A stretch of 64,000 nucleotides of DNA. Source: Emticicia sp. 21SJ11W-3 (GTDB taxonomy: Bacteria > Bacteroidota > Bacteroidia > Cytophagales > Spirosomataceae). Location: the NCBI RefSeq assembly GCF_024138715.1, contig NZ_CP092074.1, forward strand, positions 2,046,001 to 2,110,000. Direction: 5' to 3'. Below the pieces are notes generated by a model. That model was given only the letters and a program-made list of their open reading frames with translations. It searched no databases and was not told where the DNA came from. Position numbers and translations under genes: made by a program. Shown here one piece after another: positions 1-64,000 of the stretch. Each line of letters opens with the position of its first letter. The first letter of the stretch is position 1.

Positions 1-1
1 C

Positions 2-58
2 AAAGATTTAATAAGATTATTTAAGGATGCCTCCCGATTAACTGTCTTCAAAAATTAG
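2..58 (+). CDS. Possible 3' end of a gene entering the window
   Basis: One plus-strand frame is open from the window edge and reads 18 residues to a TAG stop. It is too short to recognise, and an open frame of this length can occur by chance. I record it only because the upstream neighbour is outside the window. From 59 to about 250 the DNA is AT-rich and I see no gene, RNA or terminator there. Confidence 0.2.
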   Translation, partial: KDLIRLFKDASRLTVFKN

Positions 59-251
59 TGCCTGATTAGAACACCGCTTTAAAAAATGTTTGAAAAATTA
101 TGTGTTTTATATAAATAGTTATAAGGTGTTGGGCCGAGGTACAATATTTTTAAACAATTGAGTATATAATTCTTTTCATCATTTTATGTTTTCAACTTAA
201 GCCACTATTTTTAGGAATCATAATACCTGCAACTACCGGGGATACACCAAT

Positions 252-271
252 TTCAGATACTTATATCTGAA
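252..271. promoter_or_regulatory. Perfect 8-bp inverted repeat just before the first gene
   Basis: TTCAGATA and TATCTGAA are separated by 4 bases and end 16 bases before the ATG at 288. The dyad could be an operator for a dimeric regulator or a small stem in the 5' leader. It has no T-tract, so it is not a terminator. The function is inferred from symmetry and position only. Confidence 0.3.
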
Positions 272-287
272 TTGAAATCTTAATAGA

Positions 288-1391
288 ATGACAGAATTCC
301 TCAGACTTTCATTAAAGCGAATCTTATTCTTGCTGAATATGATAACTGCCCTGTATACCTTACTGGTATATCAGCTCAGTTATTCGGTAAGTGTTAAGCA
401 TTGGCTGGGGGGATTCATGACATTATCGCTCCCGATTGCCTGGTTTTTCAATATTTTTTTTATTTTAATCTGGGCCTTGAGAAGGTCAAAACGGGCACTA
501 ATTTCAGTTATTGTTCTGGCAATTGGTTTTCCGCTTATTTTAAGAACCTTTGTATGGCACCAACCCGTAGAGGCAGATAAAAGAAAAACACTGTCTGTTC
601 TTACCTATAACCTGATGTGGTCTGATACCGAACGTTTTGACCCCAGCAGTGGTAAATCAGGTGCTGTAAATATTATGAATACAGCCTTAGACATTGACGC
701 CGACATTAAATGTGTGCAGGAATTATACAATCTCGACAGCAGATGGCAATTTGCCCTGATTAAGCGATTCAGGGAAAAAAATAAACATTACACCTATGTG
801 CATTCAACACCCGGCAACGACCAGGGGCAAGGCGCCATAGGGCTGGCTATTTTTTCAAGGTATCCAATCATCAAGAAAAAAGAAAAGCATTGGGCTATTA
901 ATCATAACGGTTTGCTGGCGGCCGATATCGTTGTAGGCCGCGATACCATTAGGGTAATGAACGTTCAGTTGAGGTCAATGGGTGTGCGTGTTACGAAAGT
1001 GCTGGAGGCCGGAGAAGATAAAGAAAGAGCTAAAAAAGAAGCCAAAACCATTTATCACCAATTACGTGATGGTTTTAAGGACAGAATCATCCAGATGATT
1101 GAACTGGAACGATGGATAAAAGCAAGCCCGTATCCGGTAATTATAGCCGGCGATTTCAACGAGGTGCCTTATGGCTATGCCTACGGTAGAACCAGAAAAT
1201 ACCTGAACAACGCTTTTGAGGCCAGGGGGCGCGGCTTTGGTTTTACGTATCATTATCCCCCGGGTTTTTTAAGAATAGATAATCAGTTCTTTGACGAAAA
1301 TTACTTTGAAACCGTAAATTTCAGAACCTATTCAGATAAGCCGTATTCAGACCATTACCCGGTCTGGGCGCAGTATGCTTTCAAAAGATAA
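288..1391 (+). CDS. Membrane-anchored endonuclease/exonuclease/phosphatase family protein
   Basis: A 367-aa protein with three hydrophobic segments (about residues 10-30, 38-62 and 70-88) followed by an EEP (exonuclease III/DNase I/inositol phosphatase-like) domain from about residue 100. The catalytic signature is visible in order: TYN (N108), QE (E145), GDFN (D289, N291) and the terminal SDHYP (D355, H356). These residues bind the divalent metal and activate water for phosphodiester or phosphomonoester cleavage. The topology places the domain next to the membrane, probably outside the cytoplasm. Such anchored EEP proteins are common in Bacteroidota, but the substrate (nucleic acid, phospholipid or sugar phosphate) cannot be told from sequence. 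The ATG at 288 is the first in frame and gives a sensible first membrane helix. dprA follows 39 bases later. Confidence 0.88.
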   Translation: MTEFLRLSLKRILFLLNMITALYTLLVYQLSYSVSVKHWLGGFMTLSLPIAWFFNIFFILIWALRRSKRALISVIVLAIGFPLILRTFVWHQPVEADKRKTLSVLTYNLMWSDTERFDPSSGKSGAVNIMNTALDIDADIKCVQELYNLDSRWQFALIKRFREKNKHYTYVHSTPGNDQGQGAIGLAIFSRYPIIKKKEKHWAINHNGLLAADIVVGRDTIRVMNVQLRSMGVRVTKVLEAGEDKERAKKEAKTIYHQLRDGFKDRIIQMIELERWIKASPYPVIIAGDFNEVPYGYAYGRTRKYLNNAFEARGRGFGFTYHYPPGFLRIDNQFFDENYFETVNFRTYSDKPYSDHYPVWAQYAFKR

Positions 1392-1430
1392 CCCAATATA
1401 ATACCTAAATAGCTGTACTAACAAAATCTA

Positions 1431-2537
1431 ATGGAAAAACTATATCAGGTTGCATTAACCCTGGTTGAAGGCGTCGGGAGCATCATGTTCCGGCAATTGA
1501 TAAGCCACTTCGGGTCGGCCGAAAATGTTTTCAAATCAAAAACAGACAAACTACTGAAAATTCCGGGCGTAGGTAAGCAGATAGTAGAGGGCCTAAAAGA
1601 AAATACACTCCTAAAAAAAGCAGAAAGCATACTGAATGAAGCTGAAAAAACTCAGGTAAAAATCTACTTTTCTACAGATAAAGATTACCCGCCCAGACTT
1701 AAAAATCTATATGATGCCCCCGCTATTTTGTATTTCAAAGGCAATGGCGACCTGAACACTTTGCGCACCATAGGCATTGTAGGTACCAGACAAGCCACTG
1801 AATACGGAAGAAAAGTAACTGAAGAAATAATTGAGCAATTAAGCCCTCTGCAGGTTTGTGTGGTAAGTGGCCTTGCCTATGGGATAGACATTGCAGCACA
1901 TAAAGCTGCTCTGGATAACCAATTGCCTACTATTGGCGTAATGGCAAGCGGGTTAGACATCATGTATCCGGCCGCACATAAGAAATATGCCGAGCAGATG
2001 TTGATGAGTGGCGGAATCTTGTCTGAGAATCCGTTTGGAATGAAACCTATCCGAAACCTTTTTATTGCCAGAAATCGGATCATTGCCGGGCTTAGCGATG
2101 TAACTATCGTGGTTGAATCGGCTGATAAAGGCGGTGCCTTAGTTACTGCAGATTTTGCCAATAACTATAATCGCGAGGTATTTGCTGTGCCGGGTAGCCT
2201 GGCCAATAAATACGCTTCGGGTTGTCACAAGCTCATAAAAGACAACAAAGCCATTATTTTTACTGAAACAAATGACATTGTTGAGGCCCTTAACTGGGGC
2301 TCTGAAACCAAAGGAACACGTAAAAAGAAACCTGAAGAGGCAGAATTAGACCTGAGCCAGTTTACGCAAGAAGAAAGTCAGGTAATTGCCACACTCAGAA
2401 CCCACGGCGAAATGCATATTGATAACCTGAGCTGGCAAACGCAGATACCAGTTAATAAGTTAGCTTCGCTTTTGTTAAATCTTGAGTTTCAGGGAATTAT
2501 AAAAGCAATGGCCGGTAAAAAGTTTGGATTAAAATGA
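1431..2537 (+). CDS. dprA: DNA-protecting protein DprA (DNA processing protein)
   Basis: A 368-aa DprA/Smf family protein, which loads RecA onto incoming single-stranded DNA during natural transformation. An N-terminal helix-hairpin-helix region (about 10-60, with KIPGVGKQ) precedes the Rossmann-like core: GIVGTRQATEYG (115-126), SGLAYGID (146-153), SGLDIMYP (173-180), SENPFG (198-203), RNRIIAGLSD (214-223) and the glycine-rich KGGALVTA (233-240). A C-terminal winged-helix-like domain (about 308-368) ends the protein. Length and domain order are normal for the family. The gene lies 39 bases after the EEP gene on the same strand, so cotranscription is possible. No other competence genes are present in the window. 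Confidence 0.95.
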   Translation: MEKLYQVALTLVEGVGSIMFRQLISHFGSAENVFKSKTDKLLKIPGVGKQIVEGLKENTLLKKAESILNEAEKTQVKIYFSTDKDYPPRLKNLYDAPAILYFKGNGDLNTLRTIGIVGTRQATEYGRKVTEEIIEQLSPLQVCVVSGLAYGIDIAAHKAALDNQLPTIGVMASGLDIMYPAAHKKYAEQMLMSGGILSENPFGMKPIRNLFIARNRIIAGLSDVTIVVESADKGGALVTADFANNYNREVFAVPGSLANKYASGCHKLIKDNKAIIFTETNDIVEALNWGSETKGTRKKKPEEAELDLSQFTQEESQVIATLRTHGEMHIDNLSWQTQIPVNKLASLLLNLEFQGIIKAMAGKKFGLK

Positions 2538-2635
2538 TATGAAATTATTTACTTTTACAGCCTCTTCATAAACCATTAATAAGGTATTTTCGTTATTACC
2601 ATAACCCTTGAAAACGTAAATATAGCAGCATTAAA

Positions 2636-3526
2636 GTGAACCTGATTAAAAAACTGAATGGCAAAACACAGAGATTTCTGATTTTTGCCATCCTTAGCAT
2701 TACCCTTGGTTCGTGTTTCAGCAGATGGATAATGACAGAGTCTGAACTGAAACAGCACTACCAAGACAGGCTCTCAAAGCCTTTGTTCCACATGGTTGAA
2801 AACGATTCTCTGAAATTGCATTATGTAACCTTCGGAGCAGATACCGCCCAACCGGTATTGTTTATACATGGCGCGCCGGGCTCATGGGACGGCTACCTGA
2901 ATATGCTGGACGACAGCGCATTGCAGCATAACTACCATTTGATTTCAGTAGACAGACCAGGATACGGGAAGTCACAGAAAAAACCCAAAAAGAGAGTTTA
3001 TTCACTGGCTGAGCAGGCAAATGCCATTAGTCTGGCCTTAAGAAGTAACCATTCCGGAAAAAAAGCAATAGTTGTCGGCCGCTCTTATGGGGCACCGGTA
3101 GCAGCAGAACTGGCCGCCTTGTATCCCCAACTGGTTAAAAAAGTAATTTTGCTTTCGCCAGCTATTGACCCTGACACCGAGAAATTCTGGTGGTTTTCAA
3201 AGTTTGGTAAGTTGTTTTTAGTAAGATGGTTCTTGCCAGAGAGAATGAATACAGCCACCGATGAAAAATATGCTCATGTAGCAGAGCTAAAAAAACTAAA
3301 GAGTGATTGGGCCAAGATTCGGTCAGAAGTAACTGTAATGTGTGGAGGAAAAGACTGGATTGTGGACACGTCAAATTTTTCTTTTGCCAAAAAAGTGCTG
3401 GCAGGCAAAAATGCCAGGTTTATTTTTATTCCTGAATCAGGACATCTGATTTCTGCGTCGCATCCGGATTTGGTAAAAAAAGAAATTTACGGAATAGAAG
3501 AATTGAATGAGTCGCTGGGCAATTAA
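2636..3526 (+). CDS. Lipoprotein alpha/beta hydrolase
   Basis: A 296-aa alpha/beta hydrolase fold enzyme. HGAPGSWDG (79-87) forms the oxyanion region, GRSYG (148-152) carries the nucleophile Ser150, and the likely acid and base are Asp240 (GGKDW) and His270 (ESGHL). The frame starts with GTG at 2636. This start is favoured because it supplies a signal peptide ending in ITLGSC with lipobox Cys27, whereas the first ATG (residue 33) would remove it; an in-frame stop lies 27 bases upstream of the GTG. The enzyme is therefore probably an exported lipoprotein esterase or peptidase acting outside the inner membrane. The natural substrate is unknown. A terminator follows at 3592. Confidence 0.82.
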   Translation: MNLIKKLNGKTQRFLIFAILSITLGSCFSRWIMTESELKQHYQDRLSKPLFHMVENDSLKLHYVTFGADTAQPVLFIHGAPGSWDGYLNMLDDSALQHNYHLISVDRPGYGKSQKKPKKRVYSLAEQANAISLALRSNHSGKKAIVVGRSYGAPVAAELAALYPQLVKKVILLSPAIDPDTEKFWWFSKFGKLFLVRWFLPERMNTATDEKYAHVAELKKLKSDWAKIRSEVTVMCGGKDWIVDTSNFSFAKKVLAGKNARFIFIPESGHLISASHPDLVKKEIYGIEELNESLGN

Positions 3527-3591
3527 TTGCCTGCTTATGAATCTTCAGTAAAATTGTGCAATTATACCCACCGGAATAGAATTGGAAATTG

Positions 3592-3632
3592 AAGCCGACT
3601 TAGCGTTTTCTGCGCAGTCGGCTTTTCTGTTT
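3592..3632 (+). terminator. Rho-independent terminator after the lipoprotein hydrolase
   Basis: A perfect 9-bp stem (3592-3600 with 3616-3624, AAGCCGACT/AGTCGGCTT) closes a 15-base loop and is followed by a T-rich run. It ends the eep-dprA-hydrolase stretch. Confidence 0.75.
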
Positions 3633-3705
3633 TAAAGACCTTTGATTTGCAGATATCGGATTCTTTCACAACCTGCATTGAAAAGCTGATTCTTTTTTAT
3701 ATTTC

Positions 3706-3737
3706 TTTGAAACTTTGTTCATTTCAATTTAACTTTA
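3706..3737 (+). promoter_or_regulatory. Bacteroidota-type promoter for the M20 amidohydrolase
   Basis: TTTG at 3706-3709 and TAACTTTA at 3730-3737 are separated by 20 bases, matching the TTTG-N19/20-TAnnTTTG consensus except for the last base. The start codon lies 34 bases downstream. Confidence 0.45.
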
Positions 3738-3771
3738 GAGCCTGCACTTAACATTAATTTATTCAATAAAC

Positions 3772-5199
3772 ATGAAAAACCTTACCTTGATTTTTGCTTT
3801 GCTGCCAGTGTGTATTGATGTATTTGCGCAAGAAAGTAAAAGCAAAATGCTTGATAACATTGCCAAAAAGGAGATGTATTATGGCTCTATTGCAAAAAAA
3901 ATATGGAATTATGCTGAGGTGGGCTATCAGGAAACCAGAAGTTCGGCTCTTTTACAGGAAACATTATCTAAAGAAGGTTTTGCAATTCAGAAAGGAGTGG
4001 CTGGTATTCCAACCGCTTTTGTGGCCTCCTTTGGTGAGGGAAAACCCGTAATTGGTATTTTGGGTGAATACGATGCCTTGCCGGGGCTCTCACAAGACTC
4101 AACTACTGACCAGAAATCAACAGGAGGTGCAGCCGGCCATGCCTGTGGGCATCATTTATTTGGTACGGCATCAGCCGCTGCGGCAATTGCCGTAAAAGAA
4201 TACATGAAAGCCAATCACATAAAAGGCACCATTCGCTTCTATGGTTGCCCGGCCGAAGAGGGTGGGTCTGGCAAAGTTTATATGGTGCGCGAAGGTTTGT
4301 TTAATGATGTAGATGCCGTAATACACTGGCACCCTAATTCAATCAATACCGCTAGTTTTGGAAATTCTTTAGCCAATAAGTCTGGTAAGTTCAGGTTCTA
4401 TGGGGTTTCTGCTCATGCCTCTATGGCGCCTGAGAAAGGTCGCTCTGCTTTAGACGGGGTAGAAGCCATGAACAACATGGTAAATATGCTCAGAGAACAC
4501 GTGCCGTCAGACTCACGCATTCATTATGTAATAACCAACGGTGGCAAAGCCCCAAACGTAGTGCCAGACTTTGCCGAAGTTTATTATTATGCCCGTAACC
4601 CTCGCCGAGATTTGGTGATGGACGTGTGGTCAAGAATTGAAAAGGCCGCAAAGGGAGCAGCCTTAGGTACTGATACCCGTGTAGAATGGGAATTAACCGG
4701 CGGTACCTACGAATTGCTTTATAATGAAACGCTGGCACAGGTAATGCAAAACAACCTTACCCAAATTGGGGGGCTTAGTTACACCGCAGAAGAAAAGAAA
4801 TTTGCTGAACAACTTGCCAAAAGCCTGGGCGCAGACCGCCTGAAATATGAAGATGCAACCGATATTAAGCCGCTTGTTAACGAAAAAGGTGGTTCTGGTG
4901 GCTCAACAGATGTAGGCGACGTAAGCTGGACAGTACCAACCGTCGGGCTGAGCGTGGCAACATGGGTACCCGGCACACCCGCTCATAGCTGGCAGGCCGT
5001 AGCAGCAGGAGGCATGAGCATTGGTCGGAAAGGGATGACCATAGCCGCTAAAACTATGGCGCTTACGGCCACTCAATTATTTGAAAGCCCTGAAATTATC
5101 AGAAAAGCCAAAGAGGAATTTGCAAAAGCCAGAGGCGAAGGTTTTAAATATATTTCTTTATTAGGAGACAGAAAACCTGCTTTGGATTATAGGAAATAA
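3772..5199 (+). CDS. Exported M20-family amidohydrolase, AbgB-like
   Basis: A 475-aa metallo-amidohydrolase of peptidase family M20, closest in pattern to the p-aminobenzoyl-glutamate hydrolase subunit B group (E. coli AbgB is of similar length). A signal peptide (1-19, ending VFA-Q) predicts export. Metal-ligand motifs are visible: GEYDALPG (98-105), HACGHH (123-128), CPAEEGG (159-165) and HWHP (185-188), with a C-terminal PAHSW segment. The dimerisation domain begins around residue 200 with SGKFRFYGVSAHAS. Expected chemistry is hydrolysis of an N-acyl or peptide-like amide. A role in folate breakdown products is possible from the family resemblance but not shown by context; no abgA or abgT homologue is adjacent. 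Confidence 0.85.
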   Translation: MKNLTLIFALLPVCIDVFAQESKSKMLDNIAKKEMYYGSIAKKIWNYAEVGYQETRSSALLQETLSKEGFAIQKGVAGIPTAFVASFGEGKPVIGILGEYDALPGLSQDSTTDQKSTGGAAGHACGHHLFGTASAAAAIAVKEYMKANHIKGTIRFYGCPAEEGGSGKVYMVREGLFNDVDAVIHWHPNSINTASFGNSLANKSGKFRFYGVSAHASMAPEKGRSALDGVEAMNNMVNMLREHVPSDSRIHYVITNGGKAPNVVPDFAEVYYYARNPRRDLVMDVWSRIEKAAKGAALGTDTRVEWELTGGTYELLYNETLAQVMQNNLTQIGGLSYTAEEKKFAEQLAKSLGADRLKYEDATDIKPLVNEKGGSGGSTDVGDVSWTVPTVGLSVATWVPGTPAHSWQAVAAGGMSIGRKGMTIAAKTMALTATQLFESPEIIRKAKEEFAKARGEGFKYISLLGDRKPALDYRK

Positions 5200-5222
5200 A
5201 GATAAATCAGATTTATTTCAAT

Positions 5223-5250
5223 ACTAAGCGTGCCACACTAAGCGTGCCAC
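5223..5250 (+). repeat. Two perfect tandem copies of a 14-bp unit
   Basis: ACTAAGCGTGCCAC occurs at 5223-5236 and again at 5237-5250 without a gap. The second copy supplies most of the left arm of the following terminator hairpin, so the duplication gives the stem two alternative left arms. Confidence 0.9.
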
Positions 5251-5285
5251 GGCTTTTCTTTAATGAATAAGGCCGTGGCACGCTT
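5240..5285. terminator. Bidirectional terminator between M20 hydrolase and Lrp gene
   Basis: A perfect 14-bp GC-rich stem (5240-5253 with 5272-5285) closes an 18-base loop between two convergent genes (ends at 5199 and 5323). There is little T-tract on either side, so termination is inferred from stem strength and position. Confidence 0.65.
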
Positions 5286-5322
5286 GTTAATATCATTTCC
5301 CTTTATCTAAAATCCAGTTTTA

Positions 5323-5784
5323 TTAAACCTCAAACTTCGTTTCGTTCTTAATTTCACTCATTACAAAAATGCTGTGGGTACTGCCTATGTTCTCTAGCGA
5401 TGCCAGCTTGTTCATCAAAAAGCTCTGGTATTCGCGCATGTCATCAACCACCACTTTTATCATAAAATCATATTCGCCAGAAATATTGTGGCATTCAATC
5501 ACCTCATTTAGTTTTACAATCTGCTCTACAAACTTTTTACCTGCCTCCTGTGCATGTTCTTTTAACCTGATATTACAAAATACCATCAGGTCTTTGCCTA
5601 TTTTTTCACGGTCTATCACGGCAACATATTTCTTGATAACCCCATCGTTTTCCAGTCGCCTTACTCGCTCATAAACAGGCGTTGGCGATAGATTCAAACG
5701 AGACGCCAGCTCCTTCGTTGTCAAGTGAGCGTTCTCTTGCAGGTACTTCAAAATTTCGCGGTCAGTGGTATCCAGTTTTTGCAT
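5323..5784 (-). CDS. Lrp/AsnC family transcriptional regulator
   Basis: A 153-aa regulator. Residues 1-60 are an AsnC-type helix-turn-helix (LDTTDREILKYLQENAH at the start, then TTKELASRLNLSPTPVYERV) and residues about 65-150 form the RAM/AsnC ligand-binding domain. Such proteins bind DNA as dimers or octamers and usually respond to amino acids. The gene is divergent from metH, with about 190 bases between them, so the regulator could control itself and metH. That is an inference from position; no ligand can be assigned. Confidence 0.92.
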   Translation of the reverse strand: MQKLDTTDREILKYLQENAHLTTKELASRLNLSPTPVYERVRRLENDGVIKKYVAVIDREKIGKDLMVFCNIRLKEHAQEAGKKFVEQIVKLNEVIECHNISGEYDFMIKVVVDDMREYQSFLMNKLASLENIGSTHSIFVMSEIKNETKFEV

Positions 5785-5909
5785 AGATAAATTGTCGTTG
5801 TAAGCAAATGATTACATCAAAATTAAAAATAATTCTGGTAAGTATTATACCCTGTTTAGATATTTTATCTATTTTATTAAATTTTTTCAAAAAATCAATC
5901 TTTAAATAG

Positions 5910-5917
5910 TATTTTTG
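5910..5917 (+). promoter_or_regulatory. -7 box upstream of metH
   Basis: TATTTTTG matches TAnnTTTG exactly, 58 bases before the metH start. The expected -33 position has only a T-run (5882-5886) rather than TTTG. I see no cobalamin or SAM riboswitch in the short leader. Confidence 0.4.
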
Positions 5918-5974
5918 TAGGATAAATTATGTTGTTCAGTCATAAGGTAATTAAGGTTTTATGACTAAACTTAA

Positions 5975-8900
5975 ATGACATTAAAAGTGACCGACATTCG
6001 CGAAATTCTAAAAAGCAGAATTCTGGTTCTTGACGGAGCCATGGGTTCTTTGATTCAACAATACAAACTGGGCGATGAAGATTATCGCGGAGAGAAATTC
6101 CGTGATTTTCCGCATGAGGTGAAGGGTAACAATGATATGCTTTCTATCACCAGACCAGACGTTATCAAAGAAATCCATGCCAAGTATTTTGAGGCAGGGG
6201 CAGACATAGCAGAGACGAATACTTTTTCTGCCACTTCAGTTGCAATGGCCGACTACCACATGGTAGATTATGTGTATGAGCTGAATTATAAGTCGGCAAG
6301 AATTGCCCGTGAAGTAGCAGACGAATTTACGGCTCGTAACCCCGGCAAGCCACGTTTTGTAGCGGGTTCTATCGGGCCAACAAACCGTACGTTGTCGCTC
6401 TCGCCTGACGTAAATGACCCCGGTTACCGTGCCATTACCTTTGATGAACTCGTTGATGCCTATTACGAGCAGATACAAGGTCTGGTAGATGGCGGCGCCG
6501 ATGTGCTGCTGGTTGAAACCATCTTTGACACGCTCAATGCCAAGGCAGCATTGTTTGCCATAGATTTATACGATTCTGATAAAAGAAGGGGAACCATCCG
6601 GCCACTGAATAGCCATTCAATACCAAAACAGGACAACACAAATGCCCCTTTGGCAAGAAAAGAAGTGAGGATTCCGGTAATGGTTTCAGGCACAATTACT
6701 GATGCCTCTGGCAGAACGCTTTCCGGCCAGACCACCGAAGCATTTCTGACCTCTGTGTCTCATATCGATTTATTGTCAATTGGATTAAACTGCGCTTTGG
6801 GTGCCGACTTAATGCGCCCCTATGTTCAGATTTTAGCCAAAGAAGCTCCTTTTCTGGTTTCTGCCCACCCCAATGCGGGCTTACCCAACGAAATGGGCGA
6901 ATACGACCAGTCGCCGGAAGAAATGGCCGACATAGTAGAGGATTTCCTACAGAACGGATTCATGAATATCATCGGTGGCTGTTGCGGCACTACACCTGCC
7001 CATATCAGGGCTATTGCCGAAGTAGCACAAAAATATAAGCCTAGGGAGATACCTGAATCCGAACCGGTACAGAAACTGTCGGGTCTTGAGCCGTTGAGAA
7101 TAAGCAAAGAATCAAACTTTATTAACATCGGTGAGCGCTGTAATGTAACTGGCTCTAAGAAATTTGCGCGTTTGATTCGTGAAAATAAATACGATGAGGC
7201 TATATCAGTAGCCCGCGAGCAGGTAGAAGGTGGCGCACAGGTGATTGATGTGAATCTGGACGAGGGAATGATTGATGGGGTAGAAGCCATGAAAACCTTC
7301 CTGAATCTGTTGATGGCAGAACCTGACATTGCCCGATTGCCGATTATGATTGACTCCTCCAAATGGGAAGTAATAGAAGCCGGGCTGAAGTGTGTCCAGG
7401 GTAAATCAATTGTTAACTCGATATCTCTGAAAGAAGGAGAAGAGAAATTTAAGGAGTCGGCAGAAAAGATAAAACGTTACGGCGCATCGGCAGTTGTTAT
7501 GGCATTTGACGAGCAGGGCCAGGCCGATTCTTATGAACGCCGCGTTGAAATATGTAAACGTGCATACGATATTCTGGTTAATGAGGTAAACTTCCCTGCG
7601 CAGGATATCATTTTCGACCCAAATATCCTTACCGTGGCCACAGGTATTGAAGAACATAACAACTATGCAGTTGATTTCATTAACGCTACCCGCTGGATAA
7701 AAGAAAACCTGCCTTATGCCAAAGTATCTGGCGGGGTATCTAATATATCGTTCAGTTTCAGGGGTAATGAACCTGTTCGCGAAGCCATGCATACTGTTTT
7801 TCTTTATTATGCTATTAAGGCAGGCATGGATATGGGCATTGTAAATGCCGGGCAGCTGGGTGTTTATGACGACATACCCAAAGATATGCTTGAACTTTGT
7901 GAAGATGTGCTTTTGAACCGCAGGCCTGATGCCACCGAAAGGCTGGTAACGTTTGCCGAAACTGTGAAATCGAAAGGAAAAGAGCAGGTGATTGATAATG
8001 CCTGGAGAGAATTACCGGTTGGGAAACGATTGGAACACGCTCTGGTTAAAGGCCTGGCAGAATATATTGACCAGGACGTAGAAGAGGCACGGCAGCAATT
8101 TGAGCGGCCTTTGCAGGTGATTGAAGGCCCGCTGATGGATGGCATGAATGTAGTAGGTGATTTGTTTGGTGCCGGTAAAATGTTTCTGCCTCAGGTAGTG
8201 AAATCGGCCCGTGTAATGAAAAAGGCGGTAGCCTATCTTTTGCCTTTTATTGAAGAAGAAAAGGCGGGAGGAGAAAGCTCAAGTGCAGGCAGAATATTGA
8301 TGGCTACTGTAAAAGGTGACGTGCATGACATAGGCAAAAACATTGTTGGCGTGGTATTGGGTTGTAATAATTACGAAGTGATTGACTTGGGAGTAATGGT
8401 GCCAACCGACAAAATTCTGGCTGAGGCGAAGAAACATAATGTGGATATTATTGGCTTATCTGGTCTGATAACGCCCAGCCTGGATGAAATGGTGGGTGTG
8501 GCTAAAGAAATGGAGCGTCAGGGCTTTACCATGCCTTTACTGATTGGCGGAGCCACTACATCTCGTATCCATACAGCAGTAAAGATAGACCCGCATTATT
8601 CAGGGCCTGTTATTCACGTGTTGGATGCGTCTAAGAGTGTACCTGTGGCAGGCAGGCTTATGCAGAATGCACAGACCCATCAGGAGATTTTTGATGAGAT
8701 AAAAACCCAATATGCCAACCTGCGCACCGAACACGCCAGCAGGCAGAAAGATAAAAACTTTGTAAGTATTGATAAAGCGCGTGATAACCGCGTGCCTATT
8801 GATTGGGCGAATTTCCAGGCAACTAAGCCAAAGTTTTTAGGGACCAGAATTTTTGAAAATTATGACCTTGCCGAAATTGCAAAATATATCGACTGGACAC

Positions 8901-9829
8901 CATTTTTCCAGACCTGGCAGTTGCATGGCAAATATCCAAAGATTTTTGATGATGAAATAGTAGGTGCGGAGGCCAAAAAACTGTTTAACGATGCTCAGAA
9001 AATGTTGAAGAAAGTAATTACTGAAAAATCATTAAGAGCAAGTGCAGTTATTGGTTTTTATCCGGCTAATTCAGAGGGCGACGATATAGTACTTCATAAC
9101 TTTGAAGAATTTACTTATGACCTTGCCGGACAAGGGAGTCTGAAAGGAACAGGCTACAGAATACTAAGCAATACTGCCGTATCTGAAGAGGGTGAATTGA
9201 TTGAGAATAATACTTCTCTGGCTACTTTGCATCATTTACGCCAGCAAAACCTGAAGGCCCAAAACTTACCAAACCTTTGCTTGTCAGACTTCATTGCACC
9301 ATCAGCCTCGCATAAGGAAGATTACCTGGGCGCCTTTGCTGTTACAGCAGGCCTGGGCATAGAGGCCCTATTGGAGCAATACGAAAAAGACCATGACGAT
9401 TATAATTCAATTATGCTTAAAGCCATTGCAGACCGTTTGGCAGAGGCGTTTGCAGAGTTGATGCACGAAAAAGTTCGTAAGGATTTCTGGGGGTATGCTA
9501 CCCATGAAGAGCTTAGTAATGATGACTTGATTTCAGAGAAATATCAGGGTATTCGTCCGGCACCGGGTTATCCGGCATGCCCAGACCACACAGAAAAACG
9601 TACCTTGTTTGATTTATTACAGGCTGAAAAAATTGGTATTGAACTCACCGAAAGTTTTGCCATGTATCCGGCCAGCTCAGTAAGCGGATGGTATTTTGCT
9701 AACCCTGAAAGTAAATACTTTACCATTGGCAAAATCAGTAAGGATCAGGTGATAGATTACGCTCAACGCAAAAATATGAATATTGAAGAGGCTGAAAAAT
9801 GGCTGAGTCCGGTTTTGAACTATGATTAA
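5975..9829 (+). CDS. metH: Cobalamin-dependent methionine synthase
   Basis: A 1284-aa full-length MetH, which methylates homocysteine from methylcobalamin and regenerates the cofactor from 5-methyltetrahydrofolate. Four modules are seen in order. The homocysteine-binding barrel (about 8-345) begins [10 protein letters not shown] and ends with the zinc cysteines of GGCCGTTP (near 336). The pterin-binding barrel (about 370-640) starts [13 protein letters not shown]. The cap and B12 domains (about 660-900) include DVHDIGKN with the cobalt ligand His784. The AdoMet activation domain (about 920-1284) contains [12 protein letters not shown] (from 1194). An extra segment of roughly 25 residues (about 198-224) sits in the homocysteine domain before the conserved [17 protein letters not shown]. 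All domains being on one chain contrasts with lineages that split the homocysteine domain off. Confidence 0.97.
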
Positions 9830-9851
9830 GAGCCGATGTAATAACATCAGG

Positions 9852-9880
9852 AAGGCAACTCGAAAGGGTTGTCTTTTTTG
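9852..9880 (+). terminator. Rho-independent terminator of metH
   Basis: An 8-bp stem with one G-U pair (9852-9859 with 9868-9875) and an 8-base loop is followed by a T6 run. It starts about 23 bases after the metH stop. Confidence 0.8.
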
Positions 9881-9896
9881 TTAGAGGTTTTTGACC

Positions 9897-9904
9897 TAAT
9901 TTTG
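9897..9904 (+). promoter_or_regulatory. -7 box of the SEC-C gene promoter
   Basis: TAATTTTG is an exact TAnnTTTG match 28 bases before the ATG at 9932. A TTTG at 9877-9880 lies 16 bases upstream, at the end of the metH terminator T-run. The spacing is shorter than optimal. Confidence 0.4.
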
Positions 9905-9931
9905 TGTATTAAACTACGACAGCATTTTACT

Positions 9932-10780
9932 ATGTTCACCTACCAAATCAAAAATCCGGCTGAGGCGTTTATCAATATTGAAATAGAGCAAGGAGCGTTT
10001 GCCGGTAAAACTTTGAAATCAACAGAACTGCAACCCTGCATGGATATGACCTGCCCCTGCGGAAACATCTATTTTGCAGATGACACCGAAAATGTGTTCG
10101 CATTGGATGTATCTACAAGCCATATTCTTAAATATACCGATAAGGATACTTTAGATGGAAGTAAAGATGCTACTCTGAAGGCATTTGAAGATGAGATTAC
10201 GCCTGCTCAATGGAAAGAACTGAATACTTTTTACAGAGACCTGAAAGGTATGGCGTCTGAAATGGCCGAAACCGGTAAAATTGAAGCCCAATTTGCCAAT
10301 TATAAAAGAGTATTGCAGGAGTCGCAGATGGTTTCTTATTATGAAATACTGCCTTGGTCTTATGACCTGCATCTGGAAATTGACGGTACAAAGTATTGGA
10401 TGAGCGATTTTTATTGCGTACAGCCGTCTTGCCAGTGTACCAGCGTAATGCTTTTGTTTTCGTTGAGTTATGATGAGCAGCCCAATCTTGAACTCTGGTT
10501 TGATTATGCCAAGCAGGAAGTATCTATGGGCCAGCTGGACGACAAGACATTGCCGGTTACCAAAATTATCAGAGAAATTAAATACACACAAGCTGATAGA
10601 TTCAGAAAAACCTTGAGCAACAGGCACAAACGGATGAACGATTTTTTTGTTGATTTTTTAAAAAGAAACAACATTACGCCCAGCATGAAGTCGCCGGTGA
10701 TTGCAGGTGATAATTTAGGCAGAAATGATCTGTGTGGTTGTGGAAGCGGCAAGAAATATAAAAAATGCTGTGGGGTGTAA
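9932..10780 (+). CDS. SEC-C metal-binding domain protein of unknown function
   Basis: I place the start at the ATG at 9932 (282 aa). The frame also opens from a TTG at 9869, but that codon lies inside the metH terminator and upstream of the likely promoter. The C-terminus GRNDLCGCGSGKKYKKCCG is a canonical SEC-C zinc motif (CxC...CC), as found at the SecA C-terminus and in YecA-like proteins. The rest is not a family I can name, but it carries two further cysteine clusters, CPCG near the N-terminus and CVQPSCQC in the middle, so it may bind more than one metal. It is probably cytoplasmic, having no signal peptide. An IS3 element begins 8 bases after its stop codon. Confidence 0.75.
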   Translation: MFTYQIKNPAEAFINIEIEQGAFAGKTLKSTELQPCMDMTCPCGNIYFADDTENVFALDVSTSHILKYTDKDTLDGSKDATLKAFEDEITPAQWKELNTFYRDLKGMASEMAETGKIEAQFANYKRVLQESQMVSYYEILPWSYDLHLEIDGTKYWMSDFYCVQPSCQCTSVMLLFSLSYDEQPNLELWFDYAKQEVSMGQLDDKTLPVTKIIREIKYTQADRFRKTLSNRHKRMNDFFVDFLKRNNITPSMKSPVIAGDNLGRNDLCGCGSGKKYKKCCGV

Positions 10781-10788
10781 ACCAATTT

Positions 10789-10813
10789 TGACTAGTCCTA
10801 AAATAACGATACA
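10789..10813 (+). repeat. IS3 terminal inverted repeat, orfB side
   Basis: Begins TGACTAGTCC. Matches the reverse complement of 12152-12176 at 20 of 25 positions, with the inner stretch CGATACA identical. Confidence 0.88.
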
Positions 10814-10840
10814 GGATTAATAATAGTAAAAATACATTTT

Positions 10841-11692
10841 TTAGACAGAAGTAGCCTTCGTGTTGCTTCTGTTTTTTGTTTTATAGGTTTTCATTTTGAC
10901 ACTGTTTTGCAGGTGCATCAGATTAGGAGTTAGCATATAATTAGACCAGTGTGGCCTGATTTGATTGTACTTGTTTATAATTTCCGCTACCAGCTTTTTC
11001 ATTAATGATAATTCAAGATGGTAAGTATCAACGATAAATTCCTGTTTTAATATTCCGTTTATCCTTTCTGCCACTGCATTTTCATAAGGATCTGAGTTTT
11101 GGGTCATGCTACACTTTAGGCTGTACTTCTTTAATAAGTATTGATATTCATCCGAACAATATTGTATCCCCCTGTCTGAGTGGTGTATCAATGCATCAGA
11201 CTTAAACATCCTGTTCCTATGAGCCATTTTTAAAGCATTAATACAGCCTTGTGTACTTAGGGAGTCAGACACATCATATCCCATTATCTTTTTAGAATAG
11301 GCATCTGTTATTAAGCTTAAATAACAAGGCTTATCACGTTTGCCGATGTATGTAATGTCGGATACCCACACCTGCTCCGGTTTAGTAATATCAAGTTCTT
11401 TTATCAGGTTAGGGTGCTTCCTAAAGCGATGGTGTGACCATGTAGTAACATGATAACTCCTTTTTGGTTTTATCAATAAATGATTCGCTTTTAGGATATT
11501 GAAGAACTTATCCCTGCCTACTTTTAACGCTCTAAGCTTATTATTAAGTATGTAATACAGTTTTCGTGTACCAAGCCTGGGCTGGATTATACGTTGCTCC
11601 CTCACAAGTGCCACAACCTGTTCTGCCAAGGTTCTCCTGAGCTTGGTGCGCTTAATGCTCCGATAATAAACCTGCCTGTTTATCCCGAACAA
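10841..11692 (-). CDS. IS3-family transposase orfB (DDE integrase domain)
   Basis: 283 aa as read from the TTG at 11692. An N-terminal HTH_21-like region (about 25-75) precedes the rve integrase core. Catalytic residues are Asp112 (WVSDITYI), Asp173 (HHSDRGIQYCS) and Glu209 (NAVAERINGILKQE), with 35 residues between the second Asp and the Glu, the classic DD(35)E spacing. The frame is open further upstream to the slippery site at 11727-11721, where it reads SISFSCGLFGINRQ, the usual start of IS3 OrfB homology. Translation is therefore most likely as an OrfAB fusion by -1 frameshifting and not from the TTG. Confidence 0.92.
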   Translation of the reverse strand: MFGINRQVYYRSIKRTKLRRTLAEQVVALVREQRIIQPRLGTRKLYYILNNKLRALKVGRDKFFNILKANHLLIKPKRSYHVTTWSHHRFRKHPNLIKELDITKPEQVWVSDITYIGKRDKPCYLSLITDAYSKKIMGYDVSDSLSTQGCINALKMAHRNRMFKSDALIHHSDRGIQYCSDEYQYLLKKYSLKCSMTQNSDPYENAVAERINGILKQEFIVDTYHLELSLMKKLVAEIINKYNQIRPHWSNYMLTPNLMHLQNSVKMKTYKTKNRSNTKATSV

Positions 11693-11706
11693 ACCACAGC
11701 TAAAGC

Positions 11707-12135
11707 TTATGCTTTCCTGCCTTTTTTCACTAAAGGACTGGATTGTCCGGGGGGTAAGTTTTTTCGGATATCAATATTATATTCTTTTTCGGCAAGGTCT
11801 ATCATCATATCGAAAATAATGGCCTTAGAATCAGAAATATGATTCTGATTCTCAAGCTGAGCTTTCTGCTTTTCCAAAAGTTTCACTTTGGCTTCAAGCT
11901 CCATAATGCGTTGTTCAGGTGTCTTTGGCATATTTGATGGCGTTTGATTCTCCCAATCAAAGTTACCATATTTTCGAAGCCAATTTATAACACTCTTTCT
12001 ACATTGTATGCCATATTGTTTGGTAGCCTCGCTAGCTGTAATTTTACCCCGCTCAATTTCCTGAACTATCTGTAACTTAAAAGATAATGAATAGTCTTTT
12101 TGGGTACGTTTGACATAACTGTTTTGTCCTTCCAT
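11707..12135 (-). CDS. IS3-family transposase orfA (helix-turn-helix)
   Basis: 142 aa from the ATG at 12135 (MEGQNSYVKRTQ). The frame also has an ATG at 12177, but its first base belongs to the flanking target duplication, so that codon is not part of the element. The protein has an HTH (about SLSFKLQIVQEIERGKIT to KSVINWLRKYG) for binding the terminal repeats, and a leucine-zipper-like coiled coil (IMELEAKVKLLEKQKAQLE) for multimerisation. It ends VKKGRKA at 11707, just after the A6G frameshift site. Alone it usually acts as a regulator of transposition. Confidence 0.88.
   Translation of the reverse strand: MEGQNSYVKRTQKDYSLSFKLQIVQEIERGKITASEATKQYGIQCRKSVINWLRKYGNFDWENQTPSNMPKTPEQRIMELEAKVKLLEKQKAQLENQNHISDSKAIIFDMMIDLAEKEYNIDIRKNLPPGQSSPLVKKGRKA
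11721..11727 (-). promoter_or_regulatory. Programmed -1 frameshift site A-AAA-AAG
   Basis: On the minus strand the heptamer AAAAAAG occurs 14 bases before the orfA stop, in the orfA phase GTG-AAA-AAA-GGC. A -1 slip enters the orfB frame, which has no stop between here and orfB. This is the standard IS3-family mechanism for making OrfAB transposase. Confidence 0.85.
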
Positions 12136-12151
12136 TTTTGATACTTTTTTG

Positions 12152-12176
12152 TGTATCGCTATTTCAGGACGGGACA
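12152..12176 (-). repeat. IS3 terminal inverted repeat, orfA side
   Basis: Read on the minus strand it begins TGTCCCGTCC and matches 10789-10813 at 20 of 25 positions. Confidence 0.88.
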
Positions 12177-12186
12177 TTTAGAAAAC

Positions 12187-12215
12187 AAAAAACCCTTCTA
12201 TTTAGAAGAGTTTTT
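12187..12215. terminator. Terminator of the DUF3857 gene, probably bidirectional
   Basis: A 12-position stem with one mismatch (12188-12199 with 12204-12215) and a 4-base ATTT loop; each strand ends in a run of T. It lies 33 bases past the DUF3857 stop and, on the other side, directly beyond the IS. Before the IS inserted it would have stood about 20 bases after the SEC-C stop. Confidence 0.78.
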
Positions 12216-12247
12216 GTTGAGCTTTATTCAAAACTTTCAATTATATT

Positions 12248-15200
12248 TTATTTCATCACAAGCGTTGTATTGTCTGCTTCTATGGCTTTTGTGATAAACG
12301 TCTTGAACCCTGAGAAGTCTTCTGGTTTGATGTTTTCAGCTTCAGCAGTATATGTTCTTCTGATTTTTAACTGTTTATCATTAATCTTTGTAAAACTTAA
12401 ATCATATATATTGCCTTTAAAAGTCAGATGAACATTTTCCGGCATTTCAAGTAATTTAATTCCTCCATCAAAGTTTATTATGAGAGTTTCATCATAATAA
12501 TCAACTCGTTCATAAAAGTTATAATCGAAGTCAAAAACCCGTTCGCTGTCATCAAATATATCCAGTTTAGCAATATAGTCGGTAAAAGGAAGCTTTAATG
12601 TTCTGAAAGAGCCTGCTTTTTTGATTTCATTTTCTACGGTATATTCATAACTGAATATAGCTGTGTCTTTTCTTGGCTCAAGCTTTTCGAATTTTAGCCA
12701 ATTAAGTTTTGTGGGAGACTCAGCACCTTCTGTTATTGATTTCTTAAATTCTTCCTTGCGCTTATCTTCATCCAGATAGTAGTAAATATCACACATGTTA
12801 CTTGCCTGATTTCCCGTTTTCACTACAGTCTTTTTAAAAGTGACATTATTAGAAACGGTCAGCGAGAAAGTACCGTTTCTGATTATTTTATTGTCATAAC
12901 CTTTATTCAATTTCAATGAACCTAAAGATATATTGTTACTTACATTCTTAACGGGTATCTCCAAAATAGAAGCGCCTTTATGTGAGAAATAAAGATATCC
13001 AAAAGGTAAGTTTGTATCTGTTAGCTCAAGATACTTGCTACCACTTTTCAAATTGACTTTTACAATGCAATGATTGAAATTCAATGATGGCAGAACTACA
13101 TTTTTCTTCCCATTATCGCGGGTATTAATTAAAACAAGATTCACATCAAGGCCTGCAGCTCTTGCAATAGATGCATATAGGGTTGAAACATCTTTACAAT
13201 CACCAAGCCTGGTGTGGTAAATAGTAGAGGCTTTCTGCGGAATATAGCTACCCTGTCTGAAATCTATTGAACTGTACTGTATGTTTTTACAAACAAAATC
13301 ATAAATAATGCGTGCTTTTTCTTCATCAGTATATTTCTTATTGTCGAACAGGCTTTTTACTATTGAATGAATTGTGAAGTCGGGCTGGGCCTGCTTTTCA
13401 GACAAATCACTATACCAGCCTGCTATATCTGCCCATGTGTTGCCCAAACTGATTTGGACGGTTGTTCCAACATCACTGAACGGAGGCGTATAGTTTTCAT
13501 CTTTCAGGTTTTCTGGTGATACTGATTTCCAGTTATAAATATCAAAACCTTCAAGTTTGCTTTTTTGTGGTTTTATATTGGCATTTATTACAGTGTCTTT
13601 TATGCTTAAGCCTTCTTGAGCAAACACTGTGTATTCCCTTTTATAGACGGGGCGAAATGAATTGAGTGCAAAAGAATCATAAATAAAAGAAGATGAACTG
13701 CTGCCATTAGTCTGCTTGAAGAGGTAGTCAACATATATATAATCTCCTACTTCCAGATTAGTAAATACCCACTCATCTCCATTTCTTTCTGCATCTAACT
13801 TGCTTCCGTTCTTCTTGATGGTTTTTACTTCATTAACCTGAATTAAATCGTTTGCATCACCTGATAGCTGAATCTTCTGCCATTCTTCAATCGCTCTTTC
13901 CTGATTAATCTTTATAATATAAGAGTTTCTACTGGCTGTGGCTCTCGTTTTGAAAACAATAAATGATTTTTTCTCATTGACTATATCATAAGGTGCTTTG
14001 ATTTTAGGTGAAAAATTCTTTTCATAATCTTTAATTGCTTCAACTGCATTAATTCCTATCACAACATCAAATGTAGGTTTTTCACCTTTCAGCTCTCTTA
14101 TTTTTTCGTTGTATTCAAATGAAAACGGAAAAAACTTCAAGGCTTGTTCATAATAGGCAACGGCGTTTTTTTTGTCATTAATCATATTATGAAGCGCAGC
14201 CAGATCTTGCAGCGTTTCGTAATCTGACGGTCTCATTTTCAGTATGTCAAGACATACCTTGATAGCTCCTTCATAATCTCTTTTACGCGATAACAGGTTT
14301 ACTATTTTTCTATCTAAAAGAGGGTCTAAAACCAGTTTTTTCTCTTCTTGCAATTTTTTTATTGCGTCTTCAATTCTTCCCTGGTCTACATAGTCGGCTT
14401 TTAATATATCACTTAGTTGGAAATTGAAATTATTCTTCAGGTATTTTTCAATTATTTCATTTGTCTTCTTTGGGTCAGGGGCTACCGACTTCTGAATCTT
14501 ATATTTTAGCTCTACAATTTCATGATCTTCAGGATATTTAGCGTAAACCTCATCTACTTTCAATACTAAATTATTTACGTCTTCATTTATACCTAATAGA
14601 ATAATATCAGAAAGCATTATTTTCTTTTCAGCATAAGGGAATTTCTCTTTTATCAGTGCTGCGTATTCTTTTATTTTACTTTTATCTCTCTGGTCTACGG
14701 CTTCTTTTAAATCATTAGCCACAATGTCATAGTCTTCAGGATATAGTTCTTTATAACTCTCGTAAGTCTTGTTCTGCTCAGTTGTGTTGTCAGAAGATCG
14801 ATAGAAATTTATCAATTCTCTTAATATTAAGTAATTGTCGGGATGCGTCTCATAGAGCTTATATAATACTTCTTCGGCAGCATTTATATCCAGTGCTCTT
14901 AAATAGGTTTTTGCCAACAAAAGTTCGTAGAGCAAATCTTCGCCTTTAGATTTCTTTTTCAGTTCTTCTACTGCAAAGAAAGGTATAGCTGTAATAGTGC
15001 CTTTGTATTTTTGATAAGCCTGATAGTCAGGCTTGGCATTCAGATAAATAGACTGATTATTAAGGTCTGTAAATCTCACATGAAAATAAGCGAAGGATTC
15101 TTCGTAATCGCCAACTTGAACAAGAATCCTGTTGAAGCCTTTGTTGAGATGGCATTTTACCTGATAATAGTCAGCTTCTGTATGCCTTCTTTCAGGTTCT

Positions 15201-15988
15201 GAATGAACCAGTGAATCGTTCAACCATATTTTAAGCGAACCCGCATTTCCGAATTTCATCAATACATCTTGCTCATTAGGCGATTCTATGAACGACTGCC
15301 CGTAAATGATTGAATTATCGCTTGAGAAGTAATACTTTTTTATGGCAAAGCCATTTGTAGTACTTATAGGAGGTGTAAACCACGTGACTTCAGTATTGTA
15401 TTTTGCTTGAAACTTTTGCCCTTCTTTGGGTTTATATACGGCACCAACATCTTTATTAAAGCCGCTGTTCATCAGGTTGTCAAATGGACCCAGAAACGAC
15501 CATTTGCCTATTGAGTTCATACTCAACTGATATTCGTTTAATTTCTCAACGTTGTTTGAGTATATATAATGATTTGTAAAAGCTGACTTGACAATTTCAT
15601 CAAACTTAGATTTTAACCTCTTGTCGGTCTCTACTTTTTTCAATAGTGCAAGCTGATAAGGAGTATGTTTACTGGATGAACCAATCACACCTTCTTCACC
15701 CCACATAGCAAAAAGTTCAGCAGAAGGGTCGACAGAATTGTCGTAAAAATCCTTAAACAATTCGGATGCTTTATCAGGCCTACCTATAACAGTGTAGATT
15801 AAATTCAGCGTTAGTTGAGCTTTTTCTTTGGTCTGCTTGTCTTTCAGTGCTTTCTCAAAAGAATTGATAGCATTCTTAATATCTGCATTGTCGAGATATT
15901 TCCAGCCTTCCTGATAATGATTTTGAGCAATAAGGTTGAAAGAAAGCGAAATGAAAAAAGAGAGTGATAAAAGAAAAGTTTTTTTCAC
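12248..15988 (-). CDS. Exported TPR / DUF3857 / transglutaminase-like protein
   Basis: A 1246-aa exported protein with signal peptide MKKTFLLSLSFFISLSFNLIAQ. Residues about 25-90 and 350-640 are tetratricopeptide-like helical repeats. DUF3857 follows (about 640-830), then a transglutaminase-like papain-fold domain with Cys930 (LGDCKDVSTLY), His973 (FNHCIVKV) and an Asp near 990 (LELTD) in the order expected of a catalytic triad. The C-terminal 230 residues are beta-rich. In Bacteroidota DUF3857 proteins are large periplasmic or surface proteins of unresolved function; proteolysis or transamidation of envelope proteins are the plausible reactions. Its codon use is more AT-rich than many neighbours. 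It lies 100 bases downstream of the DUF6580 gene with a terminator between them. Confidence 0.85.
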   Translation of the reverse strand: MKKTFLLSLSFFISLSFNLIAQNHYQEGWKYLDNADIKNAINSFEKALKDKQTKEKAQLTLNLIYTVIGRPDKASELFKDFYDNSVDPSAELFAMWGEEGVIGSSSKHTPYQLALLKKVETDKRLKSKFDEIVKSAFTNHYIYSNNVEKLNEYQLSMNSIGKWSFLGPFDNLMNSGFNKDVGAVYKPKEGQKFQAKYNTEVTWFTPPISTTNGFAIKKYYFSSDNSIIYGQSFIESPNEQDVLMKFGNAGSLKIWLNDSLVHSEPERRHTEADYYQVKCHLNKGFNRILVQVGDYEESFAYFHVRFTDLNNQSIYLNAKPDYQAYQKYKGTITAIPFFAVEELKKKSKGEDLLYELLLAKTYLRALDINAAEEVLYKLYETHPDNYLILRELINFYRSSDNTTEQNKTYESYKELYPEDYDIVANDLKEAVDQRDKSKIKEYAALIKEKFPYAEKKIMLSDIILLGINEDVNNLVLKVDEVYAKYPEDHEIVELKYKIQKSVAPDPKKTNEIIEKYLKNNFNFQLSDILKADYVDQGRIEDAIKKLQEEKKLVLDPLLDRKIVNLLSRKRDYEGAIKVCLDILKMRPSDYETLQDLAALHNMINDKKNAVAYYEQALKFFPFSFEYNEKIRELKGEKPTFDVVIGINAVEAIKDYEKNFSPKIKAPYDIVNEKKSFIVFKTRATASRNSYIIKINQERAIEEWQKIQLSGDANDLIQVNEVKTIKKNGSKLDAERNGDEWVFTNLEVGDYIYVDYLFKQTNGSSSSSFIYDSFALNSFRPVYKREYTVFAQEGLSIKDTVINANIKPQKSKLEGFDIYNWKSVSPENLKDENYTPPFSDVGTTVQISLGNTWADIAGWYSDLSEKQAQPDFTIHSIVKSLFDNKKYTDEEKARIIYDFVCKNIQYSSIDFRQGSYIPQKASTIYHTRLGDCKDVSTLYASIARAAGLDVNLVLINTRDNGKKNVVLPSLNFNHCIVKVNLKSGSKYLELTDTNLPFGYLYFSHKGASILEIPVKNVSNNISLGSLKLNKGYDNKIIRNGTFSLTVSNNVTFKKTVVKTGNQASNMCDIYYYLDEDKRKEEFKKSITEGAESPTKLNWLKFEKLEPRKDTAIFSYEYTVENEIKKAGSFRTLKLPFTDYIAKLDIFDDSERVFDFDYNFYERVDYYDETLIINFDGGIKLLEMPENVHLTFKGNIYDLSFTKINDKQLKIRRTYTAEAENIKPEDFSGFKTFITKAIEADNTTLVMK

Positions 15989-16037
15989 GGGTTAGTCACG
16001 TTTAGGATACTTGATATCAATACAGCAATTTAAAAAA

Positions 16038-16072
16038 TTAGTGCAGGTCTTTTAATAAAAAACCTGCACTAG
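16038..16072 (-). terminator. Rho-independent terminator of the DUF6580 gene
   Basis: A 10-bp perfect stem (16039-16048 with 16062-16071) followed on the minus strand by AATTTTTTAAA. Most transcripts from the DUF6580 gene should stop here and not enter the DUF3857 gene. Confidence 0.78.
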
Positions 16073-16088
16073 TAGATATATTATGCAA

Positions 16089-16643
16089 TTAAGCCATTCT
16101 CAATACTGCAAAGCGTCTTTGTAGCAGATAGAATCCACCGAATAACACTCCTGAATAGAACAAGTCTCCGAGAATCTGATTTTGATAAAACTCAAGACCT
16201 GCATTATAAGAAGCTAAAATGCCTGTCCAATTATGAGGGTAATTCCCTAAAATAGGGTTTGGCACGGGCGCTTCAGGGTATAAAAAGGCAAAGTTTGTTA
16301 TCAGATAAAAAATTGTTGAACTCGCTAAAGAAGCACCGGTTACTCTTAAAACAGAAACTTTATTCAGAAAAAATATACCAATTAGGGTTACCAGCAAAAA
16401 TGAGCCATAAGTTACCGGCATACCCGAGTGGAAACCCCAACCGGTTAGCAATTCATACATGGTGTCGCTCAGAAGCATAGCCGCCATTGGTATGGCAATT
16501 GCCACCCAACGATTTGTAAAATAAGCGCCTCCAAACAAAGCTAATGCTGCCATGGGTGTAAAATTAAACGGATGCGGCAGTATTCTTACAATGGCTGCAA
16601 GAACAATAATGGCAACAATAGTAGAAAAACGTGTAATATTCAT
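16089..16643 (-). CDS. DUF6580-like multipass membrane protein
   Basis: 184 aa, almost wholly hydrophobic, with five or six membrane helices (about 8-24, 33-58, 78-95, 100-118, 150-172). The ILPHPFNFTPMAALALFGGAYF segment near the N-terminus is the recognisable family hallmark. The overall shape resembles substrate-binding S components of ECF vitamin transporters, so an uptake role is possible, but no energising module is in the window and no ligand can be named. It has its own promoter-like pair upstream and a terminator downstream, so it is probably monocistronic. Confidence 0.72.
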   Translation of the reverse strand: MNITRFSTIVAIIVLAAIVRILPHPFNFTPMAALALFGGAYFTNRWVAIAIPMAAMLLSDTMYELLTGWGFHSGMPVTYGSFLLVTLIGIFFLNKVSVLRVTGASLASSTIFYLITNFAFLYPEAPVPNPILGNYPHNWTGILASYNAGLEFYQNQILGDLFYSGVLFGGFYLLQRRFAVLRMA

Positions 16644-16697
16644 AAATATTAATTGTTCTGTATCAGGATTTTACTGATTATTCAGTATTAAGGATTG

Positions 16698-16727
16698 CAA
16701 AATTACAAAGCAAATGTAACAAACAAA
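16698..16727 (-). promoter_or_regulatory. Promoter of the DUF6580 gene
   Basis: On the minus strand, TTTG (16727-16724) is followed after 18 bases by TAATTTTG (16705-16698), close to the phylum consensus. The start codon is 55 bases further on. Confidence 0.5.
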
Positions 16728-16759
16728 AATTAATAGGTCGTTTACATTACAATCATTAA

Positions 16760-18190
16760 TCAGTAAAGCACCCAGGTATCCTTACTTCCGCCCCCCTGAG
16801 AAGAGTTAACAACCAACGAGCCTTTGCGCAAGGCCACCCTGGTAAGTCCGCCCGGTGTAACATGAATACCATTGCCATACAAAATATAAGGTCGTAAGTC
16901 TACATGGCGGCCTTCCAGTCCATCTTCAAGCACACAGGGGCTGCGCGATAGTGATATGGTTGGTTGTGCAATATAGTTTCTTGGGTTTTCTTTGATTCTT
17001 TTTCTAAAAAGGTCATGTTCTTTTTTAGTTGCTTTCGGCCCAATAAGCATTCCGTAGCCGCCCGCTTCGTTGGCTTCTTTTACTACTAGGTCGGCTATGT
17101 TTTCCAATACGTATTTCAATGCTTCTTCTTCGCCGCATATATAAGTATCCACATTAGGTATTATGGCTTCCTCACCCAGATAATATTTGATAATTCTTGG
17201 TACGTAGGCATATACTACTTTATCATCAGCTACGCCGGTGCCGGGTGCATTGGCTAGTGCAATGTTTCCTTTTTTATAAACATCAAAAATGCCCGGTATA
17301 CCAATTAACGAATGCGGATTAAAGGTAAGCGGATCAAGAAAAGTATCATCTATTCTTCTATACACAACGTCTACCGTTTTAAAACCTTTCGTTGTACGCA
17401 TTTTTACATAATCGCCAGATACCACCAGATCTCTGTAATCTACCAGTTCAACACCCATTTGCTGGGCAAGGTAAGAGTGTTCAAAATAGGCTGAGTTGTA
17501 AATACCCGGCGTAAGTACCACCACAGTGGGGTCGGGGCGGCCTGAAATGTAACGGAGTACTTCCAGTAGTTTGGCCGGGTACTCTGAAATAGATCGTACA
17601 CTTGACTGCGACAGCACATCAGGGAAGGTCTGTTTTGATAACTCACGGTTTTCCAGCATATAAGAAACTCCGGAAGGGCAACGGAGGTTATCTTCCAGCA
17701 CCCTGAAAACACCGTCGTTTCCACGAATCAGATCAGTTCCGGTTATATGTATCCATATTTTTTTAGGTGGTGTTAGCCCTTTACATTCTTTCAGAAACCC
17801 TTTGCTTGATTCAATAATTTCTCGCGGAATGATTTTGTCTTTAATTATTTTCTGTTGATTGTAAATATCCTGCAGAAACAAATTGAGTGCAGTAATTCGC
17901 TGGATAAGCCCTTTTTCTAGCCGGTTCCACTCAGAAGAATCAATTACTCTCGGTATAATATCCACCGGAATGATGCGCTCTGTGCCTCCCTCTTCCGAGT
18001 AAACGTTAAACGTTATCCCTGCCGATATCATGGCACGTTCGGCGGCATGTTGTTTGGTTTGTAGTTCACCAATGGTTAGTTTTTCAATACGCTCTTTCAA
18101 AAAATGATTTCCTACCCGGGCAGTGGCATCAGCAGTAAGCATTTCGTCAAAGAAATTTTCGGTCTGGTAGTTTTTGAAGTCGTAGGTCAT
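16760..18190 (-). CDS. Circularly permuted ATP-grasp protein (DUF404/DUF407 type)
   Basis: A 476-aa protein of the circularly permuted ATP-grasp type 2 family. Recognisable blocks are GITFNVYSEEGGTERIIPVD (about 58-77), the metal/ATP motif RVLEDNLRCPSG (about 162-173), VVLTPGIYNSAYFEH, VVYRRIDDTFLDPL and the C-terminal LRPYILYG...GGLTRVAL...VNSSQGGGSKDTWVL. ATP-grasp enzymes form amide or ester bonds through acyl-phosphates. Family members are normally beside an alpha-E helical-domain gene and a transglutaminase, often with a proteasome-like (Anbu) peptidase, and may make or modify a peptide. None of those partners is adjacent here, though a transglutaminase-domain protein lies two genes downstream. 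The product is unknown. Confidence 0.88.
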   Translation of the reverse strand: MTYDFKNYQTENFFDEMLTADATARVGNHFLKERIEKLTIGELQTKQHAAERAMISAGITFNVYSEEGGTERIIPVDIIPRVIDSSEWNRLEKGLIQRITALNLFLQDIYNQQKIIKDKIIPREIIESSKGFLKECKGLTPPKKIWIHITGTDLIRGNDGVFRVLEDNLRCPSGVSYMLENRELSKQTFPDVLSQSSVRSISEYPAKLLEVLRYISGRPDPTVVVLTPGIYNSAYFEHSYLAQQMGVELVDYRDLVVSGDYVKMRTTKGFKTVDVVYRRIDDTFLDPLTFNPHSLIGIPGIFDVYKKGNIALANAPGTGVADDKVVYAYVPRIIKYYLGEEAIIPNVDTYICGEEEALKYVLENIADLVVKEANEAGGYGMLIGPKATKKEHDLFRKRIKENPRNYIAQPTISLSRSPCVLEDGLEGRHVDLRPYILYGNGIHVTPGGLTRVALRKGSLVVNSSQGGGSKDTWVLY

Positions 18191-18285
18191 AAAGTTTCTT
18201 TGGTTTTTAGGATAAACTATTTTACTAAAATATTACAACTGTTTATTAATTCAAAATCTAATATCGGTTTTTGTCAATAATTAAT

Positions 18286-18293
18286 TAGTTTTG
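18286..18293 (+). promoter_or_regulatory. -7 box upstream of the DUF5723 gene
   Basis: TAGTTTTG matches TAnnTTTG, 63 bases before the ATG at 18357. A TTTG occurs at 18270-18273 but only 12 bases away, too close for the usual -33. Confidence 0.3.
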
Positions 18294-18356
18294 TTCTTTA
18301 GTTAGGCAAAAACTTATAATTTAACCTATAATCAAGGGAGTATATTCCTTATATAG

Positions 18357-19934
18357 ATGCGGCTGGTCTTTTGTTTTATTCTTCTTTTTGTACAATTTCA
18401 TGTGTTTTCTCAGCAATGGCTGGGTATCTCATCCAGTAATTATTCGGGTACCCATGGTATCTATGCCAATCCGGCTAACGTGGCCGATACACGCTATAAG
18501 GTTTACCTCAATCTGGCTGGAGCCAATGTTGATTTCGCCAATAATTATGTTAAATGGGGAGCGCCATATTCACTTTTCGGCTTTGTTACTAACACGGTTC
18601 CTGGCAAGCACAGGGCACCGAACGGACTAATTCGCTACTCCAATACGTATCTGGAAGAGGCCCAGGGTAAAAAAAATGTAACTGCTTTTTTAGGGGCTGA
18701 TGTAAGGGGGCCTTCATTAATGTTTACGTTCGACAAAGCAAAAATGGCTGTGGGTTTAACAACAAGAGGCAGGCTGATAACGAACCTGAACAATACTAAC
18801 ATAACTGCAGCAAAAATAATTATGTTTGGCACCAAGCAGCCTTCTATTTTTAATTTGTCATTGACTGATAACCATTTTAATGCCAATATTAACAGCTATG
18901 TAGAAATGGGGCTTACCGTGGGCAAGGTAATAATTGAAGATGCCGACCATTTTATGAAGTTAGGGCTGACCATGAAGCGGGTAAATGCTTTATTGAATGT
19001 GCATTATCTGGTAAATCAAGTGGATTTTAAAATTAATCCTCAGGCTAACCCTAATAAGCAGGACCTTTTTTTGGAAAAAGCTGTGGCTACTTACGGATTA
19101 ACAAAAACCGGCGCTTCGGCCGCAGCCGGTTTAAATCCGAACTGGCTGTTTGGTAATACTCCTGCCGGGTTTGGATATGGTTTAGATATAGGCTTTGTTT
19201 ATGAATACAGACCCGATTTTAAGGAATATGATGTAAGATTGAAAGACAGAATGACAACTGACCCTACCCAGAATAAATATAAGTATAAATTTGGTCTGGC
19301 ATTGCTTGATTTGGGTCAGATGAGATTCAATAATAATGAACTGGTTTTTCAGACCAGCATCAGTAAGACCAACGTTAATATTCCACAAGGAACGTTTAAC
19401 AAGATTGATTCGCAGGATAAATTGTACAGCCAAATGAATAATGCATTTGGTTTATCAGATGCCGACTACCGGCATGCTTTCAATGTTCCGCTTCCGGCAG
19501 TGGTGTCAGCTACTTTTGATTACTCGTTTTCTGATAAACTATATGCCAGCGCTACGCTGATTCAGAACATCAGAAGCAATAATTCATTAAGCATGATACA
19601 GCCTTCTTTATTTGCCATAACACCACGCTGGGAAACCAAATGGCTCGAGGTGTCGGCACCGGTTTCATTATATAATGGTTATAAAACACCGGCCATTGGG
19701 CTGGCTGGCAGGGCAGGGGCACTTTTTTTAGGTACTGATAATATGGTTGCTTTGCTAAACATAGGTAATCCTAAAAGTGTAAACTTTTATTTTGGTTTAT
19801 ATGCCCCCTTGTTCAGGAAATTGCCTGAGGGCCCCACTAATTGTTATTACGAACCCCGGTTTACGCTTTTTCAGGACATCAAGGATTTTTTTAATAAAAG
19901 CAAGAAAAGAAGAAAATGGCGGAGTATCCGGTAA
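18357..19934 (+). CDS. DUF5723 family exported (outer-membrane) protein
   Basis: A 525-aa protein with signal peptide MRLVFCFILLFVQFHVFSQ. The start of the mature chain, GISSSNYSGTHGIYANPAN, and the alternating hydrophobic/polar beta pattern throughout are typical of DUF5723, a Bacteroidota family predicted to form an outer-membrane beta-barrel. Function is unknown; members are sometimes found near gliding or secretion genes, but none are here. It is divergent from the ATP-grasp gene and ends at a very strong hairpin shared with the convergent oxidoreductase gene. Confidence 0.82.
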   Translation: MRLVFCFILLFVQFHVFSQQWLGISSSNYSGTHGIYANPANVADTRYKVYLNLAGANVDFANNYVKWGAPYSLFGFVTNTVPGKHRAPNGLIRYSNTYLEEAQGKKNVTAFLGADVRGPSLMFTFDKAKMAVGLTTRGRLITNLNNTNITAAKIIMFGTKQPSIFNLSLTDNHFNANINSYVEMGLTVGKVIIEDADHFMKLGLTMKRVNALLNVHYLVNQVDFKINPQANPNKQDLFLEKAVATYGLTKTGASAAAGLNPNWLFGNTPAGFGYGLDIGFVYEYRPDFKEYDVRLKDRMTTDPTQNKYKYKFGLALLDLGQMRFNNNELVFQTSISKTNVNIPQGTFNKIDSQDKLYSQMNNAFGLSDADYRHAFNVPLPAVVSATFDYSFSDKLYASATLIQNIRSNNSLSMIQPSLFAITPRWETKWLEVSAPVSLYNGYKTPAIGLAGRAGALFLGTDNMVALLNIGNPKSVNFYFGLYAPLFRKLPEGPTNCYYEPRFTLFQDIKDFFNKSKKRRKWRSIR

Positions 19935-19935
19935 A

Positions 19936-19973
19936 AAAGCAAAAACCTTTTGCTTGCAAAAGGTTTTTGCTTT
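19936..19973. terminator. Bidirectional terminator between DUF5723 and oxidoreductase genes
   Basis: A perfect 17-bp stem (19936-19952 with 19957-19973) with a CTTG tetraloop, one base after the DUF5723 stop and 10 bases before the end of the convergent gene. T-rich sequence closes the stem on both strands. Confidence 0.88.
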
Positions 19974-19983
19974 AAGATTAAGC

Positions 19984-21270
19984 CTATATTTTTATGCCAT
20001 AAGGCGAGCGCAATTTTCTGGTTAGCTTCTTGTTCGCTAAGCGGTCATCGAACCGTTCTGTGATTGGGTTCCATTTTAAAGGGCGGCGAATTTCATACCC
20101 GATGTTGGCAATATTGCAGACAGTGCAGGTTCGGTGTCCAATTTCTACATCACATAGGGGTTTCTGGCGGGTTCTCATTGAGTTGAGGAAATCTTTGTAG
20201 TGATTGCCCCCGACAGGAGCCGCCAGTTTAATATCATTGGCTTTTAATTGCACATCTTTCAGGTTGTCTGGCACAATCAGAAAAGAGCGGCTAACCTCAA
20301 TAATACCGTCTTTGCCTCTGAACTGCACGGCATTCCCTTTGCCAAAATCGTGGTGAATCATATTTACCCCATTGGCATATTTAAATACCATACCCTGTTG
20401 CGCATTTGGGTCAGTTGGTGGATACAGTTCCACAGGCCCGCTTTCATCCATGCCCAGTGCCCATTGGGCAATATCAAACATGTGGGCTCCCCAGTCGGTT
20501 ACATCACCCCCGCCAAATCCTTTGTAATAGCGCCATTTAGCCCAGAAATTATCTTCAAGGCGCGGTGCGAGAAAATGATGATAGGGGTGAGGTTGGTTTG
20601 GCCCCAGCCACATATCCCAATTCATACCGGCAGGTACAGTCTCCGGCTGAAAATCTACTTCTCTCGGCGGGCCTCCTATGGTAACGCGCACCTCGGTAAT
20701 CTCGCCTATGTATCCGTTTCTTACCAGTTCACAAGCTCTTCTGAAATTATCGCCAGAGCGCTGCATGCTTCCGGTTTGCAGCACACGGTTGTTTTTACGA
20801 ACAGCATTAACCAATGCGCGGCCTTCTGCAACTGTAAAAGTAAGTGGTTTTTCAAGATAAATGTCTTTGCCTTTTTCTGCGGCTCTTATGGCAATAGAAG
20901 CATGCCAGTGGTCTGGTGTAGCAATTACAACGCCGTCAATATCTTTTCTGTCAAGCAGCTCCAGGTAGTTTTCATACACTTGCGGCGCTGTTTTTACTTC
21001 GCCAAAATACTGCTTGCTGTTTTTTGTAAACTGCTCTTTTATGAAGTTTTCCGACTTCGTTTTGTCAACATCACAGGCAGCTAAAAGATTTATTTCTTTG
21101 GTTTCAAGAAACCGGGCCTGTAAGCCACGTGCTTGCCGGCCCAGGCCGATAAATCCAACGTTTATTACGTCGCTGGGTGCCATAAAACCCCGGCCTAAAA
21201 CATTTCTTGGCACTATCGAGAAAGCAGCCAGTGTTCCGGTTGTTTTAAGGAAATCTCTACGGGTTGTCAT
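19984..21270 (-). CDS. Tat-exported Gfo/Idh/MocA family oxidoreductase
   Basis: A 428-aa NAD(P)-dependent oxidoreductase. The N-terminus MTTRRDFLKTTGTLAAFSIV is a twin-arginine signal, so the enzyme is probably exported folded with its cofactor. The Rossmann motif is GFIGLGRQARG (39-49); ATPDHWHA (118-125) and EKPLTFTVAEGR (140-151) are family signatures, with Lys141 the conserved catalytic lysine. The C-terminal half contains GGGDVTDWGAHMFDIAQWAL, typical of the Bacteroidota/Planctomycetes Tat-dependent subgroup. These act on sugars, glycosides or inositols by redox chemistry. The substrate is not determined, and no sugar-utilisation genes adjoin it. Confidence 0.88.
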   Translation of the reverse strand: MTTRRDFLKTTGTLAAFSIVPRNVLGRGFMAPSDVINVGFIGLGRQARGLQARFLETKEINLLAACDVDKTKSENFIKEQFTKNSKQYFGEVKTAPQVYENYLELLDRKDIDGVVIATPDHWHASIAIRAAEKGKDIYLEKPLTFTVAEGRALVNAVRKNNRVLQTGSMQRSGDNFRRACELVRNGYIGEITEVRVTIGGPPREVDFQPETVPAGMNWDMWLGPNQPHPYHHFLAPRLEDNFWAKWRYYKGFGGGDVTDWGAHMFDIAQWALGMDESGPVELYPPTDPNAQQGMVFKYANGVNMIHHDFGKGNAVQFRGKDGIIEVSRSFLIVPDNLKDVQLKANDIKLAAPVGGNHYKDFLNSMRTRQKPLCDVEIGHRTCTVCNIANIGYEIRRPLKWNPITERFDDRLANKKLTRKLRSPYGIKI

Positions 21271-21379
21271 AAAATTAAGGGTTGAATATTAATTTGGTAT
21301 CAAATTGAATAGATGTTGGGGTACTATAGAACAGAAGCAACACAAGTGCTAGAGGATACTCATATTTGATAAGAAAAAT

Positions 21380-21796
21380 TTACACCAGATCATCCGGATT
21401 ATCTAAAGTATAGGCATGGGTATGGTGTGTCATGCCAATGCGGGGGTAATAATTGATGGCTTTGGGCGCCGAAAGCAGAATCAGTTTGGCATCGGGGCTT
21501 GCCAGCTTGGTGTGCCGTATCAGTTCACGGCCAATGCCATGTTTCTGATAGGCTTCATCAACAAATAAATCAGACAGGTAAGTGCAAAACGCCCAGTCGG
21601 TAACAGAGCGGGCTACACCAACCAGCTTGTTATTGATTCGCGCCGTTATGAGCAGATTAGCGTTTTCAACCATTGCTTTAATTCTTGGCAGGTCGTCAAC
21701 AGGGCGTCTTTCACCTAAAGTTGAGGCTATAAGTGTATTTCTGAATTCCTGCCAGTCAAGGTCTTTTTCGTGTGCATATTGTACTGTATTTTCCAT
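21380..21796 (-). CDS. GNAT family N-acetyltransferase
   Basis: 138 aa from the ATG at 21796. An upstream ATG at 21877 is in frame, but it lies ahead of a consensus promoter at 21852-21822, so the shorter start is chosen. The GNAT core is visible: NKLVGVARSVTDWAFCTYLSDLFVD leads into the acetyl-CoA loop YQKHGIGRELIRHT (Q/R-x-x-G-x-G/A pattern), then LILLSAPKAINYYPRIGM. It probably transfers an acetyl group to a small-molecule or protein amine; the substrate is unknown. Separated by 109 bases from the oxidoreductase downstream on the same strand. Confidence 0.82.
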   Translation of the reverse strand: MENTVQYAHEKDLDWQEFRNTLIASTLGERRPVDDLPRIKAMVENANLLITARINNKLVGVARSVTDWAFCTYLSDLFVDEAYQKHGIGRELIRHTKLASPDAKLILLSAPKAINYYPRIGMTHHTHAYTLDNPDDLV

Positions 21797-21821
21797 AGTT
21801 TTGGTTTGGTTGTCTACACTA

Positions 21822-21852
21822 CAAATGTATTGAAATGCGCAAAATAAACAAA
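21822..21852 (-). promoter_or_regulatory. Promoter of the GNAT gene
   Basis: Minus-strand TTTG (21852-21849) and TACATTTG (21829-21822) are separated by 19 bases, an exact match to the Bacteroidota consensus. The start codon at 21796 follows by about 25 bases. Confidence 0.6.
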
Positions 21853-22089
21853 CCCAGGCTGTTTTCAGAGTGGTCATAAAACGGTTTCTTCATCTATAAA
21901 TGCCGGCAATAAGATTTGTATACCGGCGCGGCTCTTACAATTTTACTTTGAAGCGGTTATTGCGCTCAATTACTTCAGCGAATCTGCAATAAAAAAAGCA
22001 TTTGCCTCGTTCTCAATTTGTTTGTTTTTCTGCATTAAGTAATAATATTAGCAAAGAAATTTCTACATTTGGAACAAGAAACGGGTATA

Positions 22090-23364
22090 ATGAGAAAAAT
22101 ACTACTATACACTTTATTGTTGGGGCTGGCAGCCTGCACTACCAGCAAGAAAAATACCAGGGAGCCAAGAGAAACCAAGGCGGCAACGGCATATCCGGAT
22201 GCCACAGTGAAACCTGTGGTGGTGGCTATTAAAAGCCGGTATATAGTGAAGGATTCTTCGTTAGCCAGGGTTTTTTTGGAAATGGAGGTGGAGAATCTTT
22301 CAAAAGTTAATGCTTTGCAGCAACTGAAAGAGACTTTCAGGATGAGCTGGCTGTTGCAGTCTGACTACGGGGTAAGAGACCGTCTGGCATATAACCGGGT
22401 TGATTTTACTGAGCAGAATGTACTGTTGAGAGATAATAAGGTTGAGGTGTCTTTTGAAATTCAACGGCCGAAGAACATTACCCGTGCCTTGTTACTTACT
22501 GAGATTTTTGAGGTGCTTACCAGTAAAAAATCAAATAACGATTTAGTGGTTGATTTCTCTGCCACCCGCCTCAGCGACAGATACGGGCTTTTTGTGAACG
22601 ATTACACTAGACCAATTTTCAGAAACTATATCAACAAAAAAGATACCTTTCAAATAAGAAGTTTAGATAATCATATAAATGAGCTGTTTCTGATTAGATA
22701 TACCAATGAGTTTGACCCCGCTCAGTCGCCAATGGCAACGTCGCTGAGGCCTCCTTTCAGGTCGTTGAAAATTGAAGAGATTCTGAAGGTTAAATCGGGT
22801 ACGCCGCTCCATCTTGAAAACGAAGGTCTTTATTTTGCAGTCGAAGACACCATGAATACCAGAAATGGCTTTGGATTTCTGATTGTAGATAACAGATACC
22901 CGCGGTATACCATGCCTGAGAAACTGGTAAAGCCGCTGATTTACATGAGTACGAGCCAGGAGACCAGAAGCGTAAGCGAGAATGCAGATTCCAAACAGGC
23001 AATGGATAGGTATTTTTTGGGAATAACTGGTGGAAACCAGGCATTGGCTAAGAAAATAATAAGAACCTACTACAGAAGAATTGAAGAGGCAAACCAGTTG
23101 TTTACCTCATTTAAAGAAGGCTGGAAAACCGACAAGGGCATGGTTTATATTGTACTGGGCCCGCCTAACAAAGTTCAACGCAGCCGCGACCGTGAAGTGT
23201 GGATGTATGCACAAACACAGAATTTTTCAGAAATTATATTTACTTTTAATAAGAAACCAAATCAGTTTACAGATAACTATTATGAGCTTGTCCGGTATCC
23301 CGAGTATCAGGCCTATTGGTATCCGTTTGTAGAAGCATGGAGAACAGGAAACGTAGCGGAGTAA
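22090..23364 (+). CDS. GWxTD domain lipoprotein
   Basis: 424 aa from the ATG at 22090; a TTG at 22069 in the same frame overlaps the likely -7 box TACATTTG (22064-22071) and is not used. The signal peptide ends LGLAAC with lipobox Cys16, so it is a lipoprotein. The C-terminal third holds the GWxTD domain: FKEGWKTDKGMVYIVLGPPN followed by the REVWMYA segment. The domain is widespread in Bacteroidota and related phyla; its function is not established. The 3' end overlaps the start of rlmB by 28 bases, suggesting translational coupling. Confidence 0.85.
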   Translation: MRKILLYTLLLGLAACTTSKKNTREPRETKAATAYPDATVKPVVVAIKSRYIVKDSSLARVFLEMEVENLSKVNALQQLKETFRMSWLLQSDYGVRDRLAYNRVDFTEQNVLLRDNKVEVSFEIQRPKNITRALLLTEIFEVLTSKKSNNDLVVDFSATRLSDRYGLFVNDYTRPIFRNYINKKDTFQIRSLDNHINELFLIRYTNEFDPAQSPMATSLRPPFRSLKIEEILKVKSGTPLHLENEGLYFAVEDTMNTRNGFGFLIVDNRYPRYTMPEKLVKPLIYMSTSQETRSVSENADSKQAMDRYFLGITGGNQALAKKIIRTYYRRIEEANQLFTSFKEGWKTDKGMVYIVLGPPNKVQRSRDREVWMYAQTQNFSEIIFTFNKKPNQFTDNYYELVRYPEYQAYWYPFVEAWRTGNVAE

Positions 23365-24161
23365 GATCCGAGTCCGGTGGTCGTCCGGAGTATAACAAAA
23401 AACCAAAGTTTTTTGCCCGACCAAATTTTGAAAAACCATCGAAACCAGATATAGTTTTTGGTGTGCAATCTGTATTGGAGACGCTGAGAAGCACCAAAGA
23501 AATTGAAAAGATATTAATTCAAAGAGAGTTTGGCCATGCAGAAGTAGAGAAGCTGGCCAAAGAACGAGACCTACCCGTGCAGCGTGTACCGATTGAAAAA
23601 CTCAATCGGATTACAATGAAAAACCACCAGGGTGTAATTGCATTTGTTTCGGCGGTTAATTACGCCAGAACATCAAACGTGGTAGCTGATGTTTTTGAAA
23701 AAGGTGAAGTGCCTTTGCTACTTATTTTAGACAGAATAACAGACGTACGTAATTTTGGTGCCATAGCCCGCACGGCCGAATGCTCTGGTGTGCATGCCAT
23801 TATTGTGGCATCAAGAGGGGCGGCGCAAATCAATGCCGACGCCATGAAGACCTCATCAGGCGCTTTGAATTTCCTGCCGGTGTGCCGCGAAAACAGCCTT
23901 GCGCAAGTAGTTGAAGAATTGCAGCAGTCTGGCATACAGATAGTGGCCTGTACAGAAAAAGCTAGCGAAGAGTTGTATCATGTAGATTTTACCGTGCCTA
24001 CGGCCATATTGATGGGCTCAGAAGAAGACGGTATATCTGATAACCTTTTAGAACAAGCCGACCACTCAACTAAAATACCTATGTTGGGCAAGATTGGGTC
24101 ATTGAATGTGTCAGTTGCTACAGGAGTTATTTTGTACGAGGCCGTAAGGCAAAGACTTTAA
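23337..24161 (+). CDS. rlmB: 23S rRNA 2'-O-ribose guanosine methyltransferase (TrmH/SpoU family)
   Basis: 274 aa from the ATG at 23337 (MENRKRSG). RlmB methylates the 2'-hydroxyl of a guanosine in 23S rRNA (G2251 in E. coli) using S-adenosylmethionine. A basic N-terminal tail leads to a substrate-binding domain (IVFGVQSVLETLRS...KILIQ), then the SPOUT knot domain with its three motifs: DRITDVRNFGAIARTAE, LMGSEEDGIS and GSLNVSVATGVILYEAVRQ. An upstream in-frame ATG at 23316 is possible. The first codons lie inside the GWxTD gene in another frame, so the two are probably cotranscribed. Confidence 0.9.
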   Translation: MENRKRSGVRSESGGRPEYNKKPKFFARPNFEKPSKPDIVFGVQSVLETLRSTKEIEKILIQREFGHAEVEKLAKERDLPVQRVPIEKLNRITMKNHQGVIAFVSAVNYARTSNVVADVFEKGEVPLLLILDRITDVRNFGAIARTAECSGVHAIIVASRGAAQINADAMKTSSGALNFLPVCRENSLAQVVEELQQSGIQIVACTEKASEELYHVDFTVPTAILMGSEEDGISDNLLEQADHSTKIPMLGKIGSLNVSVATGVILYEAVRQRL

Positions 24162-24188
24162 CTGCAGGCACTTGCCACAGATAGCCTT

Positions 24189-24497
24189 TCAGGCCATTTC
24201 GTCAAGTGTTTCCTGTAAAAATGCTCTGATGGTCAGTAGTCTGGCTTTCAGAGCATTTTTATTTTTATTCAGGTCAGTTTTCTTATTTATTGTTCTTTCG
24301 GCGCCTTTCAGGGTTAATGTACCCTTGCTTTTTACATCAATTATTTCACGGAGTTTGTCAAGGTCTTTTTGGGTTAGTTTACGGTCGCGGCCAATACGCT
24401 CAAATTTCAGATTAAACTGTTTTTCATAGAACCGAATCTTAGAGGCCGCCACCCCCAGTATCTCTGCTGCCTCGTTGGTTGTATAGAATAGTTTCAT
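24189..24497 (-). CDS. MerR-family helix-turn-helix regulator
   Basis: A 102-aa protein beginning FYTTNEAAEILGVAASKIRFYEKQF, a clear MerR winged-HTH, followed by a long basic helix of about 40 residues and no effector domain. It has no cysteines, so it is not a metal sensor of the classical type. Its ATG shares one base with the stop of the LRR gene (TAATG), indicating translational coupling. Short MerR proteins of this kind are common in Bacteroidota; the target is unknown. Confidence 0.85.
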   Translation of the reverse strand: MKLFYTTNEAAEILGVAASKIRFYEKQFNLKFERIGRDRKLTQKDLDKLREIIDVKSKGTLTLKGAERTINKKTDLNKNKNALKARLLTIRAFLQETLDEMA

Positions 24498-25933
24498 TAA
24501 CGTACCAGAATATCTTTTTTCTCTAAATCGGTCACTAATTTACTCAAATCTTCCTTTTTAGCATCAATTTTTACAAAATCATTTCCTTCAATAAACACCT
24601 GTTTTAATTTACCGAACTTTCTTAGCTGGTTTGGTACTTCTTTAATCTGATTATGGGTAATATCAAATTCAACCAGGTTTGTAAGCTGATACACCTGCTC
24701 CGGAAAAACTTTAAACAGGTTATGCCCAATATTCAGCAGTTTTAAATCTGGCAGTGCCGGTAATTCAGTCAGGCGATTATGATGTGCATACAACGTTTCC
24801 AATGTTTTTAAGGAGGCAAGGTTTGCAGGCAGCGCCCATAGCTCATTGTTAGACACCGCCAGGGTTTTCAAGCCGGGCATATCGCAAATGGCATCAGGTA
24901 GTTTTTTTAAATTGTTATAGTACAAATCCAGCTCTTCCAGCTTTTTCAGTTTTATAATATTCAATGGTACCTCATTCAGGCCTGCATTGTATAAGTTAAG
25001 TGCTTTCAGGCTATCCATTTTTCTGAAGTCGCGCTTTCTGAATTTTTCAAACCGGTTATTACCAAGAAACAAAATTTCAAGTTTAAGGTTTCTGGCCAGT
25101 GTGCGCGGTATCATGCGCATGCCCGTGTATTGCAGATTAAGGTCTTTCAGATGCGTATTCTTTTTAAATCTGATTTTATGGGCATTTACCGGGTTATTGC
25201 TAATGCTCAGAAATTTAAGATGCGGCATAGCAGAAATCTTCTTAGGTATTTTTTCAATATAGTTGTTGGAAATATCCAGCTTTGTCAGATTTTTAAACCT
25301 GAAAACCACCTTTGGGAACGAGGTCAGATTTAAATTATTAAGCATTAACGTTTTTACGGTATCCGGTTTGTCGCAGTCTTCTGCCATTTGTATATTCCAG
25401 ATATAGGTTTTACTTGGTTTTTTCGGCTGCGAGCCGATGCTCAGCATTATATTGACACTAAAATTAGTTTTGCTAGGGTTTGCAGGTAGTTTATAATTCA
25501 GGCAGAAATTTTCTGCCAAAGCAACAAATTTTGCTGTGTTTTCTGTGTTTAATGAGTCATTAAAAAACGGGCTATTGCCTTTAACCCTACCCACAATTTC
25601 GCCCTGAAAACCATATTTAAAATAATCAATAGTGCCATTAGGTTGCACAAATAACTCAACCGGGATACTCTTTATTTCGCTATACTGATACAGTGGGCTA
25701 CCCGTCTTGATGGCCATCAGGTTAAAATCATTAATTATTTTTTTTACTGTGGCATCCATTATAATAGCCTTACTTTTATCGGTATTTAGATCGATAATTG
25801 TTGAAGAAGGATACTTTTTACGGCCCTCCTGTAGGGTCATTACTTTCTTCTCAAAAACACTGGCGCGATAAACTTTTTGTTGCGCCATAGCGCTAAATGA
25901 AACAAGCAAAAGAAGGTATAATAGATTTTTCAT
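24497..25933 (-). CDS. Exported leucine-rich repeat protein
   Basis: A 478-aa protein with signal peptide MKNLLYLLLLVSFSAMAQ. Residues about 20-195 are a domain I do not recognise. From about 200 to 470 there are roughly 11 leucine-rich repeats of 22-24 residues, for example LTKLDISNNYIEKIPKKIS and LEELDLYYNNLKKLPDAI, of the bacterial internalin/Shoc2-like type. It probably acts as a periplasmic or surface protein-binding scaffold. It is the first gene of a two-gene unit with the MerR regulator, an unusual pairing that hints the regulator controls envelope functions. Confidence 0.85.
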   Translation of the reverse strand: MKNLLYLLLLVSFSAMAQQKVYRASVFEKKVMTLQEGRKKYPSSTIIDLNTDKSKAIIMDATVKKIINDFNLMAIKTGSPLYQYSEIKSIPVELFVQPNGTIDYFKYGFQGEIVGRVKGNSPFFNDSLNTENTAKFVALAENFCLNYKLPANPSKTNFSVNIMLSIGSQPKKPSKTYIWNIQMAEDCDKPDTVKTLMLNNLNLTSFPKVVFRFKNLTKLDISNNYIEKIPKKISAMPHLKFLSISNNPVNAHKIRFKKNTHLKDLNLQYTGMRMIPRTLARNLKLEILFLGNNRFEKFRKRDFRKMDSLKALNLYNAGLNEVPLNIIKLKKLEELDLYYNNLKKLPDAICDMPGLKTLAVSNNELWALPANLASLKTLETLYAHHNRLTELPALPDLKLLNIGHNLFKVFPEQVYQLTNLVEFDITHNQIKEVPNQLRKFGKLKQVFIEGNDFVKIDAKKEDLSKLVTDLEKKDILVR

Positions 25934-25952
25934 GTAGTTTTTGTTTAGTGCA

Positions 25953-25960
25953 CAAATATA
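25953..25960 (-). promoter_or_regulatory. -7 box of the LRR-MerR unit
   Basis: Minus-strand TATATTTG matches TAnnTTTG 19 bases before the LRR start codon. No TTTG is found at the expected -33 distance; the sequence there is a long T/A tract. Confidence 0.3.
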
Positions 25961-26066
25961 TAACTAAAAACATAGTTATATATTTTTTTTCTGTTTTTTT
26001 CACTGAATCTATCTAAATGCAGGTTGCTTCCATGCCATTTAATGCAAGCGCTTAATTTTAAAATAA

Positions 26067-26096
26067 TTTGAAAAAACATATAGAAATGTATATTTG
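26067..26096 (+). promoter_or_regulatory. Promoter of the 26.2-kb hydrolase gene
   Basis: TTTG at 26067-26070 and TATATTTG at 26089-26096 are separated by 18 bases. The predicted leader is about 110 bases long, and I see no recognisable riboswitch in it. Confidence 0.45.
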
Positions 26097-26215
26097 TATT
26101 GTGCTTTAGAAAAATACCTATCAAAAATTTGGTAGTTTTATCAGGAAATCTTTTGGAACTATGGTATTACTGTGCCAAAGCCAGTAATTAAATAAGCGTC
26201 AGTGTTCCGGAAAAC

Positions 26216-27148
26216 GTGTTAAAAGAAAGTCATGAAGCTGTTTTATTAAATCAGATGAAACCAACTTTATCGGGCAAGGCTCCCTGCAATAACATTGAAA
26301 TTTATTTTGAGGCGTTCGGAGAAAAAGAAAATCCTGCCATTGTTTTGATTATGGGTCTTGATTCCCAGAGCATCTTGTTTTCTTTCGATTTCATGAGGCC
26401 TCTGGTGGAAGCAGGCTATTATGTTATCAGGTTCGATAACAGAGATATCGGGCTGTCGACCTGGATGAACGATCAATGGCACCCAAAAAGGCCCTACACG
26501 CTTGAAGATATGGCCAAAGATACAATTAGCCTGATGGATTTTTTGATTATAGATAAGGCGCATATCATCGGGGTTTCTATGGGGGGTATGATAGCGCAGC
26601 GCATAGCTATTTCGTATAAGCCAAGAGTGCTTAGCCTTACCTCAATTATGTCGTCAGGCTTTGCACTTGACCCCGCAGCCGTATCTTTTTTCAAGGGTCG
26701 TCTGTTTTATTATCTGGTTCCCTTTTTTGTCAGAAATTTCCGTTTAAATACACGCTATTTCACCAGACGCGTTTCGGTAGCAGGTTATGTGAAAACTTTT
26801 ACCAAACTGAACGGAAAAGGTTTTCCGGTCAACAGAGAGCATCTGCTTAATGTTTTTACCGAGGCAATCGAAATCAGAAAAGGGCAGAATCCGCGTGCCA
26901 GATTCCAGCAGTTTTGTGGTATTGTGGCTTCGGGGTCACGCCTGAACGAACTTCCATCAATCAGGGCTCGAACGCTGGTTATTCATGGCACCGCCGACCC
27001 GCTGATTCCGCCAATTCATGCGCGCATTTATGCTCCAAAAATACCCGGAGCAACCATGCTGTGGGTAGAGGGTATGGGTCACCAATTTTCAAAACCGGTA
27101 ATTGATAAGATAATGCCCGTCATTTTAACGCATCTGAAACCGCTCTGA
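26216..27148 (+). CDS. Alpha/beta hydrolase
   Basis: A 310-aa cytoplasmic alpha/beta hydrolase. The nucleophile elbow is GVSMGG with Ser121; HGTADPL supplies Asp261 and GMGHQF supplies His289, completing the triad. FDNRDIGLST (73-82) is characteristic of the group that includes haloperoxidase-like and aclacinomycin methylesterase-like enzymes. The frame opens with GTG at 26216; an ATG at 26255 (MKPTLSG) would remove 13 residues without harming the fold, and I cannot decide between them. The substrate is unknown. It stands alone between the divergent LRR unit and alaS. Confidence 0.82.
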   Translation: MLKESHEAVLLNQMKPTLSGKAPCNNIEIYFEAFGEKENPAIVLIMGLDSQSILFSFDFMRPLVEAGYYVIRFDNRDIGLSTWMNDQWHPKRPYTLEDMAKDTISLMDFLIIDKAHIIGVSMGGMIAQRIAISYKPRVLSLTSIMSSGFALDPAAVSFFKGRLFYYLVPFFVRNFRLNTRYFTRRVSVAGYVKTFTKLNGKGFPVNREHLLNVFTEAIEIRKGQNPRARFQQFCGIVASGSRLNELPSIRARTLVIHGTADPLIPPIHARIYAPKIPGATMLWVEGMGHQFSKPVIDKIMPVILTHLKPL

Positions 27149-27280
27149 TGGTTTCTATTGCAAGCGTTAATGTGTAGTTGGGCAGCAAAATTTTATTATA
27201 AGCGATATACGCTTTGGATTGAATAAAGTAGTAACCTCTGTTTTTATCAGATAACACTTCAAATAGTCTGTAATTTAGTC

Positions 27281-27288
27281 TAAATTTG
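27281..27288 (+). promoter_or_regulatory. -7 box upstream of alaS
   Basis: TAAATTTG is an exact -7 match and would give a leader of about 150 bases. The leader contains a 7-bp inverted repeat (TCAGAAG/CTTCTGA, about 27331-27356), which may only be a local stem. No -33 TTTG at the expected distance. Confidence 0.3.
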
Positions 27289-27444
27289 CAGCCAGTTTAA
27301 TACAACAAAACATTAGTAATAAAACTTTGGTCAGAAGTTAATTAAACTGCTTCTGATTCAGCGTGAATGTTTATCTGAAAAGCACTTTTGGGCTAGTCAG
27401 GATAAGCAGTCAATCGTACATTCATAAATTTACCCGACGCAGAT

Positions 27445-30090
27445 ATGACCTCGCACGAAATTCGTAAGGCTTTTTTAGATTTTTTCCGCAGTAAAGGACA
27501 CCTCATCGTTCCATCGGCACCGCTTGTGGCCAAGAATGACCCAACCCTGATGTTCAATAACTCAGGTATGGCACAGTTTAAAGATTTTTTTCTGGGCAAC
27601 GGAACGCCCCCGTCTAAACGCATTGCGGATACTCAGAAGTGCCTTCGTGTAAGCGGAAAGCATAACGACCTGGAAGATGTAGGCTTTGACACCTACCACC
27701 ATACCATGTTTGAGATGCTGGGTAACTGGTCGTTTGGTGATTATTTCAAGAAAGAAGCGCTGGAATGGTCGTGGGAGTTGCTCACAGAAGTTTATAAATT
27801 ACCCAAAGACAGAATTTACGTGTCGGTTTTTGAAGGCAACCCTGACGAGGGGGTACCTTTTGACCAGGAAGCATTTGATATCTGGAAAGGTTTGATAGGC
27901 GACGAAAACCGGATTATTTTAGGTAATAAGAAAGATAATTTCTGGGAAATGGGCGACACCGGCCCGTGTGGCCCCTGCTCTGAAATTCATATAGATTTAA
28001 GAAGCCAGGAAGAGGTAGATAAAATAGGCGGAAAAGAGCTGGTAAATAACGACCATCCGCAGGTAATTGAAATCTGGAACAACGTATTTATGCAGTTTGA
28101 GCGCAAGGCAGATAAATCTTTGGTGCTTTTACCAGCCAGACACGTGGATACCGGTATGGGCTTTGAGCGCCTTTGTATGGCCATTCAGGGCAAGCAATCA
28201 AACTATGATACCGATATTTTCCAGAATACAATAACTGTATTAGAGGGGATGTCGGGCAAGAAATACGGCGAAAACGGCACGCTGTCATCAAATAGTTATG
28301 TTGATGTAGCCATGCGTGTAATTGCTGACCATATACGCGCCGTTGCCTTTACCATTGCCGACGGCCAGTTACCTTCAAATGCCAAGGCAGGGTATGTTAT
28401 CCGCCGTATTTTACGTCGTGCCGTTCGTTATGGTTATTCATATTTAGGGTTCAGCGAACCATTTATGACCAGGCTGGTGCCTGTATTGGCCGACCAGTTT
28501 GCGGATGTTTTCCCTGAACTAAAATCTCAGCAGGATTTTGTGGCTAAGGTGATTGAAGAAGAAGAAAAAACGTTTCTGCGCACACTTGAAACCGGTTTGA
28601 AACGCCTGGATGCCATTATCGGAGCTACAGAAGGAAAAATGATTGCCGGTGACCAGGTATTTGAGTTGAGCGATACCTACGGTTTCCCTTCTGATTTAAC
28701 CGCTCTTATTGCGCGCGAAAAAGGGTATCAAATAGATGAAGACGGATTTCTGAAAGCGTTACAAGTGCAGAAAGAGCGCTCGCGCAAAGATTCTGCCAAA
28801 GAGGCTACCGACTGGGTTGAACTGAACGAAGGAGAAGACTTTGAGTTTGTGGGTTATGACCAGCTTTCTTCTGAAGCGCAGATTGAAAAATACCGTAAAG
28901 TTAAAACAAAGGGTGGTGAAGAATACCATATTGTGCTAGACCGCACGCCATTTTATGCCGAAATGGGTGGCCAGGTAGGGGATACCGGAACCATTGTGGT
29001 GGGTAACCATGTAATTAATATTGCCGATACCAAAAAGGAAAACGATTTGTTTATTCATATTTCGAGAGACAAAAATCTGGAGGAAGTATTGAATACCGCT
29101 ACCGCCGTGCTGGCACGTGTAGATGAGGCCCGACATCAGAAAATAATGGCTAACCATACCGCTACACACTTAATGCTGGCTGCCATGCGTAAAGTGTTGG
29201 GCAACCACATAGTGCAGAAAGGTTCATATCAGGACGACAACGTTACCCGCTTTGACTTCTCGCACTTTGCTAAAGTAACGGACGAAGAACTGGCCAGTAT
29301 TGAAGACATTGTGAATGAGAAAATCCGTGAGAATATTGCACTTGAAACTAAAGTGAATATGCCAATTAATGAGGCTATTGCCTTGGGAGCCACAGCTACT
29401 TTTGGTGAAAAATATGGTGATTTTGTGCGTGTAGTAATTTTTGACCCTCAGTTTTCGGTTGAGCTTTGTGGAGGTACACACGTGCCCTCAACCGGGAACA
29501 TCGGCTTGTTTAAATTTATTTCAGAAGGGTCGGTTGCCGCCGGTGTGCGCAGGGTAGAGGCTTTGACAGGCGAAAAAGCAATGGAGAGAATCAAGGAAGA
29601 CCTGAAAGTAAAAGATGAGATTGCAACTTTACTGAAAAATCCTGCTGATTTGTTAAAAGCTGTTGAAACGCTCATTGCCGACAAGGCCGCCTTACAGAAA
29701 AAACTGGAGGTGCTTGAAAACGAGAAATTGCAGGAATTGAAGAAAGAATTGCTCAACAGGGTTGAAGAAATTAACGGGGTAAATGCTTTGACGGCCAAGG
29801 TTACCGTACCATCAGCCGATGCACTGAAACAACTGGCCTTTGAATTGAAAAATCAGGTGGGTAGTTTCTACGGGGTTCTAGGTGCCGAAATTGGTGGCAA
29901 ACCTCAGTTGGCGGTAATAATTGATGAGGCTGTGCAGAAAGACAGAAACCTGCATGCAGGCAATATTGTGAAAGAACTGGCCAAAGAAATGAAAGGCGGC
30001 GGTGGTGGACAACCACATTTTGCAACCGCAGGCGGTAGTGACGTGGCAGGCCTTGAAAAGGCCATCGAGAAAGGCAAAAGCCTTATCTAG
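27445..30090 (+). CDS. alaS: Alanine--tRNA ligase
   Basis: An 881-aa class II aminoacyl-tRNA synthetase that charges tRNA-Ala. The catalytic domain opens IRKAFLDFFRSKGHLIVPSA and contains NSGMAQFKDFFLG and HTMFEMLGNWSFGDYFKKEA. The editing domain carries the zinc-site pair HTATH (571-575) and CGGTH (675-679), which clear mischarged Ser and Gly. The C-terminal C-Ala/DHHA1 domain ends with GGGGGQPHFATAGG. Length and order are normal. A strong terminator follows. Confidence 0.98.
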   Translation: MTSHEIRKAFLDFFRSKGHLIVPSAPLVAKNDPTLMFNNSGMAQFKDFFLGNGTPPSKRIADTQKCLRVSGKHNDLEDVGFDTYHHTMFEMLGNWSFGDYFKKEALEWSWELLTEVYKLPKDRIYVSVFEGNPDEGVPFDQEAFDIWKGLIGDENRIILGNKKDNFWEMGDTGPCGPCSEIHIDLRSQEEVDKIGGKELVNNDHPQVIEIWNNVFMQFERKADKSLVLLPARHVDTGMGFERLCMAIQGKQSNYDTDIFQNTITVLEGMSGKKYGENGTLSSNSYVDVAMRVIADHIRAVAFTIADGQLPSNAKAGYVIRRILRRAVRYGYSYLGFSEPFMTRLVPVLADQFADVFPELKSQQDFVAKVIEEEEKTFLRTLETGLKRLDAIIGATEGKMIAGDQVFELSDTYGFPSDLTALIAREKGYQIDEDGFLKALQVQKERSRKDSAKEATDWVELNEGEDFEFVGYDQLSSEAQIEKYRKVKTKGGEEYHIVLDRTPFYAEMGGQVGDTGTIVVGNHVINIADTKKENDLFIHISRDKNLEEVLNTATAVLARVDEARHQKIMANHTATHLMLAAMRKVLGNHIVQKGSYQDDNVTRFDFSHFAKVTDEELASIEDIVNEKIRENIALETKVNMPINEAIALGATATFGEKYGDFVRVVIFDPQFSVELCGGTHVPSTGNIGLFKFISEGSVAAGVRRVEALTGEKAMERIKEDLKVKDEIATLLKNPADLLKAVETLIADKAALQKKLEVLENEKLQELKKELLNRVEEINGVNALTAKVTVPSADALKQLAFELKNQVGSFYGVLGAEIGGKPQLAVIIDEAVQKDRNLHAGNIVKELAKEMKGGGGGQPHFATAGGSDVAGLEKAIEKGKSLI

Positions 30091-30117
30091 AACCACGTTA
30101 TGGTTTTGGCAACATTT

Positions 30118-30153
30118 AAAAGGCCCTTCCCTGGCAACGGTGAAGGGCCTTTT
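30118..30153. terminator. Terminator of alaS, probably bidirectional
   Basis: A perfect 12-bp stem (30118-30129 with 30142-30153, AAAAGGCCCTTC/GAAGGGCCTTTT) closes a 12-base loop. The A and T tracts at the two ends serve both alaS and the convergent gene ending at 30227. Confidence 0.88.
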
Positions 30154-30226
30154 ATGCTATTAGCTTTGCTGCTACTTTTAAACGTTAATCGGTTATAGTT
30201 TTTAGCCTTTTCTGGTTGTATGAGAA

Positions 30227-30637
30227 TCAGTCTGCCAGCCGTACCATACATTTTACAAGGTTATCGTCCAGATACCACTCTATGCAGGCGCCATTCGGGT
30301 CAATACCAGGAAACGAAATTAGCTTCTGAAAGCCAACACCAATGGCCTCTATGTTTTCCATGAAATCAGGTATATCAATGCTAATGTAATTCCCTTTTTT
30401 AATAACAAAAGTTTTTAGCCCTAATTGGATGGCTTCGCCATCTGTAACCTCCTCAGCTGCGGCTTTATAGATAATAAAGCCGCTCCGGTCAGGAAAGGAA
30501 ATGCCGAAGTATTTCCGGTTTTCAGTTCTTTTCACGAGGCCATGCAATTGTTGGTGGGCTTTCAAGACACCGTCAGGATAAGAATCCGCTTCAATGTACA
30601 TGGCCTTTATGTCGGCATCTAAATCATAACTTACCAT
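30227..30637 (-). CDS. GyrI-like / effector-binding domain protein (tentative)
   Basis: A 136-aa protein resembling the stand-alone GyrI-like (AraC/BmrR effector-binding) fold common in Bacteroidota: the FGISF, LKTFVIKKGNYISIDIPDF and FQKLISFPG...NGACIEWYLDD segments fit the pattern, but no diagnostic motif is certain. Such proteins bind hydrophobic small molecules. It has no DNA-binding domain. Its start is 5 bases after the DoxX stop, so the two are in one operon, together with the deleted VOC gene upstream. Confidence 0.55.
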   Translation of the reverse strand: MVSYDLDADIKAMYIEADSYPDGVLKAHQQLHGLVKRTENRKYFGISFPDRSGFIIYKAAAEEVTDGEAIQLGLKTFVIKKGNYISIDIPDFMENIEAIGVGFQKLISFPGIDPNGACIEWYLDDNLVKCMVRLAD

Positions 30638-30642
30638 ATCTT

Positions 30643-31011
30643 TTATTTTATGGGGTTTAGTTTATGATAATACACATAAGAAACCATCAGAATAGCCAGA
30701 ATGATTAACGGAAAAGGTGTCTGGGCATTCATGCCGTCAACAGCCCAGTGACTGATAAAAGCAGATATTAATGAGAATGAAAGACCTGCATACGCCCATT
30801 CTTTAATACGTGCAGGAACCACAGGTAAAATGAGGGCAACAGAGCCAGCTACTTTGTACACCGTCAGCATAACCCCGAAATAAGCAGGGTATCCTAAGTG
30901 GCTGATGCCCTCTTTAGCTAATTCAGTTTGCGATGTAAGCGCAGGCATAACCCCTTCCCAAAGGAAAATAATAGTAGTAGCAACCCAGTAAATAATTTTG
31001 TCGCGTTTCAT
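30643..31011 (-). CDS. DoxX-family membrane protein
   Basis: A 122-aa four-helix membrane protein (helices about 8-26, 42-64, 70-88, 98-116). The beginning, with WVATTIIFLWEGVMPAL, and HLGYPAYFGVMLTVYKVAGSVALILP match the DoxX-like group widespread in Bacteroidota. Function is unknown; related proteins are linked to redox or stress processes. It is the second gene of a VOC-DoxX-GyrI-like set on the minus strand. Confidence 0.8.
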   Translation of the reverse strand: MKRDKIIYWVATTIIFLWEGVMPALTSQTELAKEGISHLGYPAYFGVMLTVYKVAGSVALILPVVPARIKEWAYAGLSFSLISAFISHWAVDGMNAQTPFPLIILAILMVSYVYYHKLNPIK

Positions 31012-31071
31012 GCTCTTAAGTATTTAGTAATGATAGTATTTATTTAAAAATGAGGAGATAGACAGGTAACG

Positions 31072-31215
31072 TTAATGATTGCTGGGGTATCCGTTCGGGT
31101 CCATCCAAAATACCTCCCATTGATGACCTTCGAGGTCGGCAAAGGCATGATGGTACATCCAGCCATAATCTTGCAGATTTCTAACAGGTAGATTCAAAAA
31201 AATCTGTTTTGCCAT
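31072..31215 (-). pseudogene. VOC-family (glyoxalase/bleomycin-resistance fold) gene with a large internal in-frame deletion
   Basis: A 47-codon frame, ATG at 31215 to TAA at 31072. Its first 14 residues (MAKQIFLNLPVRNL) are the normal start of Bacteroidota VOC proteins. It then jumps at once to a normal VOC C-terminus (DYGWMYHHAFADLEGHQWEV and FWMDPNGYPS). VOC proteins of this group are about 130 residues, so some 80-85 residues, including the first beta-alpha-beta-beta-beta module, are missing without a frameshift. The remainder keeps the end-of-fold Glu (WEVF) but cannot form a full metal site. It lies 60 bases upstream of the DoxX gene. It is either a decaying relic or, less likely, a stable minimal product. 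Confidence 0.82.
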
Positions 31216-31257
31216 TGTAATTATAATATTATTTGGTTCAATTAAGAATCAACAATA

Positions 31258-31265
31258 CAAAAGTA
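31258..31265 (-). promoter_or_regulatory. -7 box for the VOC-relic/DoxX/GyrI-like unit
   Basis: Minus-strand TACTTTTG matches TAnnTTTG 42 bases before the VOC-relic ATG. No TTTG at the standard -33 distance. Confidence 0.3.
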
Positions 31266-31394
31266 GAGCAAAGCAGATTGTCAGTTGGTGGTTAAATACG
31301 CCAATAAAAGGGCTATTTACGACAAGTTGATGATTAATAATCAAGACCTGCTCAGGACTTGAATAAAGTAGAGTAAAGAATAAGTCAGTTTAAA

Positions 31395-32309
31395 TTATAA
31401 CGAATCCAGATATTTCAATAAATCGTCTTTTGTGGTAGAGACGAGTTTAATTTCAATAGTTTGTTTTTCCTGAACCCTTGTTTCTGCCAGAAAAGAGTAC
31501 CATTCATCTTTGTCAGTAATCGAGATAGCAATTATTTTAACTTTGCTTCCAATGGGTACTGGGTCTAAACTTCCGTTATTCACTTTCACAACTGATTTCA
31601 TATCAGGGAAATACAGGAAAATGTTAATGTTTTTAATTTCGGGGTATTCTGAAACGAAATTTATGTTGGTGAATGGTCCAGGCGAGTCAATCAATTTGTC
31701 GCAATTAATCCACCCAATTTGTGAAGGGAAAGCGGTATATCCATCTCTATCAGGGTACAAAGGCAGATTTTTTCCTGTGGTATCGGCCGGAAGCCATTTT
31801 ATTACGATGCCATCTTTTTCAACTCCATAAAATAGCCCCATCTTTTGGTCTACGCCATTAGCAGCCGGAAACGCAATTACTAAATCGTTGCTTTTGTTTA
31901 GTTTTAACTCTTTCGCATCTTTAAAGGCTGTTACTTTTATTTGTCCGGCCGTGCTTAACATTCCTCTGTCAGTTACCGTCGATATACCGTTTAAAATCAT
32001 ATCTTTTGGCTTATATACCTCAAGTATTTCAACCTGAATTGGGTAGGTGGCCGGCTTGCCATCAGGTAAAACCAAATCATCTGGGGTCAGCCAAATCTCA
32101 GTACCTTGTTTACCTTTTATAGGTAAGTCTGTGTCCTTGCCAATCGTTTTCTTTTCCGGAAGCGTGGCAGCCTGTTTGAGTTTTTCTCCTGCAGTATCAG
32201 TAAACTTTTTTCCTTTGATACCCAGGTCTTTCAGAAAAACGGCTCTGTCATTAGAGCAAGCAATTGTAAGCAAAGTTGTTAACAGAATTATAAAACTGTT
32301 TCTTTTCAT
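31395..32309 (-). CDS. Lipoprotein of unknown function
   Basis: A 304-aa protein with a lipoprotein signal ending LLTIAC (Cys18), so probably anchored in the inner or outer membrane. The region about 60-170 (KGKQGTEIWLTPDDL, then VEILEVYKPKDMI, then STAGQIKVTAFKDAKELKL) has the pattern of a beta-sandwich domain seen in other Bacteroidota lipoproteins, but I cannot name a family. Its ATG overlaps the stop of the upstream gene by 4 bases (32306-32309), which indicates cotranslation with the small outer-membrane-like protein. No enzyme motif is visible. Confidence 0.7.
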   Translation of the reverse strand: MKRNSFIILLTTLLTIACSNDRAVFLKDLGIKGKKFTDTAGEKLKQAATLPEKKTIGKDTDLPIKGKQGTEIWLTPDDLVLPDGKPATYPIQVEILEVYKPKDMILNGISTVTDRGMLSTAGQIKVTAFKDAKELKLNKSNDLVIAFPAANGVDQKMGLFYGVEKDGIVIKWLPADTTGKNLPLYPDRDGYTAFPSQIGWINCDKLIDSPGPFTNINFVSEYPEIKNINIFLYFPDMKSVVKVNNGSLDPVPIGSKVKIIAISITDKDEWYSFLAETRVQEKQTIEIKLVSTTKDDLLKYLDSL

Positions 32310-32881
32310 AATCTATACGGGCAGTTGTTTTTTCGTGGAGAAGGCGCATTGAACGGGAATAGCAAAAAACCTATTTCGCCATAGCTTTCCTGCCAAAGCA
32401 TGTTATATTTTACCTCAGCAAATACCCTCACAAAATTTAAACCGGCCGATACCCCTATACCTGCTTCAGGTAAAAGATTTTGAGCTTTTGCCTTGCTGTT
32501 TAAGGTAGCTTCATAATTCAGCCATTTATTGTAATCAACCCCGGCAGAGACATATACAACCGGGCGGTTTGGCACCACCAGATTTTTTGTACCACGGGCA
32601 ACGGTGTTATTTAAGATGTTGTATTGAAGGCTTAGGCCGCCATAAACCTCCTGAATGGTATTAAAGGCCGGCATGTACTTCAGCTTTGGTACAAGCGAGA
32701 TCCGGTGATTAACAGGTAGCTGGATTCTGAAACCGCCGCCAATTGAATGTAAAGGGAAATTGTAAATACCAGAGAAGCCGACGGCGGCTTTATCCTGAGC
32801 AAAAAGTGCACAGGAGGTCAAAAGTAGTATTGCAGCAGTTTGTATTAATTTTATCACGAATAGCAAAAAGTAATAGCACAA
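32306..32881 (-). CDS. Small exported, probably outer-membrane, protein of unknown function
   Basis: 191 aa. An N-terminal hydrophobic stretch ends TSCALFAQ, a signal peptide; a GTG at 32857 would give a more compact signal than the ATG at 32881. The mature part shows alternating beta-strand pattern with aromatic girdle residues (AAVGFSGIYNFPLHSIGGGF, RVFAEVKYNMLWQ) as in eight- to ten-stranded Bacteroidota barrels. No named family recognised. Its stop overlaps the start of the lipoprotein gene, so the two products probably act together at the envelope. Confidence 0.62.
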   Translation of the reverse strand: MCYYFLLFVIKLIQTAAILLLTSCALFAQDKAAVGFSGIYNFPLHSIGGGFRIQLPVNHRISLVPKLKYMPAFNTIQEVYGGLSLQYNILNNTVARGTKNLVVPNRPVVYVSAGVDYNKWLNYEATLNSKAKAQNLLPEAGIGVSAGLNFVRVFAEVKYNMLWQESYGEIGFLLFPFNAPSPRKNNCPYRL

Positions 32882-33047
32882 AGTAATTTACAAACCCTTA
32901 GAAATCAAACAGGGATTTTACGTGACTTTTTAAATATTATTGGCAATTAATATTAATTAAGAGGATTTCTGCTTGAAGTGGCCTACTCTTTAAACGCAGT
33001 TGCTTATAAGACAAGAATATTTGTTGCATAATTACCTTACGGGCCAT

Positions 33048-33078
33048 AAAAAAGCCCCCGCCTGTTTAAAGCAAGGGC
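33048..33078 (-). terminator. Rho-independent terminator of the FKBP isomerase gene
   Basis: An 8-bp stem with two G-U pairs (33054-33061 with 33071-33078) followed on the minus strand by T6. It starts about 25 bases past the stop. Confidence 0.75.
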
Positions 33079-33103
33079 CATTTTATTATATTGCCAAACC
33101 TGT

Positions 33104-33523
33104 TTACTGAACACTCACCAGCTCAATTTCAAAGATAAGGTCTTTACCTGCTAATTCATGATTCGCATCTAATTTTACTTTAGTGGCAGTTACCTCACGA
33201 ACAATAACCGGAATGGCCTGTTGCCCATTATGCATATTCAGGGTGCCGCCTATTTCAAGAGGTACATCGTCAGGTATATCCAGACGATTAAAAGTAAATA
33301 TCATATCTTCTCTTACAGGGCCATAGGCTTCTTCTGCCGGTATGTACACGGTTTTCTTATCTCCAATCACCATTCCTGCTACTCCGTTATCAAAACCAGG
33401 TATTACCATACCGCTACCTACTGTAAATTGTAGTGGCTCGCGCCCTTCCGAGCTGTCAAAAACTGTTCCGTCGCCTAAAGTACCTTTATAATGAACCTGT
33501 ACTGTATCGCCTGATTTAACCAT
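33104..33523 (-). CDS. FKBP-type peptidyl-prolyl cis-trans isomerase, SlyD-like
   Basis: A 139-aa SlyD/FKBP protein. GDTVQVHYKGTLGDGTVFDSS and GREPLQFTVGSGMVIPGFD are the FKBP catalytic core, interrupted by the IF (insert-in-flap) chaperone domain (about 72-125), and completed by LIFEIELVSV. It speeds proline isomerisation and assists folding in the cytoplasm. It lacks the histidine-rich metal-binding tail of E. coli SlyD, so a role in nickel delivery is unlikely. Monocistronic, with a terminator immediately downstream. Confidence 0.92.
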   Translation of the reverse strand: MVKSGDTVQVHYKGTLGDGTVFDSSEGREPLQFTVGSGMVIPGFDNGVAGMVIGDKKTVYIPAEEAYGPVREDMIFTFNRLDIPDDVPLEIGGTLNMHNGQQAIPVIVREVTATKVKLDANHELAGKDLIFEIELVSVQ

Positions 33524-33778
33524 AGTCGTAAATTTTATGTCTGTTTTAATTGTAACGTTTTAATTCTTACATAAGCTTCTGACTTACAAAGTTCTGTAAA
33601 TGTTTTTGTTTTAAAGTATTATATTGTAAAAATGCAATTTAATTTTCAGGTTTGTATTATCAAATTGCTAATTATTAGCTATTTATGTCTTGGTTTTTTT
33701 ATTTTAATCTTCTTTTAATGCTTGTTTAATTTGGGTATAATTCAATAAATACAATTTTGCTGAATCAAAATCACAAAA

Positions 33779-35032
33779 ATGAAACGGATTCACTACGCCT
33801 TTTTATGGATAAGCCTTCTGGCAGCACCAATTGCCAAAGCCCAGGACTCGCTGAGCCTGAACCTACCCGATGCAGAACAACAGTTTAACCAGAAAAATCT
33901 CCAGTTAATTGCTGCCAGACTTGGTATTGCAGAAAGCAAAGCCTATGAGATTCAGGCCGGTTTAAAACCAAACCCATCAGTTTACCTTGAACACATGCCT
34001 TATAACACGCAAAAAAAAGAAATAGGCGGTTTTAGCAGCAACAATGCACAGCAGGTTGTGCAATATCAGCAGTTAATTGAGGTGGCAGGTAAAAGAAGCA
34101 AGCGATTGGCATTGGCCAGGTTAGGAACAGAACAGGCGCAAAATCAGGTTCAGTCGCTATTAAGAGACCTTCAATATGCCCTGCGCACTACTTTTTATGA
34201 CCTATATTACCAACAACAGCAATTAAAAGTGTATGATGAAGAAATTCTGACACTTCAACAAACGGTAAGTCTGTATCAGCAGCAATATGATAAAGGCAAT
34301 GTGCCTTTAAAAGATTTGGCTCGTCTGAAAGCATACCTTTTTAATCTGAATAGCGAGAGACAAACGATTCTTGCCACCATTGCCGACGACGAAGCCGACC
34401 TGAACATTTTAACAGCCAACCGAGGCAAATATTTTATAGCCGCAGCCAATTTGCCGGAGGTAAACCTTGGACAATTTAAAATAGGCGATTTATTAACACA
34501 GGCAGAAGACAACCGGAGCGACCTGAATTTAATAAAAACCGGCGTAAAACTTGAAAACCAGAATCTTATCCTGCAAAAAGCCTTGGCGAAGCCGGATGTG
34601 AACCTTCAATTTACATACGACCGAAACGGAGGGTACATTTCCAATTATCTGGGTGTAGGTGTTGGTGTTACATTGCCGTTCTTTAATAAAAATCAGGGAA
34701 ACATCGAGGCCGCCAAAATCAGAGTTCAGTCAAGTCAGGCTGCTTTGCAGGCCTACCAGTTGCAGGTTCAGCAAAATGTAATAACGGCTTTCAATAAGGC
34801 GCTTCAGGCAGATAAAATGTACCAGACCTTTGATAATCGTTTTGCTGTAGATTTTTCAAAACTCATTGATGGCGTTATACTCAACTACAAAAAACAGAAT
34901 ATTGACGTGGTTGAATTTATAGACTTCTTTGATTCTTATAAAAGTACGGTTATAGAGTTTAATCAATTACAAAACAACCGTATGAAAGCCATTGAAGACC
35001 TCAATTATGCTGTTGGCAAGATAATCATCTAA
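33779..35032 (+). CDS. TolC-family outer-membrane efflux protein (CusC/CzcC type)
   Basis: 417 aa with signal peptide MKRIHYAFLWISLLAAPIAKAQ. The long alpha-helical hairpin regions (about 95-190 and 300-400) and the paired repeat structure are those of TolC-like channels; PSVYLEHMPYN and FNKNQGNIEAAKIRVQSSQAAL are typical of the CzcC-like group. It would form the outer-membrane exit duct of the efflux system encoded by the next two genes. The intervals are 103 and 117 bases with no T-tract terminator, so a single operon is likely. Confidence 0.88.
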   Translation: MKRIHYAFLWISLLAAPIAKAQDSLSLNLPDAEQQFNQKNLQLIAARLGIAESKAYEIQAGLKPNPSVYLEHMPYNTQKKEIGGFSSNNAQQVVQYQQLIEVAGKRSKRLALARLGTEQAQNQVQSLLRDLQYALRTTFYDLYYQQQQLKVYDEEILTLQQTVSLYQQQYDKGNVPLKDLARLKAYLFNLNSERQTILATIADDEADLNILTANRGKYFIAAANLPEVNLGQFKIGDLLTQAEDNRSDLNLIKTGVKLENQNLILQKALAKPDVNLQFTYDRNGGYISNYLGVGVGVTLPFFNKNQGNIEAAKIRVQSSQAALQAYQLQVQQNVITAFNKALQADKMYQTFDNRFAVDFSKLIDGVILNYKKQNIDVVEFIDFFDSYKSTVIEFNQLQNNRMKAIEDLNYAVGKIII

Positions 35033-35064
35033 ATAATAAAGCGGGTATACTGCCAATTGCAGCC

Positions 35065-35090
35065 TGGGTGAAGTTGATAACCTTCGCCCA
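35065..35090 (+). other. Stem-loop between tolC-like and adaptor genes
   Basis: A 9-bp stem with one G-U pair (35065-35073 with 35082-35090) and an 8-base loop, followed by A8 and not by T. It is thus not a terminator for the operon. It could protect or mark the mRNA junction, giving different amounts of channel and pump. Confidence 0.4.
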
Positions 35091-35135
35091 AAAAAAAGTA
35101 CTAACCAAATAAATGAAATATAAAATAAAAAAGAA

Positions 35136-36257
35136 ATGAAAACGCTTCGTGTATTCAATATAGTTATTTTCTCATCTTTCATCTGCCTTTCGTCTATCGG
35201 GTTTACCTCATGCACTGGCGCTGGAGGTGAAGAGAAAAAGACAGATTCTGCCGATAGTTCCTCGCCTTTATCTGCAGAACAAATGAAAAGGCTGGTGACA
35301 GAAACTGCTGAAATGAAGACAGTAGCCAATGACCTGAACCTGACAGGAAAAATTCAGTTTAATGAAGATAAAATTGTAAAGGTATTTCCGTTAGTGGGTG
35401 GGCATATTGAAGATGTTAAAGTTGAACTGGGCGACTACGTAAAAAAAGGGCAGGTATTGGCCATTATTAAAAGTGGTGACCTGGCCGATTTGCAGCAACA
35501 AGCCATTACGGCTCGCTCGCAATTGTCGGTAGCGCAGAAAAATGCACAAGTGGCAGAAGATATGTCTAAATCCGGGTTGGCATCTCAAAAAGACCTGGTA
35601 GCTGCGCAAGAGCAATTACAGGCAGCCAAAGGAGAATTGCACAGGGTGGCCGAACGCCAGAGTATTTTGGGTGGCAATGGTGCTGCTTATGTAGTAAAAG
35701 CACCAGTAGGCGGATATGTGGTTGAGAAAAAGGCTGCCCCCGGTATGGAGTTACGGTCTGATGACCCCGAGAGCTTGTTTACGATAAGCAATCTTGACCA
35801 GGTATGGGTTATTGCTAACGTGTATGAGTCTGACCTGGCCAATGTAAAGCAGGGTTATGCCGCCGATATTTCAACGCTTGCTTATCCGGATAAAGTATTT
35901 AAGGGTAAAATTGATAAAATTTTTGATGTGCTTGACCCGTCATCAAAAACTGAGCAGGTAAGAATTGTATTACCTAATAATGATAAAAACTTTTTTCTGA
36001 AACCCGAGATGTTTGCCAACGTGCATCTTGAATATGCCGGAACCGACCAGAAAGTGTCTGTTCCTTCTAAAGCAATTGTATTTGATAAAAGCCAGAATTT
36101 TGTGGTGGTTTTGAAAGGCAGTAAAGACCTGATGATAAAAACGGTTGATGTTTACAAATCAACAGGCACAACTACGTATCTGAATAGTGGCCTTGAACCG
36201 GGAGAAAAAGTTGTTACCGAAAATCAGCTTTTAATTTATCAGGCTTTAAACAACTGA
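35136..36257 (+). CDS. RND efflux periplasmic adaptor (membrane fusion protein, CzcB type)
   Basis: 373 aa. A lipoprotein signal ends GFTSC (Cys26), so it is lipid-anchored. The barrel-sandwich/lipoyl motif GGHIEDVKVELGDYVKKGQVLA and its second half PVGGYVVEKKAAPGMELR frame an alpha-hairpin (about 120-170); beta-barrel and membrane-proximal domains follow. It joins the inner-membrane pump to the TolC-like channel. The gene is the middle of three in the operon. It lacks the methionine-rich metal motif at the N-terminus seen in CusB, consistent with divalent metals over copper or silver. Confidence 0.88.
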   Translation: MKTLRVFNIVIFSSFICLSSIGFTSCTGAGGEEKKTDSADSSSPLSAEQMKRLVTETAEMKTVANDLNLTGKIQFNEDKIVKVFPLVGGHIEDVKVELGDYVKKGQVLAIIKSGDLADLQQQAITARSQLSVAQKNAQVAEDMSKSGLASQKDLVAAQEQLQAAKGELHRVAERQSILGGNGAAYVVKAPVGGYVVEKKAAPGMELRSDDPESLFTISNLDQVWVIANVYESDLANVKQGYAADISTLAYPDKVFKGKIDKIFDVLDPSSKTEQVRIVLPNNDKNFFLKPEMFANVHLEYAGTDQKVSVPSKAIVFDKSQNFVVVLKGSKDLMIKTVDVYKSTGTTTYLNSGLEPGEKVVTENQLLIYQALNN

Positions 36258-36374
36258 TAAACCGGTTAGGTTATTAATCTATTATTTTCGATTCAGCATA
36301 AAAACAGGTCTTTTGTTTCAGCAGAGCCACCGGCTTCCTGCATGGCCCCAGACCGTGCCTAAATCACAAAAACC

Positions 36375-39300
36375 ATGAACAAATTCATAAAAAATATAAT
36401 AGCATTTTCATTGAAAAATAAGTACTTCATATTTTTCATGACACTGCTTGCCATTGTAGCCGGGTTTATCAGCTACCAGAACACTCCGGTTGAGGCTTTT
36501 CCGGATGTAACCAATACACAGATAACTATTATTACGCAGTGGCCAGGCCGTAGTGCAGAAGAAGTTGAAAAGTTTGTAACTATTCCGCTTGAAATTGGTC
36601 TGAATCCGGTTCAGAAGAAAACAGATATCAGATCTACCACCGTATTTGGTTTGTCGGTAGTAAAAGTAATGTTTGAAGATGAGGTAGATGACGCCTTTGC
36701 CCGCCAGCAGGTAAATAACCTGCTGCGTGAAGTTGACCTGCCCGATGGCGCCAACCCTGAGGTAGAGCCTCCGTATGGTCCAACAGGTGAGATTTTCAGA
36801 TATACCCTTGAAAGCCCGACCAGAAGTGTGAGAGAACTAAAAACACTGCAAGACTGGGTTGTAGAAAGAAATCTGAAAAGTGTGCCAGGTGTGGCTGATG
36901 TGGTTAGCTTTGGCGGCGAAGTAAAAACTTATGAAATATCTGCCGACCCACGTCGGTTGCTCGACTATGATATTACACCGATACAATTGTATCAGGCGGT
37001 GTCGAATGCTAATATAAATGTTGGTGGAGACGTAATTGTAAAAAACTCTGAGGCTTACGTTGTGCGAGGTATAGGGTTACTGAAAGGCGTTAAAGACATA
37101 GAAAACATTGTAATTAAAAACAGCAACGGTGTGCCCATTTATGTTCGCAATGTGGCTAACGTGTCAGAATCAGCACTGCCAAGATTAGGGCAGGCCGGAA
37201 GAGACGAACGCAGCGACGTGGTTGAGTGTATCATTGTAATGAGAAAAGGCGAAAACCCAAGCCAGGTAATTGAAAAAGTAAAGGCAAAAATTGAGGAAAT
37301 CAACACCAGTATTTTGCCTAAAGATGTAAAAATCAATACTTTTTATAACCGCGAAAACCTCATTCATTTTGCTACCCATACAGTAACACATAACCTGTTA
37401 GAAGGAATAATATTTGTTACCTGTATTGTGTTTATTTTCATGGCCGACTGGCGCACTACCGTAACGGTTTCTATTGTTATTCCGCTGGCATTGTTGTTTG
37501 CTTTTATATGCCTGCGCTTAAAGGGTATGTCGGCCAACCTGCTTTCAATGGGCGCTATTGATTTCGGTATTATTGTTGATGGCGCGGTGGTAATGGTTGA
37601 AGGTATTTTTGTAACACTTGACCAGCTCTCGCACAAAATAGGTATGGAGCGTTTCAACAGGTTGTCTAAACTGGGTTTGTTGAAAAAGACCGGAACCGAG
37701 CTTGGTAAAGCCATTTTCTTCTCCAAAGCCATTATTATTACCTGTCTGATGCCCATTTTCAGTTTTCAGAAAGTAGAAGGGAAGATGTTCAGCCCTCTGG
37801 CCTGGACCCTTGGTTTTGCCTTATTGGGCGCCTTGATTTTTACCCTTACGCTTGTGCCGGTTCTTGCCAGTATACTGTTAAAGAAAAACGTAAAAGAAAA
37901 ACATAATTTCTTTGTTGATTTTATTGAAAAGAAATCACTGAAGTTGTTCTCATACACTTACAAGCACAAAAAAGTAAGTATTATTATCGCAGCGATTCTG
38001 GTTGTGGTAGGTTTCTTTAACTTTAAGTTTCTGGGTACAGAGTTTCTTCCTGAGCTGAACGAGGGTTCAATTTATGTAAGAGCAAGTATGCCTATGAATA
38101 TATCGCTGGAAGAGTCGGTAAAACAAACCCAGCAGATGCGCGCGATATTCCGTAGTTTCCCTGAGGTAAAACAGGTTATTTCTCAAACCGGAAGACCCAA
38201 TGACGGTACAGACCCAACCGGGTTTTACAATATTGAGTTTCTGGTAGATATTTACCCTAAAGAAGAATGGAAACGGCGCATTTCAAAAGAAGAACTGATT
38301 GACGAAATGAATAAGAAGCTGGAAATTTATCCGGGTGTTCTTTTTAACTTCTCGCAACCTATTATGGACAACGTTGAAGAGGCTGTGTCGGGGGTAAAGG
38401 GTAGTATAGCGGTTAAAATATACGGACAAGACCTGCCTACTTTAGAGAAAAAAGCCTTAATGGTATATGACCAACTAAAAACCGTAAAAGGAATTGAAGA
38501 CCTGGGGGTTATCAAAAACATTGGCCAGCCTGAATTAAGGATAGAGCTTGATGAACAAAAGCTGGCACTTTACGGAGTAAATAAAGCAGATGCCCAGGCA
38601 GTTATTGAAATGGCAATTGGTGGCAAAGCCGCTACCCAAATTTATGAAGACGAGCGCCACTTTGACCTCCGAATTAGGTATGCGCCGCAGTTCAGAAACA
38701 ATGAAGAGGCCATTGGGAATCTGATGATACCTACTTCAATTGGTAACCAGATTCCGTTAAAGAGTGTGGCGCATATTTACTCGCAAACAGGTCCGGTTCT
38801 GATTTTCAGAGAAGCCAACCAACGTTTTATTGGTGTTAAGTTCTCTATCAGAGGCCGCGATATGGGGTCGGCCATTGCAGAAGCGCAAAAGAAAGTAAAT
38901 GCAGTAGTTAAGCTAGATAAGGGATATAAAATGAAATGGGCCGGTGATTTTGAGAACCAGCAAAGAGCTACTGCCAGACTGGCTCAGGTAGTGCCTATCA
39001 GTCTTTTGCTCATATTCCTGATATTGTTTGTGCTTTTCGGCAATATTAAAGATGCAGCCCTTGTGCTCACCAACGTGCCGTTTGCAATTATCGGTGGCAT
39101 TGCCTCATTGCTTATATCTGGCACCAACTTTAGTATATCGGCGGGTATCGGGTTTATTGCGTTGTTTGGTATCTGTATTCAGAACGGCGTTATTTTGATA
39201 TCGGTATTCAAGAAAAACCTGCACGAGAAAATGACACTTAACACGGCTATCTATGAAGGGGTGCGCTCAAGGGTTCGCCCGGTTATTATGACAGCCCTCA

Positions 39301-39482
39301 TGGCCATGATTGGTTTGATACCTGCTGCCATTTCAACCGGCATTGGTTCTGAAACCTCAAAACCGCTGGCTATTGTAGTTATTGGCGGGCTTATTACAGC
39401 CACAGTTTTAACACTTTTCGTATTTCCGCTTATTTTCTTCGTGTTTTATCGTAAGAAATTTGCAGCTGCACTTGAAGAGTAA
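36375..39482 (+). CDS. Heavy-metal RND efflux pump, CzcA/CusA family
   Basis: A 1035-aa proton-driven RND pump of the HME class, with one N-terminal helix, a large periplasmic loop, a bundle of helices, a second loop and the closing bundle. TM4 carries DFGIIVDGAVVMVEG (396-410), which fits the D-F-G-x3-D-G-A-x3-V-E signature described for HME pumps of divalent cations (Co, Zn, Cd, Ni), not the A-x-G...D-A-A form of Cu/Ag pumps. The last residue is Gly where Asn is usual. VEAFPDVTNTQI and GTEFLPELNEGSIYVRASMP are family landmarks. Zinc, cobalt or cadmium export is inferred. Confidence 0.92.
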   Translation: MNKFIKNIIAFSLKNKYFIFFMTLLAIVAGFISYQNTPVEAFPDVTNTQITIITQWPGRSAEEVEKFVTIPLEIGLNPVQKKTDIRSTTVFGLSVVKVMFEDEVDDAFARQQVNNLLREVDLPDGANPEVEPPYGPTGEIFRYTLESPTRSVRELKTLQDWVVERNLKSVPGVADVVSFGGEVKTYEISADPRRLLDYDITPIQLYQAVSNANINVGGDVIVKNSEAYVVRGIGLLKGVKDIENIVIKNSNGVPIYVRNVANVSESALPRLGQAGRDERSDVVECIIVMRKGENPSQVIEKVKAKIEEINTSILPKDVKINTFYNRENLIHFATHTVTHNLLEGIIFVTCIVFIFMADWRTTVTVSIVIPLALLFAFICLRLKGMSANLLSMGAIDFGIIVDGAVVMVEGIFVTLDQLSHKIGMERFNRLSKLGLLKKTGTELGKAIFFSKAIIITCLMPIFSFQKVEGKMFSPLAWTLGFALLGALIFTLTLVPVLASILLKKNVKEKHNFFVDFIEKKSLKLFSYTYKHKKVSIIIAAILVVVGFFNFKFLGTEFLPELNEGSIYVRASMPMNISLEESVKQTQQMRAIFRSFPEVKQVISQTGRPNDGTDPTGFYNIEFLVDIYPKEEWKRRISKEELIDEMNKKLEIYPGVLFNFSQPIMDNVEEAVSGVKGSIAVKIYGQDLPTLEKKALMVYDQLKTVKGIEDLGVIKNIGQPELRIELDEQKLALYGVNKADAQAVIEMAIGGKAATQIYEDERHFDLRIRYAPQFRNNEEAIGNLMIPTSIGNQIPLKSVAHIYSQTGPVLIFREANQRFIGVKFSIRGRDMGSAIAEAQKKVNAVVKLDKGYKMKWAGDFENQQRATARLAQVVPISLLLIFLILFVLFGNIKDAALVLTNVPFAIIGGIASLLISGTNFSISAGIGFIALFGICIQNGVILISVFKKNLHEKMTLNTAIYEGVRSRVRPVIMTALMAMIGLIPAAISTGIGSETSKPLAIVVIGGLITATVLTLFVFPLIFFVFYRKKFAAALEE

Positions 39483-39524
39483 TATTTGGATACAATATTT
39501 TTTTTATATTTCACGGTAGTTTCT

Positions 39525-39553
39525 AATAACAGGGGGCAATGCCCTCTGTTATT
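39525..39553 (+). terminator. Strong hairpin after the RND operon
   Basis: A 13-bp stem with one G-U pair (39525-39537 with 39541-39553) and an AAT triloop, 43 bases after the pump stop. The downstream T-tract is weak (ATTTG), so it may be a terminator for the operon or a stem at the start of the DUF1003 transcript. Confidence 0.6.
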
Positions 39554-39590
39554 ATTTGCAAAAAAATATTTGAACCTAAAAAACAGCTTT

Positions 39591-39998
39591 ATGAATAAGG
39601 ATATTCTGAATGAAGAAGATAATGCAAACCTGTCGTTTGGTGACAGAATGGCTGATAAGATAGCCACCTTTGGAGGAAGCTGGACATTCATTCTGTCGTT
39701 TATTGGTTTTTTAATAATCTGGATATTTATTAATATTTTCTGGCTAAAAAACCGTGCTTTTGACCCTTACCCGTTTATTTTACTTAATCTGATATTATCT
39801 TGTATAGCAGCTTTGCAGGCGCCTGTTATTATGATGAGCCAGAACAGGCAGGAGGAAAAAGACAGAGAGCGCGCAAAGATTGATTTAAAAATCAACCAGA
39901 AAGCTGAGAAAGAAATCAGGAGCCTGCATAAAAAACTGGATTTGCTGATAAAACAGCATGACGAGTTCAGACATGAAATGAATGAACGCCACAGATAA
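39591..39998 (+). CDS. DUF1003 family membrane protein
   Basis: 135 aa from the ATG at 39591 (MNKDILNEEDNANLSFGDR). The same frame is open from 39486, but that start would place the preceding hairpin inside the coding region. The core matches DUF1003: DRMADKIATFGGSWTFILSF, a membrane helix pair with FDPYPFILLNLILSCIAALQAPVI-type spacing, then MMSQNRQ and a charged coiled-coil tail (about 85-135). Function unknown. It ends 20 bases from a convergent gene, and no terminator stem is obvious in between. Confidence 0.82.
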   Translation: MNKDILNEEDNANLSFGDRMADKIATFGGSWTFILSFIGFLIIWIFINIFWLKNRAFDPYPFILLNLILSCIAALQAPVIMMSQNRQEEKDRERAKIDLKINQKAEKEIRSLHKKLDLLIKQHDEFRHEMNERHR

Positions 39999-40018
39999 TG
40001 CTGAAAACCCAGGTTGGC

Positions 40019-41086
40019 TCAATCAAAAGCATGCATAAGTTCGTTTCCTTTCATCAGAATAGGCAGCGAGTCTACATCTCTTAAAAAGATGAGGTCTTTT
40101 TCAAACTCATACATCTGGTAGGTTTTATTAAACTCTGCGTCTCCATCCAGCAGGCGTATGGTATCCAGCGCAAAATTGGCACCCCCGGCAGCAAAGCACT
40201 GGGTGGTAGCAATATGCCTGATGTTTACCTCTGTTATATACGGCTTACCGTTTTCATCTTCTTTCAGGTCTACCGTAAAAAAACCGTGTTTTTGGGCGTT
40301 GGTGTAGGCAAAAAGGTAGTTCATGGCTCTTTCAACCTCCTGAACCAGCAATGGGTCATTGATTAACCTTCCGAATGAAACATTTCCTGTTATGCCAGAT
40401 GGTGCCACTTTAGCCATAATGTATTTCATACGCTCGCAGCAGGCTGCCCTCAGAAATACACCTTCATAATATAGCACCTTACACGCCAGATTTCGGCCTG
40501 GCAGGTATTGGCTTGCCATAAATTCCTGCACGTTCGGGTTAATTTCAATCCAATTGCGCAAGGCGGTTTTATTTTCAATTTTCAAAGCGCCCAGGCCACT
40601 GGTGCCGGTGGTGCTTCGCACCCAAAAGCTTTTATTGAAGGTATCGAATATTTCGTCGGCATTATAGTTGTCTCGAGTAAAAGTAATCGACAAGGGGGCC
40701 ATGTCTATGCACTGAAGCACAGCTGTCATACGTGATTTATTAACTAACAACTCTGCAATTGAGTTATCAGGTATTAAAGTTTTGCAGGGTAAATTACCGG
40801 CGGCTTTCTTTTTGCTCCATTCAATTACTTCGGCCTCTGGCAAAATAACAGCCAAATCAATGCTTTGCCCGGTTATCAGCTTTTCTATTACCGGCCAGTA
40901 ATCGGGGCTGCCAGCTGGTGGCACAATAAAAGTATGATTGAATAATTCGTTCTGATAAAGCCCAATAGCTAAGGGGTTGGTATCGGTTCCAATAAGTTCG
41001 AAACGCTTGTAAACGGAGTATTTTCTTAATGCGGTGGCAAAACTTCTTGGGGTAGGGCCGCCAACACCGGTTATAAGTATTTTCAT
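40019..41086 (-). CDS. ATP-grasp domain protein, carbamoyl-phosphate-synthase-like fold
   Basis: 355 aa. The N-terminal Rossmann-like preATP domain begins MKILITGVGGPTPRSFATAL and continues GTDTNPLAIGLY. The ATP-grasp core holds the variable ATP-binding lysine/arginine region (FWVRSTTGTSGLGALKI) and the metal site near the end (FFTVDLKEDENGKPYITEVN). The best overall likeness is to CarB-like ATP-grasp ligases that join amino acids or small molecules. It stands alone, 426 bases from proS and convergent with DUF1003, so no partner reveals its product. Confidence 0.8.
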   Translation of the reverse strand: MKILITGVGGPTPRSFATALRKYSVYKRFELIGTDTNPLAIGLYQNELFNHTFIVPPAGSPDYWPVIEKLITGQSIDLAVILPEAEVIEWSKKKAAGNLPCKTLIPDNSIAELLVNKSRMTAVLQCIDMAPLSITFTRDNYNADEIFDTFNKSFWVRSTTGTSGLGALKIENKTALRNWIEINPNVQEFMASQYLPGRNLACKVLYYEGVFLRAACCERMKYIMAKVAPSGITGNVSFGRLINDPLLVQEVERAMNYLFAYTNAQKHGFFTVDLKEDENGKPYITEVNIRHIATTQCFAAGGANFALDTIRLLDGDAEFNKTYQMYEFEKDLIFLRDVDSLPILMKGNELMHAFD

Positions 41087-41427
41087 GCTATAATTACAAT
41101 CTGGTTCTTAAAATCCTTCAAACAATAGCTAAACTGCTTAAAATGTAAATTTCATGCTTATCCGGTAAAACCGAATTATTTTTTACTTCTGGATAATAAA
41201 AATAAGATATGTGAATATTGAGCCGTAAAATACTATTACAACCACGGCATTGTACTTAATTGCAATATTGTAAAAAAAAATTATATTTTACAAATATTCG
41301 TTTGGCCAAAGGCTGTCAATGATGCTTCTACAACGAAGGTTCGGCAACTATAAGTATATATCAGGAACAATTAAGGCCTGATATGGAATAAACAATGAAA
41401 CAATAAATTTGTTTAGTCTCAAACCTG
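41087..41427. other. Gene-free 341-base interval
   Basis: AT-rich spacer between the divergently ended ATP-grasp start and the proS terminator. I see no open frame of coding character, tRNA, or perfect TAnnTTTG promoter. The first part must contain the ATP-grasp promoter on the minus strand. Confidence 0.5.
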
Positions 41428-41491
41428 AAAAAAAAGCAAATGCCTGAAAGACCTGGCTTCAATATGAATTACGGTCTTTCAGGCATTTGCT
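41428..41491 (-). terminator. Long rho-independent terminator of proS
   Basis: A perfect 19-bp stem (41435-41453 with 41473-41491) with a 19-base loop, followed on the minus strand by T7. It begins 21 bases after the proS stop. Confidence 0.9.
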
Positions 41492-41512
41492 GTGAAACTC
41501 ACAAACAACTTA

Positions 41513-42988
41513 TTAATAAGCCCTTGCAAAAATAACTCTTTTTGATGAAGGTTTGCCAGTTAAAATACACTTGCCTTCTTCCTCTTTAGTGTCTAACGGA
41601 ATACAGCGGATAGTCGCTTTGGTAAGCTCCTTTATTTTTTCTTCTGTTTCTGAGGTACCATCCCAATGGCAGTGCAAGAAACCACCTTTTTCTATCTGTT
41701 CTTCAAATTCCTGCCAGGTGTTTATTTCAAAAGAGTTTTCTTTTCTGAAATTCAATGCTTTCTGATAAATGCTCTCCTGAATTTCATTCAACAAATCTTT
41801 TACATAAACGGCTATGCCTTCTATTGGACGTGTTTCTTTGCTTAAGGTGTCTCTTCGGGCTACTTCTATTACACCATTTTGTAGGTCTCTCATACCTATG
41901 GCCATGCGTACAGGCACCCCTTTCAGTTCATATTCTGCAAATTTCCATCCCGGGCGGTTGGCGTCGCTGTCATCAAACTTAACGCTGATACCATAAGATT
42001 TAAGCTCTTTGATAATTGGCTGAATGGTCTCTTTAATGGCCGATAAATCTTCTTCACCTTTATAGATAGGCACAATAACTACATGTATTGGCGCTAATTT
42101 TGGAGGAAGCACAAGCCCGTTGTCGTCTGAGTGAGCCATTATTAAGGCACCCATTAAACGTGTGCTCACACCCCATGACGTACCCCATACGTGTTCCAGT
42201 TTCCCTTCTTTCGACTGGAATTTTACATCAAAAGCTTTTGCGAAATTCTGCCCAAGGAAGTGGCTGGTACCAGCCTGCAGGGCTTTACCGTCTTGCATCA
42301 TGGCCTCAATACACATGGTTTCTTCAGCACCGGCAAAACGTTCATTTGCAGACTTGAAACCTTTTACCACTGGTACTGCCATAAATTCTTCGGCAAAAGT
42401 GGCATATACATCAAGCATTTGTTTGGTTTCTGTCAAGGCCTCTTCGCTGGATGCATGAGCGGTGTGTCCTTCCTGCCAAAGAAATTCGGCTGTACGTAAA
42501 AACATACGGGTGCGCATCTCCCAACGCACTACATTGGCCCACTGGTTAATCAGTATCGGTAAATCACGGTATGATTGTATCCAGTTTTTGTAAGTGCTCC
42601 AGATGATGGCTTCACTGGTAGGTCTTACAACTAATTCTTCTTCAAGTTTAGCTTCAGGGTCAACCATGAGCGAGCCAGGTTTATCCGGGTTGCTTTTCAA
42701 TCTATAATGCGTTACAACGGCACATTCTTTGGCAAAACCCTCGGCGTTTTTTTCTTCAGCTTCAAACAAACTTTTGGGTACAAAAAGCGGAAAATAAGCA
42801 TTGGTATGCCCTGTTTCCTTAAACATGTCGTCAAGGGCGCGTTGCATTTTTTCCCAGATTGAATAACCATAAGGTTTTATAACCATACAGCCTCTTACTG
42901 CCGAATTCTCGGCCAAGTCTGCTCTTTTAACTAATTCGTTGTACCACTCCGAATAATTCTTACTGCGTTTTGGAAGACCTTTACTCAT
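41513..42988 (-). CDS. proS: Proline--tRNA ligase, archaeal/eukaryotic-like short form
   Basis: A 491-aa class II synthetase charging tRNA-Pro. It belongs to the short form without the bacterial INS editing insertion: [20 protein letters not shown] at the start, GYSIWEKMQ and [15 protein letters not shown], then [20 protein letters not shown] for motif 2 and [19 protein letters not shown] for motif 3, and a C-terminal zinc-type domain ending RVIFARAY. This form is normal in Bacteroidota. Divergent from the next gene, with 329 bases between. Confidence 0.96.
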
Positions 42989-43287
42989 AATTGTCAGTTA
43001 AATTAAACTTTATCGCCTGTAATGAATCTAACAGGTGTATATTTACGTTATATCTATAAAAAGCACAATCCTGCCTACTTTTAATTAAACTTTCATTTGG
43101 ATTGGCTTGCAAAGATAAGTTTTTATATTAAGTTTGTCATAGTTAAATTCGTTACTTTTAGGTAATCTGCGGTAACGGAATGTGATGTAAAAATCTGGTT
43201 TTACTGGTTTCTGAATTTTTTTTAATTTTTTCAATAAGCCATACAACCATTTAAGGTGCCTGTGCATCATTCACATAGACAACAGGT
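42989..43287. other. Spacer between proS and the low-complexity lipoprotein gene
   Basis: AT-rich DNA. Minus-strand TATCTTTG at 43117-43110 could be the proS -7 box, about 120 bases before its start. A 61-codon minus-strand frame (43270-43085) has no coding character and overlaps this box. No RNA gene seen. Confidence 0.4.
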
Positions 43288-43295
43288 TATATTTG
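43288..43295 (+). promoter_or_regulatory. -7 box of the low-complexity lipoprotein gene
   Basis: TATATTTG matches TAnnTTTG, 22 bases before the ATG at 43318. No TTTG at the -33 distance. Confidence 0.35.
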
Positions 43296-43317
43296 CTCAC
43301 AATTAATTCAATATAAA

Positions 43318-44580
43318 ATGAACACTTTCAAATCTTTCAGGTATCTGTCGGTTGCAGTGCTTTTGGGTGCCTGGGGTTGTAGTCAGAAGCAGGTTGCCAC
43401 CAAGGGCGATTATGATGACTTGTACGGTTCATCAAAAGATGCCCCCGAGGTAGCTTATAAAACATCTACACGACCTTCTATATACCAGAATCCGGACTTT
43501 GAAGATAATTTGCGTTATCAAAGAGAAGAGTCGCCAGTTCAGGCTGAAGGAACTGATGAATATTATGATGAAAATTACGTAAACTCACGCAAGGTGAAAC
43601 GTTCGTATTCTGCCGAGCCGGGTTATTCATCAGGTTTCTCAGACGGATATCAATCAGGTTGGAATGATTATGCCTGGAGCCAGCCAATGGGATGGGCAAG
43701 TCCGTTCAGCCGTTTCGGATATTATTCGCCATTCGGCTATAATTCTTTTGGTTACAATAGCATTAATATTGGTTTTGGTTTGGGCTTAGGCATGGGTTAT
43801 GGTGGTTTCGGTGGCAGATATTATGACCCTTTCTGGGGAAGCCGCTTTTATGACCCATTCTGGGGCGGTGGTTTTTACAGCCCATATTACAGCTCTATTT
43901 ATTCGCCTTGGGGATACTCTCCTTGGGGTGGTGGTTTTTACAGCCCTTACGATTATTATGGTTATGGTGGATACTACGGTGGTTACCCGGGCTATTATTA
44001 CAACGCAACAGCGGGTGTAGTTGGCGCTGCAAGAAACCGTACTTATGGCCCACGTGACGGTGGCAGAGGCTCAGCTTACTATAATGATCGCTTCAATAAT
44101 ACCGCTATCAGAACCAATGAAAGCGGACGCCGGGCTGATGGAAGCAATGCCAGAACTACCTCGGTAGGTAGCGGTGGCAGAACTTATACCGGAAATGATG
44201 GTTATTATGCCGCACCAAGAAGAAACGGAGGCTATAACTCTTCATTTGATAATACCCCGAGCGCTTCGCGTTCAAACAGCAGCAGTAATGATACTTACTA
44301 CGCCCGGCCTCGCCGAAACGGTGGTTACGAAACCCCCGGCAGTAGCAGTAGTTCATATAGCCGTCCGTCTTCAAGCAACACCCGTTCGTCTAACAGTTGG
44401 TCAAGCGGTAGCGGAAGCTCATCAAGAGGTTCTGACAGTTGGAGAAGCTCAGGCTCTTCAAGCAACTCAAGCTGGAGCAGCGGAAGCAGTAGCCGTGGTT
44501 CAAGTTCAGGTAGCAGCAGTAGCAGCGGCGCCTCACGCGGCGGCGGTGGTGGTGGCGGCGGAAGCCGGGGCCCAAGATAA
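43318..44580 (+). CDS. Gly/Tyr/Ser-rich low-complexity lipoprotein
   Basis: A 420-aa protein whose signal peptide ends LLGAWGC (Cys21), so it is lipid-anchored. After an acidic section (about 30-90), residues about 110-225 are an aromatic-glycine region with repeating units such as YDPFWG and GGGFYSPY. The rest is Ser/Asn/Arg/Gly-rich, with two copies of an RPRRNGGY/APRRNGGY unit, and ends in a poly-Ser/Gly tail and GGGGGGGG. Composition suggests an extended or assembling surface protein, not an enzyme. Proteins of this make-up are seen in Bacteroidota without assigned function. No cleavage or sorting domain is visible at the C-terminus. Confidence 0.72.
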   Translation: MNTFKSFRYLSVAVLLGAWGCSQKQVATKGDYDDLYGSSKDAPEVAYKTSTRPSIYQNPDFEDNLRYQREESPVQAEGTDEYYDENYVNSRKVKRSYSAEPGYSSGFSDGYQSGWNDYAWSQPMGWASPFSRFGYYSPFGYNSFGYNSINIGFGLGLGMGYGGFGGRYYDPFWGSRFYDPFWGGGFYSPYYSSIYSPWGYSPWGGGFYSPYDYYGYGGYYGGYPGYYYNATAGVVGAARNRTYGPRDGGRGSAYYNDRFNNTAIRTNESGRRADGSNARTTSVGSGGRTYTGNDGYYAAPRRNGGYNSSFDNTPSASRSNSSSNDTYYARPRRNGGYETPGSSSSSYSRPSSSNTRSSNSWSSGSGSSSRGSDSWRSSGSSSNSSWSSGSSSRGSSSGSSSSSGASRGGGGGGGGSRGPR

Positions 44581-44668
44581 TAACCTGCCGGCCGAACAAT
44601 TGAACGATGGTGCTTGTTAAGCTCTTGCGAGCGTACGTGAAAACGGTTTTATTTTGTAAAATATTCAG

Positions 44669-44706
44669 AAACCTCGCTGAATCAACTTTGTTTGGCGAGG
44701 TTTTCT
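44669..44706 (+). terminator. Rho-independent terminator of the low-complexity gene
   Basis: A perfect 9-bp stem (44669-44677 with 44695-44703, AAACCTCGC/GCGAGGTTT), a 17-base loop, then TTTTCTATT. It lies 89 bases past the stop. Confidence 0.75.
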
Positions 44707-44833
44707 ATTAAATGAAAAAGCTTTTTTGTTGTACCCTTAATTTAGAAGAATGGTAAAACTTATACACGGTTAATACCGGTAAATGCATGTTGTGGCATGC
44801 AGGCTGATTCTTCAATCATAAAGTATAAAAAAA

Positions 44834-46366
44834 ATGAAAATCTCACGCATTCTGATTACCGCGTCCTTTCTTTCAGGAGCAATCGGAGCCAAGGCACAAT
44901 TAAGTTTGGGTGGCCACTTTTATGGTGAAGAAGCCCTCAGATTCTCGGAAACAAAAATTTCAGGTTCGGCCCGTATGCAGGGTTTAGGTGGTGGATACGT
45001 TTCTTTAGGTGCAGATGCTACCAATAATTACACTAACCCCGCCGGATTAGGATTTTACAATCGCTCAGAGTTGAGTATTACCCCTGTATTAAATTCTATT
45101 AATACCTCTTCGGTATATGCCGGTGAACAATTCGGCAGATCTACTACCAGTCCGAACATCGGGCAGCTAGGGCTTGTTTTTAGCAGTGGTGGCGTTGGTA
45201 CAAGAAAAAAACGCTCGGCATTTGCCATTACCTATTCAAGACAAAACAGTTTTTTGAGTGATTTCCGCTATAACGGTCTTAATCAGCGAAGTTCAATGAT
45301 GGATTTTTTTGCTCAAAAGGCTTCGCTGCGCGGTGCAGATTCTAAAACACTTGATGATGAGTTTAACCCTAACACCGGTACGGCGTTTACTTCAACGTCA
45401 ATGTATTACCAGGCCTACATGATAGACCCATCGCAAAATGGCGGAGCGCCTTACAGCAAAATTGAGCAGGCTCTTCCGGCTGACCAGGTAGGTAATGTTT
45501 CGGCAACTGGTTCTACCAGCCAGTGGAATCTCGGTTATGGTATCAACTTTGACGATAAAACCTATATAGGCCTTGGTATTGGTTTTGTTAGACTGAACTA
45601 TGAAAACACCAATTCGCATAGTGAAAGATTTACCAACGGAGTTATTTTTAACGGATTCGACTATAACGAGAACCTGTATGTTAGAGGCTCAGGCGTGAAC
45701 TTTTCACTGGGTGCTATTTACAAAGCAACAGAGTCAATCAGTCTGGGTGCCAGTTTAACTACCCCTTCCTGGATTAGTGTTAGCGAAATTTATAATTCAA
45801 ACATAAGAACAGACCCCAAACCCGGAAACCCGGTAATTCCTTCTAAAGCTTCTAACTATGTGGCTACAGAAGAGAACGTATTTTCTTATAACCTTACTAC
45901 CCCATTAAGAGCCAGTGGTGGCGCTACTTTCTTTTTGCCTAACAAAGCAGGTTTTATTACTGCTGATGCTGAGTATGTTGGTTATAGAGGAATGGGAATA
46001 AAAGATACTCAGGACAAAGACTGGAGTTCTGATCAGAAACGTGGTATACAATCAACTTATGTAGACGCTGTAAATGTAAAAGTAGGGGCAGAGTACCGTA
46101 TTCAGAGTATAAGATTACGCGCCGGGGCCAAATATATGCCAGACCCTTACAAAGTAAAAGCAGATAATCTGGACCGTTCTCAAATGTTGTTTACCGGTGG
46201 TATTGGGTACCGCTCTTCCAAATTCTTTATTGATTTGGCGGGTGTATTTAACCAGTTTAAAGGCGCTTATACTCCTTATGAATTGTCTAATCCAACAAAT
46301 TATGGTTCTGCTGCCTTAACTACCAAGGCAACCAGTTTTGTGGTGTCGGTTGGTACATTCTTCTGA
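44834..46366 (+). CDS. FadL/OmpP1/TodX-like outer-membrane transport protein
   Basis: 510 aa with signal peptide MKISRILITASFLSGAIGAKA. The segment GSARMQGLGGGYVSLGADAT with NYTNPAGLGFYNRSELS (about 40-75) is the hatch-region hallmark of the OmpP1/FadL family in Bacteroidota, and the rest is amphipathic beta-strand ending in an aromatic residue (VVSVGTFF), as outer-membrane barrels do. Family members admit hydrophobic compounds; the ligand here is unknown. Convergent with aroK through a shared terminator. Confidence 0.85.
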   Translation: MKISRILITASFLSGAIGAKAQLSLGGHFYGEEALRFSETKISGSARMQGLGGGYVSLGADATNNYTNPAGLGFYNRSELSITPVLNSINTSSVYAGEQFGRSTTSPNIGQLGLVFSSGGVGTRKKRSAFAITYSRQNSFLSDFRYNGLNQRSSMMDFFAQKASLRGADSKTLDDEFNPNTGTAFTSTSMYYQAYMIDPSQNGGAPYSKIEQALPADQVGNVSATGSTSQWNLGYGINFDDKTYIGLGIGFVRLNYENTNSHSERFTNGVIFNGFDYNENLYVRGSGVNFSLGAIYKATESISLGASLTTPSWISVSEIYNSNIRTDPKPGNPVIPSKASNYVATEENVFSYNLTTPLRASGGATFFLPNKAGFITADAEYVGYRGMGIKDTQDKDWSSDQKRGIQSTYVDAVNVKVGAEYRIQSIRLRAGAKYMPDPYKVKADNLDRSQMLFTGGIGYRSSKFFIDLAGVFNQFKGAYTPYELSNPTNYGSAALTTKATSFVVSVGTFF

Positions 46367-46412
46367 TAAGGTTTTGGAAATGATATTAAATAAATGAAAT
46401 ACAAAGGTGTAT

Positions 46413-46452
46413 AAACAAAAATGACAACCCGCAAGAGTTGTCATTTTTGTTT
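46413..46452. terminator. Bidirectional terminator between the FadL-like gene and aroK
   Basis: A perfect stem of 13 bp (46416-46428 with 46437-46449), extendable by three A-T pairs, with an 8-base loop and A/T tracts at both ends. The aroK stop codon overlaps the far edge. Confidence 0.87.
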
Positions 46453-46976
46453 TACCGGATTTTCCTGGCAAATTCAGCCTCTAAAATCCAGAGAATGGCA
46501 TCGGGGTCGGTGTCTCCCTCAATGGTAATATCGGCCTGTTGATAGTAGGTCAGGCGTTCATTATATTTTTCTGTTAATGTGTCAAGCAGATTTTTATTCT
46601 CGAGGTCATAAAGGGGTCTTTCATTTTTCTTCGATAACTGCATTCTTTCCAACAATCTGTCGGGCTTTACATCCAGAAAAATACTGATACCATTTTCTTT
46701 GATATACGCCAGTCCGTCCAGAAAACAAGGTACACCTCCTCCTGTGGCAACTACAGAACGCATATCTTTTTGAACTTTCTTCAACTGCTGATTTTCTACC
46801 TTACGAAAATATTCTTCGCCGTTTAATGCAAATATTTCAGAAATCTTCTTTCCCTCTGCAAGCTCAATCCGGGCATCTAAGTCAATAAATTCGTATCCTA
46901 AACTCTTGGCCAGTTGCCTCCCCAAAGTACTTTTACCTGACGACGGCATGCCAATCAAAAAAATGTTAGTAGTCAT
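46452..46976 (-). CDS. aroK: Shikimate kinase
   Basis: A 174-aa kinase that phosphorylates shikimate to shikimate 3-phosphate in the chorismate pathway. The P-loop GMPSSGKST is at 9-17, the shikimate/Mg region DLDARIE at 32-38 and GGGVPCF at 79-85, with ERP (KKNERPLYDL) for the shikimate-binding/lid region. Size is normal. The following step's enzyme, aroA, is encoded 7 kb away on the other strand, so the pathway genes are not in one operon. It is downstream of the BT_3928-type gene by 41 bases and may be cotranscribed. Confidence 0.95.
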   Translation of the reverse strand: MTTNIFLIGMPSSGKSTLGRQLAKSLGYEFIDLDARIELAEGKKISEIFALNGEEYFRKVENQQLKKVQKDMRSVVATGGGVPCFLDGLAYIKENGISIFLDVKPDRLLERMQLSKKNERPLYDLENKNLLDTLTEKYNERLTYYQQADITIEGDTDPDAILWILEAEFARKIR

Positions 46977-47017
46977 TCTGTCTGCTTGGGCGTAATTATT
47001 AAGTATTTAGTATATAA

Positions 47018-48127
47018 CTATTTGAGCAGTTTAGTTAAATCTTCTTTATTGGGTATGCTATTGTTGCCCCATTTGCCTTTTACCACTCCGTTTTGTAACA
47101 AAATCACGCAAGGATTTGTTCGTGCCATGGTTTTTAATACGGTGGCATCGGCAGTAAAATAAGGAATTGAAAGGGCATTGGCCTGCCTGAAGGCTTCAAA
47201 TTCAGTTTGAATGGCCGAAGTTAATATAATGGGTTTTATACTGCTGCCTTGCACGCTTCCGGCCAAAGCTTTTATCTCAGTTATTTCTGCCTCGTTTACG
47301 TCTTTTATATTTTTGAAAACAAACATCAATTTATTGCCAATAAAAGTAGAATCGGTATACACGTTTCCCTGCGCATCATTCACAAAATAATCGGTGATTT
47401 TTGGCTTTACTTTATCATCATTCAGAGTAATGGATGTTACATATTTATATGTGGTGGTATCCATCAGAAACTCTGCCGATTTTACCTCTTCGTTGGTTTT
47501 TTTGTTCAGAAAAGTATATTCAAAAACGGGTTTAATGCCCGTGGGTTTCATCTGCTCGGGTATGCTTTTGCCAACTGCATAAGGAAGGAAATCAATAGGA
47601 GGCAGGTAACGGATGGCGTAAATGCCAATACCAAACGAGACTACCGAAACCAATGCCATAACACTATGCAGGTTAGAATCTTTGTATCCGTTTCTGTATA
47701 TAAATATAATTACAATCAGTACCGTAAGGAAAATGTCCTTGTTGAATGACGTCCACGGTTTTAGTCTCAGAAAATCGCCAAAACATCCGCAGTCTGTTAC
47801 TTTATTGAAATAGGCAGAGTAAAAAGTAAGGAAAGTAAAAAATACAATAATGCCAAGCAGCAACCACGAGGTGATTTTCATGCGGTAAGAAAGCAACGTA
47901 GCAACACCCAGAATAACCTCTAAAGCGCAAAAAATAAGCGACAACGCAAGCGAGTTATGCGCAAAAAACATAAAGAAGCCCTCTAAAGTTGGGATATCCT
48001 GCGAGAAAACCTCAAAATATTCTTCCAGCTTTATGCCTGTTCCTACGGGGTCAACTACTTTTACAAAACCAGAAAAAATAAAAATGACACCCACTATGAT
48101 GCGAGCAATTTGTGCAGGTATTTTCAT
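47018..48127 (-). CDS. DoxX/MauE-type redox membrane protein (BT_3928 family)
   Basis: 369 aa. Four membrane helices (about 8-22, 52-80, 86-106, 130-146) form a DoxX/MauE-like domain opening ARIIVGVIFIFSGFVKVVDP, with the conserved redox pair Cys113/Cys115 in TDCGCFGDFL. A fifth helix (about 155-173) leads to a C-terminal domain of thioredoxin-like pattern without an obvious CxxC. This is the Bacteroidota BT_3928 arrangement. Likely task is passing electrons to or from periplasmic disulfides; partners are unknown. It is 64 bases after the DUF1599 gene on the same strand. Confidence 0.82.
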   Translation of the reverse strand: MKIPAQIARIIVGVIFIFSGFVKVVDPVGTGIKLEEYFEVFSQDIPTLEGFFMFFAHNSLALSLIFCALEVILGVATLLSYRMKITSWLLLGIIVFFTFLTFYSAYFNKVTDCGCFGDFLRLKPWTSFNKDIFLTVLIVIIFIYRNGYKDSNLHSVMALVSVVSFGIGIYAIRYLPPIDFLPYAVGKSIPEQMKPTGIKPVFEYTFLNKKTNEEVKSAEFLMDTTTYKYVTSITLNDDKVKPKITDYFVNDAQGNVYTDSTFIGNKLMFVFKNIKDVNEAEITEIKALAGSVQGSSIKPIILTSAIQTEFEAFRQANALSIPYFTADATVLKTMARTNPCVILLQNGVVKGKWGNNSIPNKEDLTKLLK

Positions 48128-48191
48128 AAAAGAACAAGGTAAAGTTCGAACAGCTTATTGAATTATAATTTAGTTTTCTGCTTGTAGCGCT

Positions 48192-48749
48192 TTATTGCTG
48201 GCTTTGTGCCTGGCCCAGTTTTATCATGCAGAAAACGGCATAATTGATGATGTCCTGATAGCCAGCCCTTATGCCCTCAGAAACAATGGTTTTGCCCTGA
48301 TTGTCTTCAATTTGTTTGATTCTGAACAGCTTCATTAGAATGATATCAGTCATTGAACCCACGCGCATATCGCGCCAGGCTTCACCGTAGTCATGGTTTT
48401 TATTGAATAAAAGTGCCATTACTTCATCTATTTCCTTATTGTACAGTTCATGCAACTCATCAAACGGAATCTCGATTTTGGTTTCGTCAACCAGCTTTTG
48501 TTGAATAAGGGCCATTACGCAATAATTGATAATGCCTATAAACTCTGGCACTATGCCTTCGTCTACTTTGCTGAAGCCTTTATCCTGGATGGTTCTGATG
48601 CGCTGCGCTTTAATAAAAATCTGGTCGGTGATGCTCGGAAGGCGCAGAATACGCCACGAAGTGCCGTAATCTTTGTTTTTTTTCTCGAAAAGATCCTGAC
48701 AAATTTTTATAATATATCTGTATTCAAATTCGGTCTGATTCATGCGCAC
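48192..48749 (-). CDS. DUF1599 (nucleotide modification associated domain 1) protein with an internal duplication
   Basis: 185 aa consisting of two similar halves. FEKKNKDYGTSWRILRLPSI in the first corresponds to FNKNHDYGEAWRDMRVGSM in the second, and QRIRTIQDKG...INYCVMAL to FRIKQIEDNQ...INYAVFCM. Each half is a DUF1599 unit. The family has been linked to modified-nucleotide chemistry by context in other genomes; no such genes are here, where it neighbours folP and the BT_3928 gene. It has a consensus promoter that overlaps the folP start codon. Cytoplasmic and all-alpha by pattern. Confidence 0.82.
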   Translation of the reverse strand: MRMNQTEFEYRYIIKICQDLFEKKNKDYGTSWRILRLPSITDQIFIKAQRIRTIQDKGFSKVDEGIVPEFIGIINYCVMALIQQKLVDETKIEIPFDELHELYNKEIDEVMALLFNKNHDYGEAWRDMRVGSMTDIILMKLFRIKQIEDNQGKTIVSEGIRAGYQDIINYAVFCMIKLGQAQSQQ

Positions 48750-48801
48750 AATCCAAAAAAGGATAATTTTAAGGAATTCCGGAATATATAATCTATTATT
48801 G

Positions 48802-48833
48802 CAAAACTATAAAACTTCATGGCTATAAACAAA
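48802..48833 (-). promoter_or_regulatory. Promoter of the DUF1599 gene, overlapping the folP start codon
   Basis: Minus-strand TTTG (48833-48830) and TAGTTTTG (48809-48802) are separated by 20 bases, an exact consensus match. Its -33 element shares a base with the folP ATG at 48833. Confidence 0.55.
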
Positions 48834-49711
48834 TGTCAACCTTAAAAAGCAATGCCCTGGTGTGTCTTCCGAATGGACGATTGATGGATTTAACACGTCC
48901 GTCAGTAATGGGTATTCTCAATATTACACCCGATTCTTTTTTTGAAGGAAGCCGTTATCTGGCAGCGCCACAACAGATTGTAGATGCGGCAGGGAAAATG
49001 CTGGAAGAAGGCGCATCCATACTAGACATCGGCGGATACTCAACACGGCCCCATGCAGCAGATGTAAGTATTGAGGTAGAAACTGAGCGAATTCTTAATG
49101 CTATAGAACCAATAGCCAAGCATTATCCCAATGCCGTTATATCTATAGACACGTTTAGAAGCGCAGTAGCTAAAGCAGCTGTAAAGGCAGGGGCATCGAT
49201 AATTAACGATATTGGCGGCGGCAATTTAGACAGCCTTATGTTTGGCACAGTGGCTGAATTAGCCGTTCCTTACATACTTATGCACAGCAGGGGCAACCCG
49301 GAGACCATGAGCAGGCTGAATGATTACCACGACCTGACTGTTGATGTGCTGGGCGAACTGCAAATAAAAGTAAACAGTTTAAGAGAATCAGGAGTAAAAG
49401 ATGTTATCATTGACCCGGGTTTTGGCTTTGCCAAAGGCCCCAGACAGGGTTTTGAAATGATGAAAAATCTACCTGCCTTTCAGGTGCTTGGCCTACCAAT
49501 GCTGGTGGGGGTTTCTCGCAAATCAATGATTTGGAAAACTCTGGGTATAACTGCTTCAGAAGCTTTAAACGGCACAACGGCACTGAATATGGTTGCGTTG
49601 ACGAATGGTGCGAATATCCTGAGGGTACATGATGTGAAAGAAGCCATGCAGACCATCAGGCTCTATGAAGAAATTTACGGGTCAACGGCTGGAAGCAATG
49701 TTTCTGATTAG
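48833..49711 (+). CDS. folP: Dihydropteroate synthase
   Basis: A 292-aa TIM-barrel enzyme that condenses p-aminobenzoate with hydroxymethyl-dihydropterin diphosphate in folate synthesis, the target of sulfonamides. MGILNITPDSFFEG (26-39), ILDIGGYSTRP, SIDTFRSAVAKAAVKAGA, NDIGGG, YILMHSRGNP, DPGFGFAKGP and GVSRKSMI are the pterin-site motifs in the expected order. Normal length. Its last 30 bases overlap the convergent SdpI-like gene. Confidence 0.96.
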   Translation: MSTLKSNALVCLPNGRLMDLTRPSVMGILNITPDSFFEGSRYLAAPQQIVDAAGKMLEEGASILDIGGYSTRPHAADVSIEVETERILNAIEPIAKHYPNAVISIDTFRSAVAKAAVKAGASIINDIGGGNLDSLMFGTVAELAVPYILMHSRGNPETMSRLNDYHDLTVDVLGELQIKVNSLRESGVKDVIIDPGFGFAKGPRQGFEMMKNLPAFQVLGLPMLVGVSRKSMIWKTLGITASEALNGTTALNMVALTNGANILRVHDVKEAMQTIRLYEEIYGSTAGSNVSD

Positions 49712-50308
49712 ACGAATAACTATGCCATAAAAAATAACAGCTCCGATAAATATCAATCCCCATGATACGAGTTTGCTTTCAGTAAAGTACAGAAAAAAAG
49801 CAGTACCTGCTATGCCCACCCAAAAAAACAAACGGGCGGTAAAACGTTGCAACTGGCGATAGTTTTTTTCTTCAAAACTCTTGGTAAACCAGTTATTACC
49901 TGCAAATGCGCTACTTGGGTGCAAATTTGACTGAAAATTACCACTGGCAAATAAAAATAATGATAAGGCCACACCGAGGTAGCGGGGAGGGATGCTTTCT
50001 CCTTCAGAATCATGCAGCACATAATAGAAAAGAATAAAACCCAGCGCTGAAAGGTAGGAAGACCAGATTAGTCTGATGCGTTTATCGCTGCGAATGAGAA
50101 AATCGGCATTGGGTTTCTGGCTGTCAAGATACTGCATCACTAAAGGCAGGAAATAAAAGAAAAGTGCTGCCAGGCCGTATAGTACCAGAATGCGTATTTG
50201 CGCATCTAAAATGGCATGGTTCCAGCTAGCCAGCAAGTAAGCAAAAGGGGCAAGTACAATGCCAATAATGAGCATTTCGAACATCAAACTGCGTTTCATG
50301 ACATTCAA
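49682..50308 (-). CDS. SdpI-like membrane protein
   Basis: A 208-aa membrane protein with six likely helices (about 9-28, 38-60, 82-101, 109-122, 158-174, 180-200). Directly downstream of an SdpR-type ArsR regulator (15 bases), and ending in the GNNWFTKSFEEKNYRQLQR...FFWVG pattern, it fits the SdpI immunity family, in which SdpI protects against a toxic peptide and sequesters the repressor at the membrane. The match to the SdpI signature is partial, so the name is mostly from context plus topology. No SdpC-like toxin gene is in the window. Confidence 0.66.
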   Translation of the reverse strand: MNVMKRSLMFEMLIIGIVLAPFAYLLASWNHAILDAQIRILVLYGLAALFFYFLPLVMQYLDSQKPNADFLIRSDKRIRLIWSSYLSALGFILFYYVLHDSEGESIPPRYLGVALSLFLFASGNFQSNLHPSSAFAGNNWFTKSFEEKNYRQLQRFTARLFFWVGIAGTAFFLYFTESKLVSWGLIFIGAVIFYGIVIRLIRNIASSR

Positions 50309-50323
50309 AGTTTTGGTCGGCTT

Positions 50324-50635
50324 TTATTCAGAAATAGTGCGGGAATTAACCTGAAGACGGATTCTTGGTTTTTCGGCTGCAGCAGGTTTAAACTGAATAA
50401 ACCACGCCAGAATTTCGTCCATCACAGTCATATTAAGCGAGTAATATATAAACTGCCCTTTTTTTACGGCAGCCACAAGGTCGGCCTGTTTCAGCAAATC
50501 AAGGTGATGCGAAATGCTGGGTTTGGTCATATCAAAGCGCTCTGCAATGTCTCCTGCAGTCATGTCTCCATCTTTCAGCATCTCCAGTATTTCCCGACGG
50601 GTAGAGTCGTTCAGCGCTTTAAATAAACTATTCAT
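50324..50635 (-). CDS. ArsR-family repressor, SdpR-like
   Basis: A 103-aa winged-helix protein: LFKALNDSTRREILEMLKDG, then AGDIAERFDMTKPSISHHLDLLKQADLV with the recognition helix, and GQFIYYSLNMTVMDEILAW. There is no metal-binding cysteine cluster, consistent with the SdpR autorepressor branch and not a metalloregulator. It is the first gene of a two-gene operon with the SdpI-like protein and probably represses its own promoter. Confidence 0.86.
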   Translation of the reverse strand: MNSLFKALNDSTRREILEMLKDGDMTAGDIAERFDMTKPSISHHLDLLKQADLVAAVKKGQFIYYSLNMTVMDEILAWFIQFKPAAAEKPRIRLQVNSRTISE

Positions 50636-50821
50636 TTGGAAAAGAGAATCGGTAGTTATTGAACAAATGTTATTGATACGAAATTCTGAAAAAAAATCAG
50701 TTTTGCCAAATAATACTGCTTAAATATTTAGATAATCTTCTAAATAGCGTTTGCCTTCCGAGTCTATTCTTTGAAAAACACAATTTTGCAGCTATTTTTC
50801 TTTCTTTGGTATTTAAATCAT

Positions 50822-50829
50822 TATATTTG
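50822..50829 (+). promoter_or_regulatory. -7 box of thrA
   Basis: TATATTTG matches TAnnTTTG exactly. A T-run ending at 50799 stands at the -33 distance, without the G. Predicted transcription start is about 50836, giving a leader of about 115 bases. Confidence 0.4.
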
Positions 50830-50849
50830 CGCACACTTCATCAATAAAC

Positions 50850-50896
50850 GCCCCATTCCTTGCCGAAGTGGGGTATTTTTTTGTTCGGCGGCAAAC
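50850..50896 (+). promoter_or_regulatory. Candidate transcription attenuator in the thrA leader
   Basis: A terminator-like hairpin (50851-50857 with 50867-50873, seven pairs with one G-U) is followed by ATTTTTTT (T7 at 50876-50882), only some 15 bases after the predicted start and 70 bases before thrA. A competing stem, GCCGAA (50862-50867) with TTCGGC (50884-50889), shares bases with the terminator's loop and right arm. No leader peptide with Thr codons is visible. There is no plus-strand gene just upstream that would need a terminator here, as the upstream gene is divergent. Confidence 0.5.
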
Positions 50897-50952
50897 AGAA
50901 GCGTAATTGCTTGTGCAGATTAATGATGTAGTAATTTATCAACCAGAAGATA

Positions 50953-53412
50953 ATGAAAGTTTTAAAGTTTGGGGGCACCTCGGTAGGCACAGTAGAAAGT
51001 ATCAATCAGGTTATTCAGATTATCAAAGAGAATCTGGACGAAGGAAGTAAAATAGCTGTAGTGTATTCTGCTATGGGTGGTGTAACCAACAGGCTGATTG
51101 AAATTGGCAAGATGGCGTCGCAGTCAGACCCTGAATTTACCGAACAATTGCGTTCGGTAGAAGACAGACATTTCAATGCAGTTAAAGGGCTTATTGATAT
51201 AAAGAACCAGAGCAGTGCCATTGCAAAAGTAAGAGGGCTGTTTAATGAACTGGAAGACCTGCTCAAAGGCGTGTCGCTTATAAAGGAATTATCGAATCGG
51301 ACACTGGATTTAATAGTGAGTTTCGGTGAAAGGCTTTCTACTTCTATTATTACCGAGGCTTTAAAAAACAAAGGCATTGAAGCAGAGTTTTTAGATGCAC
51401 GAAAGGTAATTAAAACTAATGATGCGTTTGGGCATGCTGATGTAAATTTTGAGCTGACCAATGAGCTGATTCGCAAGCATTTTGCCCAGACTAATAAACT
51501 GCAGTGTATTACCGGCTTTATTGGTTCTACTATAGACGGGGTTACTACTACCTTGGGCAGAGGAGGCTCTGACTACACCGGGTCAATTTTTGGTGCTGCC
51601 CTGAACGCCAGCGTGATAGAAATCTGGACGGACGTAAACGGTATGATGACGGCAGACCCGCGCAAGGTAAAGAATGCTTTTACGATACCAACCATAACCT
51701 ATGCCGAGGCCATGGAGCTTTCGCACTTTGGGGCTAAGGTTATATATCCGCCAAGTCTTACACCTGCTTTTTACAAGAATATCCCAATTAAGGTTCTCAA
51801 TACTTTCAATCATAAGCATCCGGGTACGTTTATCAGCAAAACCGCCGAAACCAAAGAGTATTCTATAACAGGCATATCTTCTATTGATGACATCGCCCTC
51901 ATCAATGTACAGGGTGGTGGTATGATAGGCGTGGCGGGTATATCGGCCAAGTTGTTTTCTATACTGGCCAAGAACAAAATCAGTGTAATACTGATATCGC
52001 AGGCTTCGTCTGAACATTCCATCTGTTTTGCCGTAGAGCCGAAGTCAGCCTATGGCGTAAAAGAAATTCTGGAAGAAGGATTTGCTACTGAAATAGCCCA
52101 GGGATTGTTAGATAACATAGCCATTGAGCATAACCTTTCTGTGCTTGCCGTTGTAGGCGAAGGAATGAAATCAAGCTCGGGTACATCCGGCAAGTTGTTT
52201 TCTGTTTTGGGTAAAAACGGTATTAATGTGGTGGCTACGGCTCAGGGGTCTTCTGAGCTTAACATTTCGGTTGTAATACATAAAAAAGATATTGGCAAGG
52301 CGCTTAATGCTATTCATGAAACCTTTTTTCAGGTAGATGGGCTTACGCTCAATCTGTTTGTGGTGGGTGCAACCGGGCTTATTGGCAGTACGCTGATACG
52401 CCAGATTCGCGAGCAGAAAGATTACCTGAAGTCTCGCAAGAATTTGAATATCAGGCTGGTGGGTATCACCAATACCCGTAAAATGATATTGAATGAAGGA
52501 GGCATAAGCCTGGAAACCTGGAAGGAGGAACTACTGGAAAACGGAGATATAGCAAACATAGGCTCTTTTGTATCTGACGTACAGGATCTGAACATGCCCT
52601 ATAGCGTGTTTGTTGATTGCACGGCCGATAAAAACATTGTTCAGTACTATTATTCGCTTCTGAGTTCAAGCGTATCAATAGTAACCCCTAATAAGGTGGC
52701 TAATTCTGGAAAGTTTGAGCAATACTTTATGCTGCAAAAAGCTGCCCAGAAACACGGCGTGAAGTTTTTGTATGAAACCAACGTTGGGGCAGGGCTACCC
52801 ATTATTAACACGCTTCAGGGGCTTATAACGAGCGGAGACAAAATTCATAAAATAGAAGCCGTATTGTCGGGTACATTGGCCTATATCTTCAATAATTTCA
52901 GAGTAGGCGAAAGATTTGTGGATGTAGTTAAGGAGGCCAAGGCCAAAGGCTACACAGAACCAGACCCACGTGACGACCTGAGCGGCCAGGATGTAGCCCG
53001 CAAGATTTTGATTTTATCAAGAGAATGCGGATTGAGACTGGAACCCGAAGACGTAAAAATCATCAACCTTTTGAACGATGCCTGTCTGCAAGCCAAAACA
53101 GTTGAAGATTTTTTTGTGGAATTAGAAAAAGATAATAACCGTTTTGAGCAACTTCTGGCTGAAGCCGAAGCAAAAGGCGAGGTGCTGCGCTATATTGCTA
53201 CTCTGGACGATGAAAAGGTTACCATTGAACTGAAATCGGTAGGTCGTAACCATCCGTTTTTTAATCTGGCGGGTTCAGAGAATATTGTGTCATTTACTAC
53301 CGAGCGGTATAAATTTAACCCATTGGTTATTAAAGGCCCGGGTGCAGGTGCTGAGGTAACGGCATCTGGTGTATTTGCCGATATCATGAGCATCAGCAGT
53401 TATCTGGGTTAA
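50953..53412 (+). CDS. thrA: Bifunctional aspartokinase / homoserine dehydrogenase
   Basis: An 819-aa fusion catalysing the first and third steps of threonine/methionine synthesis from aspartate. The kinase domain (about 1-285) opens KFGGTSVG (5-12) and includes TLGRGGSDYTGSIFGAAL and VNGMMTADPRKV. Two ACT regulatory units follow (about 300-460: SIDDIALINVQGGGMIGVAG, then LAVVGEGMKSSSGTSGK). The dehydrogenase begins near 467 with VVGATGLIGSTLIRQI and contains VTPNKVANSG, YETNVGAGLPIINTLQ, and EPDPRDDLSGQDVARKILIL. The ACT units suggest feedback by threonine. metH in the same window consumes the homoserine branch product. Confidence 0.97.
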   Translation: MKVLKFGGTSVGTVESINQVIQIIKENLDEGSKIAVVYSAMGGVTNRLIEIGKMASQSDPEFTEQLRSVEDRHFNAVKGLIDIKNQSSAIAKVRGLFNELEDLLKGVSLIKELSNRTLDLIVSFGERLSTSIITEALKNKGIEAEFLDARKVIKTNDAFGHADVNFELTNELIRKHFAQTNKLQCITGFIGSTIDGVTTTLGRGGSDYTGSIFGAALNASVIEIWTDVNGMMTADPRKVKNAFTIPTITYAEAMELSHFGAKVIYPPSLTPAFYKNIPIKVLNTFNHKHPGTFISKTAETKEYSITGISSIDDIALINVQGGGMIGVAGISAKLFSILAKNKISVILISQASSEHSICFAVEPKSAYGVKEILEEGFATEIAQGLLDNIAIEHNLSVLAVVGEGMKSSSGTSGKLFSVLGKNGINVVATAQGSSELNISVVIHKKDIGKALNAIHETFFQVDGLTLNLFVVGATGLIGSTLIRQIREQKDYLKSRKNLNIRLVGITNTRKMILNEGGISLETWKEELLENGDIANIGSFVSDVQDLNMPYSVFVDCTADKNIVQYYYSLLSSSVSIVTPNKVANSGKFEQYFMLQKAAQKHGVKFLYETNVGAGLPIINTLQGLITSGDKIHKIEAVLSGTLAYIFNNFRVGERFVDVVKEAKAKGYTEPDPRDDLSGQDVARKILILSRECGLRLEPEDVKIINLLNDACLQAKTVEDFFVELEKDNNRFEQLLAEAEAKGEVLRYIATLDDEKVTIELKSVGRNHPFFNLAGSENIVSFTTERYKFNPLVIKGPGAGAEVTASGVFADIMSISSYLG

Positions 53413-53550
53413 ATGTCGGTACCCATTATTGTATTTAATAGGCAGATTGAAAGTAGCCTGATTGGCAGATAATTATTTAATTGTTCAGATACCTGGCATG
53501 GTAATTTTTTTTAACAGGCAAATTCTGACGGCATAACACTACTTAATATT

Positions 53551-54810
53551 TTGGAAAAAGTAATTCTTTACAAAAACGCTCAGGCATTTGATACTAAAAT
53601 TCTGTTGGCTTCATCTAAATCTGAAAGCAACAGAGCCTTGATTATCAATGCACTGTCTGGTTTTAAAGGCGATTTGAAGAACCTTTCTTCGGCTCGTGAT
53701 ACCCAGACCATGATTCGCCTTTTGCAATCTGCTGATTCAGTGGCCGATGTGATTGATGCCGGAACAACCATGCGTTTTTTAACCGCCTATTTTACCGCAA
53801 CCAACCAAAACAAAACCATGACAGGTACGCCTCGTATGTGTGAGCGCCCCATAGGTATTTTGGTTGAGGCCCTTAAAACCATCGGAGCCGATATTGAATA
53901 TCTGAAAACAGAAGGGTATCCGCCTTTACATATAAATGGCTTGTCGGCGCAGAAAAGTAGTGAAGTAACTATAAGAGGAGATGTAAGCAGCCAGTATATT
54001 TCAGCTCTCTTGATGATTGCACCCACATTACCGCAGGGGCTGACCATTTGTCTGACAGGTGAAATTGGGTCAATACCTTATATTAACATGACCCTGGCGC
54101 AGATGAAAGCTTTTGGGGTAGATGCCAAAGCCGATTGGGATGCCAAAGTGCTGACAGTTGCTTCTCAGCAATACAAGCCAACCAGCTATCAGGTAGAGTC
54201 TGACTGGTCTGGGGCCAGTTATTGGTATAGTATTGTTGCGTTATCAACCTTTGAAGACACCCGGGTAGAATTATTAGGTTTGAAAGAGAACTCATTGCAG
54301 GGCGATAGCGCTATTGTAGCTATTATGACCCAACTGGGTGTGAAAAGTACTTTTACTGCCGATGGCGTATTGTTAACAAAAATACCTGCCCAGCCTAGCC
54401 TTCAATGGGATTTTGCCAATTGCCCCGACCTGGCGCAAACCGTTGCAGTAACCTGTGTAGCCAAAGGTATTGAAGCTGTTTTTACAGGCATAGAGAGCCT
54501 TAAAATAAAAGAAACAGACCGGATCTTAGCTTTGCAGAACGAGCTTAAGAAGTTTGGAGGAAGCCTGACAGAAGTAGTAACCAATACCGAATACCGGGTG
54601 TCTGGCTCAGGTTTTGAGTTCGGCAGCGCCCCTGTAAGCATTGCTACTTATGACGACCACCGGATGGCTATGGCTTTTGCACCTCTGGCAATGCTGACAG
54701 ACGTAACCATAGAAGAACCCAATGTGGTAGTGAAATCGTACCCGAGTTTCTGGGACGATATCAAAAAAATTGTTGAGATAGAACGGCAACCGGCTGCCAA
54801 TGTTTCATGA
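53551..54810 (+). CDS. aroA: 3-phosphoshikimate 1-carboxyvinyltransferase (EPSP synthase)
   Basis: 419 aa; transfers enolpyruvate from PEP to shikimate 3-phosphate. It starts with TTG at 53551, the only reasonable start codon near the conserved N-terminus. Motifs: SSKSESNRALI (substrate loop, 22-32), DAGTTMRFLTAYF (PEP region, with Asp where Asn is common), GTPRMCERPIGIL, SSQYISALLM, SDWSGASYW, ESLKIKETDRI and YDDHRMAMAFAPLA. The active-site residues are present. It follows thrA by 138 bases on the same strand, so it may be cotranscribed; a terminator follows. Confidence 0.93.
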   Translation: MEKVILYKNAQAFDTKILLASSKSESNRALIINALSGFKGDLKNLSSARDTQTMIRLLQSADSVADVIDAGTTMRFLTAYFTATNQNKTMTGTPRMCERPIGILVEALKTIGADIEYLKTEGYPPLHINGLSAQKSSEVTIRGDVSSQYISALLMIAPTLPQGLTICLTGEIGSIPYINMTLAQMKAFGVDAKADWDAKVLTVASQQYKPTSYQVESDWSGASYWYSIVALSTFEDTRVELLGLKENSLQGDSAIVAIMTQLGVKSTFTADGVLLTKIPAQPSLQWDFANCPDLAQTVAVTCVAKGIEAVFTGIESLKIKETDRILALQNELKKFGGSLTEVVTNTEYRVSGSGFEFGSAPVSIATYDDHRMAMAFAPLAMLTDVTIEEPNVVVKSYPSFWDDIKKIVEIERQPAANVS

Positions 54811-54818
54811 TTTTCATT

Positions 54819-54849
54819 AGCCCCTTTTGTGTATTGGGGCTTTTTTTTT
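54819..54849 (+). terminator. Rho-independent terminator of aroA
   Basis: AGCCCC (54819-54824) pairs with GGGGCT (54836-54841), with an 11-base loop and a T9 run. It starts 8 bases after the aroA stop. Confidence 0.85.
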
Positions 54850-54856
54850 AATTTTG
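54826..54856 (+). promoter_or_regulatory. Promoter of pyrB nested in the aroA terminator
   Basis: TTTG (54826-54829) and TAATTTTG (54849-54856) are 19 bases apart, an exact consensus match. The -33 element is in the loop of the aroA terminator and the -7 box begins at the end of its T-run. The pyrB ATG follows at 54880. Confidence 0.6.
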
Positions 54857-54879
54857 CCAAACATACTTCTCTTATTAAG

Positions 54880-55803
54880 ATGCAATCATTGAGTACCAAA
54901 CATCTACTCGGTATAAAAGACCTTACAACAAACGATATTCAGCTTATTTTAGAAACTGCCAAAGAATTTAAGGAGGTTATTAACCGACCGATAAAAAAAG
55001 TACCTTCGCTGAGAGATGTAACAATTGCCAATGTTTTTTTTGAAAATTCTACCCGTACGCGTCTGTCATTTGAGTTGGCTGAAAAAAGGCTCTCTGCTGA
55101 TGTCGTTAATTTTTCGGCTTCAGGTAGCTCTGTAAAAAAAGGAGAAACCCTGCTTGATACCGTTAATAATATTCTGGCTATGAAGGTAGATATGATTGTA
55201 ATGCGCCACAGTAGCCCGGGAGCGCCTCATTATTTGTCTAAAAAAATAAAGGCCAATATTGTAAACGCTGGTGACGGTACGCATGAGCACCCGACACAGG
55301 CTTTGCTTGATTCTTTTTCTATGCAGGAAAAACTTGGAGACCTTACCGGTAAGAAAATTGCAATTATTGGCGATATCCTGCATTCGCGCGTGGCGCTTTC
55401 GAATATTTTCTGCTTGCAGAAACTGGGTGCAGAAGTTACTATTTGCGGGCCTAACACCCTTTTGCCCAAATATATTAATGAAATTGGTGTAAGAATCTCT
55501 CATAGCGTAAAAGAAACACTACAATGGTGTGATGTGGCCAATGTTCTGAGAATACAACTGGAACGCCAGCAAATTAAGTATTTCCCTTCATTGCGTGAAT
55601 ATTCGCTCTATTTCGGAATCAATAAACAAATGCTCGATGAGTTGGATAAAGAAATTGTACTAATGCACCCCGGGCCGATAAACAGGGGTGTTGAGTTATC
55701 GAGCGATGCCGCTGATTCACATCATTCAATTATTCTCGACCAGGTGGAAAACGGCGTAGCTGTCAGAATGGCCGTACTTTATTTGTTGTCTCAGCAAAAC
55801 TAA
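54880..55803 (+). CDS. pyrB: Aspartate carbamoyltransferase catalytic subunit
   Basis: 308 aa from the ATG at 54880; the same frame extends to 54829, but that ATG lies inside the aroA terminator and ahead of the pyrB promoter. It condenses carbamoyl phosphate with aspartate in pyrimidine synthesis. FFENSTRTRLSFE (53-65) carries the carbamoyl-phosphate STRTR loop, GTHEHPTQALLD the HPTQ motif (137-140), and MHPGPINRGVEL the C-terminal signature. Normal length for the class without fused regulatory domain; no pyrI is adjacent. Followed by a very strong terminator. Confidence 0.96.
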   Translation: MQSLSTKHLLGIKDLTTNDIQLILETAKEFKEVINRPIKKVPSLRDVTIANVFFENSTRTRLSFELAEKRLSADVVNFSASGSSVKKGETLLDTVNNILAMKVDMIVMRHSSPGAPHYLSKKIKANIVNAGDGTHEHPTQALLDSFSMQEKLGDLTGKKIAIIGDILHSRVALSNIFCLQKLGAEVTICGPNTLLPKYINEIGVRISHSVKETLQWCDVANVLRIQLERQQIKYFPSLREYSLYFGINKQMLDELDKEIVLMHPGPINRGVELSSDAADSHHSIILDQVENGVAVRMAVLYLLSQQN

Positions 55804-55818
55804 ATTTAAAAAAACTAC

Positions 55819-55860
55819 AAAAACAAAGGCATAACCGGTAAAAGTTATGCCTTTGTTTTT
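55819..55860. terminator. Bidirectional terminator between pyrB and the DUF4890-like gene
   Basis: A perfect 17-bp stem (55819-55835 with 55844-55860) with an 8-base loop and A/T ends; a run of T follows on both strands. It stands between convergent genes. Confidence 0.9.
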
Positions 55861-55872
55861 TAAAGCCTGGGC

Positions 55873-56277
55873 TTATCTTCTTCCTCTTCTTTCCTTCCAG
55901 TTATCCCTTATTTCGGCTCTTCTTTTTTTAGCTTCTTCACGTAATTTTGTCATTTGCTCGGGTGTCAGAACACTCTCATAGCTTTTCATGGCGGCGTCGT
56001 AGTTAGACTTCATTCTTTTACGGCTGGCAAGCATTCGTTCTCTTTCTTCGTTTCTGTACTCATCCCTTTTTTTCTCCTGCTCCAGATTAATAGCCAGCAT
56101 TTTCTTATATTGATCATCATTTAAGGCCAGCGATTCCTTCATGCGGTTTGTTCTCATTTCTGCGCGTTGTTCTGGTGTTTTATGAGGTCCGTCTCCACGC
56201 CCTGGTTTGTCTTGCTGGGCAAATGCTCCGGTAAGTACTCCGCCAATAAGCGTGCACACTAAAAGTATTTTTTTCAT
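55873..56277 (-). CDS. Exported Spy/CpxP-like, DUF4890-type protein
   Basis: 134 aa with signal peptide MKKILLVCTLIGGVLTGAFA. The mature protein is highly charged and helical, rich in Arg, Lys and Glu, with ALNDDQYKKMLAINLEQEKK and LTPEQMTKLREEAKKRR, the LTxxQ-like repeat pair of the Spy/CpxP group and of Bacteroidota DUF4890. Such periplasmic helical proteins are chaperone- or stress-linked. No two-component genes are adjacent. Confidence 0.75.
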   Translation of the reverse strand: MKKILLVCTLIGGVLTGAFAQQDKPGRGDGPHKTPEQRAEMRTNRMKESLALNDDQYKKMLAINLEQEKKRDEYRNEERERMLASRKRMKSNYDAAMKSYESVLTPEQMTKLREEAKKRRAEIRDNWKERRGRR

Positions 56278-56519
56278 TTTTTGAATTGGTTGATTGTAAG
56301 AAAATTGTCCTTTTTACAACGTTGCAATTGTTAGAGTGAAATCATTAAAAAAGGTTTAAAAGCCATAATAAACTAATTTGATTTTCAGGATAACAGATTA
56401 TGTTTTAACTTTAGGAATCAATATATATTAAACAGATGGTAAAGGTATTGACGATATATATAGGAATGTATTAATCTGTAAATAATCAGTCAGTCACGCA
56501 TGCACCCAATTGGATAATT

Positions 56520-57020
56520 ATGGATTTTGAACAAATAAAGCAGGTAATTGCAGATAAGTTTGGTGAAGCAATTGTACTGAAAGTTGAGAGCAATGTTCTT
56601 CAACCCAGCTTAACGGTTCCGGCTGAAAGCATTGTGGATGTCTGCACATTTATGCATGAAAACCCCAATTTGTATTTTGATTTTCTGGCCTGCATTACAG
56701 CCATTGATAACGGCCTTGACGTTGGCACCATTGAGGTAATTTATAATCTTACCTCAATTCCGTACGAACATAATTTCGTTTTGAAGGTGGAAGTACCCAG
56801 AAATGCAGAAGGAGAGCCCTTGCCACAGGTGCCTTCAGTAGCAGGTATCTGGCGCACGGCAGACTGGCACGAACGTGAAGCCTTTGATTTGGTTGGAATT
56901 GATTTTACCGGCCACCCCGACTTGCGGAGAATACTGCTTCCGGCTGATTGGGAGGGGCACCCATTAAGAGCTGACTATCAGGAGCAGGAAGAGTACCACA
57001 GCATAAAGGTAAAATATTAA
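56520..57020 (+). CDS. nuoC: NADH-quinone oxidoreductase subunit C
   Basis: A 166-aa 30-kDa-subunit homologue of respiratory complex I, on the peripheral arm. The C-terminal signature [19 protein letters not shown]...[18 protein letters not shown] and [11 protein letters not shown] is complete. The gene is alone: the upstream neighbour is on the other strand and prfC is convergent downstream, so neither nuoB nor nuoD adjoins it. In many bacteria nuoC lies in the nuoA-N operon, so the remaining subunits must be elsewhere. Its stop is 25 bases from the prfC stop, with a hairpin between. Confidence 0.92.
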
Positions 57021-57023
57021 TAA

Positions 57024-57056
57024 AAATGGTTTAGTGAGCGTTTCACTAAACCATTT
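57024..57056. terminator. Shared terminator of nuoC and prfC, overlapping the prfC 3' end
   Basis: A perfect 14-bp stem (57024-57037 with 57043-57056) with a 5-base loop. The right arm is also the last codons and TAG stop of prfC on the minus strand (57046-57056), so stem sequence and protein sequence are shared. Confidence 0.82.
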
Positions 57057-58638
57057 CTGTTTTAAATTCAGAAGTAGTATGAAACTTGATGTCCGGATTA
57101 TTCTGGATATTCATTCGTAATATCCAGTCGGTCTCTGCCAGAAAAACCGGATTCTGGTCTTTATCATAAGCAATATAATTGCCTTTCAGGCGTACAAACT
57201 CAGCCAGCTTATCTTTATCTTCTGAGGTTATCCAGCAGGCTTTAGAGTAAGGGCGGGCATCAAATCTACAGCTGGCGCCATATTCATTCAGCAGTCGGTA
57301 TTGAATAACCTCAAACTGAAGCTCACCAACTGTGCCTATTATCTTACGGTTACCTGGTTGCTGGGTAAATAACTGGGCCACGCCTTCATCTGTCAGCTGC
57401 TGCACACCTTTTTCTAATTGTTTCGATTTCATAGGGTCATTGTTAATTACCTCTTTGAATATCTCTGGCGAAAAGCTTGGAATACCCGTAAATTGAAGCG
57501 CTTCTCCTTCGGTAAGCGTATCGCCAATTTTAAAAGTACCGGTATCGTATAGACCAATTACGTCTCCCGGGTAGGCATCCTCAACTACATCTTTTCTGTC
57601 GGCCAGAAAAGCAAACGGGCTTGAGAAACGCATATCTTTACTTAAGCGTACGTGTTTATAGAATTTTCCACGTTCAAACTGTCCGCTGCAAATTCTCAGG
57701 AAAGCAATTCTGTCACGGTGGCGTGGGTCAATATTGGCGTGGATTTTAAAGACAAATCCGCTGAATTTCTTTTCCTCAGGTTCCACCATACGTTTGTCTG
57801 TCATGCGGTGCACAGGCAGAGGAGACACATCACAAAAAGTATTCAGAAGTTCCATCACGCCAAAGTTGCTTACGGCACTACCAAAAAATACAGGAGCCAG
57901 GTTTCCTGCCAGGTAAGCTTCTTTATCAAATTCGCTATACACCCCTTCTATCAGTTCTACATCTTCCCTTAGCTGGTTGGCATCTTTTTCACCAACTTTT
58001 TTGTCCAGCACCTCCGACTCCAGCTCAATCACATCAATATCGTCTTCCAGGCGTGTTTTGTTTACGGCAAAGTGGTTCATCTTTTTTTCCAGCAGGTGAT
58101 ACACCCCTTTAAAGTTAGAGCCACCATTAACCGGCCATGTAATAGGGCGTACACTGATATTCAGTTTTTGCTCCAGTTCATCCAGCAAATCAAAAGGGTT
58201 TTGTCCCTCGCGGTCCAGTTTATTTACAAAAATAATCACCGGCGTATTACGCATCCGGCAAACTTCCATCAACCTTTCGGTTTGTTCCTCAACGCCTTTT
58301 ACGCAGTCAATTACCAGAATTACACTATCTACGGCAGTAAGCGTTCGATAGGTATCTTCGGCAAAGTCTTTGTGGCCGGGGGTATCCAGAATATTGATTT
58401 TAAGCCCTCTATATTCAAAAGTCATTACAGAAGTGGCCACCGAGATACCTCTCTGCTTCTCAATTTCCATGAAATCGGAAGTAGTAGATTTCTTGATTTT
58501 ATTCGATTTTACCGCCCCTGCCGTCTGAATGGCACCTCCGAAAAGCAGCAGCTTCTCGGTCAGTGTGGTTTTCCCGGCATCGGGGTGGGCAATGATAGCG
58601 AACGTACGGCGTTTGTGTAATTCTTGAAGAAATGACAT
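57046..58638 (-). CDS. prfC: Peptide chain release factor 3
   Basis: A 530-aa translational GTPase that removes RF1/RF2 from the ribosome after release. GTP-binding motifs: [12 protein letters not shown] (P-loop), [10 protein letters not shown] (switch), DTPGHKDF, and [18 protein letters not shown]. The RF3-specific insert with [20 protein letters not shown] and the C-terminal [20 protein letters not shown] and [10 protein letters not shown] distinguish it from EF-G. Length is normal. Divergent from the 2OG oxygenase. Confidence 0.96.
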
Positions 58639-58744
58639 TTTTATCTAATTTTGCGAACCTGATGTTTACAGCCTTGGTCTGTAAGTGTCAAATAAACGGC
58701 CTTGTGGCCAACCTTAAAAACGGGTGCAAAATTACGCATAAATT

Positions 58745-59347
58745 ATGGAAGAAACATGGCAAGTTGCATTTGAATCAATAATTTCTCAGATATTAGACCG
58801 GGGCTATGGCATTTTGGACGGATTCCTGTCTGACGAAGAAATATTAGCGCTTAATGAGCGTTTTCTTTTACATTATCAGGCACAAGCGTTTAAAAAGGCT
58901 GGTATCAGTAAAAGCCATGAAGTGGTAAAGGATATAAGAGGCGATGAGATTCTGTGGCTGGAGAAAAGCAATGCCGTAGGAATAGAAACCGTATTTCTTG
59001 ACCGCCTTGAACAATTTATGGGCTATGTAAATTATACCTGTTTTCTGGGGTTACGGTCTTATGAAATCCATTATGCGTCTTATCCGGTAGGTACGTTTTA
59101 TAAACGGCATCTCGATAAATTCAGAAATGACTCTGGGCGAAAACTATCTTTCATTTGTTATCTGAACCAGAACTGGCAGCCTGATAATGGCGGAGAACTC
59201 GTTTTATTTTTGCCGGACGGCGACAAAACCGTTTTGCCGCTGGGTGGCAGGCTGATTGTATTTGAAAGCGATAAAATAGAACATGAAGTACTACCTGCGA
59301 ACCGCGAACGCCGAAGTCTGACAGGCTGGTTACGCAATATTGATTAA
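58745..59347 (+). CDS. 2-oxoglutarate/Fe(II)-dependent oxygenase, prolyl-hydroxylase type
   Basis: 200 aa with the double-stranded beta-helix core in the second half. The iron triad is His122-x-Asp124 (KRHLDKF) and His180 (KIEHEV), and Arg190 (ERRSLTGW) is placed to bind 2-oxoglutarate. FICYLNQNWQPDNGGELVLFL and SDKIEHEV fit the P4Hc/SM-20 group, known to hydroxylate proteins or small molecules. The substrate is not known. It is divergent from prfC, of interest because ribosome-linked oxygenases of this class exist, but sharing a promoter region is all the sequence shows. Confidence 0.88.
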   Translation: MEETWQVAFESIISQILDRGYGILDGFLSDEEILALNERFLLHYQAQAFKKAGISKSHEVVKDIRGDEILWLEKSNAVGIETVFLDRLEQFMGYVNYTCFLGLRSYEIHYASYPVGTFYKRHLDKFRNDSGRKLSFICYLNQNWQPDNGGELVLFLPDGDKTVLPLGGRLIVFESDKIEHEVLPANRERRSLTGWLRNID

Positions 59348-59415
59348 TGAGAACCTTTAAATTTAGTATTGCTTTTACAAACGCGTTATATGGCTAAGCC
59401 TTTAAAGTTTTTTTA

Positions 59416-59423
59416 TAAATTTG
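59416..59423 (+). promoter_or_regulatory. -7 box of the short gene at 59.4 kb
   Basis: TAAATTTG is an exact TAnnTTTG match 17 bases before the ATG at 59441. It supports the shorter start over the ATG at 59369. There is no TTTG at the -33 position. Confidence 0.35.
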
Positions 59424-59440
59424 TACAAAATCATGAAACT

Positions 59441-59614
59441 ATGACTTTCGAAGAATACCTGATAAGCAAAAAAATAGATAAAGATAAGTTTGCGCAGGCC
59501 GAGCCTGAAAGGTTCAGAGAATGGAGTGTGCTGTTTAGCCAGATGCACCCCGAAAGTTTTACCATGCACAAGAAGTTTCTGATAAATCCCACGCGCCGCA
59601 AATACCATTTATAG
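59441..59614 (+). CDS. Short hypothetical protein (57 aa)
   Basis: 57 aa from ATG 59441, starting MTFEEYLISKKIDKDKFAQ and continuing EPERFREWSVLFSQMHPESF. The frame is open from 59369 (81 aa), but a -7 box lies between. The composition is highly charged, helical and reads like a genuine conserved short protein; the tail ends TRRKYHL. I recognise no domain. It follows the oxygenase by 93 bases and precedes a receptor gene with its own promoter-like site. Confidence 0.6.
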   Translation: MTFEEYLISKKIDKDKFAQAEPERFREWSVLFSQMHPESFTMHKKFLINPTRRKYHL

Positions 59615-59752
59615 TATTCTTCAGCTTTTCTTATTCAAGTCTAAAGTATCGCTTATCTACTTTTCCGGTACTTTCATCTATTGTTTTCAGGTAATGGTGT
59701 TTTTTATAAATCTTTTAATGTGAAATACGGTATTTAATGAGGGTTTGAGTGG

Positions 59753-59760
59753 TAATTTTG
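59753..59760 (+). promoter_or_regulatory. -7 box of the outer-membrane receptor gene
   Basis: TAATTTTG, exact TAnnTTTG, 62 bases before the ATG at 59822. The -33 position is not consensus. Confidence 0.35.
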
Positions 59761-59821
59761 CACAAAATCAAGATTTTTTAGCCACGACAGACACCATATT
59801 TTTTAACCGTTATTTACACAA

Positions 59822-62446
59822 ATGAAAAGAAAATTTTTACTTACAATCCTTTCATCGGCATTACTTCACACAGCTTTTGCGCAGTTTCCGGGTGGAGGAG
59901 GTTTTGGAGGAGGAGGCCGTAGTGGGGGAGGCTTCCCGGGGGGTAATCCACAGCAACAGCAAACGCCACAGAATGATGTGCCTCGTGGTTCGGCTAAAAT
60001 TGTTGGTATTCTGGTAGACTCTACAACCAAAAAACCTGTTGAATTTGCCTCGATTGCAGTATATGACAAAAACAATAAAGTAGTAGAAGGCTCAATGACC
60101 GATATGAACGGTGCATTTACTGTGAAGAACCTGGCTAAAGGAACTTACAAAGTGGTGGCCTCTTTTATTGGTTATAAAAATACCACATTAAACAAAGTTG
60201 ATGTTCCTACCAATAAAGCAGAGGTTAATCTGGGTAACCTGGTGATGGCTACAGATACCAAAATTCTGAATGAGGTAACGGTAGTTGGGCAGGCTGCTCT
60301 TGTAGAAGATAAGGTTGACCGCCTGGTTTACAATGCCGAAAAAGACATTACCAGCCGCGGTGGAACAGCAGAAGATGTATTAAGAAAAGTACCTATGCTT
60401 ACCGTTGATATGGACGGCAACGTGCAGATGCGCGGCAGCAGCAATATCAAGGTATTGATTAATAACAAGCCGTCGAGTATTCTGGCAACGAATATTGCCG
60501 ATGCCTTAAAACAGATACCGTCTGACATGATAAAATCGGTAGAGGTAATTACCTCGCCGTCTGCCAAATATGATGCAGAGGGTACGGCCGGTATTATCAA
60601 TATCATAACCAAGAAAAATACCCTGCAAGGCCTTACCGGATTTGTAAATGCAGGTGCCGGTGTGCGTGGCGCCAATGCCTTTGGTAATCTTAACCTTCGT
60701 CAGAAAAAAGTAGGTACTTCGTTGAGCTTTGGTGGTAACTCAGGTTATAATACACCCAGTGACGGAAGCACTACCCGCGAAAGCTCGGTACGCGGCACAA
60801 CCACAACCCTGGCACAGACTGACGCTAATAATGTGAGACGTATAAATGGTAATACGCAGTTGAGTATTGATTATGACATTAACTCAAAAAACTCAATGAC
60901 ATTGACTGGCCGTTTGGGTATCGGAAATTTTGATACCAGAGGGCCACAGACATCTTTACTGACAGGGTCGTCAGGTGAGGTAATGCAACAGTTTACACGC
61001 TATGTGAAACAGCTACGCACCAACAACAGCCTTGATATTGATTTCAACTATACACGTACATTTAAACAACAGGGGCATGATTTTACTTTGCTGATACAGC
61101 ATGGCAGAAATACCCGTGATACTGATTTCAGAACTGACCAGGATAATAAACCATTTAATAAAAGTAACAATGATGGGCTGAATAACGAGACTACCTTTCA
61201 GGCTGATTATAACCTGCCTTTTAAAAAGAATATATTTGAAGCAGGTGCCAAGTATATTATCCGCGATGTATCCAGTGGTTATGACTTCCTGCAGTTTAAC
61301 GAGCAAACAAATGATTATGTAATCATCCCGTCAAGAACCAACGACTTTAACTACGAGCAGAAAGTAAGTGCAGCCTATACCACACTTACCCTGGCTTTAC
61401 CACAAAAATGGGGCTTGAAAATGGGTGTTCGCTACGAAAACACCTCAATTAATGCCAAGTTTCAGAATTCAGACAAACCTACTACCATTGCACCTTATGA
61501 TAACATAGTGCCTACGGTTACGGTTTCTAAAGATTTTCCTAAAAATCATAAGGTAAGATTCAGCTACGGTCAGCGTATTCAACGCCCGTCTCTTGAGTTC
61601 CTGAACCCTTTTGTAAACTATGCCGACCCTCTGAATATCTCTTACGGTAACCCGCTTTTGAAACCAGAGCTGAGCCATAACTTTGAAATCAACTACAATA
61701 CTTACTTTAAGGCTAACTCGGTTAACGTAGCTGTTTTCAGAAGATTCACGAATAACAACATTACATCAGTTCGCTCGGTTGATGAGAAAGGGGTTGTTAC
61801 ATCTACTTTCGACAACATCGGTAAAACCAACTTTTATGGTGCCAATATATTTTTAAATGTGCAGCCAACCAAAAGCCTTAGAATAGGTGGCGGAGCCAAC
61901 TTTACTTATAATCTGTTAAATGGTACCGTTGTGATTCCGGTATTACAGGCAGACAATACGTATAAGAGCAGTCTGGTGGCTATTGAAAACAAAGGGTGGA
62001 ACTCCAACTTCAACTTCAATGCCTCTTATACCTTTACAAAAGGCTGGGGTGCGCAGGCTTTTGGGTTTATGGGTAGCCGCCGGGTGCAATTACAGGGGTA
62101 TCAGGGAGCTTTCCGCTTTTACAATATCGGGGTGAAGAAAGACTTCAAAAACAAAAAAGGAAGTTTCAATTTTGGTTTAGATAACCCGTTTGCCAAGAAG
62201 ATGGTTATCAAAAGCTATGCAAGCGACCCAACCTTCGTATCCAATTCAGTACGTAATGTGTATAACAGAGGTGTGCGCTTCTCTATCAATTATTCATTCG
62301 GCAAGATGGATTTCAACGGTGGTGGTGGTTTATTCCGCAACAAGAAAAAAGTTAATAACGAAGACATCAAAGAAGGTGAAGGCGATGGCGGCACACAAGG
62401 ACAGCAAGGTCAAGGTGGCGCTGGCGGTGGCGTACGCCCGCGCTAA
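59822..62446 (+). CDS. Outer-membrane beta-barrel receptor (TonB-dependent-like, OMP_b-brl_3)
   Basis: 874 aa with signal peptide MKRKFLLTILSSALLHTAFAQ. A Gly-rich linker (about 22-50) precedes a carboxypeptidase-regulatory-like domain (about 57-140; GILVDSTTKKPVEFASIAVY), a plug domain (about 145-265; RKVPMLTVDMDGNVQMRGSS, VEVITSPSAKYDAEGTAGII) and a long barrel. The barrel ends before a second Gly/Gln-rich tail, GTQGQQGQGGAGGGVRPR. It belongs to the family with the OMP_b-brl_3 barrel, related to SusC-like and TonB receptors but lacking an adjacent SusD gene. The transported ligand is unknown. Confidence 0.9.
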   Translation: MKRKFLLTILSSALLHTAFAQFPGGGGFGGGGRSGGGFPGGNPQQQQTPQNDVPRGSAKIVGILVDSTTKKPVEFASIAVYDKNNKVVEGSMTDMNGAFTVKNLAKGTYKVVASFIGYKNTTLNKVDVPTNKAEVNLGNLVMATDTKILNEVTVVGQAALVEDKVDRLVYNAEKDITSRGGTAEDVLRKVPMLTVDMDGNVQMRGSSNIKVLINNKPSSILATNIADALKQIPSDMIKSVEVITSPSAKYDAEGTAGIINIITKKNTLQGLTGFVNAGAGVRGANAFGNLNLRQKKVGTSLSFGGNSGYNTPSDGSTTRESSVRGTTTTLAQTDANNVRRINGNTQLSIDYDINSKNSMTLTGRLGIGNFDTRGPQTSLLTGSSGEVMQQFTRYVKQLRTNNSLDIDFNYTRTFKQQGHDFTLLIQHGRNTRDTDFRTDQDNKPFNKSNNDGLNNETTFQADYNLPFKKNIFEAGAKYIIRDVSSGYDFLQFNEQTNDYVIIPSRTNDFNYEQKVSAAYTTLTLALPQKWGLKMGVRYENTSINAKFQNSDKPTTIAPYDNIVPTVTVSKDFPKNHKVRFSYGQRIQRPSLEFLNPFVNYADPLNISYGNPLLKPELSHNFEINYNTYFKANSVNVAVFRRFTNNNITSVRSVDEKGVVTSTFDNIGKTNFYGANIFLNVQPTKSLRIGGGANFTYNLLNGTVVIPVLQADNTYKSSLVAIENKGWNSNFNFNASYTFTKGWGAQAFGFMGSRRVQLQGYQGAFRFYNIGVKKDFKNKKGSFNFGLDNPFAKKMVIKSYASDPTFVSNSVRNVYNRGVRFSINYSFGKMDFNGGGGLFRNKKKVNNEDIKEGEGDGGTQGQQGQGGAGGGVRPR

Positions 62447-62484
62447 ACATTTTCGGTTATAATCAGTAATATCCAAGTTTTTCT

Positions 62485-62541
62485 TCCCATTTTGAGAATT
62501 TGTTACTCAGGAATAGATTCACAAAATGGGATTCTTTTTTA
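62485..62541 (+). terminator. Rho-independent terminator of the receptor gene
   Basis: CCCATTTTG (62486-62494) pairs with CAAAATGGG (62522-62530), extendable by one pair, with an inner GAAT/ATTC pairing; T6 follows. Position 39 bases past the stop. Confidence 0.78.
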
Positions 62542-62653
62542 GAGATATCTTTATTGCTCCCGGCTTTCAGAAAATTAGTATCTTGCTTGGCTGTTTAAAA
62601 AGAGCTAAAGCTCCATCAGGATATTTTTTCGACCTGTTTACCTGTCTATTGTT

Positions 62654-63838
62654 ATGAAATTACGCACCAACTCATTTATTTTTACTCTTCTCTTTTTGTT
62701 TTTTTATCAATCCTATGCACAAAGCACTGCTGAGCCACCTGGGATAGTGATAGACTATATGGCGAAAGAGACAGGTAAGTATATTGGCTCGCCTTCGATC
62801 TGCATTTTGCCGGACGGTACCTACATGGCATCGCATGATGAATTCGGACCTAAATCAAAAGAGTTTGCTTCAGCCCAAACCAGAATTTTTTTTTCTAAAG
62901 ATAAGGGCAAAACATGGCAGCAAATCGCCATTATTGATGGTCAGTTCTGGTCGAATCTGTTTACGCATAATGGTGCCTTGTATATTATGGGTACTAATAA
63001 GCATCATGGCAATTTCATTATTCGTAAATCGGTTGATGGTGGACACAGCTGGACAACCCCCTACAGCAAAACAACGGGTTTGTTACTGGAAGGCGAGTAC
63101 CACACGGCCCCTGTGCCAGTGGTTATTCATAAGGCAAGAATCTGGCGTGCTTTGGAATACGCCACTGCCCCCACAACACGTTGGGGCAAGCGCTATAGTG
63201 CTATGATGATTTCGGCGCCTTTAAATTCGGATTTACTGAATGCAGATAACTGGAGGGCTACTAACAAGCTGCCTTATGATTCTACCTACCTGAACGGCAA
63301 ATTCAATGCATGGCTTGAAGGCAATGCAGTGATTAGCAGAAATGGTGAAATGCTTGATATACTAAGAGTTGATGTGCCGCAAGGTAATGCAGAAGTGGCA
63401 GCTTTTGTGAAAATTGGCAGGAATGGTAAAATGGCTACCTTTGATAAGCAAACAGGGTTTGTACCCATGCCCGGTGCGAGTAAGAAATTTAGTATCAGAT
63501 ATGACAGCAACTCTGACAGGTATTGGGCATTGGTGAATACGGTGGACACACTCTATAAAAATAAAACACCTGCTTCAATTAGAAATCAATTGGCGCTTGT
63601 TAGCACTAAAGACCTGAAAAAATGGGAGATTCACCGACAATTACTGTACCATCCTGATGTAAGCAAACACGGTTTTCAGTATGTTGACTGGCAGTTTGAA
63701 AATGACGACATTATTTTTGTTTCAAGAACTGCCTATGATGATGCCGTAGGAGGCGCCAATAATTTTCATGACGCCAATTTTCTTACTTTTCATCGCATTG
63801 AAAACTTCAGAAAGGAGATTGATAAACGCTTAGAATAA
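62654..63838 (+). CDS. Exported sialidase-like beta-propeller protein
   Basis: 394 aa with signal peptide MKLRTNSFIFTLLFLFFYQSYAQ. Asp-box (S-x-D-x-G-x-T/S-W) repeats are visible: SKDKGKTW (about 79) and SVDGGHSW (about 124), and later propeller strands follow the same period, as in six-bladed sialidases (exo-alpha-sialidase superfamily). The arginine triad of true neuraminidases cannot be confirmed from this sequence, so a glycosidase of other specificity or a binding protein is also possible. It follows the receptor by 207 bases with a terminator between, on the same strand. Confidence 0.75.
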   Translation: MKLRTNSFIFTLLFLFFYQSYAQSTAEPPGIVIDYMAKETGKYIGSPSICILPDGTYMASHDEFGPKSKEFASAQTRIFFSKDKGKTWQQIAIIDGQFWSNLFTHNGALYIMGTNKHHGNFIIRKSVDGGHSWTTPYSKTTGLLLEGEYHTAPVPVVIHKARIWRALEYATAPTTRWGKRYSAMMISAPLNSDLLNADNWRATNKLPYDSTYLNGKFNAWLEGNAVISRNGEMLDILRVDVPQGNAEVAAFVKIGRNGKMATFDKQTGFVPMPGASKKFSIRYDSNSDRYWALVNTVDTLYKNKTPASIRNQLALVSTKDLKKWEIHRQLLYHPDVSKHGFQYVDWQFENDDIIFVSRTAYDDAVGGANNFHDANFLTFHRIENFRKEIDKRLE

Positions 63839-63916
63839 CTGCCAAATTAAATATATCTGTTTATTCTGAAGCTTTTGACTGTTAATTTGTAGATAAATTT
63901 AAAAAGATTTTAATAG

Positions 63917-63958
63917 GAAAAGCCATATCATTAGATGTGGCTTTTTCGTTTTTTTTGT
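63917..63958 (+). terminator. Rho-independent terminator of the sialidase-like gene
   Basis: A stem of 12 pairs with one G-U (63918-63929 with 63934-63945), ATTA loop, and T-rich tail (CTTTTTCGTTTTTTTTG). Confidence 0.82.
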
Positions 63959-63992
63959 ACTTTCGCAAATCACGCACAAAAAATACCAACTT

Positions 63993-64000
63993 ATGCAAAT
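63993..64000 (+). CDS. Possible start of the next gene, cut by the window end
   Basis: An ATG at 63993 lies 28 bases after a TACTTTCG sequence (63958-63965) that resembles a -7 box with one mismatch. Only two codons are visible, so product and coding status are unknown. Confidence 0.25.

Follow-up and report, generated by a model that had tools for sequence, protein, structure and literature searches.

The thrA locus of Emticicia sp. 21SJ11W-3 raises the question of what an intrinsic terminator would do when placed between the promoter of a gene and the start codon. We analysed a window of 64,000 nucleotides from this 5.18-Mb genome (G000), in which thrA (50953–53412, plus strand) encodes an 819-residue bifunctional aspartate kinase/homoserine dehydrogenase I (NF006959, 1035 bits against a cut-off of 726), a central enzyme in threonine and methionine synthesis. 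The neighbour on the upstream side, an ArsR-type gene of the SdpR family (50324–50635), lies on the minus strand and is divergent from thrA; as an earlier note on this DNA had pointed out, no plus-strand gene upstream needs the terminator. Downstream of thrA are aroA (282.8 bits, just below the curated cut-off of 287.25) and then pyrB, not thrB or thrC. At thrC (1117107–1118114 of the genome), no Thr-rich leader was seen by eye. Only one further thrA-like gene was found in this genome; it corresponds to residues 1–462, the aspartate kinase part, so the cell seems to rely on thrA for the homoserine dehydrogenase step, and some readthrough of a terminator in the thrA leader would be needed.

The predicted thrA promoter has a −7 box, TATATTTG (50822–50829, plus strand), which is of the form TAnnTTTG and fits the Bacteroidetes sigma-A −7 box. 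This box spans −12 to −5 relative to the start (PMC9723704), a position rule that would place the start of thrA at about 50834 on the plus strand. TATATTTG is present in all 12 Emticicia loci compared, and a TAnnTTTG site precedes thrA in 50 of 50 loci scanned (some genomes counted twice), a set made up of the window and 49 loci from Emticicia, from its family and from a few other named records. Between the T-run described below and the ATG, no second TAnnTTTG was found in any of the four species aligned, so a polymerase carrying sigma-A probably cannot reach thrA without passing the terminator. A promoter read by another sigma factor might still lie there. Further upstream, about 46–68 bases 5′ of the predicted start, a box ATTCTTTGAAAAACACAATTTTG (50766–50788, plus strand) is identical at 21 of 23 positions in four species. 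The box, with the sequence TTTGAAAAACACAATTTT, may be a UP-like element or a site for an activator or other regulator. A similar box is recognisable by eye in other Emticicia thrA leaders, those of species without the terminator included.

The −7 box is followed by a hairpin at 50850–50874 (plus strand) and a T7 tract at 50876–50882, as the earlier note had reported. The hairpin consists of nine pairs closed by a six-nucleotide loop: the 5′ arm GCCCCATTC, the loop CTTGCC, and a 3′ arm in which GAA and TGGGGT are separated by a bulged G at 50868. Folding gives it −11.3 to −11.9 kcal/mol across four species, and a single A (50875) separates it from the T7 tract, the predicted termination point. 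The candidate terminator (50850–50882) thus sits between the promoter of thrA and its ATG, and the nearest gene upstream points the other way. Scanning 2,001 nt on both strands with a simple consensus returned one terminator-like site against 1.8 ± 1.5 in shuffled sequence, so the site by itself is not beyond chance. Of 200 shuffles, 195 fold less stably than the 51-nt stretch 50834–50884 (z = −2.24), and the entire 119-nt leader reaches a z of only −1.31. The case from this genome alone would be modest; it is conservation that raises the terminator above chance.

The window was aligned with three close relatives, BO119 (L046), C21 (L047) and E. agri (L055), whose thrA leaders all hold the same unit of promoter, hairpin and T-run; the four species are close, with 93% protein identity. 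Between 50831 and the last T of the run, 42 of 52 positions are identical in all four, against 6 of 70 in the remainder of the leader (50883–50952, plus strand). By segment, identity amounts to 21/23 in the upstream box, 7/21 in the spacer, 20/21 in the −7 region, 14/19 in the 5′ segment (50831–50849), 20/25 in the stem-loop and 8/8 in the T-run (50875–50882). Four of the five changed positions in the stem-loop are in the loop, and the fifth is in the outermost pair. All nine terminator pairs form in each species; the outer one is A-U in three species and G-U in one, and the other eight are invariant, so covariation cannot be claimed. The distance from the −7 box to the ATG is 123, 147, 213 and 357 nt in the four species, and all but one base of this difference falls 3′ of the T-run. 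In the E. agri leader (L055, about 2755–2930), several CCCGTAGGGA-type repeat copies lie 3′ of the terminator.

As a control, 169 called genes near thrA were considered, 50 of which have usable orthologues in all three relatives; these yielded 12 TAnnTTTG sites of 11 genes, although for some it is uncertain that the same site was compared in all four genomes. In the 53 nt that follow the box, thrA ranks first of the 12 sites with an identity of 0.81. The next three, at 0.77, 0.74 and 0.70, show that other leaders of the same four genomes come within this range without the thrA element. One of these genes, prolyl-tRNA synthetase-like as named by eye (genome position 2088988, minus strand; about 42988 in the window), has a leader of 121–127 nt, and the 53 nt following its promoter are 0.77 identical among four Emticicia. 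The window's version of this leader contains CAATCC...GGATTG with a T-run, possibly another leader element.

A covariance model (R1) was built from the four thrA-leader sequences. Its strong matches (E ≤ 4e-10) are all at thrA and occur in 4 of 11 Emticicia genomes; no further strong match came from 200 sampled genomes of the family. Eight other genomes of the 200 gave weak matches (E 0.036–0.097), and the two of them with a known thrA position (G030 and G032) have theirs away from thrA. In the remaining seven Emticicia genomes the thrA leaders are shorter (51–83 nt) and lack the unit. Six of these seven have a CCCCTTYAGGGG-type repeat piece in the leader, which is hairpin-like and unrelated to the terminator. 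In six other Emticicia genomes (among L048–L054), CCCCTTYAGGGGCTGGGGG abuts the start codon of thrA; it is dispersed in three of them, G003, G004 and G010. Judged by sequence, then, the terminator is constrained and clade-specific, being found in 4 of the 11 genomes of the genus.

Several other hairpins and origins were considered and set aside. The hairpin-plus-T6 of Emticicia sp. CRIBPO (L056) would begin 5′ of the predicted +1 and fails the leader scan. L014 passes that scan, but its hairpin begins before +1, and it was not counted as the thrA element. Nor were L021, which passes at −7.0 kcal/mol with a hairpin 44 nt after the box but lies outside the genus, and L012/L051 (one genome), in which a CCCCC..GGGGG hairpin, TTTTATTT, begins at about +1. 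The 16-mer GAAGTGGGGTNTTTTT, with one mismatch or none, occurs once in the genome and the covariance model is strong only at thrA, which argues against a dispersed repeat or a generic terminator. A mobile origin was likewise rejected, as no plasmid match was found. Viral contigs did not match the exact pattern of the element, a pattern limited to the window and C21 forms.

The element does not appear to exemplify a general class of promoter-proximal terminators in this genome. In 2.0 of the 5.18 Mb, we counted terminator-like hairpins of ≤ −7 kcal/mol within 60 nt after TAnnTTTG in divergent upstream regions: nine follow one of 299 such sites, against 6.2 expected if all 64 terminator-like sites are spread evenly over the 136,666 nt of these regions, and two of the nine are copies of one repeated element. 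Among 353 promoter sites, 14 have a terminator-like hairpin of ≤ −9 kcal/mol against 0.4 in shuffles, but many of these are tandem and may terminate the upstream gene. Individual hairpins with a T-run lie ≤80 nt after TAnnTTTG at genome positions 2025866 (+), 32485 (+), 2318914 (+), 4304730 (−) and 272760 (−); by eye, these precede rimP-, rpsJ-, queA-, gmk- and nadA-like genes, and some may end upstream genes.

The earlier note had read the leader as a candidate attenuator with a second stem sharing bases with the terminator. The part of this proposal that stands is an early terminator on the path to thrA, which its position and its conservation in four species support. The two-stem switch fares otherwise. 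In the window the second stem can indeed be drawn between GCCGAA (50862–50867) and TTCGGC (50884–50889, plus strand), but by eye it is absent from BO119, C21 and E. agri, which keep the terminator; of the two stems whose conservation in relatives had been in question, the terminator stem alone is retained, in 4 of the 11 Emticicia genomes. When the stem-loop is paired with the 45 nt 3′ of the T-run, none of the four species does better than its shuffles (fractions of shuffles pairing at least as well: 0.71, 0.36, 0.60 and 0.98). At equilibrium, the five outer C/A-G/U pairs of the terminator form with a probability of 0.88–1.00 in all four species, and folding finds no conserved competing structure that prevails.

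A weaker competitor may lie at the 5′ end. CACTTC (50834–50839, plus strand), identical in all four species and without covariation, is a perfect complement of GAAGTG (50865–50870). For an RNA cut after GAAGUG, the most stable fold is the CACUUC:GAAGUG pairing (−4.2 to −5.1 kcal/mol). The full terminator has −11.3 to −11.9 kcal/mol, the pairing has an equilibrium probability that rounds to 0, and a hexamer complement of this kind arises in 0.6–3.6% of shuffled 5′ segments. We take this pairing as a lead, not a result. That CACUUC acts as a switch, capturing GAAGUG while the final three G of the terminator are still to be transcribed, strikes us as quite improbable, and so does the idea within it that start-site choice, a 5′-end modification or a 5′-bound protein decides the readout of thrA. 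Were such a switch real, it would be a sensor of minimal size, with neither leader peptide nor aptamer. Rfam gave no match at gathering score in the 64-kb window; on 401 nt at E ≤ 5 it gave one snoRNA match only, on the opposite strand (E 1.6), far under the gathering score.

A ribosome-controlled Thr/Ile leader-peptide attenuator of the Mucilaginibacter type is the control seen on the orthologous gene in related bacteria. Among the best 80 of 330 related loci, a scan found a Thr/Ile-rich leader peptide in 58 of the 60 thrA loci L066–L125, mostly Mucilaginibacter, Pedobacter and relatives (Sphingobacteriales), for example MTINNTIITTIITTGINLGGR in L083. In most such loci inspected by eye, a CTTCCTCC-type hairpin and a T-run follow the peptide, and in L066 the two frames after thrA read by eye as thrB and thrC. 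We class these leaders, from their sequence, as putative attenuators. The same scan gave 0 of 10 in L056–L065, which belong also to the 50-locus set. The earlier note had seen no Thr-rich leader peptide, and our scan agrees: the 330 nt 5′ of thrA contain no Thr/Ile-rich peptide, either in the window or in the 49 other loci. The orthologous gene would thus have a classical-looking attenuator in L066–L125 and not in Emticicia. With only 16 nt from the predicted start to the hairpin, and with aroA and pyrB rather than thrB and thrC after thrA, a leader-peptide attenuator in the window is most improbable, and the sequence already refutes it unless transcription starts a long way further upstream. 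What the two systems share is a terminator hairpin in the leader of an orthologous thrA of the same function; Emticicia differs in having no leader peptide and, as far as folding shows, no conserved antiterminator, and its hairpin sequence is unrelated.

Two other known systems bear comparison. Flavobacterium psychrophilum, of the same phylum and with the same promoter type, has structured 5′ transcripts and presumed leader-peptide attenuators before its amino acid operons (PMC9723704); the Emticicia element also precedes an amino acid gene but is not of that type. Premature intrinsic terminators in 5′ UTRs without a known sensor have been surveyed (PMC2965389), and the Emticicia element resembles them in lying between promoter and gene; no inducer or regulator was found for it either. 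A word search of the survey's main text for terms starting with bacteroid, flavobacter, cytophaga, thrA or threonine came back empty (PMC2965389). Among the literature matches listed, from a search that left subscription journals mostly outside, none dealt with a thrA attenuator in Bacteroidetes. Comparative attenuator work of about 2004, threonine included, reportedly touched Bacteroidetes.

The main rival of an early terminator is a small RNA gene of about 49 nt, whose unpaired, conserved 5′ end (CACUUCAUnnAUAnAC) would pair with mRNAs in trans while thrA lives on leakage. Such a gene would have its own promoter and terminator, as the sequence provides here, and the conserved unpaired 5′ segment (14/19), variable hairpin loop and T7 tract suit it; there is also the precedent of Bacteroides thetaiotaomicron, where eight of the nine candidates validated by Northern blot possess both a start site and an intrinsic terminator (PMC7366714). 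However, the promoter sits where thrA promoters sit throughout the family, and 49 nt is short. The invariant complement ATGAAGTGT occurs eight times in 2.0 Mb by a crude word count that includes the locus itself, and by eye its occurrences show no evident group at start codons. We regard a small RNA as rather unlikely. Slightly less likely still is a 5′ hairpin with no regulatory role, mRNA-stabilising or neutral, at whose T-run little termination would occur. The weak single-genome statistics, the confinement of the element to one clade and the unrelated hairpin-like repeat pieces in the thrA leader of six of the seven other Emticicia genomes all speak for it. Against it, the stem and T-run are invariant (the A-U/G-U outer pair aside) and the sequence beyond is hardly alignable, and one would not expect conservation of a neutral hairpin to stop exactly at the T-run.

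Conservation that runs from the promoter to the T-run and ends there would favour an early terminator, and the apparent need for some readthrough, given that the homoserine dehydrogenase step is tied to thrA, would favour one that is leaky or controlled. On balance, we lean towards a promoter-proximal intrinsic terminator in the thrA leader, leaky or regulated, and hence an attenuator in the broad sense; its start site, termination in vivo and regulation we infer from the sequence. RNA polymerase would start near 50834 and make about 49 nt, a fraction of polymerases would be released at the T7 tract, and thrA would be expressed from those that read through. The terminator would act as a leader-peptide-free brake with no stable built-in antiterminator, and readthrough could be either fixed or subject to control, whether through a protein, elongation factors or a stabilised CACUUC:GAAGUG pairing. 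If this is true, an early terminator holds thrA in this group of Emticicia where related bacteria use a leader-peptide attenuator. It would be a small case, with a leader of 49 nt, in which an orthologous gene, located away from thrB and thrC, has exchanged one control for another.
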